From: Elioraea tepida
Lineage (GTDB): Bacteria; Pseudomonadota; Alphaproteobacteria; Acetobacterales; Acetobacteraceae
Reading direction: 5' to 3'
Assembly: GCF_019203965.1 (NCBI RefSeq)
Contig: NZ_CP076448.1
Coordinates: 868,001 to 932,000, forward strand
Length of the DNA stretch: 64,000 nucleotides
The first letter of the stretch is position 1, and each line of letters starts with the position of its first letter. The translations under genes and the position numbers were made by a program. This document shows, one piece after another, positions 1 through 64,000 of this stretch. Below the pieces are notes generated by a model that was not told where the DNA came from, searched no databases, and saw nothing but the letters and a program-made list of their open reading frames with translations.

Positions 1-1
1 C

Positions 2-694
2 GCCAAAGGGTTGGACCGCGTGATCGCCAAGGGCAAGCGGATCGCGGCGCACCTGCTCGAGGCAGCGGTCGAGGATATCGAGTTTGCGAACGGAACGTTC
101 CGCGTGTCGGGAACCGACCGCGCGAAGAGCTTCGCCGAGATCGCGCTCGCGGCCTATGTGCCGCATGACTATCCGCTCGAGTCGCTCGACCCGGGGCTCG
201 AGGAGCAGGCCTATCATGACCCGGTGAACTTCTCCTTCCCCTCGGGCGCGCATGTCTGCGAGGTCGAGGTCGATCCCGAGACCGGCAAGGTGGAGCTCGC
301 CGCCTACACCGCGGTGGACGACGTCGGCACGGTGATCAACCCGATGATCGTCGCGGGCCAGCTCCACGGTGGCATCACCCAGGGTGTGGGCCAGGCGCTG
401 CTCGAGCACTGCGTCTATGACCGCGCGACGGGGCAGATCCTGTCCGGATCGTTCCAGGACTATGCGATGCCGCGGGCCGACGATCTTCCCGCCTACCGCG
501 TCGACACTCATGCCACGCCGTCGACCGACACGCCGATGGGGGTGAAGGGCTGCGGCGAGGTCGGAACGATCGGCGCGCCGGCGGCGGTGATCAACGCCGT
601 GGTTGACGCGCTCTCCGGGTTCGGCGTGAAGCACCTCGACATGCCGGCAAGCCCCGCGCGCGTGTGGGCGGCGATCGCCGCGGCGCGCGCCTAG
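2..694 (+). CDS. Molybdenum hydroxylase large subunit, C-terminal part (partial)
   Basis: This is the C-terminal ~230 residues of a xanthine dehydrogenase/aldehyde oxidase/CO dehydrogenase large (molybdopterin-binding) subunit. The frame is open from base 2, so the gene begins outside the window. Visible family marks are a GQxxGGxxQGxGQAL segment (bases ~358-405) and KGCGEVG (~545-565), whose glutamate corresponds to the catalytic base next to the Mo cofactor. The usual last-domain pattern of A-x-INAVVDAL follows. The family oxidises aldehydes, purines or CO together with FAD and 2Fe-2S subunits, none of which lie downstream. The substrate cannot be told from this fragment. The TAG stop overlaps the convergent neighbour's stop in a CTAG tetranucleotide. 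Confidence 0.9.
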
Positions 695-1512
695 GCGCTG
701 AGCGAGAGGACCGCGCGCGTCAGGACACCGTCGGGGCGAACCAGATCGTCGAGGATCGAGAAGTGGTTCGCCCCGGGCACGGGAAGGGTCTCGGCGGCGT
801 TTCCTGCCGCTCTCCAGGCCGAAGCGAAATCGGCCGACTGGCGGCGCAGTTCCGGGAGCTCCTCTTCTCCCCAGGCGATGACGAGGCGTGCACGGCAGGG
901 AGCGATGTGGCGGATCGGGCTCAGCCGTTCCGCTTCCGCGACGTCCATCCGGAGCGCGTCGTTGAGACCGCCTGCCTGGATCGGCGCGAGATCATAGAGG
1001 CCGCTGACGAGAAGCGCGGCATCGACCGCAGGTAGGTCGAGGCAGGAGGCGGCGAGATGCCCCCCGGCAGACCAGCCCGCGAGCACAAGCCTGCGCATCG
1101 GGAAGCCGAGCCGGCGCGCCTTGGCGATGATCCAGGAGACGGCCGCGCGCGCCTCGGCCACCACCTCCGTCATGGTCGCGGCGGGGCAGAGCGTGTAGCC
1201 CGCTAGCGCGACATCGATACCATGCGCGAGCGGGCCGTCGGCCATGCAGGCGAAGCCCTCCTTGGCGTTCCGCTGCCAGTAGCCGCCATGGAAGAAGAGG
1301 AGCAGCGGCGCGTCGGCGGCACCCGAGGGGAAGAGGTCGATCCGGTTTCGCTCGCGCGGGCCATAAGCCTGGTCAAGCACCGCTCCCGGCATCGCCCGTC
1401 GAGCGCCTGAGGCCTCGCGCCAGCGGGCAAGCCACTCCTGGCTGTCGGCGACCGCGCCCATGTTGTTGTAGGCCCGGTCGAGCGTCTCGCGGTCCATCTC
1501 GCGCCAGTGCAT
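691..1512 (-). CDS. Alpha/beta hydrolase (kynurenine formamidase-like esterase)
   Basis: A 273-residue alpha/beta hydrolase. The oxyanion-hole motif HGGYW is at residues ~75-79 and the nucleophile elbow GWSAGGH at ~146-152 (Ser ~148). An ANHFS near the C terminus probably supplies the catalytic His. HGGYW plus GxSAGGH is typical of the arylformamidase/carboxylesterase branch, so the enzyme probably cleaves small amides or esters in the cytoplasm; no other kynurenine-pathway gene is nearby. I chose ATG at 1512 over the longer frame to 1572 because GGAAGG lies just upstream of it and the extra 20 residues look non-native. Monocistronic, tail to tail with the preceding gene. Confidence 0.85.
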
Positions 1513-1600
1513 CGGTCCTTCCCGGAGCGTTGATGAGCATGGCCTCGGCGGCACAAGCACACGGCATGCCACAGAGTGCGCGAACGGCTAAAGTGTGCGC

Positions 1601-2086
1601 ATGGACGCCCTCGCCATCGCCATGCTCGCAGGGTTTCTGCTCGCCTGCTTCCTCGCTGCGAGCACGGCGGCCGTCTATCGGCCGGGGCCGTGGTACGAGT
1701 CGCTGCGCAAGCCCTGGTGGCGGCCGCCGAACTGGCTGTTTCCGCCTGCCTGGGCGGTGCTCTACGTGATGATCGCGACCTCCGGCTGGCTCGTCTGGCG
1801 CGAGCGCGGATTCGTCGGTGCGGCCCTCCCGCTTGCCGTGTGGGGCCTGCAGCTCGTTCTGAATGCGCTCTGGTCGCCGATCTTCTTCGGCCTCAGGCGG
1901 CTCGATCTCGCCTTCTGCGAGCTCGTCCTGTTGTGGCTCTCGATCGCCGCCTGCATCCTCCTCTTCGCGCCGATCAGCGCCGCTTCGGCTTGGCTGATGG
2001 CCCCGTATCTCGCCTGGGTGAGCTTCGCGGGCATGCTCAATTACGCTGTGTGGCAGATGAACCGGCCGCGGAACAGGATCGCATGA
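1601..2086 (+). CDS. tspO: TspO/MBR family membrane protein
   Basis: A 161-residue integral membrane protein of the TspO/peripheral benzodiazepine receptor family, with about five hydrophobic segments. The tryptophan-rich family signature is present near residues 30-55 (WYESLRKPWWRPPNW followed by FPPAWAVLY), as is the NxxWSPIFFG pattern in the middle. Family members bind porphyrins and cholesterol-like ligands and act in tetrapyrrole-linked stress or light signalling in alphaproteobacteria; the role here is inferred. The start is the ATG at 1601; GTG at 1595 is in frame, and neither has a clear Shine-Dalgarno sequence. It stands alone, so its regulation cannot be read. Confidence 0.9.
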   Translation: MDALAIAMLAGFLLACFLAASTAAVYRPGPWYESLRKPWWRPPNWLFPPAWAVLYVMIATSGWLVWRERGFVGAALPLAVWGLQLVLNALWSPIFFGLRRLDLAFCELVLLWLSIAACILLFAPISAASAWLMAPYLAWVSFAGMLNYAVWQMNRPRNRIA

Positions 2087-2104
2087 TCGCGGCTGCGGGC
2101 GCGT

Positions 2105-2968
2105 TCAAGCCGGAGCATCGGCCGGTTTGCGCAAGACGAACAGGGAGCTGAGGATGGCGAGGTCCTCCGGAGCGTAGGCCGCAAAGCGCGGTGCAAGGGG
2201 AAGCGCGCGGAGGTCCTCGAGGCAGCGGGGATCGGGGTCGCCCGACTCGTGCACCACCTCGAACCCCGCTGCGAGGAACATCGCGCGATAGTCGCTGTGC
2301 CGCAGGCGGTTCTGGAACGCCTGCGGGTTGAGCTGGGCGAGGCGCCAGATGAGGCTCTCGTCGCGGTAGCGCAGGAAATCGAGGCGGCTCAGCGAGCGGT
2401 CCGTGTGCTGCCAATGATCGGAATTGTCGATCAGGTGACACATCGCCCCGCCCGGCCTGAGGATCCTGTGAAAGGCCCTCAGGAAGAACGCGAGACTGTG
2501 CTCCGGCACATGTTCGAATGTCGCGCGCGAGATGACGAGGTCGACCGAGGCGTCCGGATGACGGTCAGCATGCCAGGGCACCAGATACTCCGGCGCAAAG
2601 GTGTCGAGCCGTGCGCGAACCTTCTCCTGCGACAGCCCGAGGCTCGATGCCACGTCGTCGATGCGAGCAAGGATGCGCCCTTTTGCGATGTCGATCGTGT
2701 GCTCGTCCATCAAGCGGTCGATATCGGTGAGGATGACCTTGCGGGCGCCCGCAGCGTGGAACAGCATCGGAATGATGGGGTGCCAGCTGGTGCCGAACTC
2801 GAGCACCACCTTCCCGTGCACGTCGATCCCAGCCTCGTTCAGCGCCGCGAGCTGGGACAGGCCGTTGCTCAGGGCGAAGGCATGGTTCGCCTCCGTGTCA
2901 TTGTCCGGCTTAAGCCGTCGCTTCACTGCGCGAAGCCATGGCTTGAAGGGAATGACTGCGCGAACCAA
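2105..2968 (-). CDS. SAM-dependent class I methyltransferase
   Basis: A 287-residue protein with a Rossmann methyltransferase core: motif I VLEFGTSW at ~55-62, an acidic post-motif LTDID, and ISRATFEHVP plus LRPGGAMCHLID typical of the Methyltransf_11 group. The acceptor is not evident. It lies 24 bp downstream of the glycosyltransferase gene and reads the same way, so the pair is probably one transcript that modifies a glycan or glycolipid (inference). The only usable start after the upstream in-frame stop is TTG at 2968, because there is no ATG or GTG before the conserved core. Confidence 0.75.
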   Translation of the reverse strand: MVRAVIPFKPWLRAVKRRLKPDNDTEANHAFALSNGLSQLAALNEAGIDVHGKVVLEFGTSWHPIIPMLFHAAGARKVILTDIDRLMDEHTIDIAKGRILARIDDVASSLGLSQEKVRARLDTFAPEYLVPWHADRHPDASVDLVISRATFEHVPEHSLAFFLRAFHRILRPGGAMCHLIDNSDHWQHTDRSLSRLDFLRYRDESLIWRLAQLNPQAFQNRLRHSDYRAMFLAAGFEVVHESGDPDPRCLEDLRALPLAPRFAAYAPEDLAILSSLFVLRKPADAPA

Positions 2969-2992
2969 CCATCGGGGCGAGGTGCCGGAGCC

Positions 2993-4132
2993 TCATCTGG
3001 CCGCTCCCTCCACGAGCGCGACGATACGACGGGCATTGCCGCTCCAGGTAAGGTCGCGGGCAAGGATTTCCGCCCGAGCAGCGGCGCCGAGGCGGGCGCG
3101 GAGCGCGGCATCCTCGATCAGCCGGGCGATCGCCCGCCACATCGTCTGCGGATCGGCCGGGTCGAACAGAAGCGCGGTTTCACCGTCGCGCAGAACCTCG
3201 CGGATGTTCGGCTGATCCGGCGCGACGATCGCGCGTCCCGCGGCCATATACTCGAACACCTTGAGCGGCGAGGCATAAGCGACGGAAGCGGGCTGAAGCG
3301 CGATGTCGAAGCCGGCGACGTGCTGGGGGATCGCCTCGCGCGGCGCAAGCCCCGTGAACACGACGCGGTCGGCGATGCCGAGCCGTGCCGCGAGCGCCTC
3401 GAGCCCGGGGCGCGCGGGCCCCTCCCCGACCACCTTGAGCAGGATCCGTGCCGGGCCAGGATACGCCGCGATCGCCTCGATCACACGATCAAGCCCGTGC
3501 CAGTCACGTACGAAGCCGACGAAGCCGAGCACGAGTTCGGGAGCGCCGGCCGGAGCCTGGCGCGCGGCAAGCGCTTCCGTGAAGGCCTCGAGATCGATGC
3601 CGTTGGGGATCACTCGGATCCGGTCCGGCTCAACCCCGGCCGAACGCAGATAGCCGGCCAGAACCTCGGTCACCGGCAGCGCCCAGGTCGCGCTGCGCCA
3701 GACGAAGCGCTCGGCCCAGCGGGCGAGCGGCTTCAGCGCAAGGCCGCCGAAGCGCGAGCGTTCCTCGACGAGCGGAGCGTTGACCTCGAGCAGGAGCGGC
3801 AGACCGCGTCGCCGCGCCACCAGGGCGCCGGCAAGGTGAAACAGGTTGTAGCGCTCATAGATCACGTCCGGCCGGAAGCCCGCCGCAGCCCTGTCGAGCC
3901 GCAGCGTGGCCGGAACGGCATAGGCAAGTTCGAGGAGTTCGGTGACGAACCCGGGCAGGCTTCGGCGCAGCCACGACACCCAGCCGCTCCTGCCGAACTC
4001 CGCCTTGGCATAGGCCGACGGCCCGACCAGCAGCACCTCATGCCCCTGCGCCCGGAAGGCCGAGACGAGGCTGTCGAGATGCACGGCCTGGCCGTCGCGC
4101 GACTGGATCCGGTGGCTGTAGAGGATCCTCAT
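2993..4132 (-). CDS. Glycosyltransferase family 4 (GT-B fold)
   Basis: A 379-residue GT4-type glycosyltransferase. The N-terminal half starts with MRILYSHRIQSRDGQAVH. The C-terminal half carries IRVIPNGID, a conserved feature of the nucleotide-sugar domain, and the EX7E-like region FEYMAAGRAIVAPDQPNIREVL. Family members transfer a sugar from a nucleotide donor to polysaccharide or lipid acceptors with retention of configuration; donor and acceptor are unknown here. ATG at 4132 opens the domain directly, and a longer frame to 4189 adds only a non-conserved leader. The methyltransferase follows 24 bp later. The 161 bp up to proB shows nothing recognisable apart from presumed promoter sequence. 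Confidence 0.85.
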   Translation of the reverse strand: MRILYSHRIQSRDGQAVHLDSLVSAFRAQGHEVLLVGPSAYAKAEFGRSGWVSWLRRSLPGFVTELLELAYAVPATLRLDRAAAGFRPDVIYERYNLFHLAGALVARRRGLPLLLEVNAPLVEERSRFGGLALKPLARWAERFVWRSATWALPVTEVLAGYLRSAGVEPDRIRVIPNGIDLEAFTEALAARQAPAGAPELVLGFVGFVRDWHGLDRVIEAIAAYPGPARILLKVVGEGPARPGLEALAARLGIADRVVFTGLAPREAIPQHVAGFDIALQPASVAYASPLKVFEYMAAGRAIVAPDQPNIREVLRDGETALLFDPADPQTMWRAIARLIEDAALRARLGAAARAEILARDLTWSGNARRIVALVEGAAR

Positions 4133-4293
4133 CGGGCAGGGCCCCGGGCCGGAGCGACGCATCGCACTGTCATCCGCACCCCCTGGCACGTGATCGAGCG
4201 GAGGCCGTCACCCTGCGCCTCGACCTGTTCGCAGGCGGTTAATCGCTGCCCGGGCCAACGCCGCCTCGCGGCCTGCGGCGCCCTGGCAGACCG

Positions 4294-6455
<2,162 letters not shown>

Positions 6456-6481
6456 TCACCGCGCCCCAGGGCCGCTTCCGC

Positions 6482-6751
6482 CTATTCCGCCGCAGCCGGC
6501 AGGGGCACGACGCTCACATGCACGCGGTTGTCGCGCTTGCGCTCGAAGCGCACGCGGCCATCCACAAGCGCGAACAGCGTATGGTCGCGCCCGAGGCCGA
6601 CATTGCGGCCGGGCTTCATCTTCGTGCCGCGCTGGCGGACGATGATGTTGCCCGCGATCGCGAGCTCGCCACCGAAGAGCTTGACGCCGAGCCGCCGGCC
6701 GACGCTGTCTCGGCCGTTGCGCGAGGAGCCGCCCGCCTTCTTGTGTGCCAT
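6482..6751 (-). CDS. rpmA: 50S ribosomal protein L27
   Basis: L27, 89 residues, located near the peptidyl-transferase centre. The N terminus begins [16 protein letters not shown] and continues into [11 protein letters not shown], the canonical L27 sequence; there is no Firmicute-type cleavable leader. It follows rplU by 10 bp and is surely co-transcribed with it. A terminator hairpin lies downstream. Confidence 0.98.
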
Positions 6752-6761
6752 CGGTCCCTCC

Positions 6762-7073
6762 TCAGGCCTTGATCTCGCCGATCCGCAGAACCGTCAGATG
6801 GCTGCGGAAGCCGCGGCGCCGGCGCGAGTTCTTCCGCCGACGCTTCTTGAACACGATCAGCTTCTCGCCGCGCTTCTGCTCAAGCACGGTCGCCGCCACC
6901 GATGCCCCCGGCACGGTCGGTGAGCCGATCGTCACCCCGCCCTCGGCCCCGACCATCAGCACGTCGGTGAAGGTGACGGTCGCCCCCGGCTCGGCCTCGA
7001 GCCTGTCGACGGTGAGCACGGCGTTCTGCGTCACGCGGTACTGCTTCCCGCCGGTGCGGATCACGGCATACAT
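6762..7073 (-). CDS. rplU: 50S ribosomal protein L21
   Basis: L21, 103 residues, starting [14 protein letters not shown] and containing the [16 protein letters not shown] basic segment near residues 78-93 that contacts 23S rRNA. It is the first gene of the rplU-rpmA transcript. The 134-bp region to the divergent gene at 7208 should contain the promoter; I cannot mark it with confidence. Confidence 0.98.
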
Positions 7074-7207
7074 GTTTCGCTTCCTGCCTTCGCGCCCGAG
7101 TGGCGCAACACGCTCCGCGCGGCGGCCAGAGGCCCCGCGGGAGAGCGCGAGATACGCTCCCCCGCCCCGGAAGTCAACGCCATGGGCGGCAGGGCCGGCG
7201 TCCCCAT

Positions 7208-7762
7208 ATGCCGAGGGACATGGAGGCAGATGGCCATACTTTCGCGGAGACGACCGCGGCCGGCGCCGAGGCGCTCGCGGCCGCGCTTGACGCGGCCGGC
7301 TCGGTCACCGCCGGCCTCCTTTCCTGGTGCGAGGCGCGGGGCATCGGCTCCGGCCCGATCCGGGTGCTCGCCTGCGCAGAGGGCGCTCCGCCCAAGGAGC
7401 TCGCCTGTCTGCTCGGTGCCGCCGGCACGGCCGAGCCTCTTTCGCTGCGACGCGTCGTGCTCGGCCGCGGCGGCATCGCTCTCGCCGAGGCCGAGAACCT
7501 CCACCTTCCCGCGCGCCTGCCCGAACCGATGCGGCAGGCGCTTGCCAAGAGCGACCGCCCTTTCGGCGAGGTGGCTGCCCCGCTCGGCCTCCGCCGCCGC
7601 ACGCTCGAGCGCCGCAGCGGCGCAGCAGCCGGCCCGGGGGCCGTTCTCGCGCAGACGGCGCTCGTTTTTTCCGCTGACGGAACCGTTCTCGCGGCCGTCC
7701 GGGAACGTTTCCTTGCCGTCCTGCTCGGGCCTCGCGCGGCGGGGAGCCTCAAGCGCGCCTAG
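7208..7762 (+). CDS. Chorismate lyase-like (UbiC/UTRA-fold) protein
   Basis: A 184-residue protein whose middle ([22 protein letters not shown], then PEPMRQAL, then [17 protein letters not shown]) follows the strand order of chorismate-pyruvate lyase: an RxVxL strand, a carrying strand and the G-x-F/L-x-R element. UbiC makes 4-hydroxybenzoate for ubiquinone. Overall similarity is weak and no catalytic residue can be asserted, so a UTRA-like ligand-binding fold is an alternative. The start may be ATG 7208 or ATG 7220. It is divergent from rplU and convergent with thiD, sharing a CTAG overlap of stops (7759-7762). Confidence 0.6.
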
Positions 7763-8580
7763 CGCCGCGACAACGCGGCCACGCGGGCGGGGTCGACCGT
7801 CACAGCGTGGTCGAGCGGGCCGTGGCCGCGGCCATAGCCGGGGGCGGAGGCCATCGCGAGCAGAACGTAGTGGCGTGCACGGATGACGGACTCGCGCAGG
7901 GACATCCCCTGCGCGAGCCCGGCTGCGATGGCCGAGGCGAGCGTGCAGCCCGTGCCATGGGTGTGGCGCGTCTCGAGGCGGGGGCTCTCGAAGGCCTCGA
8001 TGCCCTCGGCGGTCGCGAGCAGGTCGGTCACCCGCTCTCCCGGCAGATGCCCGCCCTTGAGCAGAACCGCGCGCGCGCCGCGCCCGAGCAGCTCCTCCGC
8101 CACGCGGCGCATGTCGGCGACATCGAGGATCGCCGCGCCGACGAGCGCCTCCGCTTCCGGAACGTTCGGGGTGATCACCGAGGCAAGCGGGATGAGGAGC
8201 CGTATGAGCGCCTCGACCGCGCTCTCCTCGAGCAGGCGGTGCCCGCCCTTCGCGACCATCACCGGATCGACGACCACGGGGATACCCGGCAGGCGCAGCG
8301 TGATCTCCTCCGCCACCGCTTCGATCACCGCGGCGTCATGCAGCATGCCGGTCTTCACGGAATCGACGCCGAGGTCGGCGATCACCACGCCCATCTGCTC
8401 GCGGATGAAGGCGGGCGGCACCGGGAACACCCCCTCCACCCCTTCGGTGTTCTGCGCCGTGAGCGCCGTCACCGCCGTCATGGCGAAAGCGCCGAGCGCC
8501 GTCACCGCCTTGATGTCGGCCTGGATCCCTGCCCCGCCCCCCGAGTCGGAGCCGGCGACGATCAGAACGCGCCCCTGCAT
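7759..8580 (-). CDS. thiD: Hydroxymethylpyrimidine/phosphomethylpyrimidine kinase
   Basis: ThiD phosphorylates HMP and then HMP-P in thiamine synthesis. The 273-residue ribokinase-fold protein shows the substrate loop AGSDSGGGAGIQADIKA near the N terminus, DPVMVAKGGH in the centre, and the anion-hole motif THGTGCTLASAIA near residue 215 with its catalytic Asp position occupied by Cys-Thr context as in other ThiD. ATG at 8580 begins the domain directly. It sits 8 bp after glmM, which suggests co-transcription. thiE lies 18 kb away on the other strand. Confidence 0.95.
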   Translation of the reverse strand: MQGRVLIVAGSDSGGGAGIQADIKAVTALGAFAMTAVTALTAQNTEGVEGVFPVPPAFIREQMGVVIADLGVDSVKTGMLHDAAVIEAVAEEITLRLPGIPVVVDPVMVAKGGHRLLEESAVEALIRLLIPLASVITPNVPEAEALVGAAILDVADMRRVAEELLGRGARAVLLKGGHLPGERVTDLLATAEGIEAFESPRLETRHTHGTGCTLASAIAAGLAQGMSLRESVIRARHYVLLAMASAPGYGRGHGPLDHAVTVDPARVAALSRR

Positions 8581-8588
8581 ACGCCCCG

Positions 8589-9998
8589 TCACTCCGCGGC
8601 GGCGGCGGCCGAGGCATGCCGCTCGATCACGGCGGCGAGCTCGTCCACCACGCGGGCGACCAGCGACTCGTCCTCGCCTTCGGCCATCACGCGGATCACC
8701 GGCTCGGTGCCGGATTTGCGGATCAGGAGCCGCCCCGTGCGGGCGAGCGCCGCCTCGGCGTCGGCGATCGCCTCTCTGACCGGCGCCGCGGCGAGCGGCG
8801 ACGCGCCCTGGAAGCGCACGTTGCGCAGACGCTGCGGCAGCGGTGTGAACTGCCGGCACACCTCCGAGGCCGGGCGGCCGGAGGCAACCACGGCGGCGAG
8901 CGCCTGGAGCGCGGCGATCAGCCCGTCCCCTGTCGTTGCGAAGTCGGAGAGGATCATGTGGCCCGACTGCTCGCCGCCGACATTGAAGCCTTTCGCGCGC
9001 ATCAGCTCGGCGACGTAGCGGTCACCCACCTGGGTGCGATGCAGAGTGAGCCCGCGCGCGGCGAGGAAGCGCTCGAGGCCCATGTTGCTCATCACGGTGG
9101 CGACCACGCCGCCGCCCGCGAGCTTCCCCTCCTCGGCCCAGCGTGCGGCGATGAGCGCGAGCAGCTGGTCGCCGTCGATCACCGCCCCGGTCTCGTCGGC
9201 GAGGATCAGACGGTCGGCGTCGCCATCGAGAGCGATGCCGAGCTGGGCGCGGTGCTCGAGCACGGCTGAGCGCATCGTCTCGGGCCTGGTCGAGCCGCAG
9301 CCCTCGTTGATGTTGAACCCGTCCGGAGAGACGCCGAGGCGGACCACCTCGGCGCCGAGCTCGGCGAGAACGGTCGGTGCGACGCGGTAGGCGGCGCCGT
9401 TGGCGCAGTCGATCACCACCTTGAGCCCGTCGAGGGTGAGCCCGCGCGGGAACGAGGCCTTGGCCGTTTCGATGTAGCGGCCGGCGGCGTCTTCGATCCG
9501 TCGCGCACGGCCGAGATCGCGCGGGTCGGCGAGGCGGTCGGGCAGGGCCGAATCGTCCATCATCGCCTCGATCTCGAGCTCCATCTCGTCGGAGAGCTTC
9601 CACCCGTCCGGCCCGAACAGCTTGATGCCGTTGTCCTCGAACCCGTTGTGGCTCGCGGAGACCATCACCCCGAGATCGGCCCGCATCGAGCGCGTGAGCA
9701 TGGCGATCGCCGGTGTGGGCAGCGGCCCGACCAGGATCACGTCGAGCCCGACGGAAACGAACCCTGCCGTGAGCGCCGGCTCGATCATGTAGCCGGAGAG
9801 CCGCGTGTCCTTGCCGATCACGACGAGCGGCCGGTGCCCGCGCTTTGCGGTGCGCTTGAACAGAAGCCCCGCCGCCTGGCCAAGCCGCAGGCCCACGCCC
9901 GCTGTCATCGGCGGCGAATTCGCCTTGCCGCGGATCCCATCGGTGCCGAAGAGCTTGCGCCGGCGCGTACCGGAACGCTGCGTCGTGGCGGCGTCCAT
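8589..9998 (-). CDS. glmM: Phosphoglucosamine mutase
   Basis: GlmM interconverts glucosamine-6-P and glucosamine-1-P for UDP-GlcNAc, hence peptidoglycan and LPS. The protein is 469 residues, slightly longer than the usual ~450 because of a basic leader before [10 protein letters not shown]. Active-site loop [14 protein letters not shown] at ~113-126 carries the phosphoserine (~116), the metal loop DGDADR is near residue 260, and the GEQSGH sugar loop and [14 protein letters not shown] phosphate loop follow. It lies upstream of thiD and 42 bp downstream of folP, a common alphaproteobacterial order. Confidence 0.97.
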
Positions 9999-10040
9999 GC
10001 TATTCCCCAGGTCTGCCTGAACGGTGCCCGTTCCTGGCGC

Positions 10041-10937
10041 CTATCCTACCGCCGGGACGTTAACCCGATCCATCCGTGCGACCGTGTGATCACGCGCACA
10101 GGCGATCGCATGCCAGATCGCGAGCGCCTGGACGGTCTCCCGCACGTCATGCACCCGCAGGATCGACGCGCCTGCCGCCACGGCGGCAAGCCCGGCCGCG
10201 AGGCTTCCCGGAAGGCGTCGTGTCGGGTCCGGCTCAGCGCCGTAGTGGCCGATGAAGCTCTTGCGCGAGACGCCGACGAGCAGCCGGCAGCCGAGGCTGT
10301 GGAGGAGCGGGAGGCGCGCGAGCAGGACGAGGTTCTGCGCGGGTGTCTTGGCGAAGCCGATGCCTGGGTCGAGAACGACCCGCTCGCGCGCCACCCCGGC
10401 CGCGAGCGCAGCCTCGAGACGATCGGCGAGCTCCTCGGCGACGTCGAGCACGACCTCGCGATAGGTGGTGAGGCCGCGCATCGTCGCGGGCGTGCCGCGC
10501 ATGTGCATCAGGATCACCGGGCAGCGGGCGGCGGCGACCACGCGCGCGGCCTCCGGGTCGTGCGCAAGGCCGGAGACGTCGTTGATGATCGACGCCCCCG
10601 CTTCGAGCGCGGCCGCCATGGTTGAGGCGTTGCGCGTATCGACGCTCACCGGCCCGCCGCGGGCGAGGGCCCGCACCACCGGCAGGATTCGCCTCTGTTC
10701 AACCTCGGGCGGCACCGGCTCCGCGCCCGGGCGCGTGCTCTCCCCACCGACGTCGAGGATATCGGCGCCGGCCGCGCGCATCGCCTCGCCTTCGGCGATC
10801 GCCGCCTCTGCCGCGAGGAAGAGCCCGCCATCGGAGAAACTGTCGGGCGTGACGTTGATCACGCCCATCACCAGGGGCCGTTCGGCGGGAAGGCCGGGAA
10901 GCAGCGGCGCGCGTTCGGCCGCGATCGCCTCGAGCAA
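10041..10937 (-). CDS. folP: Dihydropteroate synthase (N terminus probably longer)
   Basis: FolP joins pABA and dihydropterin pyrophosphate in folate synthesis. The TIM-barrel marks are all present: VINVTPDSFSDGG, DVGGESTRPGAE, INDVSG, DPGIGFAKT and VGVSRKSF. The listed start is TTG at 10937, the first conventional start codon in frame. The frame stays open back to the ftsH stop (11145-11147) and encodes a plausible N-terminal region (LVEPIGL ... GGTWLAFRHARLW) of the sort I expect in acetic-acid-bacterial FolP. The real start may therefore be a CTG near 11117, with GCGGAG about 9 nt upstream. folP is in the same frame as ftsH. Confidence 0.9.
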   Translation of the reverse strand: MLEAIAAERAPLLPGLPAERPLVMGVINVTPDSFSDGGLFLAAEAAIAEGEAMRAAGADILDVGGESTRPGAEPVPPEVEQRRILPVVRALARGGPVSVDTRNASTMAAALEAGASIINDVSGLAHDPEAARVVAAARCPVILMHMRGTPATMRGLTTYREVVLDVAEELADRLEAALAAGVARERVVLDPGIGFAKTPAQNLVLLARLPLLHSLGCRLLVGVSRKSFIGHYGAEPDPTRRLPGSLAAGLAAVAAGASILRVHDVRETVQALAIWHAIACARDHTVARMDRVNVPAVG

Positions 10938-11144
10938 GGGGATGGCCTCGGCCGGGGGGGCGGCGACGTCGAACTCGGAGACCGAGTCGAACCCGCCATC
11001 GCGCGTCCAGAGGCGCGCGTGACGGAAGGCGAGCCAGGTTCCGCCGACCGGGACCGCGCCCTCAGGCGCAAGGTCCCGCGGGCAGAGACCGATCGGCTCG
11101 ACGAGGTGCCGCGTCAGGGCGAGAGACTCCGCGGCGAGATCACC

Positions 11145-13079
<1,935 letters not shown>

Positions 13080-13254
13080 GCGCGTGCTCTCTCCTCAAGC
13101 CTCCCGCCGGCCGGCATGCCCGGCCGAAGCGGGTGGGCGCTCCGCCCATCTCCGCCGGGCCACGCCCGGTCGACACCGTGGAAGATGGTGCGGCGACGGA
13201 CGCCTCCAATCCCTCCGGCGCGGCGCCGAGGGCGCGAACGCGTTCCCACGCGCA

Positions 13255-14304
13255 TCAGAATAACCCACGGCACCCTGCTTCGGCCACTGCCACATACGCC
13301 GTAGGGGGGCGGCCACGCGGCCGCCGCGCCTCCGGCACGATCCGCCAGAGCCCGTGGCGCGGGCGCAGGAGGCAGCCACCGAGCGTGAACGCCCGGCCCG
13401 ACGCGAGACGCTCAGGCAGCGAAGCGGCCTGGGCAGGCGAGAGGGGGTAGATCCTGCGGGAAAGGCGCGCGAGCAGCCCCGCCACGGCGAACGACACCAC
13501 GAGCGCTGGAGCGGCGCGCAGGAGGCGATCGTCGAGCAGGATGGCGCCGTCGGGCGAGAGCGACGCGGCACGGGCGAGCAGCTGAGCGGCAGCGCGTGCC
13601 AGGGCGGCGGCCGCAGACCGGCGCGACGCCGAAGCCTCGCAGAGCGCACGCACGGCCACACCTTCTCCGGCCTGATCGGCCATCGCACGGCGCAGGGCAG
13701 CACGCGTTCCACGCACGTCATTCAAGGGGTCGAGAATCCACGGCTGGCCGGCCGCGCGCAGCACGGCACGGAGCGCCTCGGGCGCGCAGCCGAGGAGAGG
13801 CCGGAGCAGGCGGACGGGGCCGGCATGCCGCACCGGGGCCATGCCGCCGAGACCGACCTCGCCCGAGCCGGAGAGGGCGCGCAGGAGCACGGTCTCCGCC
13901 TGGTCGGAGGCGTGGTGCCCGAACAGGAGGTGGAGAGCGCCCGCCTCGGCGGCGGCGGACGCGAGCGCGTCATGGCGGGCTGCGCGGAGAGAGGCGGCGG
14001 AGGAACCGAGGCCGGCTGGCAGGGCGAGGCGTCGCACGGCAAGCCCCGCGCGCTCTGCCCAGGCGGCGGCAAGGGCCGCCTCGACCCGGGCGGCGGGGCG
14101 CGTGCCATGGTCGAGAACGAGAGCGATCGCCGCCCCGCCGCGCGCCGCCGCCCACGCGCGCGCGAGCAGGGCGAGGCAGAGACTGTCCGGCCCCCCGGAG
14201 ACGGCGACCGCAAGCAGAGGCTTCTCCTCCCAGCCCCCCGCCTCCGCCATCGCGGCGGCGAAGCGGGCGGCGACCTCGTCAGCAGCGCAGGCGTTGCTGC
14301 TCAC
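13255..14304 (-). CDS. tilS: tRNA(Ile)-lysidine synthetase
   Basis: TilS modifies C34 of the CAU-anticodon tRNA-Ile so that it reads AUA. The PP-loop ATPase motif SGGPDS is at ~36-41, and the HHASDQAETVLLRALSGSG segment characteristic of TilS is at ~133-152; a C-terminal substrate domain follows. I place the start at GTG 14304, which overlaps the end of cpoB by 26 bp and has GAGG upstream; the frame itself extends to 14358. It is the gene before ftsH, as in many proteobacteria. The 175 bp to ftsH holds no gene. Confidence 0.93.
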   Translation of the reverse strand: MSSNACAADEVAARFAAAMAEAGGWEEKPLLAVAVSGGPDSLCLALLARAWAAARGGAAIALVLDHGTRPAARVEAALAAAWAERAGLAVRRLALPAGLGSSAASLRAARHDALASAAAEAGALHLLFGHHASDQAETVLLRALSGSGEVGLGGMAPVRHAGPVRLLRPLLGCAPEALRAVLRAAGQPWILDPLNDVRGTRAALRRAMADQAGEGVAVRALCEASASRRSAAAALARAAAQLLARAASLSPDGAILLDDRLLRAAPALVVSFAVAGLLARLSRRIYPLSPAQAASLPERLASGRAFTLGGCLLRPRHGLWRIVPEARRPRGRPPTAYVAVAEAGCRGLF

Positions 14305-15169
14305 GCCCAAGCGCCTCGCGGACGTCAGGCTTGAGGCTGGTGGCGTGCTGGGACGCAAGCCGCGCGAACACCTCGCAGGCCGCGGCGCGCTCGTTCAGGG
14401 CCGCGAGCGACTGGCCGAGCCTGAGCAGTGCATCCTGCTGCGCATTGCCGGAAAGGCGCCGCTGCGCGTCGTCGAAGGCAAGGGCGGCCTGGGCATAGTC
14501 GCGCCGGCCGAAGAAGCTCTCGCCGCGGATCAGGTGCGCCTCGCCGACGCGGCCGTCACGCGGATAGGTCGAGAGGAACAGATTCGCCTCCCGCTCGGCC
14601 GCCGCCCAGTCCTGGCGGCGGAGGGCGTTCTGGGCGTCGGCGAGCATCTGCTGCTGGCTGCGCTGGGCCGGCGGCGCGGGCGGCGCGGCGGGGGGGCGGG
14701 GCAGGGCGGCCTGAGGCTGGGGAGCCGGCGAGGCCGCCTGATTGCCGCCTTGGGCCGGCCGCTGCGGCTGCGGGGCCGTACGCCCGCCCCCTTGCTCGAG
14801 CTCACGCAGCCGGAAATCGGTATCGGCGGCGTTCTTCTCGACCGACGCCTGGAGCTGCCGAAGCGTGTGCTCCATCTCGTCGCTCTTCCCGCGCAAGAGG
14901 CGGAGGTCGGTCTCGAGCGCCGCCACGCGCTCGAGGAGGCGCGTGAGCAGCTCCTGCTGCCCGGCCCCACCACCACCGGGAGCGACCGGGGGGGCGAGCG
15001 CGCTGCCGCCCCTGACCCCGCTGCGCTGCAGGGCCTGGAGGTCGCGCCGAAGCTCCTGAATCTGGTTCTGAAGCGCGATTGCCTCGCGGCTTTCGATCTG
15101 CGCCGCGGCAGGCGAAGCGCAGGCGAGTGCCGCGCCCAGCGCAAGCCAGAACCTCATCGTCATCACCAT
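14279..15169 (-). CDS. cpoB: Tol-Pal system protein CpoB/YbgF
   Basis: A periplasmic protein of 296 residues. A signal peptide (~1-23) ends at SPAAAQ. A coiled coil (~25-100, with LQNQIQELRRDLQAL) corresponds to the trimerisation region, a Pro/Gln/Ala-rich linker spans ~125-165, and TPR repeats fill the C-terminal ~120 residues. CpoB links outer-membrane constriction by Tol to peptidoglycan synthesis at division. Three start codons lie close together (15169, 15163, 15157); the first has GAGGG upstream. It follows pal in the tol cluster. Confidence 0.9.
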   Translation of the reverse strand: MVMTMRFWLALGAALACASPAAAQIESREAIALQNQIQELRRDLQALQRSGVRGGSALAPPVAPGGGGAGQQELLTRLLERVAALETDLRLLRGKSDEMEHTLRQLQASVEKNAADTDFRLRELEQGGGRTAPQPQRPAQGGNQAASPAPQPQAALPRPPAAPPAPPAQRSQQQMLADAQNALRRQDWAAAEREANLFLSTYPRDGRVGEAHLIRGESFFGRRDYAQAALAFDDAQRRLSGNAQQDALLRLGQSLAALNERAAACEVFARLASQHATSLKPDVREALGREQQRLRC

Positions 15170-15347
15170 GCCCCCGCCCTCAGCCTGTCACGTCGGGAGC
15201 GCCCGCTCCCTCTCCCAGGCGGAAGCGGTAGGCCGAGGGGAGGCGAAGCGCAAGCGGTGCGGGCAGCGAGCAGATGCGGCCGGGCGGAGAGCCGGCCGGC
15301 GGCCCCGGCGCGGGAGCCGCCGGCGGCCGGGATGCCGCTGTCCCGCG

Positions 15348-15815
15348 TCAGCGGACGGAGGTGATCGCCACCCGGTTCTGCGCCCAGGCCTCCTCGTTCG
15401 AGCCGAGAGCGATCGGCCGGTCCTTGCCGTAGCTGATGGTCTGGATCCGGGCGGCCGACACGCCCTGGGCGACGAGGAAGTCGCGCGCGGCGTTGGCGCG
15501 GCGCTGCCCGAGCGCGAGGTTGTACTCGCGCGTGCCGCGCTCGTCGGCATGGCCCGCGATCAGCACGTTCACGCTGCCGTAGCGCTGCAGCCACTCCGCC
15601 TGGCGCTGCAGCGTCGCCCGCCCGTCTGGGCGGATGTCGTAGCGGTCGAAGTCGAAGAACACACGGTCGCCGACATTGACGACGAGGTCCTCCTGCGAGC
15701 CGGGGCGCGGCCCGGTAGCCTGGCCGGCGCCGCCGGCCGCCGACTGGTCGGGCGTCGATTCGCAGGCGGCAAGCAGGGCAAGCGCGGCAGCGGCGCTCAC
15801 GAGCTTCTTGGTCAT
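15348..15815 (-). CDS. pal: Peptidoglycan-associated lipoprotein Pal
   Basis: An outer-membrane lipoprotein of 155 residues. The lipobox LLAAC puts the lipidated cysteine at residue 18. An OmpA-like domain follows, with FDFDRYDIRPDG and the peptidoglycan-binding segment AGHADERGTREYNLALGQRRA (Asp and Arg contact meso-DAP). It binds TolB and anchors the Tol system to the wall. ATG 15815 is chosen because it opens the signal peptide and has AGGAG upstream; the longer frame to 15878 is non-conserved. Confidence 0.96.
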   Translation of the reverse strand: MTKKLVSAAAALALLAACESTPDQSAAGGAGQATGPRPGSQEDLVVNVGDRVFFDFDRYDIRPDGRATLQRQAEWLQRYGSVNVLIAGHADERGTREYNLALGQRRANAARDFLVAQGVSAARIQTISYGKDRPIALGSNEEAWAQNRVAITSVR

Positions 15816-15983
15816 GGAGCTGGTCTCTCCTCGCAGATCCGGCCGGCCTGTGCCGGCCTCGTGGGGTTCATCACGCAAGGGTTGTGCTGCGGCGCAGCTA
15901 GCGCGCGCCGTCGCGTCGGGTCAAGCGATCGGCGACGATTCTGGCCTGAGCGTGGCGGCCCGCATGCCGCGCGCGCATGACGC

Positions 15984-17369
15984 TCATGGCAGGAGCGGTG
16001 ACCAGGCCGGATCCGACCCGTCGATCGGGGTCGGGATGGCGCGCTCGTTGAACCCGGTGATGTCGATCGAGGCGAGCCGGGAGGAGAAGCCGCTGCCGCG
16101 CGCGTCGCGTGCCGGCGTCTCGCGGAAGAAGGCGAGCACGCGCCCGTTCGGGGCGAAGGTCGGGCCCTCCATCTGGAACCCCTCGGTCAGGATCCGCTCG
16201 CCCGAGCCGTCGGGCCGCATCACGCCGATCGCGAAGGTGTTGCCCGCCATGCGCGTGAAGGCGATCAGGTCGCCGCGGGGAGACCAGACCGGGGTGGCGT
16301 AGCGGCCCTGGCCGAAGCTGATCCGCCGCACGTTCGAGCCGTCGGCGTTCATCACGTAGAGCTGCTGGTTGCCGCCGCGGTCGCTGTTGAAGACGATCTG
16401 CTGCCCGTCGGGGCTGTAGCAGGGCGAGACGTCGAGCGAGGGGCCGAAGGTGAGCTGCCGCTCCCGCCGCGTGTTCAGATCGACCGAGTAGATGTTGGCG
16501 TCGCCGCCGCGGATCGCCGAGAGGAGGACCGAGTTGCCGTCCGGCGAGAAGCGCGGCGCGAAGGTCATGCCGGGAAAGTTGCCGAGCAGCGTCTCGCGCC
16601 CCGTATCGATCTCGAGCAGATACACGCGCGGTTCGTTCCGGCGATAGGACATGAACGCCACCTGGTTCACCGAAGGGTGGAAGCGTGGCGTGAGCGCGAG
16701 CCAGGAGCCGTCGGTTAGGAAGCGATGGTTCTCGCTGTCCTGGTCCATGATCGCAAGCCGCTTCACCCGCCGGTCGCGCGGGCCGCTCTCAGCGACGTAG
16801 ACGATCCGCGTGTCGAAGTAGCCCTTCTCGCCGAGCAGCCGCTCATAGATCGCGTCCGAGCAGATATGCGCGATCCTGCGCCAGTTCGCCGCGGTGGTTG
16901 TGTAGGCCGTACCCTGGATCTGCAGCCCGGGCAGGACGTCCCACAGCCGGAACTCGACGCGCAGACGCTCGCCCTGCTGCTCGACCCGGCCGGTGACGAG
17001 CGCCTGCGCCCCGATCGCCCGCCAGTCGGCGAAGCGGGGCGTGGCCTCGGCCCCTTGGGTGATGAAGGCGCGACGTTCGACCGGCCGGAACAGGGCGGAG
17101 CGGGCGAGATTGGCGGTGATCACCTGGGCGATCTGCGCCCCGAAAGGCTGCGCGCCCGCGAAGTCCGGGATCGCGATCGGCAGCGGGTCGGTCCGGGCGC
17201 GGGTGATGTCGATCACGGCACCTTGGGAGCGCACCGTTCCGGGAAGGAGCGCGGTCGCGATCGCTGCGGCACCAGCGCTCAAAACGGCGCGGCGGGAGAC
17301 GGCAACCATACGCAGCGCCTCGATCTGACGATCATCGAGGAGCGGCGGCGTTTCGGGTCGACGGATCAT
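15984..17369 (-). CDS. tolB: Tol-Pal system beta-propeller protein TolB
   Basis: Periplasmic TolB, ~461 residues. A signal peptide with a twin-arginine-like [20 protein letters not shown] (~23-42) is followed by the TolB N-terminal domain ([17 protein letters not shown]) and a six-bladed propeller with repeated F/YSPDG motifs (RFSPDGN, YSPDGQQ). It cycles between Pal and TolA. Two starts are possible: ATG 17369 (AGGA upstream) or ATG 17309 (GAGG upstream), the latter giving a conventional-length signal peptide. It lies between tolA and pal. Confidence 0.95.
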
Positions 17370-17468
17370 CGGTGGTCCTGGTCCCTGGGCCTCCGAGCAG
17401 GCCGAAACAGCGTGCCGGGGGAGTGCCCGCGGCACGGGATGCGCGCGGATGCTTAGCGCAGGCGGCCG

Positions 17469-18470
17469 TCACCGCACCAGCCCGCGCGGGCTGAATCGGA
17501 ACACGCTTGCTTCAACGGTGGCGAGCTTCTCCCTCGGGATGGGGAGCGGGTTGCACTGGGGGCTGAGCAGCGCCCGCCGCGCCTGTTCCGCCACCACCTG
17601 CTCGCGCCCCGTATAGGCGCGGAGGGGGATCACTTGGACGACCGAGCCGTCCGGCCGCAGACGCACGCGCAGCTCGACGGTGATGTCGGCAAGCCCGAGC
17701 ATGCCGGCATCGACCGACCAGCACTCGCTGATGCGGTTGGAGAGGCCGTCGATCTCGCCGCGGGTGAGCCCTGGCAGCGAGGCCGTTCCCTCAGGCGCGC
17801 CTTGCTGCCGGGGCGCTCCGCCCTGCGGCTGGGGGGGCCTCGGCGGCTGGTTCTGCGCCTGCTGAAGCCGAAGCCGCTCGAGCGTGTTCTGCACCGTTGT
17901 CGAGCCCTCGAGCGGGCGTTGCACCGGCGGCGTCGTCACAGGAGGCGGGCGCACCGGGGGGGACGGCGCGGGGGGCGGCGGGGCGGGCGGCGGCGGTGTC
18001 GGCACGGGCGGGGCAGGCGGCGCAGAAGCCGCGGGCGCCGGCGGAGGCGGTGGCGCGGGGGCGGGCTCCGGCGCAGGCGCAGGCGGCGGCGGCGGGGGCG
18101 TGGGGGCGGGACGCGGCGGCGTTGGCGCCGGCGGTTCGGGCGCCGGCGGAGGCGGGGGCGGCGGGGGCGGGGGCGGCGGCGCGGGCGGAGGCGGTGGGGC
18201 TGGCGGGGCCGGGGATGGCTCGGGCGCCTCGGTCGGCGTGTCTTCGGCAGGCGCACGCGCGGGCGGCGTCGGCACCGGGGCCGGTGCGGTGGGCCCGGAG
18301 GCGACCAGGAACTCGACCGGAACGCCCTCCTCGGGCGGTTCGGGGAACCGCTTGGTGGAGGTCACGCCGACGAGCACGGCGAACAGGACGAGCAGGTGCA
18401 TGGCCGCGGAGAGCGCCGCTCCGCGCCCGAGGTCCCTCCGCTCCTCCGTTGTCGTCCCGTCGCGCGGCAT
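17469..18470 (-). CDS. tolA: TolA-like energy transducer
   Basis: A 333-residue inner-membrane protein. It has a cytoplasmic N terminus, one TM segment (~19-39), a very long Pro/Ala-rich periplasmic region (~60-215, with uninterrupted proline runs) and a C-terminal TolA/TonB-type domain (ECWSVDAGML ... VELRVRLRPDGSVVQV). It transmits the TolQR proton-motive force to TolB-Pal. The Pro-rich spacer replaces the Ala/Lys/Glu helix of enterobacterial TolA, as is usual in alphaproteobacteria. The low complexity makes this stretch prone to assembly error, but the frame is intact. Confidence 0.88.
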   Translation of the reverse strand: MPRDGTTTEERRDLGRGAALSAAMHLLVLFAVLVGVTSTKRFPEPPEEGVPVEFLVASGPTAPAPVPTPPARAPAEDTPTEAPEPSPAPPAPPPPPAPPPPPPPPPPPPAPEPPAPTPPRPAPTPPPPPPAPAPEPAPAPPPPPAPAASAPPAPPVPTPPPPAPPPPAPSPPVRPPPVTTPPVQRPLEGSTTVQNTLERLRLQQAQNQPPRPPQPQGGAPRQQGAPEGTASLPGLTRGEIDGLSNRISECWSVDAGMLGLADITVELRVRLRPDGSVVQVIPLRAYTGREQVVAEQARRALLSPQCNPLPIPREKLATVEASVFRFSPRGLVR

Positions 18471-18497
18471 CGTGTCCGGCCTCGCGCCGCCCCCGGC

Positions 18498-18992
18498 TCA
18501 GCGAGCCGGCGGGCGCGCTTGGGGTGTTTGGCCCTGCTGGCCGGGGCGGGGCGGCGTCACGGTCGCCTGGTCCATCTGCAGCGCCACGCGCGAGAACCCG
18601 CCCTGCTGGATCGCGGTCAGCGCCTCGGCGATCCGGCCGTAGCTCGCCGCCCGGTCGCCACGCACGAACACGCGCACCTCGTCCCGCGCGCGGTTGGCAG
18701 CGATCGCCTGTAGGCGGGGAACGAGATCGGCCATGTCGATCGGCGTCTCCTGCAGGATGACAACGCCGTCGGCGCGCACCGACACGATCAGAGGCTCGTC
18801 CGGGCTCGAGATCGGGTTCGCGGCGGTGCGCGGCAGGTCGACCTGCACGCCCACAGTGAGCAGCGGCGCGGCCACCATGAAGATGATCAGGAGAACGAGC
18901 ATCACGTCGACGAGCGGCGTGACGTTGATCTCCGCCATCGGGCGGTAGCGCCCCTTGCGCCCGCCCCCGTTGCCGATCAGCCCTGCCGCCAT
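18498..18992 (-). CDS. tolR: Biopolymer transport protein TolR (ExbD family)
   Basis: A 164-residue ExbD/TolR protein with a single TM helix (~29-49, LVDVMLVLLIIFMVAAPLL) carrying the membrane Asp that takes part in proton flow, and a periplasmic domain ending in a Pro/Gln-rich tail. It forms the stator with TolQ. It starts 4 bp after tolQ ends and lies 28 bp before tolA. Confidence 0.96.
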   Translation of the reverse strand: MAAGLIGNGGGRKGRYRPMAEINVTPLVDVMLVLLIIFMVAAPLLTVGVQVDLPRTAANPISSPDEPLIVSVRADGVVILQETPIDMADLVPRLQAIAANRARDEVRVFVRGDRAASYGRIAEALTAIQQGGFSRVALQMDQATVTPPRPGQQGQTPQARPPAR

Positions 18993-18995
18993 GGA

Positions 18996-19721
18996 TCAGA
19001 CCCTCTCCTCGGTGTGGCGCGAGAGGATGGCGCTGAACTCGCCGGCGAAGCCCTCGAGCCGGGCGGCGAAGCGGGCGAGGTCGCTCGAAAGCTTGTTGTA
19101 GCCGAGCACCGCGGGAATGGCGGCGACGAGGCCGATCGCGGTGGCGAACAGCGCCTCGGCGATGCCGGGCGCGACGACGGTGAGGTTGGTGTTCTTCATC
19201 GCCGCGATCGCCGTGAAGCTGTTCATGATCCCCCACACCGTGCCGAACAGCCCGATGAAGGGAGCGGCCGAGCCGACGGAGGCGAGGAAGATCATCCACT
19301 TCTCGAGGCGCTCCATCTCCCGCTGCACGGTCAGCGCCATCGCCCGCTCCACCCGCTCGCGGATCGCCGCGCGGGTGCCCTCGCCGGCATTGACGAGCCG
19401 CGCCGCCGATCGGTTCCACTCCCGCATCGCAGCGGCGAACACGGCCTCCATCGGGTGGCGCGGGTTGTCGCCCGTCTCGCGGTAGAGATCCTCGAGGTTC
19501 ACGCCGGACCAGAACCGGTCCTCGAAGGCGGTCGCGCGGGCGTTGACGCGGCGGAGCACGACCACCTTGTCGAAGATGATCGCCCACACCCAGACGGAGG
19601 CGAAGAGAAGCCCGATCATCACCGCCTTGACGACGATGTCGGCCTGCAGGAACAGGCCCCACAGCGACAGGTCGGCCACCTGAGCCCCGCCGAGCGCCGT
19701 CGCATCAACCGCACGATCCAT
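18996..19721 (-). CDS. tolQ: Tol-Pal proton channel TolQ (MotA/ExbB family)
   Basis: A 241-residue inner-membrane protein with three TM segments (~27-47, ~150-172 and ~187-207). The conserved ExbB/TolQ core GLFGTVWGIMNSF and the following PGIAEALFATAIGLVAAIPAVLGYN are present. It forms the pentameric proton channel of the Tol stator. ATG 19721 has AAGG upstream. The 3-prime end of the broken ybgC frame runs 17 bp into this gene. It heads tolQ-tolR-tolA-tolB-pal-cpoB. Confidence 0.96.
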   Translation of the reverse strand: MDRAVDATALGGAQVADLSLWGLFLQADIVVKAVMIGLLFASVWVWAIIFDKVVVLRRVNARATAFEDRFWSGVNLEDLYRETGDNPRHPMEAVFAAAMREWNRSAARLVNAGEGTRAAIRERVERAMALTVQREMERLEKWMIFLASVGSAAPFIGLFGTVWGIMNSFTAIAAMKNTNLTVVAPGIAEALFATAIGLVAAIPAVLGYNKLSSDLARFAARLEGFAGEFSAILSRHTEERV

Positions 19722-20178
19722 CGCCTTCGTCCCGCCTTCCTTCACACACCATGCCCGGGCCGCCACGCCCGATTAGGGCGCGCAGCCGGGGAGGAAGCCG
19801 CGCCGGCCGGAGCGTGGCGACGCGGACGCACGCGAGCGTGACGGCAAGCGACGCGACCGCCACCTCGCCCTCCTCCCCGGACCGGAACACCCCCTACGCC
19901 AGCTCAAGCGAGGCAGACCCGATGACGGGCGCCCGCGTGATCACGACCAGCGAATCGTCGAGCCGCGCGGGGCGGTGATACTCGACCGAGAGCCGCTTGA
20001 CGACAAAGATCAGGCCCTCGCGGGCGATCAACTGGCTGTGCGAGAGGCCCAAAGCCCGGAGATACTCCGTCCTCGCCCGCTCGGCGAAGCGCAGATAGGA
20101 GGCGTGGTAGACGACCCCGCCAGAATCCGTGTCCTCGAGATACACGCGGCAGGCGAAGCGGTGCGGCCGGTGCTCCAC
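19705..20178 (-). pseudogene. ybgC: YbgC acyl-CoA thioesterase with in-frame amber codon
   Basis: The first 94 residues are a hot-dog-fold YbgC thioesterase: YLEDTDSGGVVYHASYLRFAERARTE-like sequence with the catalytic Asp of DTDSGG, ending ASLELA. A TAG at 19894-19896 then stops the frame. The same frame continues beyond it with GVFRSGEEGEVAVASLAVTLACV and RPARLPPRLRAL, which is what the last strands and tail of YbgC look like. The full length would be ~157 codons, normal for the family. CAG to TAG is the simplest origin. Without the last ~60 residues the hot dog fold is incomplete, so it is probably dead unless the codon is suppressed or is a sequencing error. It sits between ruvB and tolQ, its standard place. 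Confidence 0.8.
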
Positions 20179-20180
20179 CG

Positions 20181-21215
20181 CTACTCGGTCCCCGCGTCGC
20201 GCAGGAGGTCGGGCTGCAGGCCGGCCGGCGGGGCGAGGCCGAGATGCCGCCAGCCCGCCTCGCCAAGAACACGGCCGCGCGGGGTGCGCAGCACGAAGCC
20301 CTCCTGGATCAGGTAGGGCTCGACCACGTCCTCGAGGCTGTCGCGCGGCTCGGCGAGTGCGGCGGCGAGCGTCTCCACACCGACCGGCCCTCCCCCGTGA
20401 CGCTCGGCGATCAGGCGGAGGTAGCGCCGGTCCATCGAATCGAGGCCGCGCTGGTCCACCTCGAGGCGGGTCAGGGCGGCGTCGGCGGCGGCGCGATCGA
20501 CCCGGGCCGTGCCGGCCACGGTGGTGAAGTCGCGCACCCGGCGGAGCAGCCGCCCGGCGATCCGCGGCGTGCCGCGCGACCGGCGCGCGATCTCCGCCGC
20601 TCCGTCCTCGGCGAGGTCGAGATCGAGCAGGGCGGCGCCGCGGCGGACGATCGCGACGAGCTCCTCGGGCGTGTAGAAGGCGAGGCGGAGGGGGATGCCG
20701 AACCGGTCACGCAGCGGTGTCGAGACGAGGCCCGAGCGCGTTGTCGCGCCAACGAGCGTGAAGGGAGGGAGGTCGATCCGCACCGTTCGCGCCGCCGGCC
20801 CCTCGCCGATGATGAGGTCGAGGCGGAAATCCTCCATCGCGGGATAGAGAACCTCCTCGACCGAAGGCTGCAGCCGGTGGATCTCGTCGATGAAGAGAAC
20901 GTCGCGCGGCTGGAGGTTGGTGAGGATCGCCGCGAGATCGCCGGCGCGCTGGATCACCGGCCCCGAGGTCGCGCGGAAGCCAACGCCGAGCTCGCGGGCG
21001 ATGATCTGCGCAAGCGTCGTCTTGCCGAGCCCCGGGGGCCCGTGCAGCAGCACATGGTCGAGCGCCTCGCCGCGGGCGCGGGCCGCCTCCACGAACACTG
21101 CGAGATTCTCCTTGGCCTGGGCCTGGCCGACGAACTCGGCAAGACGCGTGGGGCGGAGCGCCGCCTCGCCGAGATCATCGCCGCGCCGTGCGGGATCGGT
21201 CAGCCGCTCCGCCAC
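20181..21215 (-). CDS. ruvB: Holliday junction helicase RuvB
   Basis: RuvB, 344 residues, is the AAA+ motor of branch migration. It has Walker [13 protein letters not shown] at ~57-68, Walker B FIDEIHRL, sensor [10 protein letters not shown] and the C-terminal winged-helix DNA-binding domain ([23 protein letters not shown]). The start is GTG at 21215, 3 bp beyond the end of ruvA. Part of ruvC-ruvA-ruvB. Confidence 0.97.
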
Positions 21216-21218
21216 GGC

Positions 21219-21833
21219 CTAGACCTTCGCGAGAGCGCGCAGCGCATCGGCGAGCACGGCCTCGACGGTCGCTGCCTCGCCGCGTGCGGCGCGGGCGGCG
21301 GCGACCACCGGCTCTGCCTCGGCGCGGCGTATGCCGAGATTGGCGAGCGCGGACAGAACATCGGCGAGCAGCGGGTCGGCAGGCAGGGCCGGAGCGGCGG
21401 CGGTGGCGTGGGCGAGCGGCGTGCCCTCCGCGAACCCCGCCTTGTCCTTCAGTTCGGTGACGAGCCGTGCCGCAAGCCGCTGCCCCACCCCCGGCGCGCG
21501 CGCAAGCGCAGCACGGTCACCCTGCGCGATCGCGGCGGCGAGCGCCTCGGGCGAGAGCGTGCCGAGCAGCCCGAGCGCGATCTTCGCCCCGACCCCCTGG
21601 ACCGTCAGCAGGGTGCGGAAGGCGGCGCGCTCGGCCGTGTCGATGAAGCCGTAGAGGGTGATCGCGTCCTCGCGCACCATCGTCTCGACGAACAGGCTCA
21701 CGGCGGAGCCTGCGGGCGGCAGGGCGGAGAGCGTGCGCGCCGAAACCGAGACCAGATAGCCCACCCCGCCGACATCGATCACGATGCCGTCCGGCGCGAC
21801 GCTGTCGAGACGGCCGGAGAGCCTCGCGATCAT
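21219..21833 (-). CDS. ruvA: Holliday junction DNA helicase subunit RuvA
   Basis: RuvA, 204 residues, is the tetrameric four-way-junction binder. It has an N-terminal OB fold ([28 protein letters not shown]), two helix-hairpin-helix motifs ([12 protein letters not shown] and [16 protein letters not shown]) and a C-terminal three-helix domain that contacts RuvB. Its ATG overlaps the ruvC stop (TCAT on the plus strand at 21830-21833). Confidence 0.97.
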
Positions 21834-22330
21834 CGCGCGCCCGCCATCGCCAACCGGTCGGCGGTGGCGCGGTGATGCACATGGCAGATCGCGACCGCGA
21901 GCGCATCCGCCGTGTCGGCGCGCTCAGGCGCCGCACCCGGCAGGAGCATCCGTACCATCGCCTGAACCTGCGCCTTCGCCGCATGCCCCTGCCCGACCAC
22001 GGCGCGCTTCACCTCCGTCGGCTGGTATTCCGCCACGGGGATCCCCGCGAGCGCCGGCGCGAGCAGCACGACCCCGCGCGCCTGGCCGAGCTTCAGCGTC
22101 GAGAGTGGGTTTCGGTTGACGAAGGTCTCCTCCACAGCCGCCTCGTCCGGCCGCCACTGCGCGATCAGCCCGGCGAGAGCGCGGTGCAGGACGGCGAGGC
22201 GTTCGGCGAGCGGGCGCGCGGCGTCGGTCTCGACGAAGCCGCTCGCGACATGGGAGAGGCGGCTCGCTTCGGCCTCGATCACGCCCCAGCCGGTGGTGCC
22301 GAGCCCGGGGTCGAGGCCGATCACCCGCAC
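21830..22330 (-). CDS. ruvC: Holliday junction resolvase RuvC
   Basis: A 166-residue RNase H-fold endonuclease. The first catalytic Asp is in [14 protein letters not shown], the Glu is in AVEETFVN, and the C-terminal [12 protein letters not shown] supplies the last acidic pair. It resolves Holliday junctions after RuvAB branch migration. First gene of the ruvCAB operon, with yebC 9 bp upstream. Confidence 0.97.
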
Positions 22331-22339
22331 CGTCGCCCC

Positions 22340-23089
22340 TCAGGCGGAAAGTTTCGCGAGCACGGCGTCGGAAACCTCAAAATTCGCAAACACCGCCTGG
22401 ACGTCGTCATGGTCCTCGAGCGCGTCGATCAGCTTGAGCACCGCCGAAGCCTGCTCCTCGTCCACCGCCGCCGTCGTGGTCGGCCGCCATTCGAGCTTCG
22501 CCTCCTCCGCCTCGCCGAAGCGCGCGGCGAGCGCCGACTGGACGGCGAAGAGGTCCTCGACCGCGCAGGTCACCTCGTGGCCGCCCTCGCCGCTCTCGAC
22601 ATTCTCCGCTCCGGCCTCGATCGCCGCCTCGAGCATGGCCTCGGCGGAGGCGGCCGCAGCCGGATAGCGGATCACGCCGAGGCGGGAGAACAGGAAGGCG
22701 ACGGAGTTGGTCTCCCCGAGCGTGCCGCCGTGCTTTGAGAAGATCGCTCTGAGGTCGGAGGCGGTGCGGTTGAGGTTGTCGGTCAACGCCTCGACGATGA
22801 TCGCAACCCCGCCCGGGCCATAGCCCTCGTAGCGGCGCGCCACATAGTCTTCGCCGCCCGCCTCTCCGGAGGCCTTCCTGATCGCGCGCTCGATCGTCTC
22901 GCGCGTCATGTTCGCCTGCCGGGCGTTGAGGATCGCGGCGCGCAGCCTCGGGTTGGCGGCAGGGTCTGGCGAGCCGCCGCGCACCGCGACGGTGATCTCG
23001 CGGATGATCTTGGCGAAGAGCCGCGCCCGCTTGGCGTCCTGAGCGCCCTTGCGGTGCATGATGTTCTTGAACTGCGAGTGGCCGGCCAT
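22340..23089 (-). CDS. yebC: YebC/PmpR-family protein
   Basis: A 249-residue YebC family protein that begins [21 protein letters not shown], the family signature, and contains [19 protein letters not shown]. Members are described as transcriptional regulators (PmpR) and, more recently, as factors that relieve ribosome stalling; this copy is of the long bacterial YebC I type. ATG 23089 opens the signature directly. It is next to ruvC, the commonest proteobacterial context. Confidence 0.95.
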
Positions 23090-23180
23090 CGCGCCGCCCT
23101 TCCTTCCGTCGAGTCGCTCGAGCGTTGCCGCGCCGGCGGCTTTTAGCAGCGCCGGCGCCGCCGCGTCAGCCCGGGCACGG

Positions 23181-23996
23181 TCAGACGCCCTCCGGCATCG
23201 CCTCGCTGAGCCCTCCGCCCTGGCGGACGGGGGCGATCCGCAGGGCAAGCCCGGTCGCATCGTCGGTCTCGACGAAGACGCCGCAGATGGCGGCCTCGCC
23301 CTCGGCCGGGGCGAGACGCTCTCCCGGAAGACGCTTCCAGAACCGCGCCGCGGCGGCGGCCTTCTGCATGCCGATCACGCTGTCATAGTCGCCGCACATC
23401 CCGGCATCGGTCTGGAAGGCCGTGCCGCCGGGCAGAATCCGCGCATCGGCCGAGGGAACGTGGGTGTGGGTGCCGACGATCAGGCTCGCGCGCCCGTCGA
23501 AGGAGTGGGCGAAGGCCTGTTTCTCCGAGGAGGCCTCCGCGTGGACATCGATCAGGGCGGCATCGACGGTGCGGCCGAGTCCGTGGGTCGCAAACAGGGC
23601 GCGCGTTGCCTGGAACGGGCAGTCGAGCGCCTCCATGAACAGCCGCCCCATCACATTGGCCACCAGGACCTTGCGTGCGCCGGCGGCGAACACGCCCGCG
23701 CCGCGGCCGGGCGTTCCGGGCGGATAGTTGAGCGGCCGCAACAGCCTCGGCTCTCCCTCGATGTAGGGAATGATCTCGCGCCGGTCCCAGGCATGGTTGC
23801 CGAGGGTGAGCACGTCCGCCCCGGCGGCGAAGAGGGCGCGGCCGATCTCCGGGGTGAGGCCGAAGCCGTGCGCGGCGTTCTCCGCGTTCACCACCACGAA
23901 CTCGGCGCCGAGCCGCGCCCTGAGGCGGGGAAGTGCCGCGATCACCGCCTCACGCCCGGCTCGCCCCACCACATCACCGAGGAAGAGCAGCCTCAT
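23181..23996 (-). CDS. TIGR00282/YmdB-type metallophosphoesterase
   Basis: A 271-residue calcineurin-like phosphoesterase. Metal ligands are visible in [11 protein letters not shown] (D8), VNAENAAHG (E/N), LTLGNHAWD (N-H), and [12 protein letters not shown] (the H-x-H motif). The length and the sequence match the YmdB 2-prime,3-prime-cyclic phosphodiesterase group. Its physiological substrate in alphaproteobacteria is not established. The ATG overlaps the stop of the upstream ygfA frame (23993-23996). Confidence 0.9.
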
Positions 23997-24586
23997 CGAG
24001 TGACCAGCACGCCGGCCTCGGTGGCGATGGCGTCGAGCCGGGCGTCGCCGGGCCCTGCGGGCACGCGCGGCTGGCGCTGCGCCGCGTAACCGAGGCCGAT
24101 CGCGAGCACGCGCCGCGCGGCCCGGAGCGCGTTGAGCGTCCGGTCGTAGTAGCCGGCGCCGTGGCCGAGCCGCCCGCCCGCGGCGTCGAACGCGACGAGC
24201 GGCACGAGCACAACGTCCGGCTCCACCTCTCCGGCGTCCGCGAGCGGGTGGCTCGTTCCGAACGCCCCATGCTCGAGTGGATCGCCGAACCGGAAGCATC
24301 GGAAGCGGAGCGGCGTCCCGCGCGGGCCGGCGACCGGAAGGGCGAGAGGATGCCCCCGCCCGGCGAGCGCGAGCATCAGGGGCCGCGGATCGATCTCGTC
24401 CCTCACCGGCCAGTAGCCGGCGACCACGGCCCCCGCCGGCGGCGGGAGACGCTCGAGCACGTGGCCGGCGAGCCGGAGCCCGAGGCGCGGTTCGCCCGTG
24501 GCGCGCGCCGCAAGGCCGCGTGCGCGGGCCTCGCGCTTAGCAAGCACGAGCGCCTTGCCCTCCTCGCTCGCCGTTGGACCTCTCAT
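23993..24586 (-). CDS. ygfA: 5-formyltetrahydrofolate cyclo-ligase
   Basis: MTHFS converts 5-formyl-THF to 5,10-methenyl-THF with ATP. It is ~197 residues from ATG 24586. The N-terminal KREARARG corresponds to the Lys/Arg ATP site, and the C-terminal GRLGHGAGYYDRTL is the family's nucleotide-binding signature. A longer frame to ATG 24628 would run into the 6S RNA region, so I prefer 24586. The zapA-6S-ygfA order is conserved across proteobacteria. Confidence 0.9.
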   Translation of the reverse strand: MRGPTASEEGKALVLAKREARARGLAARATGEPRLGLRLAGHVLERLPPPAGAVVAGYWPVRDEIDPRPLMLALAGRGHPLALPVAGPRGTPLRFRCFRFGDPLEHGAFGTSHPLADAGEVEPDVVLVPLVAFDAAGGRLGHGAGYYDRTLNALRAARRVLAIGLGYAAQRQPRVPAGPGDARLDAIATEAGVLVTR

Positions 24587-24604
24587 CGTAAGGCGGGCGC
24601 GGAG

Positions 24605-24752
24605 CCACCCTGGCCGTTGGCGATGCATCCTGCCGAGGCCTGCTCAACGCAGGTGGGCGCCATGTATCGCGGCCACGACCGCGACAGGGACAGCTCCCAA
24701 TCGGAAGGACAATGGCCCAGGGGATGTCGTGCCTGACGCACCGGGCAGCCCC
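24605..24752 (-). ncRNA. ssrS: 6S RNA (ends approximate)
   Basis: The gap between zapA and ygfA is the standard place for 6S RNA, the RNA-polymerase sigma70-binding regulator. On the minus strand the segment contains CCCCTGGGCCATT and TTGGGAGCTGTCCCTG, which resemble alphaproteobacterial 6S RNAs as I remember them. An apical stem TCGCGG/CCGCGA follows, and the 5-prime GGTGCGT can pair with a 3-prime ATGCATC as part of the closing stem. The ends are estimates. The call rests on synteny, fold and recalled motifs; a covariance-model search was not run. Confidence 0.75.
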
Positions 24753-24764
24753 GCGATTGGCAGG

Positions 24765-25073
24765 CTAGGCCTCGGCGAGCCGGTTGGCAACGCCTTCGAG
24801 CCGGCGGGCAAGGCCGAGCAGAGCCTGGGCCGTCTCGCCGTCAGGAGCGGTGCGTGCCGCCGCAAGCTCGCGCTTGAGGTCTGCGAGCTCGTCGGCAAGC
24901 TGGATCGCGGCAATCACGAGCAGGCGCCCCTCGCCGAGATTGCCGAGCTGCGCCTTGATCGCGCCAATACGACGGTCGAGCTCTGCACCGAGTGCCACGA
25001 GGCTTGGCTCGTCCCCGTCCGGGCAGCCGAGCAGATAGGAGAAGCCGTTGATCTTGAGTGTGACCTGCCCCAC
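24765..25073 (-). CDS. zapA: Cell division protein ZapA
   Basis: A 102-residue ZapA. The N-terminal domain (VTLKINGFSYLLGCPDGDE) is followed by the long dimerisation/tetramerisation coiled coil (VIAAIQLADELADLKRELAAA ... LEGVANRLAEA). It cross-links FtsZ filaments. The start is GTG 25073 with GAGGAG 8 nt upstream; the frame upstream of it has only a TTG. The small coiled-coil gene upstream ends 4 bp before it. Confidence 0.9.
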   Translation of the reverse strand: MGQVTLKINGFSYLLGCPDGDEPSLVALGAELDRRIGAIKAQLGNLGEGRLLVIAAIQLADELADLKRELAAARTAPDGETAQALLGLARRLEGVANRLAEA

Positions 25074-25077
25074 CGGA

Positions 25078-25296
25078 TCACTCCTCCTCAAGCACGGCGG
25101 AGAGCCGCGCGATCACGGCATCGAGCCGGCGCGCGGCCTCGGCCATGGCCGCCGCCTGGTCCGCCTCCGAGCCGTGCTCGGCGCGCTCGGCGGCGCGGTG
25201 GGCGAGCGCCTCGGCCACGTCCTCGAGGCGGCTGACCGCCTTCTCGAGAGCGGCGGCGGCATCTGCGAGCGTCGGCGCGGCGGCGGCATCGGGCAT
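25078..25296 (-). CDS. Small coiled-coil protein (DUF4164-like)
   Basis: A 72-residue, Ala/Glu/Arg-rich, wholly helical protein with heptads (LEKAVSRLEDVAEAL, AARRLDAVIARLSAVLEEE). Small coiled-coil DUF4164-type proteins are commonly encoded directly before zapA in alphaproteobacteria; I assign it on size and place. A divisome role is inference. ATG 25296 is the only sensible start. It is divergent from the gene at 25326. Confidence 0.6.
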   Translation of the reverse strand: MPDAAAAPTLADAAAALEKAVSRLEDVAEALAHRAAERAEHGSEADQAAAMAEAARRLDAVIARLSAVLEEE

Positions 25297-25325
25297 TCGG
25301 GCAATCCTCGATCGGGGCTCAAGCC

Positions 25326-25781
25326 ATGCCGCGCAGGCTAGAGGCAGCACGGGGCGAGAGCAACGACGCCGGGTCGCACGCCCTGCCACCGGCCGTGATC
25401 GTGCGTGGCCTCGATCAGGCCTGCACGGTGCTGCGCGCGGCCTTCGGACGGCCGGTGCTCCTGCTCTCCGCGCCCGAGGCGGCGCGCCTGCTCGGCCCCG
25501 CGTGGTGGGTCGCGATGCTCGAGGCGGCGCGAGAGGAGGTCCCCGGCGCGGCAGCGAGAGGCGTGCTCGACTGCGGCAATGCCGCGGGGATCGTGCAGGC
25601 CGCTCTCGCCGCCGGGGCGGACGGCGTGCTGTTCACCGGCGCGGAGGCGCAGGCCCTCAGGCTCGCCTCGATCGCCGCGACGCAGGGCGCGCTCCTGCTC
25701 CGCGCCGCCCCCACTGCCCTCGACCTCGGCGCCTATGACGCGGTGCGCAAGCTGCCCCTCTGGCTCGGGCGCGCGGCGTGA
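25326..25781 (+). CDS. Conserved-looking hypothetical protein
   Basis: A 151-residue Ala/Leu-rich soluble protein that I do not recognise. The pattern AVIVRGLDQACTVLRA, VLLLSAPEAARLLGPAWW, LDCGNAAGIVQAALAAGADGVLFTG and GALLLRAAP looks like alternating beta-alpha units. Codon use matches the neighbours. It is divergent from the zapA pair by 30 bp and is followed 67 bp later by the aldolase gene. No signal peptide or TM segment. Confidence 0.6.
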   Translation: MPRRLEAARGESNDAGSHALPPAVIVRGLDQACTVLRAAFGRPVLLLSAPEAARLLGPAWWVAMLEAAREEVPGAAARGVLDCGNAAGIVQAALAAGADGVLFTGAEAQALRLASIAATQGALLLRAAPTALDLGAYDAVRKLPLWLGRAA

Positions 25782-25848
25782 CACCCGGGGCCATTTCGTC
25801 TAGAGCACCGCCGGCGACGACAGAGCCGAGACGGAGGACAGGGCCGCT

Positions 25849-26769
25849 ATGCGCATCACCCGCCGTGTGAAGGAGATCCTCTCCCACTACGAGAGCGACA
25901 ACCCCGGCACCAAGGCCAATCTCGCCCGGATCCTGATGGAGGGGAAGCTCGGCGGCACCGGCAAGCTCGTCATCCTGCCGGTCGATCAAGGGTTCGAGCA
26001 CGGCCCAGCCCGGAGCTTCGCGCCGAACCCGCCGGCCTATGACCCGCACTACCATTTCCAGCTCGCGATCGAGGCGGGGCTGTCGGCCTATGCCGCGCCG
26101 CTCGGGATGATCGAGGCGGGGGCGGACACCTATGCCGGCGCCATCCCGACGATCCTGAAGGTGAACAGCTCCAACTCGCTCTCCACGATCAAGGACCAGG
26201 CGGTGACGGGCAGTGTCGCCGATGCGCTCCGCCTCGGCTGTTCGGCGATCGGCTTCACCATCTATCCGGGCTCGGAGGAGCAGTTCGGCATGATGGAGGA
26301 GCTGCGCGAGCTCGCCGAAGAAGCAAAGAGCGCGGGGCTCGCCGTGGTCGTGTGGTCCTATCCGCGCGGGCCGATGCTCGACAAGGCGGGCGAGACGGCG
26401 CTCGACATCTGCGCCTATGCCGCGCACATGGCGGCGCTGATGGGGGCGCACATCATCAAGGTGAAGCCGCCGACCGAGGTGATCGCGCTCGACGCCGCGA
26501 AGAAGGTCTACGAGAAGGAGAGGATCGACGGCTCCACACTCGCCAAGCGGGTCGAGCATGTCGTGCAGGCCTGTTTCGGCGGCAAGCGGATCGTCGTGTT
26601 CTCGGGCGGCGAGGCGAAGGACCTCGAGGGGATCTACGCCGAATGCCGCGCAATCCGCGATGGCGGCGGCAACGGCTCGATCATCGGCCGGAACACTTTC
26701 CAGCGGCCGAAGGAACAGGCCCTCGAGATGCTCGGCAAGATCATCGAGATCTATCAGGGCAAGTTCTGA
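25849..26769 (+). CDS. Fructose-bisphosphate aldolase, class I (DhnA type)
   Basis: A 306-residue DhnA/FbaB-type class I aldolase that splits fructose-1,6-bisphosphate to DHAP and G3P. Marks: [11 protein letters not shown] near 43-53, KVNSSNSLS, the Schiff-base lysine region [10 protein letters not shown] at ~201-210, [10 protein letters not shown], and the phosphate loop [14 protein letters not shown]. This archaeal-type enzyme is common in alphaproteobacteria. thiE follows 2 bp later, so the two are surely co-transcribed. Confidence 0.94.
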
Positions 26770-26771
26770 CC

Positions 26772-27428
26772 ATGTTCTCAGGCGCGGGGCGGCGGGAGGA
26801 GCGCTGCCGCCTCTACCTGATCACCCCGCCGTCATTCGACCCCGAAACGTTCCGCGACACGCTCGCCGCCGCGCTGGATGCGGGGGACGTCGCGGCGGTA
26901 CAGCTGCGCCTCAAGGGCGTCGAGGACGACGCGATGCGCCGCGCGGCGGAGGCGCTTCGCCCAGTGGCGCAGGAGCGCGGCGTGGCGTTCCTGATGAACG
27001 ACCGCGCCGACCTCGCCGTCGAGACCGGCTGCGACGGCGCCCATCTCGGCCGCGAGGATGGCGACCTCGCCGCCGCGCGCCGCCTGCTCGGCCCCGACCG
27101 GACGCTCGGCGCCACCTGCCATGACAGCCGGCACCTCGCGATGGAAGCGGCCGAGGCGGGGGCGGACTACGTCGCCTTTGGCGCCTTCTTCCCCACCGGC
27201 ACCAAGCCGACGCGCCACCGACCCGACCCGGAGATCCTCACGCTGTGGACGGAGACGACCGAGATCCCGTGTGTCGCGATCGGCGGCATCACGCCGCAAA
27301 ACTGCGCCCCGCTTGTGCGTGCGGGGGCGGATTTCCTCGCCGTCGTCTCGGCCGTCTGGGGCCACCCCGACGGCGCGGCCGCGGGGGTGCGGGCGATGAA
27401 CCGGGCGATCGCGGAGGCGCTGGCGTGA
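26772..27428 (+). CDS. thiE: Thiamine-phosphate synthase
   Basis: ThiE couples HMP-PP with thiazole phosphate. It is a 218-residue TIM barrel showing YLITPP at the start, [30 protein letters not shown] and the PPi site [11 protein letters not shown], then [11 protein letters not shown]. The Lys/Arg spacing fits ThiE rather than TenI, although the first motif reads QLRLK in place of the usual QLR-x-K. No TPP riboswitch is seen here; expression probably depends on the aldolase promoter. Its stop overlaps the next start (TGATG). Confidence 0.9.
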
Positions 27429-27970
27429 TGCGCCCGGTCCTCGCGCTGATGCTTTCGCTCGCGCTCGCGGGCCCTGCCCTCGCGGAGACGCTGCGCGACC
27501 CGGCCACGGGGCTTGCGATCACCGCGCCCGCGGGCACGGTCGCCACCGCCGCCCCGCCGCTTCCCCCCGGCCCGATCCGGGCGGTGTTCGACATCCGCAG
27601 GCCGGGCGAGACCGAGACCGGCTGCCGCCTCTCAACCGTCGAGGCTCCGGCCAACGCCTTTCTCACTCAGGAGGAGCTGAACCAGCGCTCGGCCGCTCCC
27701 GACTACCAGCAGGCGATGGCCGCCCAGCTCGCCCAGGCCTACGACCTCCTCGTCCTCGACATCGTGACGCATGCCGGGATCACCGGCCTCGGCGTCGTCG
27801 GCGACCTGCGGCGGGCTCCTGGCGACAGCGGGCCGAACCTGCGGTCGCTCCTGATCTTCCTCGACACGCCGCTGCAGCGCGTGATGCTGATCTGTGTCGC
27901 CGACGAGGCGACGTTCGACGCCCGCTTGCCCGAGTTCGAGGCGATCCTCGCCGGCGTGGGTCTGCCCTGA
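27428..27970 (+). CDS. Hypothetical exported protein
   Basis: A 180-residue protein with a clear Sec signal peptide ([19 protein letters not shown], cut near residue 19). The mature part is mixed alpha/beta with single cysteines in GCRLSTV and LICVADE that may pair. I recognise no family. The start overlaps the thiE stop by 1 bp, so it is translated from the same message. A periplasmic role is inferred from the signal only. Confidence 0.7.
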   Translation: MRPVLALMLSLALAGPALAETLRDPATGLAITAPAGTVATAAPPLPPGPIRAVFDIRRPGETETGCRLSTVEAPANAFLTQEELNQRSAAPDYQQAMAAQLAQAYDLLVLDIVTHAGITGLGVVGDLRRAPGDSGPNLRSLLIFLDTPLQRVMLICVADEATFDARLPEFEAILAGVGLP

Positions 27971-28011
27971 GCGGTGGGGGGGGTGGGGCGCCTACGGAGA
28001 CGGCCTCAGCC

Positions 28012-29001
28012 TCAGGTGACCCGGCGCGCGAGCCGCACGGCCGTATGCCCGCGGCTTGTGCGCAAGGACGGCATCACGAGGATGCAGTCATCGTGCGGCG
28101 TCCTGATCTCGGCATCGCCGTCGAGGGCGATCAGCGTGTTCCGCTCCGGCACCACCTCGCCGCCGCGGAACGGGCGCACGAAGCGGAAGGCGCTGCTCTC
28201 CGCCGTCACGGTCATCGTAACTTGGGCGAATACCGGCGCGGGGCGGGGACAGGGCGGGGCGAGCCTGGCGGCGGCGGCTTCGTCGATCTGCCCGGTGTGG
28301 CGCAGGGTGCCCGCGATGCTCGCGGCCATGGTGTCCACCGTGCCCGGTTGCCAATGCTGGCCGGCCTCGATGAGCACGGCGGCGCGCGGCGAGCCCGGGT
28401 CGGCGAACGGGCGATAGTCGATCAGACGCCTGCCGCCGACATGCCCCTGGTCGCCCACCACGAGCGGCGGGGAGCCGATCGCGAGCGCGAGCCGCCGCGC
28501 CTTCTCCGTCGCCCCGCAGAGGATCAGCGGGTCGCCGTCCCAGAGCATCGAGTGGAAATCCACGAGCAGATCGACCGTGTCGAACAGCGGGCGAAGGGCG
28601 CGGGCGCGGCGGAGCTCAACGCTGTCGCGCGCGCCGTCGAGAACGGCGCGACACCAGAGGCGGTTGAGATCCTCCTCGACATAGCGGCTCGCCGTCGGCT
28701 CCCGCCGGTCGAACCGCGCGAAGGCCTCGAGATTGGCAAAGACGAGGGAGAGACGCCCGCGCGCGGGCAGGCCGCCAAGCCCGAAGAGGCGCAGAAGCGC
28801 GATCGCACCGGCATACTCGTTGCCATGGATCAACGAAACCAGGCAGGTGTGCGGCCCGGGCTGCGGCGAGGCGAAGCTCCACACGCCCGGAAGCCCGGTA
28901 TTGCCCCCGCTCACCGCGGCGAGAGGCGGGGGATCGAGCGCGACGTCGAAGCCCGAACTTTCCTCGCCCGGGCGGGGCGAGCTCGCCCCCTCAGGCGGCA
29001 T
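28012..29001 (-). CDS. Succinylglutamate desuccinylase/aspartoacylase family protein
   Basis: A 329-residue zinc carboxypeptidase-like hydrolase of the AstE/AspA group. Zinc ligands are recognisable: H59 and E62 in LIHGNEYAG, and His ~150 in VDFHSM. The RYVEEDLNRLW segment carries substrate-binding Arg/Asn, and ILVMPS lies near the end. The family removes acyl groups from N-acyl amino acids; which one is unknown because no arginine-succinyltransferase genes are nearby. Monocistronic by context. No gene is seen in the 262 bp to 29264. Confidence 0.85.
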   Translation of the reverse strand: MPPEGASSPRPGEESSGFDVALDPPPLAAVSGGNTGLPGVWSFASPQPGPHTCLVSLIHGNEYAGAIALLRLFGLGGLPARGRLSLVFANLEAFARFDRREPTASRYVEEDLNRLWCRAVLDGARDSVELRRARALRPLFDTVDLLVDFHSMLWDGDPLILCGATEKARRLALAIGSPPLVVGDQGHVGGRRLIDYRPFADPGSPRAAVLIEAGQHWQPGTVDTMAASIAGTLRHTGQIDEAAAARLAPPCPRPAPVFAQVTMTVTAESSAFRFVRPFRGGEVVPERNTLIALDGDAEIRTPHDDCILVMPSLRTSRGHTAVRLARRVT

Positions 29002-29263
29002 GGCGACCGCTCGCGCGGCATCGGCCGCTCTCGCGACGCTTGCTCTTGACCCTCGCCGCGGTCACGCGCATGAGCGAAACGCTCCGCCTCCCAAGCAGCG
29101 CGACCGTTCCGCGTGCCTCCGCCGCCAATGCCGTGAGTCCTCCGCCGCGAGGCCCTGCCAGCGCCCGTGCACGATGATGCCGGGCGGGCGCAACCGGTCA
29201 ACCCCGCCGCGGGAGCCATGGCGCAGGTGATCGCTTCCCGAAACTGCAGCGGCGGCCGCGCGC

Positions 29264-29635
29264 TCAGCGCTCGATCCGGAACCGTGCCGAGACCAAAACG
29301 TCGCCGAAAGCCTCCTCCACCTCCTCGCCGGGCAGGGCGACGAACACCTCGCGGAAGAACCCGACCTCGCCGCGGGCGCGCCTGACAAAGAGGCGCGAAA
29401 GCGCGTTTGCGAGCGCCCCGCGCGGCGCGAAACAGCAGGGGCATCCGATCGCATGGCGGCGCGGCGCCGGGCCGAGGCGCTCGACCACGGCGGCGGCGCC
29501 GACCGGGAGTCCGGCGGGGGCAACGACCGCCGTCTCGGCCGGGACGTCCTCTGCCACCGCCTCCGGTGCGACCACACGGAGCGGGATCCGGCCATCGTCC
29601 CGACGTGCCGGCTCGCGCATTTCTCCGATCATCAT
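29264..29635 (-). CDS. Small hypothetical protein with a CPCC motif
   Basis: Up to 123 residues; the start is uncertain (29635, 29632, or the later ATG with GGAG just upstream). The core GCPCCFAPRGALANALSRLFVRRARGE resembles the CxCC region of COG0523/CobW-type GTPases (GCxCC-x-RxDL followed by an RRxRGE helix), but no GTPase motifs accompany it, so it may be a stand-alone relative or a remnant. It diverges from the ArsR-methyltransferase gene across a 36-bp gap filled by a palindrome, which suggests shared control. Similarity is from recalled patterns only. Confidence 0.5.
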   Translation of the reverse strand: MMIGEMREPARRDDGRIPLRVVAPEAVAEDVPAETAVVAPAGLPVGAAAVVERLGPAPRRHAIGCPCCFAPRGALANALSRLFVRRARGEVGFFREVFVALPGEEVEEAFGDVLVSARFRIER

Positions 29636-29639
29636 GTGG

Positions 29640-29659
29640 ACATAAGAATATCTTTATGT
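29640..29659. promoter_or_regulatory. Palindromic operator before the ArsR-methyltransferase gene
   Basis: ACATAAGAATATCTTTATGT is an AT-rich imperfect palindrome (8 of 10 pairs match, six-base arms perfect) in otherwise very GC-rich DNA, 12 bp before the ATG at 29672. ArsR-family regulators of the S-adenosylhomocysteine/methionine cycle (SahR type) bind such AAGATAT-type palindromes, so autoregulation and metH control are the likely use. Confidence 0.65.
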
Positions 29660-29671
29660 CATCTGGAGCCC

Positions 29672-30643
29672 ATGGATCAGGTACTCGCCCCCCTGCGCGC
29701 CATCGCCGAGCCGACACGGCTGAGGCTCGTCGCGCTCTGCGCCGCCGGAGAATGGTGCGTCTCCGACCTCACCGAGATCCTCGGCCAGTCCCAGCCCAGG
29801 CTCTCGCGTCACCTGAAGCTCCTCTGCGATGCGGGCGTTCTGGTGCGCCAGCCGGAAGGGGCAAATGTGTGGTTCCGGCTGGCGCGCGAGGGCCCGGGCG
29901 CGGCGCTCGCTGCCGCCGCCCTCAACGCCCTTCCCGCCGATGACCCCACCCGCGCCGCAGACCGGCGGCGCGCCGCCGCCCGCGCGGCCGAGCGCGCGCG
30001 CGAGGCGCTCGCGGCGTTCCGAGACAATCCCGCCGCCTGGGACGAGATGCGCGCGCTCGACCTGCCCGCCCGGGCGATCGAGGAGGCTCTGCTCGCCCGG
30101 CTGCCGCGCGGGCGGCTCGGCCGCGTCCTCGACATCGGCTGCGGCACCGGCCGGATGATCGCCCTCCTCGGCCCGCGCGCCGAGAGCATGCTCGGCATCG
30201 ACCTCTCGCGCCGCATGCTCGCGCTTGCCCGAACGAGGATCGCCGAGCTCGGCCTCACCCACTGCTCCGTGCGCCAGGCCGACATGGCGCGCCTGCCGCT
30301 GCCCGATTCCTCGTTCGATCTCGTGCTCTTATGCATGGTGCTGCACTACGCCGACGACCCTGCGGTGGTGCTCGCCGAGGCCGCGCGTCTCGTCGCCCCC
30401 GGCGGAACGGTCGCGGTGATCGACCTCGCCCCGCACGGCCGCGACGACCTCATCCGCCGTCTCGCCCACACCATCCCTGGGATCGCCCCGGCCGAGGTCG
30501 CCCGCCCGCTCGAGGCGGCCGGCCTCGCGGTCGCGCCGCCGGTCGCGATCGAGGGAGCGCTGCCCGTCCTGATCCACCTCGCCACCGCGCCCGCGGCGAC
30601 GCCCGCCCCGCGCGCCGAGACGCGAATCGCCTCCGTCCTCTGA
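29672..30643 (+). CDS. ArsR-family regulator fused to a SAM-dependent methyltransferase
   Basis: A 323-residue fusion. Residues ~1-75 form an ArsR winged helix (IAEPTRLRLVALCAAGEWCVSDL, then QPRLSRHLKLL as the recognition helix). Residues ~150-300 form a class I methyltransferase with motif I VLDIGCGTGRM at 152-162. In alphaproteobacteria this architecture sits next to metF/metH and probably senses SAM or SAH. No metal-binding cysteines of the ArsR type are in the wing region, which fits a non-metal ligand. CTGGAG gives the Shine-Dalgarno. metH follows 12 bp later; metF, its usual partner, is absent. Confidence 0.88.
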   Translation: MDQVLAPLRAIAEPTRLRLVALCAAGEWCVSDLTEILGQSQPRLSRHLKLLCDAGVLVRQPEGANVWFRLAREGPGAALAAAALNALPADDPTRAADRRRAAARAAERAREALAAFRDNPAAWDEMRALDLPARAIEEALLARLPRGRLGRVLDIGCGTGRMIALLGPRAESMLGIDLSRRMLALARTRIAELGLTHCSVRQADMARLPLPDSSFDLVLLCMVLHYADDPAVVLAEAARLVAPGGTVAVIDLAPHGRDDLIRRLAHTIPGIAPAEVARPLEAAGLAVAPPVAIEGALPVLIHLATAPAATPAPRAETRIASVL

Positions 30644-30655
30644 GGAGACACCGCC

Positions 30656-33600
30656 ATGTCACGCCCGCATCTGCTCGATGCGCTCAAGGACCAGGTTCTG
30701 CGCTGCGACGGCGGCTTCGGCGCGCGGATCCAGGCGATGGCGCTCGACGTCGAGCGCGACTTCCTCGGCAAGGAGAACTGCACCGAGGTGCTTCTGATCT
30801 CGCGGCCAGACATCGTGCGCGAGATCCATCGCAGCTATTTCGCCGCCGGCGCCGACATGGTGGAGACCAACACCTTCGGCGGCAGCCCGATCACGCTCGG
30901 CGAATTCGGCCTCGAGGGCGAGGCCTTCGCGCTCAACAAGCGCGCGGCGGAGCTCGCCCGCGAGGCGGCCGAGGAGTTCGCCGACGGGCGCCACCGCTGG
31001 GTGGTCGGCTCGGTCGGGCCGGGAACGAAACTGCCGAGCCTCGGCAATGTCGACTACGACACGCTTGAGGCGGCGCTCACCGTCCAGGCCGATGGGCCGA
31101 TCGCCGGCGGTGTGGATGCGATCCTGATCGAGACCTGCCAGGACACGCTGCAGATCAAGGCCGCCGTCAACGGCGCAAGGCGGCGCGCCGCAAGGCGGGC
31201 CGCGAGGAGCTGCCGATCTTCGTCCAGGTGACGGTCGAGACCACCGGCACGCTTCTCGTCGGCCCCGATATCGCCGCCGCCGCGACGGTGGTGCACGCTC
31301 TCGACGTGCCGCTGATGGGGCTCAACTGCGCCACCGGGCCGCAGGAGATGGCCGAGCACGTGCGCTGGCTTGCGCAGAACTGGCCCGGGCTGATCTCGGT
31401 TCAGCCCAATGCCGGCCTGCCGGAGCTCGTCGACGGCCGGACCCACTATCCCCTCACCCCGGGAGAGCTCGCCACCTGGATCGAGCGCTTCATCGAGGAG
31501 GACGGGCTCAACCTCGTCGGCGGCTGCTGCGGCACCACCGACAGCCATATCGCGGCCCTTGATGCGATGCTGCGCCGGCGTGCGGGCGGCAGGCTCAGGC
31601 CCGCCCCGGTGCCGCGCAAGAGCGTGTGGGTTCCCTCCGTCGCCTCGCTCTACGGCGCCGTGCCGCTCAGGCAGGAGAACAGCTACTTCTCGATCGGCGA
31701 GCGCTGCAACGCCAACGGCTCGAAGAAATGGCGCGAGCTGCAGGCGGCGAACGACTGGGATGGTTGTGTGGCGATGGGGCGCGAGCAGGTCGCCGAAGGC
31801 TCGAACGCGCTGGATGTCTGCACCGCCTTTGTCGGCCGCGACAAACTCTTCGAGATGTCGGAGGTGATCAAGCGTTTCACCTCCTCGGTGAACGCGCCGC
31901 TTGTCATCGACAGCACCGAAACAGCCGTGATCGAGGCAGCGCTGAAGCTGCACGGCGGCAAGCCGATCATCAACTCGATCAACTTCGAGGAGGGGGAGCT
32001 GCGGCCGCCGAGCGCATGGTGCTCGCGCGCAAGTTCGGCGCGGCAGTGATCGCGCTCACCATCGACGAGGGAGGAATGGCGAAGACCGCCGAGGACAAGC
32101 TCCGCATCGCCCGCCGGCTCGTCGACTTCGCCTGCGGCCGCTACGGTCTGCCGCCGTCCGATCTGATGATCGATCCGCTCACCTTCACGATCGCGACCGG
32201 CAACGAGGACGACCGCAAGCTCGGCCTCTGGACGGTCGAGGGGATCCGGCTGATCCGCGAGGAGTTCCCAGACATCCAGATCATCCTCGGCCTCTCCAAC
32301 ATCAGCTTCGGGCTAAACCCGGCCGCACGCCACGTGCTGAACTCGGTGTTCCTCGACCATGCGCTGAAGGCTGGCATGACCGGGGCGATCGTGCATATCT
32401 CGAAGATCAAGCCGCTGCACCAGATCCCGCCCAAGGAGGTGAAGGTCGCCGAGGACCTGATCTTCGACCGGCGCGCCGAGGGCTACGACCCGCTGCAGGC
32501 GATGCTCGCCATGTTCGCCGACCGCAAGGCCGCCGACACGGGCCGAAAGCGGCGCGCCGAGACGGTGGAGGAACGGCTCAAGGAGCGGATCGTCGATGGC
32601 GACCGCAAGGGACTTGAGAAGGATCTGGCGCAGGCGATCGCCAAGGGGCATACGCCGCTTGCCATCATCAACGACATCCTGCTCGACGGGATGAAGGTGG
32701 TTGGCGAGCTCTTCGGCGCAGGGAAAATGCAGCTTCCCTTCGTGCTTCAGAGCGCCGAGACGATGAAGGCGGCAGTGGCCTATCTCGAGCCGCTGATGGA
32801 GCGCGTCGAGGGCCAGCAAAAGGGAACAATCGTGCTCGCCACCGTGAAGGGAGACGTGCACGACATCGGCAAGAATCTCGTCGACATCATCCTGACCAAC
32901 AACGGCTACCGGGTGATCAATCTCGGCATCAAGGTGCCGCTCGCCGAGATGCTGAAGGCGGCGAACGAGAACCGCGCCGACGCGATCGGCATGTCGGGGC
33001 TGCTCGTCAAGTCGACCGTGGTGATGCGCGAGAATCTCGAGGAGATGACGCGGCTTGGCGTCTCCATCCCGGTGATGCTCGGCGGCGCCGCGCTCACCCG
33101 AACCTTCGTCGAGCAGGACTGTGTCGCAGCCTAGGGGTCGGGGCGCGTGGCTTACGCGCGCGATGCGTTCGACGGGCTCTCGCTGATGGACAAAGTCGTC
33201 TCCGGCCAGTTCGACGACTATCTCGCCGCCGTCCAGGCGAGGCGCAAAGGCAAGCCCTCGAACACGCGCCGCACGCTTGGTGCTGCGACGGAAGCGGCGA
33301 CCCAGCCCGTCGACCGCGCCTATGCGGCAGCGCGTCGGCGACGCCTTCGCGGCAACGACCCGACGCCGACACCTCCCTTTTGGGGGCCGCGTCTCGTCGA
33401 GGCGCCGACCAGGGCGGTGGTGCCCTTCATCAACGAGCGCTCGCTCTACCAGTTCCAGTGGGGCTTCCGCAAACAAGGGCGTCGGCTCGAGGACTTCCTC
33501 GGCTGGGCGACGCAGGAGCTCCGCCCGGTGCTGAAGCGCATGCTCAAGCTCTGCGAGGAGGAGGACATCCTCAAGCCCCAGGCGATCTACGGCTACTGGA

Positions 33601-34157
33601 AGGCTGCCGGCGAGGGCAACGACGTCGTGGTGTTCGACGAGGACGGCACCACCGAGCTTGCGCGCTTCACCCTGCCGCGCCAGGCAAAGGAGGACGGTGA
33701 GTGCATCGCCGATTTCTTCCGCGACATCGACGACGGACCCGAGAACCGCGACGTGATCGCGCTGCAGGTGGTCACGGTGGGGCAGAAGGCCTCCGATGTC
33801 GCGCGCGAGTGGTTCGAGGCGAACCGCTACCGGGACTATCTCTACCTGCACGGGCTCTCGGTCGAGGTGGCGGAGGCGATGGCCGAGTACGTGCACAAGC
33901 GGATCCGTGCCGAGCTCGGCTTCGCCGCCGAAGATGACCGCGACATCGAGAAGATGCTGCAGCAGGGCTATCGCGGCAGCCGCTACTCCTTCGGCTACCC
34001 GGCCTGCCCGCGGCTCGAGGATCAGGAGCCGCTGTTGCGCCTGCTGGGGGCGGAGCGGATCGGGGTGAGCCTCTCGGACGAGTGGCAGCTCCACCCCGAG
34101 CAGTCCACCTCGGCGATCGTGGTGCATCACCGCCGGGCCAAGTACTTCTCGGTCTGA
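30656..34157 (+). pseudogene. metH: Cobalamin-dependent methionine synthase, broken
   Basis: All four MetH modules are present in order: homocysteine domain (to ~31590, with the GGCCGTT zinc motif), methyl-THF domain (~31680-32430), cobalamin cap and binding domains with DVHDIGKN (~32858-32881), and the activation domain (33147 on, with RGSRYSFGYPACP). The frame is broken three times. A 1-nt loss near 31180 lies between two copies of GCAAGGCGG, a second 1-nt loss is near 32001, and an in-frame TAG sits at 33132-33134 where a Tyr codon is expected before GSGRVAYARDAFDGL. The start (GGAG then ATG 30656) is intact. No enzyme can be made without three rescues. Confidence 0.9.
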
Positions 34158-34170
34158 GCCCCTCACCCTG

Positions 34171-34203
34171 CCCCTCTCCCGCGCGCGGAAGAGGGGGAGA
34201 GGG
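34171..34203. repeat. Long GC hairpin after metH
   Basis: CCCTCTCCC and GGGAGAGGG form a 9-bp stem around a 14-nt loop. No T-run follows on either side, so it is a REP-like or Rho-assisted end structure rather than a classical terminator. It begins ~14 bp after the metH stop. Confidence 0.55.
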
Positions 34204-34240
34204 CAACGCGCACTGCGCTGCGGGCATGTCAGTTCAACAG

Positions 34241-34256
34241 TTGAACAGCTGTTCAA
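34241..34256. promoter_or_regulatory. SmtB/ArsR-type metal-sensor operator
   Basis: TTGAACAGCTGTTCAA is a perfect 16-bp palindrome holding TGAACA-N2-TGTTCA, the core recognised by zinc/cobalt/cadmium sensors of the ArsR/SmtB family (SmtB, CzrA, NmtR type). An overlapping GTTCAACAGTTGAAC lies immediately 5-prime. It is 42 bp before the CDF exporter start. Confidence 0.7.
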
Positions 34257-34297
34257 GTCGCTTCACGCACCCGCATACCCCGTGCTAAGGGGCCGCC

Positions 34298-35185
34298 ATG
34301 ACGCGCGAGACCAGCCTCGCCGCCACCAGCATCGGCGTCGCCCTGCTGGTGCTCGGCCGCAAGGCCGCTGCCTGGTGGCTCACCGGCAGCGTGGCGCTGA
34401 TGGCGGACGCGCTCGAAAGCGTCGTCAACGTCGTCGCCACGTCGGCCGCCCTCGCGGCGGTGATCTATTCGCAGCGCCCGGCGGACGCGAACCACCCCTA
34501 CGGCCACGCGAAGGCCGAGTACTTCTCCGCCGTTCTCGAAGGGGTGCTGATCGTCGTCGCCGCCGGGCTGATCCTCCGCGAATCCTGGCTCGCCCTGCTC
34601 TCGCCCCGCGCGCCGGACGAGCCGGTGCTCGGGCTTGCCGCGAACGGGGTCGCGACCGTGATCAACGGCGTCTGGGCGGCCGTCCTGTTCCGCCGCGGGC
34701 GGCGGCTGCGCTCGCCCGCGCTGGTGGCCGATGCGCATCTCATCCTCGCCGACGTGGTCACCTCGCTCGGCGTGCTCGTCGGCGTCGGCCTCGTCGCCGT
34801 CACCGGCATGCTCTGGCTCGACCCGGCCGTTGCGTCGCTCACGGCGCTGAACATCCTCTGGTCGGGCTGGCGTCTCGTGCGCGAGAGCGTGGGCGGGCTG
34901 ATGGACGAGGCCGTTCGCCCTGAGCTGCTCGCGCGGATCCGCGGCATTGTCGCCACCCACGCCGCCGGTGCGATCGAGGCGCATGACATCCGCACCCGGC
35001 ATGCCGGGCGCTTCACATTCATCGAGTTCCATCTCGTGGTGCCGGAGGAGATGCGTGTCGGCACCGCGCACGAAATCTGCGACCGGGTGGAGGAGGCGTT
35101 GAAGGCGGAGATCGCCGACAGCGTCATCACCATCCACGTTGAGCCGCCGCACAAGGCGAAGCATCACGGTGTCGTTGTCGTCTAG
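34298..35185 (+). CDS. Cation diffusion facilitator (CDF) metal exporter
   Basis: A 295-residue CDF antiporter with six predicted TM segments and a C-terminal cytoplasmic domain. The TM2 metal site ADALESVVN has D37 and E40. The TM5 site reads VADAHLILADVVTS, where His and Asp are five residues apart rather than the four of HxxxD, so the first-site geometry may differ. Family members export Zn, Co, Cd or Mn using protons. AAGGGG precedes ATG 34298, and an SmtB-type operator lies upstream. The gene is intact although it lies between the broken metH and btuF; its last 17 bp overlap the btuF start. Confidence 0.88.
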   Translation: MTRETSLAATSIGVALLVLGRKAAAWWLTGSVALMADALESVVNVVATSAALAAVIYSQRPADANHPYGHAKAEYFSAVLEGVLIVVAAGLILRESWLALLSPRAPDEPVLGLAANGVATVINGVWAAVLFRRGRRLRSPALVADAHLILADVVTSLGVLVGVGLVAVTGMLWLDPAVASLTALNILWSGWRLVRESVGGLMDEAVRPELLARIRGIVATHAAGAIEAHDIRTRHAGRFTFIEFHLVVPEEMRVGTAHEICDRVEEALKAEIADSVITIHVEPPHKAKHHGVVVV

Positions 35186-35967
35186 CCTCGCGGCGCTCTT
35201 CTTCGCGCTCGCGCTTGCCGCCCCGGCCGCGGCAGCGCCGCAGCGTGTGGTGTCGCTCAACCTCTGCGCCGACCAGTTCCTCGTCCTGGTTCTGCCGCGG
35301 GAGCGAATCGCCGCCCTCTCGCCGCTCGCCGAGGACCCGACACTGTCGGCGGTCGCGGAACAGGCACGCGGCCTCCCGCGCGTGCGCCCCGCGGCCGAGG
35401 CGGTTCTGCCGCTCAAGCCCGATCTCGCCGTCGCCGGCCCCTGGGGCGGGCGCGGGGCCGCCGAGGCGCTCGAGCGCCGCGGCGTTCCGGTGCTCAGGCT
35501 CGGGCTTGCGGAGGGGTTCGCGGCGATCGAGGAGCAGCTCCTTCGGGTGGGCGACGCCGTGGGCGAGGCGGAGCGTGCGCGCGCCATCGCCGCGGAGATG
35601 CGCGCGACACTCGTCGCCATCCCGCCACGGACGGGGGAGCCGCCGCGGGCGCTCGTGTGGCAGGCGCGCGGCTTCGCGCCGGGGCGCGGCACGCTCGCCG
35701 ACGCGGTGCTCGAGGCCGCCGGGTTCCGCAACGCCGCCGCCCACCCGGGCTACGGCTTCATCCCGCTCGAGCGCCTCCTCGCCGACCCGCCCGCGCTGCT
35801 TGTGACGGCGCCCCCGGGCGGCCCTGCCTCTCTCTCGACAGCGCTCACCTAATCATCCGGCGATCGCCGCCGCCGGCATTCGCCGCGCCGTGCTCGACCC
35901 CGCCTTGCTTGCCTGCGGCAGCCCCGCCACGGCCCATGCCGCCGTGCTGCTCGCCCAATACCGATGA
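35169..35967 (+). pseudogene. btuF: Cobalamin-binding periplasmic protein BtuF, frameshifted
   Basis: The signal peptide (LSSSLAALFFALALAAPAAA) and a BtuF/FepB-like binding protein (RVVSLNLCADQFLVLVLPRERIAALSPLAEDP; PDLAVAGPWGG) read well from GTG 35169 to ~35850. Frame 1 then hits TAA (35850-35852). A second frame starting at CAT 35854 continues the expected C terminus (HPAIAAAGIRRAVLDPALLACG ... LLAQYR) and stops at a TGA that overlaps the btuC ATG. One extra base (or two lost) near 35850 explains it. The last ~38 residues are lost from the product. Confidence 0.85.
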
Positions 35968-36898
35968 CGCCCGGGCTTGCGACCCTGACCGCGACCCTCT
36001 CGGCCCTGTCGCTTCTCGTCGGCCAGGCCGGGATCGGGGTGGTCGACGGCGCGATCCTGTAGGAGCTGCGCGCGCCGCGAACGCTTCTTGCGCTCGGCAT
36101 CGGCGCCGGCCTCGGCGCGGCCGGGGCGGCGCTGCAGGGCCTGTTGCGCAACCGTCTCGCCGAACCGGGCCTGCTCGGCGTCACGGGCGGCGCCTCCCTC
36201 GGCGCGGTGCTCGCCTACTATTACGGTGCCGCCTCGGTCGCCTCGCTCGCCCTGCCAGCGGGAGGGCTCCTCGGCGCGGCCGCCGCCGCGGGCGCAATCC
36301 TCGCCCTTGCCTCACGCACCGGAACCGGGGCCTCGCTCGTGCTCGCGGGCATCGCCGTCGCCTCTCTCACGGGGGCGGCAGTCGCGGTCGCCCTCTCCTT
36401 CGCCCCCAACCCCTTCGCTCTTGCCGAGATCACGGTGTGGCTCCTCGGCAGCCTCGAGGACCGGGGCTGGCGCGAAGTGGCCCTCGCCCTGCCTGCGGTC
36501 GCCCTAGGGCTTGCCCTGCTTCTTGGCCTCGGCCGGCGTCTCGATGCGCTCTCGCTTGGCGAGGCGACGGCGGAAAGCCTCGGCGTCGATGTCGCGGCGA
36601 CCGTGCGCCGAACCGCCGCCGGAGCGGCCCTCTCGGTCGGCGCAGGCGCTGCCGTCGCGGGCGGCGTGGGCTTCGTCGGGCTGATCGTGCCGAATCTCTT
36701 GCGCTTTGCCGCCGGCGAACGGGGCCGGGTGCGCTGCTCCTGCCCTCGGCTCTCGGCGGGGCGTCCCTCGTGCTCGCCGCCGACATTTTCGTGCGCCTCC
36801 TTCCGCTTCAGCAGGAGCTTCGGCTCGGGGTGCTGACCTCGCTTCTCGGGGCGCCGATGCTCCTGCAGCTCGCGGTCGCGCAAGCCGGGCGGTCGTGA
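35964..36898 (+). pseudogene. btuC: Cobalamin ABC permease BtuC, broken twice
   Basis: A FecCD-family permease reading ATG 35964 (ATGA overlap with btuF) through IGVVDGAIL, then an in-frame TAG at 36060-36062 just before ELRAPRTLLALGIGAGLGAAGAALQGLLRN, the family's best-conserved segment. The frame continues open to ~36728 and then loses one base. Downstream, ALLLPSALGGASLVLAADIFVR ... RLGVLTSLLGAPMLL is in the next frame and ends at TGA 36896-36898. Both lesions fall in conserved positions, so no functional permease is made. The GTG of btuD overlaps its stop. Confidence 0.87.
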
Positions 36899-37620
36899 TC
36901 GCCGCGCGTGACCTCGTGGTTCGTCGCGGGGAGAGGCGCGTGCTCGACGACGTCTCGCTTATTCTCGAGCGCGGCATGCTCACCGCTCTCGCCGGGCCGA
37001 ACGGGGCGGGCAAGACGACGCTGCTCTCCGTGCTCGCGGGGCTTTTGGTTCCCGATGCAGGGGGAGTGAGCCTCGAGGGCGTGCCGCTCGCCCGCCTCGA
37101 TCGGCGCGAGCGGGCGCGGCGTGTCGCTTGGCTCGAACAAGGAGCCCGTGCTGCATGGGGGATGACGGTGCGCGAGGTCGCGGCGCTCGGCCGTCTGCCG
37201 CATGGCGACCGGGGAGAGGCAGAGGTCGCGGCCGCGCTTGCCGCCTGTGGGCTCGAGGCGCTCGCCGAACGTCGGGTCGACACGCTCTCCGGCGGCGAGG
37301 CAAGGCGGGCGATGCTCGCGCGCGCGCTCGCGACCGGGGAGGACGCGCTTTTGCTCGATGAACCTGCCGCCGATCTCGACCCTGCCCAAAGCTTCGCCCT
37401 GATGCGCCTGTTGCGCCGCGAGGCGGAACGCGGCCGGGTGGTGGCGGTGGTTCTGCACGACCTCGGGCTCGCCGCCCGCTTCGCCGACCGGATCGTGCTC
37501 CTCGCCGCGGGTCGCATCGCGGCGGACGGCCCGCCCGAGGAGGTGATGACGCCCGAGCACGCAGGACGGGTGTTCGGGGTGAGAATCGGCACCGACGCGA
37601 TGCCGAGGGTTCTGCCATGA
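36895..37620 (+). CDS. btuD: Cobalamin/iron-siderophore-type ABC ATPase
   Basis: A 241-residue ABC ATPase, fully open. It has Walker A GPNGAGKTT (34-42), signature LSGGE (~128), Walker B LLLDEPAADLD and an H-loop VLHDLGLA. The order btuF-btuC-btuD with GTGA/ATGA overlaps defines the import system for vitamin B12. With BtuC dead, this subunit has no cognate partner at this locus. The start is GTG 36895. Confidence 0.88.
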   Translation: MIAARDLVVRRGERRVLDDVSLILERGMLTALAGPNGAGKTTLLSVLAGLLVPDAGGVSLEGVPLARLDRRERARRVAWLEQGARAAWGMTVREVAALGRLPHGDRGEAEVAAALAACGLEALAERRVDTLSGGEARRAMLARALATGEDALLLDEPAADLDPAQSFALMRLLRREAERGRVVAVVLHDLGLAARFADRIVLLAAGRIAADGPPEEVMTPEHAGRVFGVRIGTDAMPRVLP

Positions 37621-38435
37621 GGGTGGCGGCCGCAGCCGCGCTGTTTCTGCACGCCGCAGCACTTGCCCTGATCCTGCCGACCGGCGTGCTGCGCAGAGGG
37701 GCGGACGTTGCGGGCGAAGCCCCTGGCATTCCCGTGGTTCTCTCGCCCGGCGGCGGCGAGGAGGCCGAGGATGTCGAGGGAGTGCCGCCGGATCCGCGTG
37801 ACGCGCACCGAGCGCCCGAGGCTCGAGAGAGCGCGCCGCCGGCCGCGATGGCGCACGATGCGTCGGCGGAAGCGGCAATGGACCAGGCCGCGTCGGCGGA
37901 GGCGACGGTCGAGGCGGTGGCCGAGACCGCGGCACGGACGCCCGCGGAAACGCTTCCGCCCCCTCACGAGGAGGCAGCCACCGCCGCCCCGACGGCCTCC
38001 ACTCTGCCCCTGCCGCCTCCCCCGCCGCCTGAGCCGCCGCCGCGCCGCGCCGAGGCACGGCGGAGCGGGCAGTCTCCCGGCGCGACGGCGCCTGCCGCCT
38101 CGGCCTGGAGCAGAGCGGCGGAGGAGTCGGCCGGGTTCGGTGCCGCCGCCCTCGCCCTCGACACACGCCCGGCGACGGTGGGGCGCCGCGTCGATCCCGT
38201 CGTGCCCCTCGAGGCACGGCAGAGGCGGATCGAGGGAACGGTGGTGCTCGCGGTCACGGTCAGCGCCGCGGGCACTCCGTCGGCAGTGGACGTCCTGCGA
38301 TCGAGCGGCCATCTGCTGCTCGACCGGGCGGCGCAGGAGGCGCTCTGGCAGTGGCGGTTCGACCCGGCCCGGCGCGGCGGCGTGCCGGTCGAGGAACAGG
38401 TCGCCATCCCCATCACCTTCCGCATCATCGACTGA
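37617..38435 (+). CDS. tonB: TonB-family energy transducer
   Basis: A 272-residue protein: an N-terminal TM helix (~2-22), a long Pro/Ala/Glu-rich periplasmic linker (residues ~30-165 with a proline cluster), and a C-terminal TonB domain (RRIEGTVVLAVTVSAAGTPSAVDVLRSSGHLLLDRAAQEALWQWRF-type, ending ITFRIID). It energises outer-membrane receptors such as BtuB. ATG 37617 overlaps the btuD stop. It is intact and may serve other receptors. Confidence 0.87.
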   Translation: MRVAAAAALFLHAAALALILPTGVLRRGADVAGEAPGIPVVLSPGGGEEAEDVEGVPPDPRDAHRAPEARESAPPAAMAHDASAEAAMDQAASAEATVEAVAETAARTPAETLPPPHEEAATAAPTASTLPLPPPPPPEPPPRRAEARRSGQSPGATAPAASAWSRAAEESAGFGAAALALDTRPATVGRRVDPVVPLEARQRRIEGTVVLAVTVSAAGTPSAVDVLRSSGHLLLDRAAQEALWQWRFDPARRGGVPVEEQVAIPITFRIID

Positions 38436-38467
38436 ACGTCACGGCAACGGAACGGGAGAGGAGGGCA

Positions 38468-39060
38468 ATGGTCAGGCTCGATCGCATCACCACACGCGGC
38501 GGCGACCGCGGGCAGACCTCGCTCGGCGACGGCACGCGCGTGGGCAAGGACACGCCGCGGATCGAGGCGATCGGCAAGGTGGACGAGACGAACGCGGCGA
38601 TCGGCCTGTTGCGGCTCATCACCGGCGCGGGCGAGCCTGGTTCGGATCTCGCCGTGGCCGATGCGATGCTCGCGCGCATCCAGCAGGACCTGTTCGACCT
38701 CGGCGCCGATCTCTGTGTTCCGTTCGCTCCCCGCGAGGCGGACGGCGCGGCGCTCCGCATCGTTCCGGGGCAAATCGCGCGGCTCGAGGAGGAGGTCGCG
38801 CGCATGAACGGGGAGCTGCCGCCGCTGAAGTCCTTCGTGCTTCCGGGCGGCAGCCCGGCTTCGGCCTGGGCGCACCATGCGCGGACGATCGCGCGCGCCG
38901 CCGAGCGCGGGCGACGGTAGCCCTCGCCAACGCCGAGCCGGTCAACCCAGAGGCGGTGCGCTACCTCAACCGCCTCTCCGATCATCTGTTCGTGCTTGGC
39001 CGCTGGCTCAACGGCCGCGGCGCCACCGAGGTGCTGTGGCAGCCGGGCGCGACGCGCTGA
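38468..39060 (+). pseudogene. PduO-type cob(I)alamin adenosyltransferase, frameshifted
   Basis: The enzyme makes adenosylcobalamin from cob(I)alamin and ATP. The N-terminal TRGGDRGQTSLGDGTRVGKD ATP-binding segment and VDETNAAIG are intact from ATG 38468, but one base is missing near 38908. Frame 1 therefore reads AERGRR-stop, and the conserved ending ATVALANAEPVNPEAVRYLNRLSDHLFVLGRWLN lies in the next frame to TGA 39058-39060. The lost part contains the RYLNRLSD active-site motif, so the truncated product should be inactive. Its end abuts the end of btuB. Confidence 0.88.
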
Positions 39061-41012
39061 TCACCAGCGCGCCGTGAGCCCGGCGAACACCGAGCGACCG
39101 GGCGTGCGGTAGCCGTTCGTCGGCTCGAAGTCGCTGTCGCCGATGTTGCGTGCGAGCGCGATCAGCCTCAGCGTCTCCGTCAGTCGGTAGCTTGCCGAGA
39201 GGTTCGCGAGCACGCCGGAGGGGGAAATCCCCCGCCCGGCGAATTGCCCGTCATCCGTGTAGAGCACGTCGCGGAAGCGCCCGACGAACACGAGCTCCGG
39301 GCTCAGGGTGAAGCGGCCGAACACGAGTTGCGCCGAGGCCGAGGCCGCATGTTCCGGCCGGCGCAGCAGGCGCGTATCGTCCTGCGCGTCGCGCGCGTCG
39401 GTGTAGGTGTAGGTGGCGATGAGCGTGGCCCAGCTTGCGGGCCGCAGCGTCAGCACCGCCTCTGCGCCCTCGATCTTCGCTCGGCCCACGTTCTCGTTCC
39501 GGCCGATCGGGAACGGGCCGACATACTGGATAAGGTCGGTGATCCTGCTCGAGAACCAGGTCGCGCCGAGCGTCACGCCGTCAGCCAGACCGAACAGCGG
39601 GAGATCGGCTTCCGCCCCCACCTCGACGCTGCGGCCGCGCTCGGGGCGGAGCAGCGGGTTGCCGCCGAACCCGAAGCGATCGAAGAGATCGGGAGCACGG
39701 AAGCTCGTCCCGTAGGCGGCCTTGATGCGGCTTGCGATCTCGGGCAGCTGGACGACGACGCCGAGGCGCCAGGTGTTGGCCGTGCCGAAGCCTTCCGCAT
39801 CCTCCCGCCGCACTTGCGCGGTAAGGTCAAGGCGCCCGAAGAGGCGCCCCTGAAGCCCGGCTTAGAGGCCGTCGCTCCGGTCCGTTTCCTTGAGGCTGGA
39901 GAAGCTCGTGTCTGTGTCTAGACCCTCCCACCGGCGCGACGCCCCGAACGTCACCGCCGCGAGGCCGACCGGCCCGAGATCGGGAAGCCGCAGCGTGTTG
40001 TCGAGCGAAACGATGTCACGCTGCCCCTCAGAGCGGTCGTCCGTGCGGCTGTTAGAGAACTCGTCCGGCCGGTTCCGGAGCGACCGGACATAGCGTGTGC
40101 GCACCACGCTGAGCCGTGTCTCAAGCGCCTCGCCGAGCGGTGTCAGCGTCACCGCTCCCCCGAACACGCCGAGCCTGTCACGCCCCTCGTAGTTCCGGTC
40201 GTCGACGAGGCGCCCCGCGTTGTCGAAACCGTCGAGGCCATAGGCCGCGTAGCGCTGCCTGCCGAAGACGTCGAGCCTGACCCAGGGCGCTGGCTGCAGC
40301 CCAAGCCGCGCCGCCCCGGTCTGGCCGCGGAAGCCGTCGCGTTCGCCTGTGTTCAAGCGCAACCGGTCGGCGATCGCGTTCGAGCCGTGCCGCGAGAGCG
40401 ACTCGAGGCTGATCGAGCCGTCGACGGGGCCGTGACGGAGGGAGGCGAAGACTCGCCCCGACGCCTCGCGTGGGTAGCCGGCGCCGATCTGGGCAGAGCC
40501 TGCGACGGCGCGGTCTGTGGCACGGCGGGTGATGATGTTGATAACGCCGCCGACGGCATTCGAGCCGTAGAGCGTCGACATCGGGCCGCGCACGATCTCG
40601 ATGCGTTCGACATCGCCGAGCGTGTCCTTGCCGAAGTCGAACGCGCCGCCCGGGTTCGAGGGGTCGTTGACCGGGACGCCATCGATCAGCACGAGGGTGT
40701 GCTTGCTCTCGGCGCCGCGGATGAAGGCGAAAGCCTCGGCGCCGGGCCCGCCGGAGGACCGGATCCGCAGCCCCGGCACGGCCGTCAGCGCCTCGGCGAG
40801 CGTGGCGTAGCCCCGCTCCTCGATGGTGCGGCGGTCGATCACCGTCACGCCCGCGGCGATCCGCTCGAGGGGGGTGGGTATACGTGTCGCCGTGACCACC
40901 GTCTCTGGCAGGGCGCGTAAGGGCGATGCCTGCTCCTGCGCCAAGGCGGGCGCGGTGTGGCTCAGGGCAAGAGGGCGGCGAGGCAGGTCCCCGCGCTGAA
41001 GGCGTTGCGCAT
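39061..41012 (-). pseudogene. btuB: BtuB-like TonB-dependent receptor, broken twice
   Basis: An outer-membrane beta-barrel receptor for cobalamin by context. From ATG 41012 (AAGGAG upstream) the signal peptide MRNAFSAGTCLAALL loses one base near 40968; in the next frame it goes on as ALSHTAPALAQEQASP. A TonB box (ETVVTATRI), plug (GVPVNDPSNP, RIEIVRGPMSTLYGSNAVGGVINIITRR) and barrel follow. An in-frame TAA at 39862-39864 interrupts SDGL-stop-AGLQGRLFGRLDL, where Tyr would fit. The terminal aromatic strand (...FAGLTARW) is intact. The B12 specificity is supported by the riboswitch upstream. Confidence 0.87.
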
Positions 41013-41189
41013 GCAGTGCTCCTTTTCTGTCGAGGACAGGCGGAGCGCTGCCGTGCGCGGCAGGACCGAAGCGTCATGACCATGTCCGTCCGCCCCCCAG
41101 CGGCACGACACACCCCACCCGGTTGTCGCCGCATGCGGACTTCTGTCCGTTGCGCAGGTTCACCCCGCCCCGCGCGCGCGAATGACTGG

Positions 41190-41390
41190 CGCCGGCCGGT
41201 CTCCTGGCTCGCGAGGGAGGGCGATCGCCCTGCGCTCCTGCCGCCTTCCCAGACGATGCGGTGCCGCATCATCCAGTGGCCTGCGCCACAAACTCCTCGC
41301 CTACAGTTGCGGGGGCGGCCGCGGCTCCGGACGGAAGGCCCTCACCCCGTTCCCGTTTCAGTCCTCTCGGGCCACCGACGCCACAAACGA
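41190..41390 (-). promoter_or_regulatory. Cobalamin riboswitch
   Basis: On the minus strand, in order: GGTGGCCCGAGAGGACTGAAACGGGAA-type start (near 41380-41350), GGGTGAGG, the CCCCGCAACTGTAG core (~41315-41301), a CCACTGG element, GGGAAGG, and the B12 box GCGAGCCAGGAGACCGGCC at 41212-41194. These are the conserved parts of the AdoCbl riboswitch in the correct order. It lies ~180 nt before the btuB start. High adenosylcobalamin would switch off btuB, though the gene is now broken. Confidence 0.93.
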
Positions 41391-41449
41391 GCGTGCACCG
41401 GTCGTCTCCGTGCCGCAACCCCTTGACAGGAGTCGCGACGCGATCCCGG

Positions 41450-42133
41450 TCAGAAGATGACGCCGAGCCCCTGGGCGAGGATCCATCCGAAGCCGCCGAT
41501 GATCGAGAGCGCGAGCACCGAGGCGCCGACGCCGACCACGGCCCCGGCGAGGATCAGCCGCGTGTCCTCCTCCATCAGCCCGAAGGCCATGATCGCGCAG
41601 GCGAGGCTGGTCGGCCCGTTGGTCAGCGGCAGCGGGATGGTGACGAGGAAAGCGAGCCACGCGCCGTAGAAGCCGATCAGCCGTGCGCCGATCGCGCCGG
41701 TCAGAAGCGAGGGCCGCGGCCGGACATGGCGTTCGATTCGCTTGAGCCACGGCATCGACTTCTCGACGATCATCAGAAGGTCGGTCTTCTTCAGCGACCT
41801 CCGCGTCAGAACCTCCGGAAGCCGCGGCTCGGGCAGACCGAGCGCCATCTGCATGCAGACGATAAAGAGCGGAATGCCGAAGATCGGCGACCAGCCCGGA
41901 ATGTAGATCGGGATCAGGTTTGGAATCGCGAAGAGGATGACGAGCACCCCGTAGCCGCGTGTGCCGAAGGCATGGATCAGCTCGCCGAGCGTGATCCGCT
42001 CGGCCGGCCAGTCGCGCGCGAGATGCAACATCAACTCAGAGACCGGCAGGTGCGCAGAGGGCGCCATGAAGTCGTCGTGCCGGTGCGGCGGCGCCGTCGT
42101 CGCAGGCACGGACTGTCGGGTGGTGTCCAGCAC
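41450..42133 (-). CDS. exoD: ExoD family membrane protein
   Basis: A 227-residue ExoD (exopolysaccharide synthesis) family protein. It contains LGELIHAFGTRGYGVLVILFAIPNLIP and GIPLFIVCMQMALGLPEPRLP, followed by a C-terminal set of hydrophobic helices. In rhizobia ExoD affects exopolysaccharide production and alkaline tolerance; its biochemical role is not known. I chose GTG 42133, preceded by AAGGGG, over ATG 42067, which has no ribosome site and trims the N terminus. It reads towards the cobalamin riboswitch. Confidence 0.85.
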   Translation of the reverse strand: MLDTTRQSVPATTAPPHRHDDFMAPSAHLPVSELMLHLARDWPAERITLGELIHAFGTRGYGVLVILFAIPNLIPIYIPGWSPIFGIPLFIVCMQMALGLPEPRLPEVLTRRSLKKTDLLMIVEKSMPWLKRIERHVRPRPSLLTGAIGARLIGFYGAWLAFLVTIPLPLTNGPTSLACAIMAFGLMEEDTRLILAGAVVGVGASVLALSIIGGFGWILAQGLGVIF

Positions 42134-42359
42134 CGAAGCCCCCTTGACCCGGGCCGCCGCGCGCAGCCCGCCCCTGTAGATCAGGATCTGGGCAGGAGTG
42201 TCCCCGCCTCGGCATTCGCCGACGTCCCCTCTGCTCTTCATAGCGTAACAGCGCCGTGGTGGAAGGGCAGCTAAATTCGGTGTCACGCACCGCCACCGCG
42301 GCGTGCGAGGGCGGACCTGGGGCTGGTGCCGCCGCCGCCTCCTGCGGCAACTTCCGTCC

Positions 42360-43046
42360 ATGCCGATCACCCGACGCGCCGCCCTCGCCTCCGCCCTCCT
42401 TCCGACTGCCCTTCCCGTGGCCACGGCAGAGCCGGTCGATCTCGCGCTCGCGCTCGCGGTCGATGTCTCGGCGAGCGTCGATTTCGCCGAGTTCGGCCTG
42501 ATGATGGGCGGCTACGCCGCGGCGTTCCGGGACGCCGAGCTCATTGCGCGCGCCACCTCGGGGCCGCGCGGGGCGGTCGCCGTCGCCGTCCTCCTCTGGG
42601 CCGGCCCGGGCGAGCACGATCTCGCTGTTACCTGGAGCAGAGTCGGCGGGGCGGAGGAGGCGGAGGCCGTGGCGGCGGCGATCGACGCGACCCCGCGCAT
42701 CCTCCCGCCCGGGGCGACCGCGCTCGGCGAGGCGCTCATGGCTTCCGCTGCCCTTCTCGCCCGCTGCCCCTTCCCGGCGGCGCGGCGGGTGATCGATGTC
42801 TCCGGCGACGGGCCCGCCAACGCCGGCGTCCCGGCACGCGCCGGGCGTGCGGCCGCGGAGGCTCTCGGCATCACGGTCAACGCGCTCGCCGTCGTCCACG
42901 AGGAGCCCGAGCTCGAGGCCTATTACGCCGAGGAGGTGATCACCGGCCCGGGCGCGTTTGTACTGCGCGCGGAGACCTACGAGGACTTTGCCGAAGCCAT
43001 TCGACGCAAGCTCCTGCGCGAGATCGGGGCGGCGCTCGTCGCATGA
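42360..43046 (+). CDS. DUF1194 von Willebrand-type protein
   Basis: A 228-residue exported protein. A signal peptide (~1-23, RRAALASALLPTALPVATA) precedes a vWA-like domain with the MIDAS DVSASVDF near residues 35-42 and the RVIDVSGDGPANAG strand. DUF1194 proteins are common in alphaproteobacteria and have no assigned function. The MIDAS DxSxS is complete (Asp-Val-Ser-Ala-Ser), so metal-dependent ligand binding is plausible. It lies 68 bp upstream of the aminotransferase. Confidence 0.82.
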   Translation: MPITRRAALASALLPTALPVATAEPVDLALALAVDVSASVDFAEFGLMMGGYAAAFRDAELIARATSGPRGAVAVAVLLWAGPGEHDLAVTWSRVGGAEEAEAVAAAIDATPRILPPGATALGEALMASAALLARCPFPAARRVIDVSGDGPANAGVPARAGRAAAEALGITVNALAVVHEEPELEAYYAEEVITGPGAFVLRAETYEDFAEAIRRKLLREIGAALVA

Positions 43047-43114
43047 GCGGGGCCGATGGCACCGCCGAACGGCCGGCACTGGAAACCGCACCGAGACGGT
43101 GGCATCAGGGGACG

Positions 43115-44254
43115 ATGACAGAGCCCCCGCTTCTCCTCATCCCCGGCCCGGTTCAGACCCACCCGCGCGTAAAGGCCACCATGGCGCAGGACATCGCGCC
43201 CTGGGACAACGACACGCGCACGCGCTATGCCGCCCTGCGCGAGCGCCTGCGGGCGATCGCCGGCGGCATCGAGGGTGAGCATGTCTGCCTCCCCCTGCAG
43301 GGCTGCGGCCATTTCATCGTCGAGGCCGCACTCCGCACCTTCGTCGCGCCGGGGACGAAGGTTCTGATCCCGAACAACGGGAACTACGGGACGCGGATGA
43401 TCCGGCTTGCCCGCGAGGCGGGGCGGGTCGCTGTTGCGATCGAGATCCCGGAAGGCGAACTTGCCACCGCGCAGATGGTGGAAAAGGCGCTTGCCGAGGA
43501 CCCCTCGATCGGCACCGTCGCAGTGGTGCACAGCGAGACGTCGACCTCGGTGATCAACCCGGTCGAGGAGATCGCCGCCGCGGTTCGGGCGGCGGGGCGG
43601 CGGCTGATCGTCGATGCTGTCTCGGCCTTCGGGGCGATCCCGTTCGATCTCGGCGCCCATCCGGAGACGGATGCGATCGTCTTCTCCTCGAACAAATGCC
43701 TCGAGGCGATGCCCGGGATCGGTGTCGCGGTGGCGCGGGTGGATCGTCTCGAGGCCTGCCGCGGCAATGCCGGGAGCTGGAGCCTCGACCTCTCTGACCT
43801 GCTGCACCATGCGCGAAGCTACGGCTGGGGCTCGATCCGCTTCACCCCGCCGATCCAGTCGCTTGCCGCGCTCGAGGTGGCGCTCGAGCTGTTCGAGGCG
43901 GAAGGCGGGCAGCCCGCGCGTCTCGCCCGCTACACCGAGAACGCACGTATCCTCTATGACGGCCTCGCCGCGCTCGGCCTCACCCCATGGGTGCCGCGCG
44001 ATCGCCAGGGGCCGATCATCGTCACGATGCACCAGCCGCCCGACCAGGCCTTCGCGCTTCAGCCCTTCGTCGATGCGCTGAAGCGCCGGGGCTTCTTGAT
44101 CTCGAACTTCTCGACGACCAGCGTGCCGACCTTCCGCGTCGGCGCGATCGGCCACCTCTTCCCGGACGACATGCGCCGGGCCACGGCAGCGATCGCCGAC
44201 ACGCTCGAGGAGATGGGTGTGCGGCACCTCGCCCGCGCCCCGCTCGCCGCCTGA
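43115..44254 (+). CDS. PhnW-like class V aminotransferase
   Basis: A 379-residue PLP enzyme of fold type I, class V. Characteristic parts are LIPGPVQTHPRV, CLPLQGCGHFIVEAALR, VVHSETSTSVINPVEEIA, the PLP-lysine segment FSSNKCLEAMPGIG (Lys ~190), and RFTPPIQ. The CxPLQGxGxFxVEAA and SSNKCLE patterns are closest to 2-aminoethylphosphonate-pyruvate transaminase, though alanine-glyoxylate or serine-pyruvate activity cannot be excluded because no other phosphonate gene is near. AGGGG precedes ATG 43115. Confidence 0.85.
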   Translation: MTEPPLLLIPGPVQTHPRVKATMAQDIAPWDNDTRTRYAALRERLRAIAGGIEGEHVCLPLQGCGHFIVEAALRTFVAPGTKVLIPNNGNYGTRMIRLAREAGRVAVAIEIPEGELATAQMVEKALAEDPSIGTVAVVHSETSTSVINPVEEIAAAVRAAGRRLIVDAVSAFGAIPFDLGAHPETDAIVFSSNKCLEAMPGIGVAVARVDRLEACRGNAGSWSLDLSDLLHHARSYGWGSIRFTPPIQSLAALEVALELFEAEGGQPARLARYTENARILYDGLAALGLTPWVPRDRQGPIIVTMHQPPDQAFALQPFVDALKRRGFLISNFSTTSVPTFRVGAIGHLFPDDMRRATAAIADTLEEMGVRHLARAPLAA

Positions 44255-44434
44255 CACGCTGTCGGTTAGCCGCGCGCCGTTGGATCAGGAGCGGGTTCCG
44301 CGACGCGATCGCGGCTGCACGGGCACCGGAGGCCGGGCGGTCAAAGCGCCGTCGGGGCGACAGCGTCAAGCAGCGGAGGCGGGACCGGACGTGCCGCGCG
44401 GCGGCACACATTGGCGCCGTGCGGCAGGGTCGAC

Positions 44435-44481
44435 TGGCGCGCCCGGCAGGATTTGAACCCACAACCCCCAGATCCGTAGTC
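44435..44481. repeat. Left attachment site (attL)
   Basis: A 47-bp perfect copy of the tRNA-Arg 3-prime half, from TGGCGCGCCCGG to GATCCGTAGTC, without the 5-prime half. The rest of the 390 bp between the aminotransferase stop (44254) and the integrase (44647) shows no gene. Confidence 0.92.
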
Positions 44482-44621
44482 CGAGCGGACGAGTGTCCAC
44501 AAGGCGACAACAGCCGCCAAGCGCCGACTCTGCCTTGCTTTCCGCGCGGCGACCACCATACGGTTGCCGCCATGAGACGCCACGAAACGCCGCCCGCCGT
44601 GTCCGATAGGGGTCCGCGTCC

Positions 44622-44653
44622 GCAATATGATGGTGCGCGCGGCAATATGATGG
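44622..44653 (+). repeat. Direct repeat at the integrase start
   Basis: GCAATATGATGG occurs at 44622-44633 and again at 44642-44653, 20 bp apart, the second containing the integrase start codons. It is either a recent duplication or a pair of protein-binding sites on one face of the helix. Confidence 0.6.
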
Positions 44654-45910
44654 CCGCGCACCGCCATCCCGTCCGGCTCTCCGAGCGCATGCTCGACGCC
44701 GCCTCCTGCCCGCCCGGCCGGCGCGAGCTCTGGCTCTCCGACCTCCTCGTCCGCGGCCTGCGCGTGCGCGTCCTCGGCGGCACCAAGACCTTCTATTGCT
44801 CCTGGACCGATCCGCGCAGCGGCCGGCGCTGCCGTGAGAAGCTCGGCCGCTTCGGCGCGATCACGCTCGAACAGGCGCGCCAGGCAGCCCGCGCGATGCT
44901 CGGCCGCGTCGCCCTCGGCGAGGACGTGGTCGCCGAGCGCAGGCGGGCGCGTGAGACGGACGGCCTGACCTTCGGCAGGCTGATCGACGATTGGGCGCGG
45001 CTCCATCTCGCCTATCGCCGGCCGCGCTACGCCGCCGAGGCGACGCGGGCGCTGAAGACGACGTTCCGCGCGCATCTCGGCACGGCGGCGGTGCGCATCG
45101 ATCACGCGCTCGCCGCGCGCGTGCTCGATCGCCTGGCGCTCGCCGGCCGGCCCGGCGCGGCGCGCAACGCGCTCGCCTACGCGCGCGCCTGCTTCGGCTG
45201 GGCGATGAAGCGCCGGATCGTGACCGTCAATCCGTTCCACGGCCTGCCCGCCCCGAAAGGCTCGGGCGCCGCGCGCGATCGCGCCCTCGGCCCGGAGGAG
45301 ATCGGCATGGTCTGGCGCGCCGCCGGCACGCTCGGCACGCCCTACGGCCAGGCGGTGCGCTTCCTGATGCTCACGCTCTGCCGGCGCGACGAGGCGGCCG
45401 GCATGACCTGGGGCGAGCTCGCGCCCGACATGTCGACATGGACGCTGCCGGCCGGGCGCTCGAAGAACGCCCGCCCGCATGTCGTGCATCTCGCGCCGCC
45501 CGCGCGCGCTGCTGCGCGAGCTCCTCCGCATCGGCCTGCGCGAGGACGAGCCCGACCCGGCGCCGGAGCCCGCGCGGCTCGTCTTCGGCGTGCTGCCGCG
45601 CGGCGGGCCGATCTCGGGCTGGAACTGGGTGAAGCGGCGGCTCGACGCGGCGATCGCGGCGGAATGCGCCGAAGCCGGGCGCGCGCCGCCCGCACCTTGG
45701 GTGCTTCATGACTTCCGCCGCAGTGGCGTGACCTGGCTAGCCGGCGCGGGCTTCCCGCCGCATGTCTGCGACCGGCTGCTGAACCACGTCGGCGGGACGA
45801 TCAGCGGCGTGGCCGCGGTCTATCAGCGCGCCGAGTTCCTGGCCGAGCGCCGCGCCGCGCTCGAAGCCTGGGCCGGCCACGTGGTGGCGTGCGGTGGCGG
45901 CGGCCGATGA
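44647..45910 (+). pseudogene. Tyrosine-type integrase, frameshifted
   Basis: A P4-type phage integrase of ~420 residues. It has an Arm-binding N terminus (LWLSDLLVRGLRVRVLGGTKTFYCSW), a core-binding domain, and a catalytic domain with the first Arg in LTLCRRDEAAGMTW, the HDFRRSGVTW box, LLNHVGG and the nucleophile Tyr in AAVYQRAEF. The frame slips by one base within a GCGCGCGC run near 45500: the first frame reads VHLAPPARAAAR, the second RALLRELLRIGL, with the conserved end to TGA 45910. All catalytic residues survive in one or other frame. It could be a true lesion, a slippage site or a sequencing error. Start ATG 44647 or 44650. Confidence 0.82.
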
Positions 45911-46469
45911 AGCCTGGGAGCGGGCGGCCCGGGCGGCGCTGATCCGCGCCGCGCGCCAGGCGCCCGAGTGGAAGCACATCCCGCGCTTCGCCGCGAAGGC
46001 GAAGTGGAACGCCTTGATCGACACGATCGAGGCCGCGCTCGCGGGCAGCACCGCCGCCGCCGCCTGGCTGGTCGCCGCCGCCGGTCCGCCGATGTGCCTG
46101 CCGCTGCATCCCGAGGTCGCGGCGCTGGTCGCCGCCTGGCTTCGTGATCCCGACGCGGCCGGTCGCGCGGCGAAGCGAACGACGCGGGCGCAACGCGACC
46201 GCGTCCGCGCCGAACTTCACCGCGATTACTACATGTGGGGACTGATCGAGCGCGACTTCCGCGGCCCGGCACCGGCGCTGAGCGCGCGGCTCGCGGACGC
46301 GCTGGTCGCAGATGAGGAAAAGCGGACGGCCGACGCGATCAGGAAGGCGCGCGCGGCCGTCGCGCGGGCGCGCGAGCGCGGCCCGTGGCCGGGGCTCTAC
46401 TGGATCGATGAGGACGCGCCGGGCTTCGGGCCGGTAGTCCGGCAGGGGCGCTTTGTTGCACCGCGGTAG
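45894..46469 (+). CDS. Hypothetical protein of the element
   Basis: A 191-residue Ala/Arg-rich soluble protein with no recognised family. Parts that stand out are APEWKHIPRFAAKAKWNALIDTIEAAL, RAELHRDYYMWGLIERDFRGPAPALSARLADAL and a C-terminal PWPGLYWIDEDAPGFGPVV. The GTG start at 45894 overlaps the integrase end by 17 bp, which suggests coupling. No TM segments or signal. Confidence 0.55.
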   Translation: MAAADEAWERAARAALIRAARQAPEWKHIPRFAAKAKWNALIDTIEAALAGSTAAAAWLVAAAGPPMCLPLHPEVAALVAAWLRDPDAAGRAAKRTTRAQRDRVRAELHRDYYMWGLIERDFRGPAPALSARLADALVADEEKRTADAIRKARAAVARARERGPWPGLYWIDEDAPGFGPVVRQGRFVAPR

Positions 46470-46574
46470 GTGGGGAAAAAACGACCCCTGATAATTCCCA
46501 CGACGGCCCCCGCGCGACCCTATAGATAGATCGGCCGACCGCGCCGCCTGGCGCTCCAGAACGAGGGTCGGCCG

Positions 46575-46781
46575 ATGATGAAGCTCCTCTCCTCCGACGA
46601 AGTCGCCGAGATTCTCGGCGTGTCGCTGCGCACTCTGGAACGCATGCGTATCGATGGCCAGGGGCCGGCGTATGTCCGGTTGTCGCCCCGGCGGATCGCC
46701 TATGCCGAACGTGACGTCATCGAATGGATCGAGCGCCGCCGGCATCGAAGCCGGGCCGCGGAGGCGCGCAGCGCTGCGTGA
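46575..46781 (+). CDS. AlpA/excisionase-type DNA-binding protein
   Basis: A 68-residue MerR-like winged helix: LLSSDEVAEILGVSLRTLERMRIDGQGPAYVRL followed by RRIAYAERDVIEWIERRRH. This is the AlpA/Xis family organisation, in which the small protein directs excision or controls the integrase. GAGGG lies upstream of ATG 46575. It stands between the integrase region and the replication-like genes, as in P4-type islands. Confidence 0.88.
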   Translation: MMKLLSSDEVAEILGVSLRTLERMRIDGQGPAYVRLSPRRIAYAERDVIEWIERRRHRSRAAEARSAA

Positions 46782-46851
46782 TTTCAGTGGCGCCGGGCGG
46801 CCGTTCCATGGCTGACACGAGAAAGCCCGCGCGGCCGGGGGGCGGCACACG

Positions 46852-46898
46852 CGGGCGGAGAAACGATCGAAGTCGACACCAATCGTATACTCCGCCCG
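46852..46898. repeat. Two-tier inverted repeat
   Basis: Outer arms CGGGCGGAG / CTCCGCCCG (9 bp) enclose inner arms ACGAT / ATCGT (5 bp) around a 14-nt loop. It lies in the 158-bp gap between the AlpA-type gene and the gene at 46940. It could be an operator, a small structured RNA or part of a replication site; no tract of Ts follows. Confidence 0.6.
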
Positions 46899-46939
46899 GC
46901 AGCGCCTCCGCAAGCCCGCGCGGCTGAAGGAGGAGAGAG

Positions 46940-47302
46940 ATGAGTAATCGAGACCTCATGCCGGGCCGGCGCGTGGACTTCGCGCTCGCCGGCGCGCTCG
47001 CCGCCGAGTCGCTGTCTTTTTGGGGGCCGGCGCTGCTCGGGCGGCGCATCGTGACCTTCAGGCCCGGCGAGACTGTGTGGTGGCCTAACCGTTTCGATGG
47101 CGTCCATGTCTTCGTCGGCCCGCCCTCGACCGCGGTCGGCGACTGGAGCGGCCGCTGGCGTCGCGGCGAGCGATGGGGCCGAGACTTGGTCGAGCTCGTC
47201 GCTGCGGTTCGAGGCTGCCGGCCGGGCCAGGCGGTAGCATTCATCGCGCGCGCCGCCGGCGTGCCGTTCGAGGCGCTCCTTACGGACCGGAGGGCTCGGT
47301 GA
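46940..47302 (+). CDS. Hypothetical protein of the element
   Basis: A 120-residue protein. ATG 46940 follows a very good AAGGAGGAG ribosome site. It has WGPALLGRRIVTFRPGETVWWPNRFDGVHVFVG and a C-terminal helical part (DLVELVAAVRGCRPGQAVAFIARAAG). I know no matching family. Its stop overlaps the start of the ATPase gene (TGATG), which suggests a linked function, perhaps as a small partner or primase-like accessory. Confidence 0.65.
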   Translation: MSNRDLMPGRRVDFALAGALAAESLSFWGPALLGRRIVTFRPGETVWWPNRFDGVHVFVGPPSTAVGDWSGRWRRGERWGRDLVELVAAVRGCRPGQAVAFIARAAGVPFEALLTDRRAR

Positions 47303-49386
47303 TGGCCGAGGACCGCGCGCGGGCTGAGATGCGCCGGCTTCATGGGCTTACGGACCCGGCGGAGTCCATCGAGGCCTTTCCAGAACTCGATGCGGAGCCG
47401 GACGAGCCGGCGCCGACAATTGATGAGATCGTCGCTGCGGCGGCCGATGATCCCGGCGCCGCCTTCACGCCGGCGGCTATCGAGGTCCTCGCCGCGCTTC
47501 GCCGCGACGATCGCGCCGCATTCGAAACGGCGCGCGCTCGGCTCAAGCAGGCCGGCGTGCGCGTCACGGCGCTTGATCACGCAATCGCGGCCGCCGCGGG
47601 GGACGAAGGAAGCCAGCGTGCGACCCAGGCCGACATTCTCGTCCGGCTCGGCAGCGAGGCAGATCTGTTCCACGACAGCAATCACGTCTGCTACGCGGAC
47701 ATGGAGATCGCGGACCACCGCGAGACCTGGCCGCTCCGGTCCAAGGGGTTCAGGCGCTGGCTTACGCGCCGCTACTTCGAAGAGACCGACGGCGCGCCGA
47801 ACTCGGAGGCAGTGCAAAGCGCACTCGGCGTGCTCGAAGCCAAAGCGCATTTTGCGGGCGAGGCGCGCGCGGTGCATCTGCGCGTGGCCGGCGACGATCG
47901 CCGCATCTGGATCGATCTCGGCAGCCCGGACTGGCGGGTTGTCGAAGTCACGCCAGCAGGCTGGCACATCATTCCATATTCGGAGTGTCCTGTCAGATTC
48001 AGACGCGCCGCCGGCATGCTCGCCCTACCGGATCCGCAGCGTGGCGGATCGATCGATGAGCTCCGGCGCTTCCTCAACGTCGCCAGCGATGAGGACTTTG
48101 TCCTCGTCGTGTCGTGCCTGCTTGCGGCGTTCCGGCCGCGCGGCCCTTACCCGGTTCTCGCGCTTGCCGGTGAGCATGGCTCGGCGAAGTCGAGCGCGGC
48201 CCGCGCCCTGCGATCGCTGGTCGATCCGAACGCGACGCCGCTCCGCGCCCCGCCGCGGGAGGATAGGGACCTCTTCATCGCGGCGACCAACGCGCACGTG
48301 GTCGCGTTCGATAACGTGTCGGGTCTTCAGTCTTGGCTTTCCGACACGCTATGTCGCCTCGCGACGGGCGGCGGCTTCGCGACCCGGCAGCTCTACTCGG
48401 ACGCCGATGAGGCCCTCTTCGACGCGTGCCGCCCGATCATTCTCACCGGCATCGAGGATTACATCGGGCGCGCGGACCTCGCCGATCGTTCGGTCTTCAT
48501 CACGCTTGAGCCGATCCAGGAGGCGGCGCGCCGCCCGGAGGCCGAGCTCGACGCGGCACTGAACGCGGCCCGGCCGCGTATCCTCGGGGCGCTGCTTGAT
48601 GCGGTAGCGCACGGCTTGGCGCATTTGCCGGACGTCGGCCTCTCCCGCCTGCCGAGGATGGCCGACTTCGCGATATGGGCGACCGCCTGTGAAACGGCTT
48701 TGTGGCCGGCGGGCACATTCATGGCCGCCTACGACCGCAACCGCGCGGCCGCGACCGAGACAACCATCGAAGGCGATGCCGTGGCGGCGGCGGTGCGGTC
48801 GCTGGTGGACGAAAGGGGCAATTGGAAGGGGACGGCAGCGGAGCTGCTCGAGGCGCTTGCGCCGATCGCTGGCGAGCGGGTGGTCGCGGCGAAGACGTGG
48901 CCTGCAACGCCCCGTGCCATGGCGGGGCGCCTCCGGCGGGCGGCCCCCCTGCTCCGCTCCGCCGGCATCGATGTTGGCTTCGAGCGAGCGGCCAATCTCA
49001 GCCGGGCGCGGACCATATCGCTTCAGCGCCTGGAAAAGGCGGGGGCGCTACCGTCCAAACCGTCCAATCGTCCAGCCCGTCTGAAAAACATAAGGGATAT
49101 CAATAGCATACCGGCAGGCCGTTCCATGGACGGTGTGGCGGCCAATGCCACGCCTACCGTCCAATCGCCCGCGCCTACCGTCCAGAGGGACCGGCGTTTG
49201 GACGGTAGCAGCCCCGACGATCAAGCTACCGTCCATTCTACCGTCCACCAAACGAACCACACTAACCCATTGAACGGCAACGGTTTCGGCGCGGGCCTTG
49301 GACGATTGGACGGTTTGGACGGTAGCGCCCCTACCCTTTCTAGCGCCCGCGCGGAGGGTGCCCCGGCATGGCGGGCCAAGCTATGA
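47302..49386 (+). CDS. Large ATP-binding (primase/helicase-like) protein
   Basis: A 694-residue protein. A P-loop LAGEHGSAKSSAARAL is at ~288-303, followed by a Walker B-like HVVAFDNVS, a sensor-like RPIILTGIEDYIGRADLADRSV with a possible arginine finger, and a helical C-terminal segment. The overall order resembles the AAA/superfamily-3 helicase half of island and phage replication proteins; a primase catalytic site is not visible in the N-terminal ~250 residues, though there is an HxD-free region of mixed strands. The last ~110 residues are Pro/Thr/Asp-rich and correspond to the repeat array in the DNA. A replication role is inference. Confidence 0.7.
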   Translation: MAEDRARAEMRRLHGLTDPAESIEAFPELDAEPDEPAPTIDEIVAAAADDPGAAFTPAAIEVLAALRRDDRAAFETARARLKQAGVRVTALDHAIAAAAGDEGSQRATQADILVRLGSEADLFHDSNHVCYADMEIADHRETWPLRSKGFRRWLTRRYFEETDGAPNSEAVQSALGVLEAKAHFAGEARAVHLRVAGDDRRIWIDLGSPDWRVVEVTPAGWHIIPYSECPVRFRRAAGMLALPDPQRGGSIDELRRFLNVASDEDFVLVVSCLLAAFRPRGPYPVLALAGEHGSAKSSAARALRSLVDPNATPLRAPPREDRDLFIAATNAHVVAFDNVSGLQSWLSDTLCRLATGGGFATRQLYSDADEALFDACRPIILTGIEDYIGRADLADRSVFITLEPIQEAARRPEAELDAALNAARPRILGALLDAVAHGLAHLPDVGLSRLPRMADFAIWATACETALWPAGTFMAAYDRNRAAATETTIEGDAVAAAVRSLVDERGNWKGTAAELLEALAPIAGERVVAAKTWPATPRAMAGRLRRAAPLLRSAGIDVGFERAANLSRARTISLQRLEKAGALPSKPSNRPARLKNIRDINSIPAGRSMDGVAANATPTVQSPAPTVQRDRRLDGSSPDDQATVHSTVHQTNHTNPLNGNGFGAGLGRLDGLDGSAPTLSSARAEGAPAWRAKL
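49049..49324. repeat. Iteron-like array of TACCGTCCA / TGGACGGTA
   Basis: About eleven full or one-mismatch copies in 276 bp, in both orientations. Clear ones are at 49049, 49155, 49176, 49227 and 49239 (TACCGTCCA) and at 49199 and 49316 (TGGACGGTA). Shorter ones are at 49059, 49068, 49127, 49299 and 49307. It lies in the 3-prime end of the ATPase gene. The arrangement resembles binding sites for a replication initiator. Confidence 0.8.
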
Positions 49387-50348
49387 CCGCCTCGGCGCTC
49401 ATCGCCCGCGCCGAAGCCGCCGGGGTTCGCATGCGGCTCGGGGAGGACGGGGCTCTCGAGCTAGAGGCGGCCCGGCCGCCGCCGCCCGCCCTGCTCGCCG
49501 AGCTCCGGGCGCGCCGGGACGAGGTTCGGGCCGCGCTACTTGCCGCCGCTCACTCCGAACTCCCACCCGCCTGGCTTGCCGCGATGAGGCGCCGGGCTGA
49601 GGCCGGCCGCGCGCGGATCGAGCGGCACAACTGCACCGATGTGGCCGTGTTCGAGCCGCTCGCGGATGAGCCGGACGGCGCGCCCGGCTTAATCGCGAGC
49701 GCCCTGCCGGCCGCGATCAGGATCGCGGAGGCCGCCGCCGAGCGTGCCGCGCCTCCGGCTGAAGCCGCCGGGTGGAGGTCGGGCGACCCCGACCCGCTCG
49801 CTGAAGGCTTGCTGATCGGCGCGCTCGACGGCCCGCGCCGTCGCCGGCTCGCGACGTTCCAGCGTGCGCCGGTGATTCACGTCACGGGTTGGCGCGTCGC
49901 GGCGGCGGTGCGCGCCAATGGTGTTGAGATGCGGCTCGGCCCTGACGACAAGATCATCCCCACCGGCCTCGGCGCGGTGCCCAAGGCGCTAGGCGAGCAT
50001 GCCCGCCAGCACGCCGAGCCGTTGCGCGCCTGGCTCGCGCTCGAGCGCGCCGCCGGCGCCCGCGCCCCCGAGGCCCGGCCCCCGTACGGCACAAGGCCCT
50101 CGCCGCTGATCGAAGGCCGAGACTTCTGTGTGGTCTGCGGCCCGCCGCAGCCGGGCACGGTCGCCGTGTGGTGGTGCCTGCCCGGGACCGGCTGGCGGTG
50201 CGCCGAATGCTGTGAGCCGCCGCACCCCGCCGAAGACGACCGCGTCATGTTCGCCGCCGGCGGCTTGCCGCCCGACGATCCCGACCCCGCCCCGGCTGCG
50301 CCGCGCGCCGCGCCGGACGGCCTGACCCCGCGCGCTGAAGGACCATGA
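49383..50348 (+). CDS. TubC-docking-like protein with Cys-rich C terminus
   Basis: A 321-residue protein. Residues ~1-55 (SALIARAEAAGVRMRLGEDGALELEA ... LLAELRARRDEVRAAL) match the TubC N-terminal docking fold, otherwise found at the start of NRPS/PKS proteins and in many mobile-element genes. A second copy-like stretch (~165-225: RVAAAVRANGVEMRLGPDDKI ... LRAWLAL) follows. Near the end CVVCG and CAECC form a possible zinc site. ATG 49383 overlaps the ATPase stop by 4 bp. Function unknown; DNA-binding or partner-docking is possible. Confidence 0.6.
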   Translation: MTASALIARAEAAGVRMRLGEDGALELEAARPPPPALLAELRARRDEVRAALLAAAHSELPPAWLAAMRRRAEAGRARIERHNCTDVAVFEPLADEPDGAPGLIASALPAAIRIAEAAAERAAPPAEAAGWRSGDPDPLAEGLLIGALDGPRRRRLATFQRAPVIHVTGWRVAAAVRANGVEMRLGPDDKIIPTGLGAVPKALGEHARQHAEPLRAWLALERAAGARAPEARPPYGTRPSPLIEGRDFCVVCGPPQPGTVAVWWCLPGTGWRCAECCEPPHPAEDDRVMFAAGGLPPDDPDPAPAAPRAAPDGLTPRAEGP

Positions 50349-51532
50349 CCATGCCCTATCGACAGGTGATCCCCTCCGATTTCATGAGCCACCCCCGCCT
50401 GGCCGACCTCGCCCGGCGGATGACGGCCGAGCCGCCGGCGCCCGCGCCCGCGCCGCAGCCCGCCGCCGCCTCGGCGGACCTCGATCCCATCTGGTCGCGC
50501 GCGATCGACCGCGCGGGCGACCCGACGCCGCGCGACCGCATCGCCGACGCGGCCGAGCGCGAGACCGCGTTCAGCTACCGGACGCCCGAGGGGCTGACGC
50601 AGCACCTCCCGCCCGAGGCCGTCGCGCTCCTCCGCCGCCTGGATGACGCGGCGACCGAAGCGCGGGACCGCAGCGTCGCGCTCACCGCGCACATCAATGC
50701 CGCCGAGGATCGGGCCGGGCGCGTCTCGATCGACGTCGCCGCCGCGATCCGCTCGGCCGGCCTGCCGGAGGTCGCGACGCTCGACGATGCGCGCGCGATG
50801 GCCAAGCGCGATCGCTGGCCCGAGCACTACTCCGACCCCCAGCGCCAGCACGTCCGCCGCATCGTCGCCGAGGGCGACCGGCTCGCCGAGGCGCAGGGCG
50901 AGGTGGCCCGCCTGCGCGACCGGCAGCGCCAGCACGCTGCCGAGGCGGCGCCCGTCACCGCGCTGCGCAATCGCATCGTCACCGCGCTCGGCCGTAGCCG
51001 CCCGCCGTTCAAGCCGGTGGAACTGCCGGCGGTGGACGCCAAGAAGGCCGAGGCCGCGTTGCGCGGCGCGCGCGAAACCATCGCCGAGGCGGCCGCCGAG
51101 ATCGAGCGGATCAGCACCGCACGGCCCAATGAGCATGAAGCCTTCGCGCTCGCGCTCGCCGCCGTCGAACGATACGGCGCCGAGTCAGGCTTCGGCGCGG
51201 CGGTGAAGTGGAACGGAACCGAATTCACCATCCGCGAGGCGACGCCTGGCCTCAGCACCGAAGATCACCGCCCCCTCCGGCCGCTCGCGCTGCTCGCCGC
51301 CGTCGTGCCGCAGGAACTCGCCGCCGCGATCGCGCGCACGATCGGCGCCGACCCCGACGCGCCGCTGCTGCGCGACCGCCCCCGCCTGCTCGCCGAAGCC
51401 CGCGCCCGGCTCCGGCAGGCCGAGCTTCTCGAACGCGCGGCGCTTCACGCCCTCGGCGATCCGCTCGACCGGCTCGCCGAGCGGCCCGAGGCCGATCCGC
51501 TGCTCATCCTGATGGTGGAGGCCGGCCGATGA
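50345..51532 (+). CDS. Hypothetical coiled-coil protein of the element
   Basis: A 395-residue, Ala/Arg/Glu-rich, largely helical protein. Coiled-coil stretches appear at ~95-125 and ~160-200 (RRIVAEGDRLAEAQGEVARLRDRQRQH), with a mixed region around residues 270-310 (FGAAVKWNGTEFTIREAT). No known domain. ATGA overlaps on both sides tie it to its neighbours in one translational unit. Confidence 0.6.
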   Translation: MTMPYRQVIPSDFMSHPRLADLARRMTAEPPAPAPAPQPAAASADLDPIWSRAIDRAGDPTPRDRIADAAERETAFSYRTPEGLTQHLPPEAVALLRRLDDAATEARDRSVALTAHINAAEDRAGRVSIDVAAAIRSAGLPEVATLDDARAMAKRDRWPEHYSDPQRQHVRRIVAEGDRLAEAQGEVARLRDRQRQHAAEAAPVTALRNRIVTALGRSRPPFKPVELPAVDAKKAEAALRGARETIAEAAAEIERISTARPNEHEAFALALAAVERYGAESGFGAAVKWNGTEFTIREATPGLSTEDHRPLRPLALLAAVVPQELAAAIARTIGADPDAPLLRDRPRLLAEARARLRQAELLERAALHALGDPLDRLAERPEADPLLILMVEAGR

Positions 51533-51822
51533 CCGGGCATGTCGTGCTGATCACGCGCGATGCCGAGACGGGCTTCTGGCACAGGATCATGAGCCCGCAG
51601 GAAGACGCTCTTGATGCAGCCGGACGCCTCGAAGGCGTCGCGCTGCTTGTCGATGTCGATGAGACCGCCCGCACGGTTCGCCTCCTGCGCGTCATCAAGG
51701 GCGACGGCCCGGCGCGGCTGCATCAATGGGCGCGCCTGCACCGCTACCGCGTCATCGCGCCCGAGCCTGCGCCGCTGCCCGACCCGCTGGCGCTCGCCAG
51801 CACGCCCCGCCCCCTCGCATGA
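51529..51822 (+). CDS. Small hypothetical protein
   Basis: 97 residues, beginning MTGHVVLITRDAETGFWHRIM, with alternating strands and a hydrophobic core (GVALLVDVDETARTVRLLRVI). No family recognised. Starts in an ATGA overlap with the preceding gene. Soluble by composition. Confidence 0.6.
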   Translation: MTGHVVLITRDAETGFWHRIMSPQEDALDAAGRLEGVALLVDVDETARTVRLLRVIKGDGPARLHQWARLHRYRVIAPEPAPLPDPLALASTPRPLA

Positions 51823-51835
51823 AAGGAACCAGACC

Positions 51836-52483
51836 ATAACCGCAACGAATGTCATCACCTGGGCCGTCGCCGCTGATGCCGCCGGCTTGCCCGTCATCCT
51901 CGCCAGCGACCCGAACGCCGAGGAATGCCGCTCCGCCCTCGTGCTGGTCAGGCTCAATCCGGCAGCGAAGCGATACGCGGTCGAGCCGGTCGGGGTCACG
52001 GATGCCGGCTTCGCGGCGCGGCTGGCACGCGAGGCCGTCGCCGCCGCCTTCGAGGGTGGAGCGGACTGGACCCGCGTCCGCCCCGGCGACCTGGTGCCGC
52101 CCGAGCCCGCCGCGCCCAAGCGGGTCGACCCCGCGACTGTCCGCCCCGGCCATCCGGCCTGGGCGCGCCTGGTCGAAGAGACGTTCGCGGTCGGCGCCTC
52201 CATGATCCCGCCGGAGGAGCGTGCGGCCACGCGCGAACGGCTGGTCGCCGAGGCCCTGGCGCGCGGCTGGTCGCCGGTCGACCTCGGCAAGCAGATCCTG
52301 CGCGAGGCCGCCGAGCGGCAGGACGCGACGCATATCGATCCGAGATGGCATCGATCCGCTCCCGACCCGATCGCCCTCGCGACCGGCACGCAGCCCGATC
52401 CGGCGACCCTGTGGTCGCGCGTGACCCGCGCGCCCCGGCAGGGCGAGACGACGCTCGCCGAACGCCAGCGCGCGGGGTTCTGA
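51836..52483 (+). CDS. Hypothetical protein with a lost or non-canonical start
   Basis: The frame encodes TATNVITWAVAADAAGLPVILASDPNAEECRSALVLVRL and continues 215 residues to the TGA at 52483, with a C-terminal EERAATRERLVAEALARGWSPVDLGKQILREAAERQD helix. No family known. No ATG, GTG or TTG lies between the end of the previous gene and the conserved-looking N terminus. An AAAGGA sits 7 nt before ATA at 51836, as though an ATG had mutated to ATA. The stop overlaps the next start. Confidence 0.55.
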   Translation: MTATNVITWAVAADAAGLPVILASDPNAEECRSALVLVRLNPAAKRYAVEPVGVTDAGFAARLAREAVAAAFEGGADWTRVRPGDLVPPEPAAPKRVDPATVRPGHPAWARLVEETFAVGASMIPPEERAATRERLVAEALARGWSPVDLGKQILREAAERQDATHIDPRWHRSAPDPIALATGTQPDPATLWSRVTRAPRQGETTLAERQRAGF

Positions 52484-52689
52484 TGCTGCCCCCCTTCGAG
52501 CGCCTCATTCGCGAAGCGGCCGCGGCCCTTCCGCGCGACGCCACGTGCGACGAGATAGCCCTATGGATCATCGCCCGCCGCAGCAACGCGCTGAGGCTGA
52601 TCCTCGGCGCGATCGCCCGCCAGACGCTGCGCCGGCACGACGACGACCCGGCATGGCTCAGGCTCGCGCGCCTGGAACGCCAGCGATGA
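52483..52689 (+). CDS. Small hypothetical protein
   Basis: 68 residues, MLPPFERLIREAAAALPRDATCDEIALWIIARRSNALRLI, mainly amphipathic helices. Overlaps the gene before (TGATG) and the gene after (ATGA). No family recognised. Confidence 0.5.
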   Translation: MLPPFERLIREAAAALPRDATCDEIALWIIARRSNALRLILGAIARQTLRRHDDDPAWLRLARLERQR

Positions 52690-52907
52690 TGCCCCCCGCC
52701 ACCGCCCGCCTCGGCCGGGCCCTCGCCGCCGAGCAGCGCCTCGCCTCGGCCCGCCGAGCGATCGAGCGCCTCGCCGAGGCCGACCCGCGCCTGGCCGAGG
52801 CGATCAAGCAAGCGCTTGGAGACAACGACCCCGACCACCGGGCATCGGCCGCGCGCCGCGCGATCACGTTGATCGCCGCGGCGGCGGAGCGCGGTAGGCG
52901 CCGCTAG
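52686..52907 (+). CDS. Small helical hypothetical protein
   Basis: 73 residues, Ala/Arg-rich, coiled-coil-like (LAAEQRLASARRAIERLAEADPRLAEAIKQAL). It begins in an ATGA overlap and is the last gene of the overlapping run that starts at 47302. No family recognised. Confidence 0.5.
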   Translation: MMPPATARLGRALAAEQRLASARRAIERLAEADPRLAEAIKQALGDNDPDHRASAARRAITLIAAAAERGRRR

Positions 52908-53311
52908 CCGCACGTGTGGTCGCGGGCACGGCCGACCACACGCAATAGCGGGGCTCGCCCACCCTCCCCGACTCACGCACCATCACGGCCGGCCGGTGCC
53001 CGGCCTGGTCTTCGGGCTGAACCCCCTCACGGAGGAGGCAACTAGCGCTCGCCGAGGTCGAGCCGCCGCTCGATGCGCGCCACCCGCCCGGCAAGCCGCG
53101 GTTCCACCCTGGCGGTCGGCATATGCGGGGGGCTTCGGCCCGCGGCATCGCTAGCGGCAGCCCCCCGAACCGGGTTCGGGGTTCGGGGTTCGGGGTGGTT
53201 CAGTCGCTAGGAGAGCATGCCGGCTCCGCTGTCTCAGAAAGTCCTGCGCCGCCCGCTTTGCGGCTGTGTGTCCGCGTGGCGGCGGATCGCCGCGGATCAA
53301 GGAGACCAACC
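52908..53311. other. 404-bp region without a recognisable gene
   Basis: No convincing frame is seen. It contains a GC-rich hairpin and a short tandem repeat (53163-53200) and ends in the AAGGAG ribosome site of the next gene. It separates two gene blocks of the element and may contain a promoter. Confidence 0.5.
53163..53200. repeat. TTCGGGG tandem repeat with hairpin
   Basis: CCCCGAAC pairs with GTTCGGGG, followed by three to four copies of the 7-bp unit GTTCGGG in tandem. Too short and too uniform for CRISPR. Confidence 0.6.
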
Positions 53312-53641
53312 ATGAAGCTTACCGACACCCAGCTTGTGATCACGGCGGAGGAGGAGCCGGCCGAGGCGGCGGCGAACGCGCCTCGGGCCGGCCGCGGCTT
53401 CTGGCGCGCGGCGGAGGAGGCGGCGGCACGCGGCGAGATCCCGCCCGCGCCGGACTTCTCCGCGCCGACCCACGCGCCCTACCGGCGCAAGTTTGAGCGC
53501 TTGGTCGAGCTCGCGAAGGCCGGCGACGCGGCCGGGCTGCGGGCGGTGCCGATCAACCCGATCAGCACCACCCCGAAGGCGCTCGCGCGGTGGCGCGACC
53601 TTGCAGTGCGCGCCATCGAGGCGCGGGAGGCGGGCCGATGA
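53312..53641 (+). CDS. Hypothetical protein of the element
   Basis: 109 residues: a variable N terminus (MKLTDTQLVITAEEEPAEAAANA), RGFWRAAEEAAARGEIPPAPDFSAPTHAPYRRKFERLVELAKAGD, then GLRAVPINPISTTPKALARWRDLAVRAIE. No named family. AAGGAGACCAACC before ATG 53312 is a strong ribosome site, which marks the start of a second expression unit. The stop overlaps the next start. Confidence 0.65.
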   Translation: MKLTDTQLVITAEEEPAEAAANAPRAGRGFWRAAEEAAARGEIPPAPDFSAPTHAPYRRKFERLVELAKAGDAAGLRAVPINPISTTPKALARWRDLAVRAIEAREAGR

Positions 53642-53961
53642 GCACCTATAAGGAGTGGGCCGGCTCGCTCTACCGGACGCGGGCCGAGATGCTCGACGCG
53701 ATCGCCGAGGCGTGGGCGACGGCCTGCGGCCATGCATCGCCGGCTGAGACGCGGCGGAACTTCGACGAGGCAACCGACGCCGAGCTTGCCGCGGAGGCGA
53801 TCGCCGGCTGGGGTCTTGACCAGCCTCGGGGGAGGCGGTTCTCGCTCGACGACGAGCGCCCATCTCACATGGTTGAGCACGAATATACAGCGGCGGACTT
53901 GGCCGAGGCATTCGCGCGGCTGCGGGCGCGGCTTGGCCGACCGGACACGGAGGCCGATTGA
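53638..53961 (+). CDS. Hypothetical protein of the element
   Basis: 107 residues beginning MSTYKEWAGSLYRTRAEMLDAIAEAWATACG, then AELAAEAIAGWGLDQPRG and a C-terminal helix EYTAADLAEAFARLRARLG. Acidic and helical; no family recognised. ATGA overlap with the preceding gene. Confidence 0.6.
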   Translation: MSTYKEWAGSLYRTRAEMLDAIAEAWATACGHASPAETRRNFDEATDAELAAEAIAGWGLDQPRGRRFSLDDERPSHMVEHEYTAADLAEAFARLRARLGRPDTEAD

Positions 53962-54066
53962 CGGCGATGCTCTCTGAGCATCCGCCGATGCTCAGACAGC
54001 AGTCCACACCGGAGCCGCGTCACGGCTGACTGCGCTTACCGCTAACGCCAAACCAAGGAGGCAACG

Positions 54067-54273
54067 ATGTAGCACTTCGAGATCAACCTGACCAATAGCG
54101 CCGAGGGCTGGCACTGGACCCTGATGGCAGAGAAGGAAGGCACGCGGGTGATGGTCGCGGAATCCTACGACCCGCTTCCCACCGCCGCGGCGGCGGCGGA
54201 GGAGGCCGAGGCCGAGATCGCCGAGCCGGGCCGCGCCCGGCGGCTCTACCGCGAGACAAAGCGGGCCGCCTGA
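54067..54273 (+). pseudogene. Small gene with TAG as second codon
   Basis: AAGGAGGCAACG precedes ATG 54067, an excellent ribosome site, but the second codon is TAG (54070-54072). The frame then reads HFEINLTNSAEGWHWTLMAEKEGTRVMVAESYDPLPTAA and on to TGA at 54271, 67 codons, with the codon pattern of a real gene. A change from TGG or TAC/TAT (Trp or Tyr) would explain it. Internal ATG 54124 or 54151 lacks a good ribosome site, so little product is expected. Family unknown. Confidence 0.65.
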
Positions 54274-54306
54274 CGGGCCGCGACGCCCCGCCAGCACCGC
54301 CCCGGC

Positions 54307-54879
54307 CTATGCCGGGGCGGTTGCCGTCTCGGGGCGCCGGCGCGGCGCGAGGCCGTAGTGCTTGGCGAGGACGCCAAGCGCGGCGACCAGCACGCCGCCG
54401 GCCGCGACGTGATGCATGCCGCGAAGCGTCGCCCATTCGCGGATTGATTGCTCGCAGCCGACCACGTGCCAGACGGCGGAGCCGGCCGGGCTTGCCGGGC
54501 CGCCGAGGGCATCGAGGGCCCGTGCGACGCGCTCGCGCGCGGCGGCGGTGCGTTCGGTGAGCGTCTCGCCGGTGGTGGCCGGCACCCAGACGAGCGACCG
54601 GGCACGGAGCGGGTCGAGGGCGGCGGCGCGGAAGGCCGATCGGAACACCTGCCCGGCATCGTGCATGTCGGCGGTGATGGTGCCGTTGCTCAGCATCTGG
54701 CCGAGGGTGTCGATGGCGCGGCGGTGGATGACGGTGAGACCGGTTTCCGGGTCGGCCTCGCGCACGGGCGGGGTGAAGTCGCCGTGCTGGAGGCGCCAGG
54801 CGGATGGCTCGTGCAGGGGCGGCGGGGCCGATGATGCGACCTGGGGTGCATGGCGGCGGGTCCGTGGGCGACGCGGCAT
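54307..54879 (-). CDS. DUF6456-like protein
   Basis: A 190-residue protein encoded against the rest of the element. The middle (TVIHRRAIDTLGQMLSNGTITADMHDAGQVFRSAFRAAALDPLRARSLVW) and the ending (REWATLRGMHHVAAGGVLVAALGVLAKHYG) have the shape of the DUF6456 domain of alphaproteobacterial regulators, where an AGQxFRxxF helix and a final ALxxLAxHYG helix are conserved. It lacks an obvious helix-turn-helix N terminus. It lies ~100 bp from the right end and may regulate the element. Confidence 0.6.
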   Translation of the reverse strand: MPRRPRTRRHAPQVASSAPPPLHEPSAWRLQHGDFTPPVREADPETGLTVIHRRAIDTLGQMLSNGTITADMHDAGQVFRSAFRAAALDPLRARSLVWVPATTGETLTERTAAARERVARALDALGGPASPAGSAVWHVVGCEQSIREWATLRGMHHVAAGGVLVAALGVLAKHYGLAPRRRPETATAPA

Positions 54880-54979
54880 GGGGGCATTCTAGCGCCGCTG
54901 GCGGTGTCCGCACCGGGTCCATTGGCCGGAAAAGATGTTTTGGGACCGCGCCGGAAAGTGGCTTAGTGCTTGAAGAGAT

Positions 54980-55026
54980 TGGCGCGCCCGGCAGGATTTG
55001 AACCCACAACCCCCAGATCCGTAGTC
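54980..55026. repeat. Right attachment site (attR)
   Basis: Identical over 47 bp to 44435-44481. It runs from the tRNA CCA to the anticodon stem, so integration leaves the tRNA gene complete at this end. Confidence 0.93.
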
Positions 55027-55056
55027 TGGTGCTCTATCCAGTTGAGCTACGGGCGC
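54980..55056 (-). tRNA. tRNA-Arg(ACG)
   Basis: A complete 77-nt cloverleaf including encoded CCA. Acceptor stem GCGCCCG / CGGGCGC, D arm, anticodon stem CCAGA / TCTGG with loop CTACGGA (anticodon ACG), and T arm with GTTCAAATC. The 3-prime 47 nt coincide with attR; only the 5-prime 30 nt are outside the element. Confidence 0.97.
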
Positions 55057-55151
55057 GCGCCGTCGCCATCGGGCGATGGCGGTGGTCTAACGGAAGCCCA
55101 CGCAGGCTGCAAGCCCGGCCGCCTCGCCCCTGCCGCGCCTGTGGCGCACGC

Positions 55152-56264
55152 TCAGGCCGCGAGCTTGTCGAGCTCCCGCGTCACCGCCTCGCCCATCACC
55201 TGGGTCGAGACACGCGCCATGCCGGGCTGCATGATGTCGGCCGTGCGCAGCCCGCTCGCGAGCACGTTGGTGCAGGCGCGCTCGATCAGGGCGGCGTCCT
55301 CCGTCATGTCGAAGCTGAAACGGAGCAGCATGGCGAAGGAGAGAATCTGCGCCATCGGGTTGGCGACCCCCTTGCCCGCGATGTCGGGCGCGGAACCGTG
55401 GATCGGCTCGTAGAGCGCATGCCGGCGCCCATCGGGCCCGAGCCCGCCGAGCGTGGCCGAGGGCAGCATGCCGAGCGAGCCCGTCAGCATCGAGGCAAGG
55501 TCGGACAACAGGTCGCCGAAGAGGTTCGTGGTCACGATCACGTCGAACTGGCGCGGGTTGCGCACGAGCTGCATCGCGCAGTTGTCGGCATACATGTGGG
55601 TGAGCTCGACATCGGGGAACTCGCGCTCGCGCAGGGCGGTGACGGTCTGCCGCCACAAGAGGCCGCTCTCCATCACGTTCGCCTTCTCGACGGAGCACAC
55701 CCGCCCCTGGCGCCTGCGCGCGAGCTCGAACGCCACGCGGGCGACGCGTTCGATCTCCGGCGTCGTGTAGACCTCGGTGTTGACGCCCTTCTTCGTGCCG
55801 TCGGGCAGGGACTCAATGCCGCGCGGTTCGCCGAAATAGATCCCGCCCGTGCTCTCGCGCACAATCATGATGTCGAGGCCGCGCACCACCTCGGGCTTAA
55901 GGGTCGAGGCATCGACGAGCGGGTCGAGCACGGTCGCGGGGCGAAGGTTGGCGAACAGGCCGAGTTCGCGGCGAAGCGTCAGAATCGCGAGCTCAGGCCG
56001 CCTGTCGAAGCCGAGGCCGTCCCATTTCGGCCCACCGACCGCACCGAACAGAACCGCATCCGCCGCCTTCGCCTTCGCCACCGTCTCCGCGGAGATCGGC
56101 ACGCCGTGGACGTCGATCGCCGCCCCGCCGACCAGCGCCTCCTCGATGTCGAAGCGCACCGCGCGGCGACGGTCCATCCAGTCGATGACGCGCCTCACCT
56201 CGCGCATCACCTCAGGCCCGATGCCATCCCCTGGCAGGATCAGAAGCTTCTTGTTCGATGCCAT
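55152..56264 (-). CDS. leuB: 3-isopropylmalate dehydrogenase
   Basis: LeuB oxidises and decarboxylates 3-isopropylmalate in leucine synthesis. It is a 370-residue beta-decarboxylating dehydrogenase: [11 protein letters not shown] at the start, [12 protein letters not shown] substrate loop, [38 protein letters not shown], and the NAD loop [21 protein letters not shown] 56264 (MASNKKLL) has GGGG upstream; ATG 56273 is also in frame. Last gene of the leuC-leuD-leuB run. Confidence 0.97.
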
Positions 56265-56321
56265 CAGAGCCATCCCCGCTTCACGCCCGATCCACGCCCC
56301 GGCGCGGACGGGCCGTCCCTG

Positions 56322-56927
56322 TCACAGCCAGGGCTGTTCCATCCGCCGCCTTGCCTCGAAGGCGTCGATCGCCGCGGCGTGGGCCAACGTCTGGCCGATG
56401 TCGTCGAGACCGTTGAGAAGACAATGGCGCCGGAACGGATCGACCTCGAAGCGGATTTCCTCCCCGTTGGGACGGACGATCACCTGCCGCTCGAGATCGA
56501 CCGTCAGCCGCGCATTCGCGCCGAGCGACGCATCGGCCACGAGCACGTCGCACAACTCCTGCGGCAGCTTGATCGGCAGAATGCCGTTCTTGAAACAGTT
56601 GTTGAAGAAGATGTCGGCGAAGTCGGGCGCGATCACGCAACGTATGCCGAAATCGAGCAGCGCCCAGGGCGCGTGCTCGCGCGACGAGCCGCAGCCGAAA
56701 TTGGGCCCAGCGATCAGGATCTCGGCGCGTCGATACGGCTCGCGGTTGAGGATGAAGTCCGGCCGCTCGCTGCCGTCCGGGTTGTAGCGGAGCGCATCGA
56801 ACAGGTTCTTCCCGAGCCCCGTGCGCCGGATCGTCTTGAGGAAGCGCGCGGGGATGATCTTGTCGGTGTCGATGTTCGGCAAGGGCAGCGGCGCGGCGAT
56901 GCCGGTGAGCGTCGTGAAAGGCTGCAT
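56322..56927 (-). CDS. leuD: 3-isopropylmalate dehydratase small subunit
   Basis: LeuD, 201 residues, the swivelling domain of isopropylmalate isomerase. [32 protein letters not shown] and [11 protein letters not shown] are the family signatures. ATG 56927 begins MQPFTTLTG; the frame upstream overlaps leuC sequence and is not used. It starts 15 bp after leuC. Confidence 0.97.
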
Positions 56928-56941
56928 CCCCGTTCGTCCCT

Positions 56942-58357
56942 TCAGCGCGCGAACTCGCGCACGTCCGTGAGCCGCCCGGTGACGGCAGCGGCCGCGGCCA
57001 TCGCCGGGCTCATCAGGTGCGTCCTCCCGCCCGGCCCCTGGCGGCCCTCGAAATTCCGGTTCGAGGTCGACGCACAGCGCTGGCCGGGCTTGAGCTGATC
57101 GGGGTTCATGCCGAGGCACATCGAGCAGCCCGGTTCCCGCCACTCGAAGCCCGCCTCGATCAGCACGCGATCAAGCCCCTCCGCCTCGGCCGCCTGCTTC
57201 ACGAGGCCGGACCCCGGGACGACCATCGCCCGCACCCCTGGCGCGACCTTCCGCCCCTTCGCGACCGCCGCGGCGGCGCGGATGTCTTCGATCCTCCCGT
57301 TCGTGCAGGAGCCGATGAACACCACGTCGATCGGGATGTCCTGCATCCTCTGCCCGGGCGTGAGGCCCATGTAGTCGAGCATCCGCTGCTTCGCCGCCCG
57401 ACGCGCCTCGGTCGGCTCATCCGCCGGGTCGGGCACCGCACCGGTGACGGGAACCACGTCCTCCGGGCTCGTTCCCCAGGTCACGAGCGGAACGATCGCG
57501 GCGGCGTCAAGCGTGACGGTGGTGTCGTAGGCTGCGCCCTCGTCCGAGGGGAGCGTCTTCCACCAGGCGAGCGCACGCTCCCACGCCTCGCCCTTCGGCG
57601 CGTAGGGGCGGCCCTTGAGGTAGGCGAAGGTGGTCTCGTCGGGGGCGATCAGCCCGGCACGTGCGCCGGCCTCGATCGACATGTTGCAGATCGTCATCCG
57701 CCCGGCCATGTCGAGCGACCGGATCACCTCCCCGGCATACTCGATCACATGGCCCGTTCCGCCCGCCGTGCCGATCCGGCCGATGATGGCGAGGATGATG
57801 TCCTTCGCCGTGCAGCCGAAGGGGAGCGTGCCGTCGACGCGCACGAGCATGTTCTTCGCCGGCTTCTGCAGAAGCGTCTGGGTGGCGAGCACGTGCTCGA
57901 CCTCTGAGGTGCCGATGCCGAAAGCAAGCGCGCCGAGCGCGCCATGCGTCGAGGTGTGGCTGTCGCCGCAGACGATTGTCATGCCGGGCTGGGAGATCCC
58001 CTGCTCCGGCCCGACGATGTGGACGATGCCCTGGCGTGCATCGAGCAGCGGGAAGTAGTGGATGCCGAACTCGGCGACATTCCGCTCGAGCGTCTCGACC
58101 TGGAGCCGGCTTTCGGGTTCGGCGATCCCGGCGCGGCGATCGGAGGTCGGAACGTTGTGGTCTGCCACCGCGAAGGTCGCCTCGGGGCGGCGCACCTTCC
58201 GCCCGGCGAGGCGCAGGCCCTCGAAGGCCTGCGGGCTCGTCACCTCATGCACGAGGTGGCGGTCGATGTAGAGGAGGCAGGTGCCGTCCGGCAGCCGTTC
58301 CACGACGTGGCTGTCCCAGATCTTGTCGAACAGCGTGCGCGGACGCTTCTCTGCCAT
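56942..58357 (-). CDS. leuC: 3-isopropylmalate dehydratase large subunit
   Basis: LeuC, 471 residues, an aconitase-family 4Fe-4S enzyme converting 2- to 3-isopropylmalate. Cluster cysteines are recognisable in [15 protein letters not shown] and [11 protein letters not shown], and [23 protein letters not shown] is the conserved His/Ser segment. First of the three leu genes; it is separated from rplS by only 33 bp, so the leu genes may also be read from the ribosomal transcript. Confidence 0.97.
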
Positions 58358-58390
58358 CGCCTCTCTCTCCCGTTCCGATCCCCTTCCGGC

Positions 58391-58807
58391 TCAGCCCTGC
58401 TCGGCTTCGGCTGGTGCCTCGGCGGCGGTGGCCTTGCCCGTGCTCGCAAGCCCCATCTTCTCGGCGATGCGGGCCGCCTTGCCCGTGCGGCCGCGCAGGT
58501 AATAGAGCTTCGCCCGACGCACATCGCCCCGGCGCACCACCTTGATCTCGGCGATGTTCGGCGAATAGAGCGGGAAGACGCGCTCCACCCCCTCGCCGTA
58601 GCTGATCTTACGCACGGTGAAGTTCGAGTTGATGCCGGCATTCTTGCGGGCGATGCACACGCCCTCGAACGCCTGCAGGCGCGTGCGTTCGCCCTCGATC
58701 ACCTTCACCGCCACGCGCACCGTATCGCCCGGGCCGAAGGCGGGGATCGGTCGCTGGGCCGCGAGCTTCGCGACCTGCTCGGCCTCGATCTGTTGCAGGA
58801 TGTTCAT
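58391..58807 (-). CDS. rplS: 50S ribosomal protein L19
   Basis: L19, 138 residues, at the subunit interface. Core [46 protein letters not shown] is standard; an Ala/Glu-rich tail of ~20 residues is extra, as often in alphaproteobacteria. ATG 58807 follows AAGGAG. Part of rpsP-rimM-trmD-rplS. Confidence 0.98.
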
Positions 58808-58864
58808 CGCCAGTCTCCTTCTCACCTCGCGGCCGCGCGGGAAACCCCGCGCGGCGCTCATCTC

Positions 58865-59575
58865 TCATGCGGTCGGCGCGGCCTCAGCCAGCGCTCGGTA
58901 GGCGGCCCAGAGATCGGGGCGCCGCTCGCGCGTGATCCGCTCGGCCTCGCGGCGTCGCCAGGCGGCGATCTCGGCATGGTTGCCGCTGATCAGCACCTCC
59001 GGCACCGCACGCCCCTTCCACAGGGCCGGCCGCGTGTAGTGCGGATACTCTAGGAGGCCCTGCGAGAAGCTCTCCTCGAGCACGCTCTCCGCCGCTCCCA
59101 TCACCCCAGGCAGAAGCCGCACACAGGCGTCGAGCAGAACCATCGCCGCGGGCTCGCCGCCCGAGAGCACGTAGTCGCCGATCGAGATCTCCTCGAGCCC
59201 GCGCGCCTCAATCACCCTCTGGTCGATCCCCTCGTAGCGGCCGCAGACGAGAACCACGCCCGGGCCTGCGGCGAGCTCGGCCACCCTCCGCTGCGTCAGC
59301 GGCCTCCCCCGTGGGGTGAGCACGATCTGGGGGGCGTCGGGCAGGGACTTGGCCTCGAGCGCGGCGTCGATCACATCCGCCCGCATCACCATGCCCGCGC
59401 CGCCGCCGAACGGCGCATCGTCGACGGAACGATGCCTGTCGGTCGCGAAGTACCGAAGATCGATCGGCTCGAGCGCCCAGTCGCCGCGCTTGAGCGCCCG
59501 GCCAGCGAGCGAGTGGCCCAAGGGGCCCGGGAACATCTCCGGGAACAGGGTGAGGACACGCGCGGTCCAGCTCAT
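58865..59575 (-). CDS. trmD: tRNA (guanine-N1)-methyltransferase
   Basis: TrmD, 236 residues, a SPOUT methyltransferase that makes m1G37 and so prevents frameshifting. [19 protein letters not shown], the [12 protein letters not shown] loop, the knotted SAM site [12 protein letters not shown], and [13 protein letters not shown] are all typical. Its ATG overlaps the rimM stop (59572-59575). Confidence 0.98.
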
Positions 59576-60126
59576 GCCGCCGCCCCTTCCATCTCCTCGG
59601 CCCGAGCGCTGCCTGGCGAGGGCGGAACGATCGTCTCCACGGGCGGAGAGATGACGAGCAGGCGCGCGGCGAGATCGACCACCGGCACGGCGGCACGCGT
59701 GAAGGGAACGAGAAGTGCCGGGCGGCCCTCGCGCGCGATCTCGAGGAAGGCCCCGGCGCCATGGTCCTGCACCTCGGCGACGGTTCCAAGGGCCTTCCCG
59801 CTCTCGTCCACCGCTGCGCAGCCGATCAGATCAGTGAGATAGTACTCGTCCTCCCCGGGAGCCGGCAGGGCCGAGCGCTCGACATGGAGCCGCGTGCCGG
59901 TGAGCCGCGCCGCCGCATCCCGGTCCGTCACGCCCTCGATCCGCACCACCGGCATCGCTCCGGGCGTGACGATCTCGAGCCGGAACGAGCGCGCGCCCGT
60001 CTCGTCGGTCAGCGGCCCGTAGCGCGCGATCGCCGCCGGGTCGGCCGTGAAGCTTTGGACGCGCACAAGCCCGCGCACGCCATGCGGGCGCCCGATCACG
60101 CCGAGGAGCACGCGGGGAGAGGACAT
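59572..60126 (-). CDS. rimM: Ribosome maturation factor RimM
   Basis: RimM, 184 residues, assists 30S head assembly through S19. The N-terminal domain has [20 protein letters not shown] and the C-terminal PRC-barrel has [24 protein letters not shown] and [14 protein letters not shown]. It lies between rpsP and trmD. Confidence 0.96.
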
Positions 60127-60152
60127 GGCGGGCGGTCGGCTCGCTCGGTGCT

Positions 60153-60482
60153 TCAGCCGGCGGCGGCGGCGCGTTCCTGCGCCTTCTTCTTCGGCAGGTG
60201 CTGCTTGGTCTGCGCCGGCCGCGGCCGCTCGGGGATCAGCCCGGCCTTGACGAGGAAGCGCTCGACCCGATCCGTCACCTGCGCCCCCTTGCCGAGCCAG
60301 GCCTTGATCTTCTCCGGCTGGAGCTTCACCCGGTCGGCGTGATCTGCGGGCAGCATCGGGTTGTAGGCGCCGACCTTCTCGATGAAGCGCCCGTCGCGCG
60401 GGCTCCGGCTGTCGGCCACCACGATGTGGTAGTAGGGGCGCTTCTTCGCGCCGGCGCGGGAGAGGCGGATCTTGACGCTCAT
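60153..60482 (-). CDS. rpsP: 30S ribosomal protein S16
   Basis: S16, 109 residues. [41 protein letters not shown] is the canonical sequence; the Ala/Lys-rich C-terminal tail is an alphaproteobacterial extension. It follows ffh by 53 bp. Confidence 0.98.
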
Positions 60483-60535
60483 CCAGTCTGTTCCTTCCGT
60501 CGGAGACCGTATCGTTTCGAGGTCAACACCTTGTG

Positions 60536-61924
60536 TCAGAACGGGCGGCGCCCGCCCGGCAGGCCCGGGAACCCGCCGCCGGGCATCAAGCCGAAGAGGC
60601 CGTGGCGCAATAGGCCCTTCTGGCCCAGCTTCTGCATCCGTTTCATCATCGTCGTCATGTCGTCGAACTGCTTGAGAAGGCGGTTCACGTCCTCGACCTT
60701 CACACCCGCGCCGGCGGCTATCCGGCGCTTGCGCGAGGCCTTGATGATCTCGGGCTTGCGTCGCTCGGCCTTCGTCATGCTGTCGATGATGGCGAGCTGG
60801 CGCTTGAGGATCCGGTCGTCGAGCTTCGCCTCGGCGAGCTGCGCCTTCACCTTCGCCACCCCGGGCAGCATGCCGAGCAGGCCCTGGAGGCTGCCCATCT
60901 TCGTGATCTGGGCGAGCTGCTTGCGGTAGTCCTCGAGGTCGAACGTCCCCTTCTGAAGCTTGGCGGCGAGCTTCTCCGCCTCCTCCGCCTCGATCGTCGC
61001 CGCCGCCTTCTCGACGAGCGAGACGACATCGCCCATGCCGAGGATCCGGCCCGCCACACGCTCGGGGTGGAAGTCCTCGAGCGCGTCGAGCTTCTCCCCC
61101 ACCCCGATCAGACGGATCGGCGCCCCGGTGACGGCGCGCATCGACAGAGCCGCGCCGCCGCGCGCGTCACCATCCATGCGCGTCATCACGATTCCGGTCA
61201 CGCCAACCTTCTCGTGGAAGGCTCGGGCGACGGTCACCGCGTCCTGGCCGGTCATCGCATCGACGACGAGCAGCTTCTCGTGCGGGCGCGCCACCGCGGC
61301 GACCTCGGCGACCTCGGCCATCAGCGCCTCGTCGATCGCAAGCCGCCCGGCCGTGTCGAGCACGAGCACGTCGAACCCGCCCTGGCGCGCCTCGCCGAGG
61401 GCACGGCGTGCGATCTCCACGGGCTTTTGGCCGGGCACGATTGGCAGGCTCATCACCCCGGCACGGTCGGCGAGGGTGGCGAGCTGCTCCATCGCCGCCG
61501 GGCGCTGGGTGTCGAGCGAAGCAAGCAGCACGCGCTTGCGGTCCTTCGTCCGCAGCCTCAGCGCAATCTTGCCGGCCGAGGTGGTCTTGCCGCTGCCCTG
61601 AAGCCCGAGCATCAGGATGACGACCGGAGCGGGCGCGTTGAGATCGATCCCGGGTGCGGGGGGCCCGAGCATGGCCACGAGAGCGTCGTGGACGATCTTG
61701 ACCACCTGCTGCCCGGGCGTGACCGAGCGCAGGACCGTCTCGCCCACGGCCTTGGCGCGCACATCCTCGATGAAGCTTCTCACGACGGGAAGCGCGACAT
61801 CGGCCTCGAGCAGTGCGACGCGCACCTCGCGCAGCGCCTCGGCGACATCGGCCTCGGACAGGGCGCCGCGTCGGCGAAGCCTGTCGAGGATGCCGGTCAG
61901 CCTGCCCGAAAGGGCGTCGAACAT
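60536..61924 (-). CDS. ffh: Signal recognition particle GTPase
   Basis: Ffh, 462 residues. The N domain lies at ~1-85, the G domain has G1 GLQGSGKTT at 107-115, [12 protein letters not shown] and [10 protein letters not shown], and the methionine-rich M domain at ~325-460 binds 4.5S RNA and signal peptides. ATG 61924 ([11 protein letters not shown]) has GGAG upstream. Upstream, 186 bp to the ABC transporter contain no gene. Confidence 0.97.
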
Positions 61925-62110
61925 GGTCGCTCCATCGCGCGGGCAGGCCCCAAACACGAACGCGCCGCTGCGCGAGCCTTCGCGGAGCGGCGTCACCCCG
62001 CGCGCCGGGCGGGGCGGTGCGGCAGGGGCTGCCCTGATGACACCTCTATGGCGTCGCGGCCGAGCGCCGTCAAGCAGCCTGGACGGGCCGGGCTCTCGAC
62101 CGGCCGCCTT

Positions 62111-63037
62111 TCAGCCGCGGCCCTTCCAGGGAACGAGACGGCGCTCCGCGAGCCGCATCGCGAGATCGAACCCGTAGGCGAACAGCGCGATCACGACGAT
62201 GCCCATCACCACGAGGTCGGTGCGCAAAAAGTGCGAGGCGTTGAGCACCATCTGCCCCACCCCGACATTCGCCGCCACCATCTCGGCCGCGACCAGCGTC
62301 GTCCAGCCGAAGCCGAGAGCGATCCGCATCCCGGTGAGGATCTCGGGAAGTGCGGCGGGCAGGATGACATGCCGGATCAGCTGGAGCCGGGTGGCGCCGA
62401 GCGAAAGAGCGGCATTGATCTGCTCCGGCGTAGCGCTGCGCACGCCCGACCGCGCGGCGAGCGCAAGCGGGGCGAAGCAGGCGAGGTAGATCAGGATGAT
62501 CTTGGCCGCCTCGTCGATCCCGAACCAGATCACGACGAGCGGCAGATAAGCGAGCGGCGGCAGCGGCCGGTAGAACTCGATCGGCGGGTCGAACACGCCG
62601 CGGACGACGCGCGACACACCCATGCCGATGCCGATCGGGATCGCCGTGAGGCAGGCGAGGGCGAAGGCGCTCAGCACCCGGAACAGGCTGAGAGCCGAAT
62701 GACCGACGAGCGTCGCATCGCCGATCGGCGTCGACAGGCCGGCCGCGAGCTGCCGCGCCACGACGATCGGCGAGGGCAGAAAGAGCGGGGCGATCCAGCC
62801 GCGCTCCGTCGCCACCCACCACAGGATCAGCAGCGCGACCACGGTCAGCACGCTGATCGAGGTGGCCCGACGCGGGTCGGGGAAGGCGGAGCGCGCCGCG
62901 GCGAGCGGAGCCGTCGCCGGCGCAGCGCCCGCCCCGACGGCGCCACCCTGGTCGGCCGAGAGCCGATTCTCGTCGCGCAGGCGGTCGGGCGCGGCAGCGC
63001 CCTCGGCCACAGCGGAAAGCGGAGAGGCGGGCCTCAT
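62111..63037 (-). CDS. ABC transporter permease (taurine/sulfonate/nitrate type)
   Basis: A 308-residue permease of the TauC/SsuC/NrtB type. After a ~55-residue Ala-rich N terminus come about six TM helices and the EAA-like loop [38 protein letters not shown] near residues 202-240. It is encoded with the ATPase (ATGA overlap at 63034-63037) and a binding protein. The substrate cannot be told from the permease. Confidence 0.9.
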
Positions 63038-63822
63038 GCCGCGGCGTAGGCGCTCTCGCGCACCATCGTGGCCACCTCCTCGCGCAAGCCGATGAAGCCA
63101 GGGTCCGACTTCACGCCGCGCGCATCGCGCGTCGCGACATAGCGTCGGCCGAAATCGACGCTAAGCCGCCGCACGATCCGCCCGGGCCCAGGGCTCATCA
63201 CCACGAGTTCGGTCGCAAGGAACAGCGCCTCCTCAACGCCATGGGTGATGAAGAACACGGTCTTGCCGGAGGCGGCCCAGACATCGAGCAGGAGCTCCTG
63301 CATCGTCTCGCGCGTCAGCGCATCGAGCGCGCCGAGCGGCTCGTCCATCAGCAGCACCTCGGGGTCGGCAGCGAGCGCGCGGGCGATTCCCACACGCTGC
63401 TGCTGGCCGCCCGAGAGCGTGTAGACGGCCCGGTCAGCGAAGCCCGCAAGCCCGACGAGGGCGAGCTTCTCCTCGGCGAGCGCGCGGCGCTGCGCGCGCG
63501 GCACGCCCGCGAGCATCGGCCCGAAGGCGACGTTCTCCCAGACGCTGAGCCAGGGCAGGAGCGCGTGCTTCTGGAACACCACGCCGCGGTCGGCGCCCGG
63601 GGCCTGCACCGCCCGGCCGCCGACCGTGATCCTGCCGGAGGAGGGAGCGGTGAAACCGGCGATGCAGTTGAGAAGCGTCGTCTTGCCGCAGCCCGACGCC
63701 CCGAGGGCGACGCAGAACCCGCCCTCGGGGATCGCGAGATCGACCCGGTCGAGCGCCACGAGCCGCCCGCCCCCCGGGAGGGGGAAGACGACAGAGAGGC
63801 CCTCGACCGAGACCGCCCCCAT
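63034..63822 (-). CDS. ABC transporter ATPase (taurine/sulfonate/nitrate type)
   Basis: A 262-residue ATPase of the TauB/SsuB/NrtD group. Walker [10 protein letters not shown] at 41-49, signature [15 protein letters not shown] near 137, Walker [13 protein letters not shown] and H-loop [13 protein letters not shown]. It starts 4 bp after the binding-protein stop. Complete. Confidence 0.93.
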
Positions 63823-63826
63823 CGCC

Positions 63827-64000
63827 TCAGCCTGCGGCGGTGGCGGCGAAGCGCGGGCTGACGTGTTGGGCGATGTTCTCAGGCACCGCCTGGATACGAC
63901 CCTGAGCCTTGAGGAACTCGGCGGTGTGGCGGATCGCCTGCACCGTGCCCCCCTCCGCTCCGCCGCCGAGCCATTGGGCGGAGGCCTGCTCAGCAGCGGG
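63827..64000 (-). CDS. ABC substrate-binding protein, C-terminal part (partial)
   Basis: The last 57 residues of a periplasmic binding protein of the TauA/SsuA/NMT1 class, from [12 protein letters not shown] through [29 protein letters not shown]. Its start lies outside the window. The position before the ATPase and permease supports the call; the ligand is not known. Confidence 0.8.

Follow-up and report, generated by a model that had tools for sequence, protein, structure and literature searches.

Several genes for the uptake, activation and use of vitamin B12 lie broken close together in the genome of the hot-spring bacterium Elioraea tepida MS-P2 (CP076448), which raises the question of whether this lineage still needs the vitamin. 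A preliminary description of the window (the whole 64,000-nucleotide stretch of DNA that was analysed) had counted nine frame lesions across metH, btuF, btuC, the PduO-type adenosyltransferase gene and btuB, and all nine were recovered by relative-guided alignment (Table 1). Lesions were called by frameshift-aware protein-to-DNA alignment to two same-genus references, E. rosea PF-30 (G001) and an Elioraea MAG (G002); a reference-free hidden Markov model took ordinary overlaps between genes for frameshifts while several lesions escaped it, and it was used solely to pick reference proteins. Seven of the nine were called against both references, whose copies are intact (flanking identity 0.65–1.0), and the orthologues of the broken genes in close relatives are single open frames. 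At the shifts in btuC and the adenosyltransferase gene the alignment placed two extra bases, the same change of frame as the one-base loss given in the preliminary description. What remains of metH at its C-terminal end gave a partial TIGR02082 match, under the whole-protein cut-off.

The two btuB lesions are supported by weaker alignments than the other seven. The in-frame TAA is present in the alignments to all four relatives, with a flanking identity below the filter, and the gene's own frame closes there. The shift in the signal peptide is the weakest of the nine: it was called against one reference out of four (L003) and not from L002, the references L004 and L006 being trimmed and ending short of the site, and the frames inspected by eye are compatible with it. 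The regulator, CDF, btuD and tonB frames are open, as had been described, and the intactness of btuD and tonB counts against independence from B12.

Table 1. Features of the B12 locus of E. tepida, in window coordinates.
Feature	Coordinates	Strand	State and evidence
ArsR-type regulator fused to methyltransferase	29453..30643	+	Open; NF033788 HTH above cut-off; homologous to relatives from about 29672
metH, B12-dependent methionine synthase	30656..34157	+	Broken: single bases lost near 31176 and 32000; TAG 33132-33134, in frame
CDF-family cation efflux gene	34298..35185	+	Open; MntE-like but under that model's cut-off
btuF-like periplasmic binding protein	35184..35964	+	Broken: one-base gain near 35853; Pfam Peripla_BP_2 on intact E. 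rosea orthologue
btuC-like permease	35952..36895	+	Broken: TAG 36060-36062, frameshift near 36727; Pfam FecCD on E. rosea orthologue
btuD-like ABC ATPase	36889..37620	+	Open; NCBIfam BtuD model 133.9 bits, below cut-off 281
tonB-like gene	37617..38435	+	Open; TonB_C above cut-off
PduO-type cobalamin adenosyltransferase	38443..39060	+	Broken: frameshift near 38910; TIGR00636 above cut-off
btuB-like TonB-dependent receptor	39061..41012	-	Broken: TAA 39862-39864, probable shift near 40955; Pfam receptor domains on E. rosea orthologue
Cobalamin riboswitch (RF00174), upstream of btuB	41177..41394	-	74.8 bits, gathering 31.5; core kept in relatives

A candidate replacement for MetH is encoded elsewhere in the genome. 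The metE gene forms an intact, open frame of 771 amino acids, full length with two domains, and lies over both MetE equivalog cut-offs (1085 bits for NF003556, cut-off 541; 1026 bits for TIGR01371, cut-off 930). A cobalamin riboswitch is found just upstream (G000:C1:1446768-1446993; 87.7 bits versus a gathering threshold of 31.5 for RF00174), and the sole metH match (activation domain) in the genome is the broken copy. E. rosea PF-30 and the MAG gave only weak matches to the MetE N-domain (E-values of 5.0e-4 and 9.8e-4) and carry one cobalamin riboswitch each; the MetE C-domain search covered the E. tepida genome. The nearest MetE by identity (0.86) is L225 of genome G037; as G037 had no listed metH locus, it is absent from the MetE and MetH trees. 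E. tepida stands beside G105, G048 and G127 in the MetE tree and with Elioraea at 100 in the MetH tree, a discordance that suggests transfer of its metE within the family Acetobacteraceae.

Further B12-linked functions were searched for genome-wide. The B12-dependent bchE, 240 kb from the locus, carries one frameshift (that it bears a single lesion is a point against B12-independence), while the oxygen-dependent acsF is intact; that no bchE was seen in the MAG weighs the same way as the single lesion. For queG, no match was obtained in the E. tepida genome and one in each sister genome, and neither methylmalonyl-CoA mutase nor CobS, the one marker used for the cob pathway, was matched in any of the three Elioraea genomes. 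The ribonucleotide reductase alpha subunit is of class I (NF006577, 1031 bits, cut-off 620), its score with the class II model TIGR02504 (285.7) being under the cut-off of 399.95, and a beta-like gene, recognized by eye only, is adjacent. A B12-binding regulator-like gene, which we take to be AerR/PpaA-like, is still intact, another observation that does not favour B12-independence. Given MetE, AcsF and a class I reductase, no enzyme examined here would still require B12.

The best reading is that the E. tepida lineage probably no longer needs B12, because its B12 genes are broken or lost and an intact, B12-free metE is present. The preliminary description had proposed the same from the broken genes, and the proposal gains support from the intact metE with its riboswitch, the broken bchE, the lack of matches to queG, methylmalonyl-CoA mutase and CobS, and the class I reductase. 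The ancestral Elioraea lineage was probably unable to make B12 and would have imported it via BtuB and BtuFCD, together with the adenosyltransferase, for MetH and, judging from E. rosea, to serve BchE and QueG as well. On the way to E. tepida, metE would have been gained with its own cobalamin riboswitch, probably from another Acetobacteraceae lineage; methionine would then be made without B12 by the predicted activity of MetE, the chlorophyll step in oxygen would be covered by AcsF, and the cells should be able to grow without the vitamin. In the order of events that we infer, metH, the uptake genes, the adenosyltransferase gene, btuB and bchE would thereafter have become pseudogenes and queG would have been lost. 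The metE riboswitch should remain ON, B12 no longer entering the cell.

How old is this decay? Selection on the broken genes was assessed as a comparison of replacement rates, and no signal of relaxed selection was obtained. Four broken genes showed 129 replacements on the E. tepida side versus 82 on that of E. rosea, and 58 control genes 1667 versus 772 (chi-square p = 0.04, in the direction opposite to relaxed selection); the own share of replacements was 0.61 in the broken genes and 0.53–0.85 in random sets of five control genes, in a test of little power. That own-lineage replacements are not raised in the broken genes is itself an observation against B12-independence. A raised replacement rate is expected in old pseudogenes and is not needed in fresh ones. 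Judged by these sequence comparisons, which show no rise in replacement rate for the broken genes, the decay of the B12 genes must be recent; recent timing would also agree with the pseudogene remains (btuB excepted), which are still near the working copies, at about 71–90% identity.

The loss may have been selected and not due to drift, which would refine B12-independence without excluding it, and which we regard as possible but doubtful. After the failure of metH, entering B12 would shut metE via its riboswitch and starve the cell of methionine; a first knock-out of uptake or adenosylation would have been favoured, and later lesions would have been neutral. The cobalamin riboswitch carried by metE points this way, as do the lesions in uptake and in adenosylation, the step yielding adenosylcobalamin, and the absence of missense accumulation; moreover, sensitivity to B12 supplements is reported for a Mycobacterium tuberculosis strain with truncated metH and a metE under riboswitch control (PMC8088520). 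In M. smegmatis without metH, however, B12 inhibited growth in liquid medium but not on solid medium (PMC8088520). Further hits in the same pathway would bring no added benefit after the first, a metH-first order of the lesions is presumed, the function of the riboswitch is predicted, and the rate test is low-powered. We therefore put forward only tentatively, as the less probable course, that E. tepida captures in nature the passage from B12 auxotroph to full B12-independence after one transfer of a riboswitch-metE unit. On this view B12, which would shut off the newly arrived metE, would have turned harmful once metH failed, selection would then have cut uptake and adenosylation, and the riboswitch would now be a relic held ON.

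A quite improbable source of the lesions is error, in the form of uncorrected indels in a weak stretch of the assembly. The genome was sequenced by PacBio Sequel and assembled with Canu 1.8, small indels make up 7 of 10 lesions (the nine in the window plus that in bchE), and amino-acid replacements show no excess. Against this, three lesions are substitutions to stops, the four open neighbour genes (regulator, CDF, btuD and tonB) have none, and long homopolymers are absent around the seven indels: the longest single-base run within 16 bases is 2–4, reaching 4 at two of the seven, as do 12% of random places. The presence of metE and the lack of a queG match are independent of single base calls. 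General assembly error is also unlikely because the lesions concentrate in B12 genes, with 8 over the 2,734 codons of 6 such genes versus 2 over the 34,981 codons of 104 control genes (binomial p = 3e-8, only a guide, since the region was chosen for looking broken). The six genes counted are metH, btuF, btuC, btuD, the adenosyltransferase gene and, outside the window, bchE, with btuB excluded; bchE and queG came up later, from searches for B12-dependent proteins. Control stretches held 63, 43, 1 and 3 genes, B12 genes counted in, and in four 20-kb stretches of the genome (at 200, 1700, 2200 and 2700 kb) no control gene passed the filters versus the references. Both control lesions were counted: at genome position 886474 the frame shifts by two bases (one reference, flanking identity 0.40–0.45), and window position 19894 holds a solid stop. 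Lesions less than 20 residues from either end of a gene were ignored, a rule that excluded a shift lying 11 residues from a start, at genome position 879139. Of the decay called coordinated in the preliminary description, the part that is shown is this concentration by function.

That E. tepida lost methionine synthesis and imports methionine, its B12 genes decaying as a consequence, is very improbable: the species paper reports a methionine transporter and no methionine synthase, and cultures held yeast extract, but metE is open, full length and over both equivalog cut-offs. On the genomic evidence, the published description, by which E. tepida "lacks methionine synthase" and bchE is present, needs correction on both genes.

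A comparable state is known from M. tuberculosis CDC1551, which has a truncated metH and a metE under riboswitch control (PMC4428469 and PMC8088520). Common to both organisms are a broken metH and a metE kept under a cobalamin riboswitch; there, however, the change is a metH deletion in some strains, whereas in E. tepida uptake, adenosylation, the receptor and bchE are also broken. Unlike M. tuberculosis, E. tepida has no match to queG, and its metE looks newly acquired. Among 200 Acetobacteraceae genomes, the MetE N-domain is over the cut-off in 77 and the MetH activation domain is found in 173, and a cobalamin riboswitch lies at 19 of 20 fetched metE loci of the family (one of the 19 barely above the cut-off). 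Within such metE/metH switching, for which the family was compared by domain and riboswitch matches alone, E. tepida differs in still showing the replaced metH and transport genes as fresh pseudogenes.

In algae, the choice between MetE and MetH sets the need for B12, and auxotrophy arises through loss of metE; E. tepida would have gone in the opposite direction, gaining metE and losing B12 use. Among the papers listed in our literature searches for an account of metE gain and regulon decay, none concerned Elioraea; the species E. tepida is named in 4 papers. It is a clear new case of a kind of evolution already known. Microbial communities are shaped by which members lose or gain a dependence on B12, and this change is, to our knowledge, rarely observed while under way. 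In this cultured, named species a single genome holds the replaced enzyme together with its importers and the enzyme that took its place, and intact sister species allow comparison. Whether metE gain drives the loss of B12 use, and whether the B12 riboswitch of metE makes the vitamin a liability, may therefore be tested directly in this organism.

Frameshift- and stop-tolerant protein-to-DNA alignment, with the proteins of Elioraea rosea PF-30 (G001) and the Elioraea MAG bin.267 (G002) as references (four relatives for btuB), recovered the same nine lesions that the preliminary description had claimed in metH, btuF, btuC, the adenosyltransferase gene and btuB. Against both references, metH carries one TAG and two one-base losses, btuF one gain, btuC one shift and one TAG, and the adenosyltransferase gene one shift. 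In btuB, the TAA appeared in alignments to all four relatives (local identity there being below the filter), and the signal peptide shift, called against one of the four, is probable. The regulator, CDF, btuD and tonB frames are open, as had also been claimed. The relatives have metH as an uninterrupted frame of 1170–1234 amino acids, and likewise a single frame for each of the other broken genes, confirming that these five B12 genes of E. tepida MS-P2 are broken. The adenosyltransferase, permease, binding protein, TonB and receptor were named from Pfam or NCBIfam, and metH from a partial TIGR02082 match; that the transporter carries B12 we infer from the neighbouring genes and from the receptor gene's cobalamin riboswitch.

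Location of individual features (positions in the window, G000:C1:868001-932000, except where prefixed by G000, the E. tepida genome, or L134, a stretch of that genome)
Feature	Position	Strand	Observation
Small gene, presumably resembling a YbgC-type thioesterase	19753-20180	-	72-78% identity to both relatives; in-frame stop at 19894 removes about the last third
6S RNA	24598-24754	-	61 bits
btuB, broken	39061-41012	-	47% identity to E. rosea btuB
bchE, one-base loss	G000:C1:657372		BchE match stops at position 390 of 497
Third B12-binding gene	L134:1453-2475	-	Intact, though the genome seems unable to import B12

The btuB genes of E. rosea and G002 share 68% identity, and most genes near btuB are 71–90% identical to those of the relatives (tonB, 54–59%). 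E. tepida btuB may thus encode a receptor that evolves fast, or may have replaced an earlier gene some time ago.

Six B12 genes (metH, btuF, btuC, btuD, adenosyltransferase and bchE; 2,734 codons) contained 8 lesions vs. 2 in 104 control genes (34,981 codons; same alignment method), the controls being genes with a G001 or G002 reference stretch rather than a random genome sample (binomial p = 3e-8, a guide only as the region was picked for looking broken). btuB was excluded from this count because it was too divergent for the identity filter. General error is an unlikely source of the lesions, given the control-gene rate, the position of the indel sites outside long homopolymers and the three lesions that are substitutions. 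Among 43 comparable genes of the photosynthesis-gene stretch (565–688 kb) only bchE had a lesion, and acsF is intact. The three B12-binding matches of G002 were metH and two genes AerR/PpaA-like by eye; no bchE was seen among them, so its loss may not be confined to E. tepida.

The single metH match in the E. tepida genome is the broken copy. The genome also encodes MetE in one full-length open frame (771 amino acids from the likely start) that passes both MetE equivalog cut-offs and has a cobalamin riboswitch directly 5′. In G001 and G002, MetE N-domain matches reached only E values of 5.0e-4 and 9.8e-4, and the one riboswitch in each lies upstream of btuB. QueG had no match in E. tepida and one in each sister genome, methylmalonyl-CoA mutase had none in the three genus genomes, and the E. 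tepida RNR is class I by its alpha subunit, the adjoining beta-like gene being judged by eye. B12-binding domains matched three E. tepida genes: metH, bchE and a third, which we take to be AerR/PpaA-like. CobS was not found in any of the three genus genomes, so the genus is predicted, with CobS alone as marker, to be unable to make B12. These genome-wide searches support and extend, at the level of sequence, the suggestion that the lineage no longer needs B12.

The species paper (PMC8781829), which reports a closed chromosome (CP076448; 3,367,643 bases), likewise gives E. tepida as without B12 synthesis. It also describes the strain as lacking methionine synthase and credits it, through bchE and acsF, with chlorophyll synthesis with and without oxygen, whereas we found metE intact, metH broken and bchE frame-broken.

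In the MetE tree (19 rows; quick method, SH-aLRT support only), E. tepida lies beside three Acetobacteraceae genomes, G105, G048 and G127 (support 92, within a group of 98); for MetH it falls in a five-row Elioraea clade (support 100). Its MetE identity to these three, 0.83–0.84, exceeds by approximately 0.18 what a fit to MetH identity predicts (z 2.9; 153 non-independent pairs from 18 genomes picked from domain-match lists, not randomly). A cobalamin riboswitch was present in 19 of the 20 family metE loci examined. The simplest reading is that a riboswitch–metE unit was transferred into the E. tepida lineage; vertical inheritance of metE with loss in the sister genomes is possible, but leaves the MetE tree unexplained. 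The metE genes of G048 (stretch L227) and G127 (stretch L232) are 99% identical and their metH genes 93%, possibly reflecting another transfer within the family.

Long drift would be expected to leave an excess of own-lineage replacements. None was found in metH, btuF, btuC and the adenosyltransferase gene (129 own-lineage and 82 E. rosea-lineage replacements) relative to 58 control genes (1667 and 772), and the own share of 0.61 falls within the range of random five-gene control sets (0.53–0.85). With approximately 29 missense changes expected per nonsense change, some excess is expected, and the test has too little power to exclude it. The lack of an observed excess points either to recent decay or to selection for the earliest lesions.

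Since uptake and adenosylation are both broken, little if any adenosylcobalamin would be formed, and the metE riboswitch would then stay ON. Mycobacterium tuberculosis CDC1551, with a truncated metH and a riboswitch-controlled metE, is reported to be inhibited by added B12 (PMC8088520). E. tepida similarly combines a broken metH with metE under a riboswitch, and the same logic suggests, as a bold reading, that B12 entry may have turned harmful once metH failed. The kind of event is already known; the E. tepida case is unusually complete.
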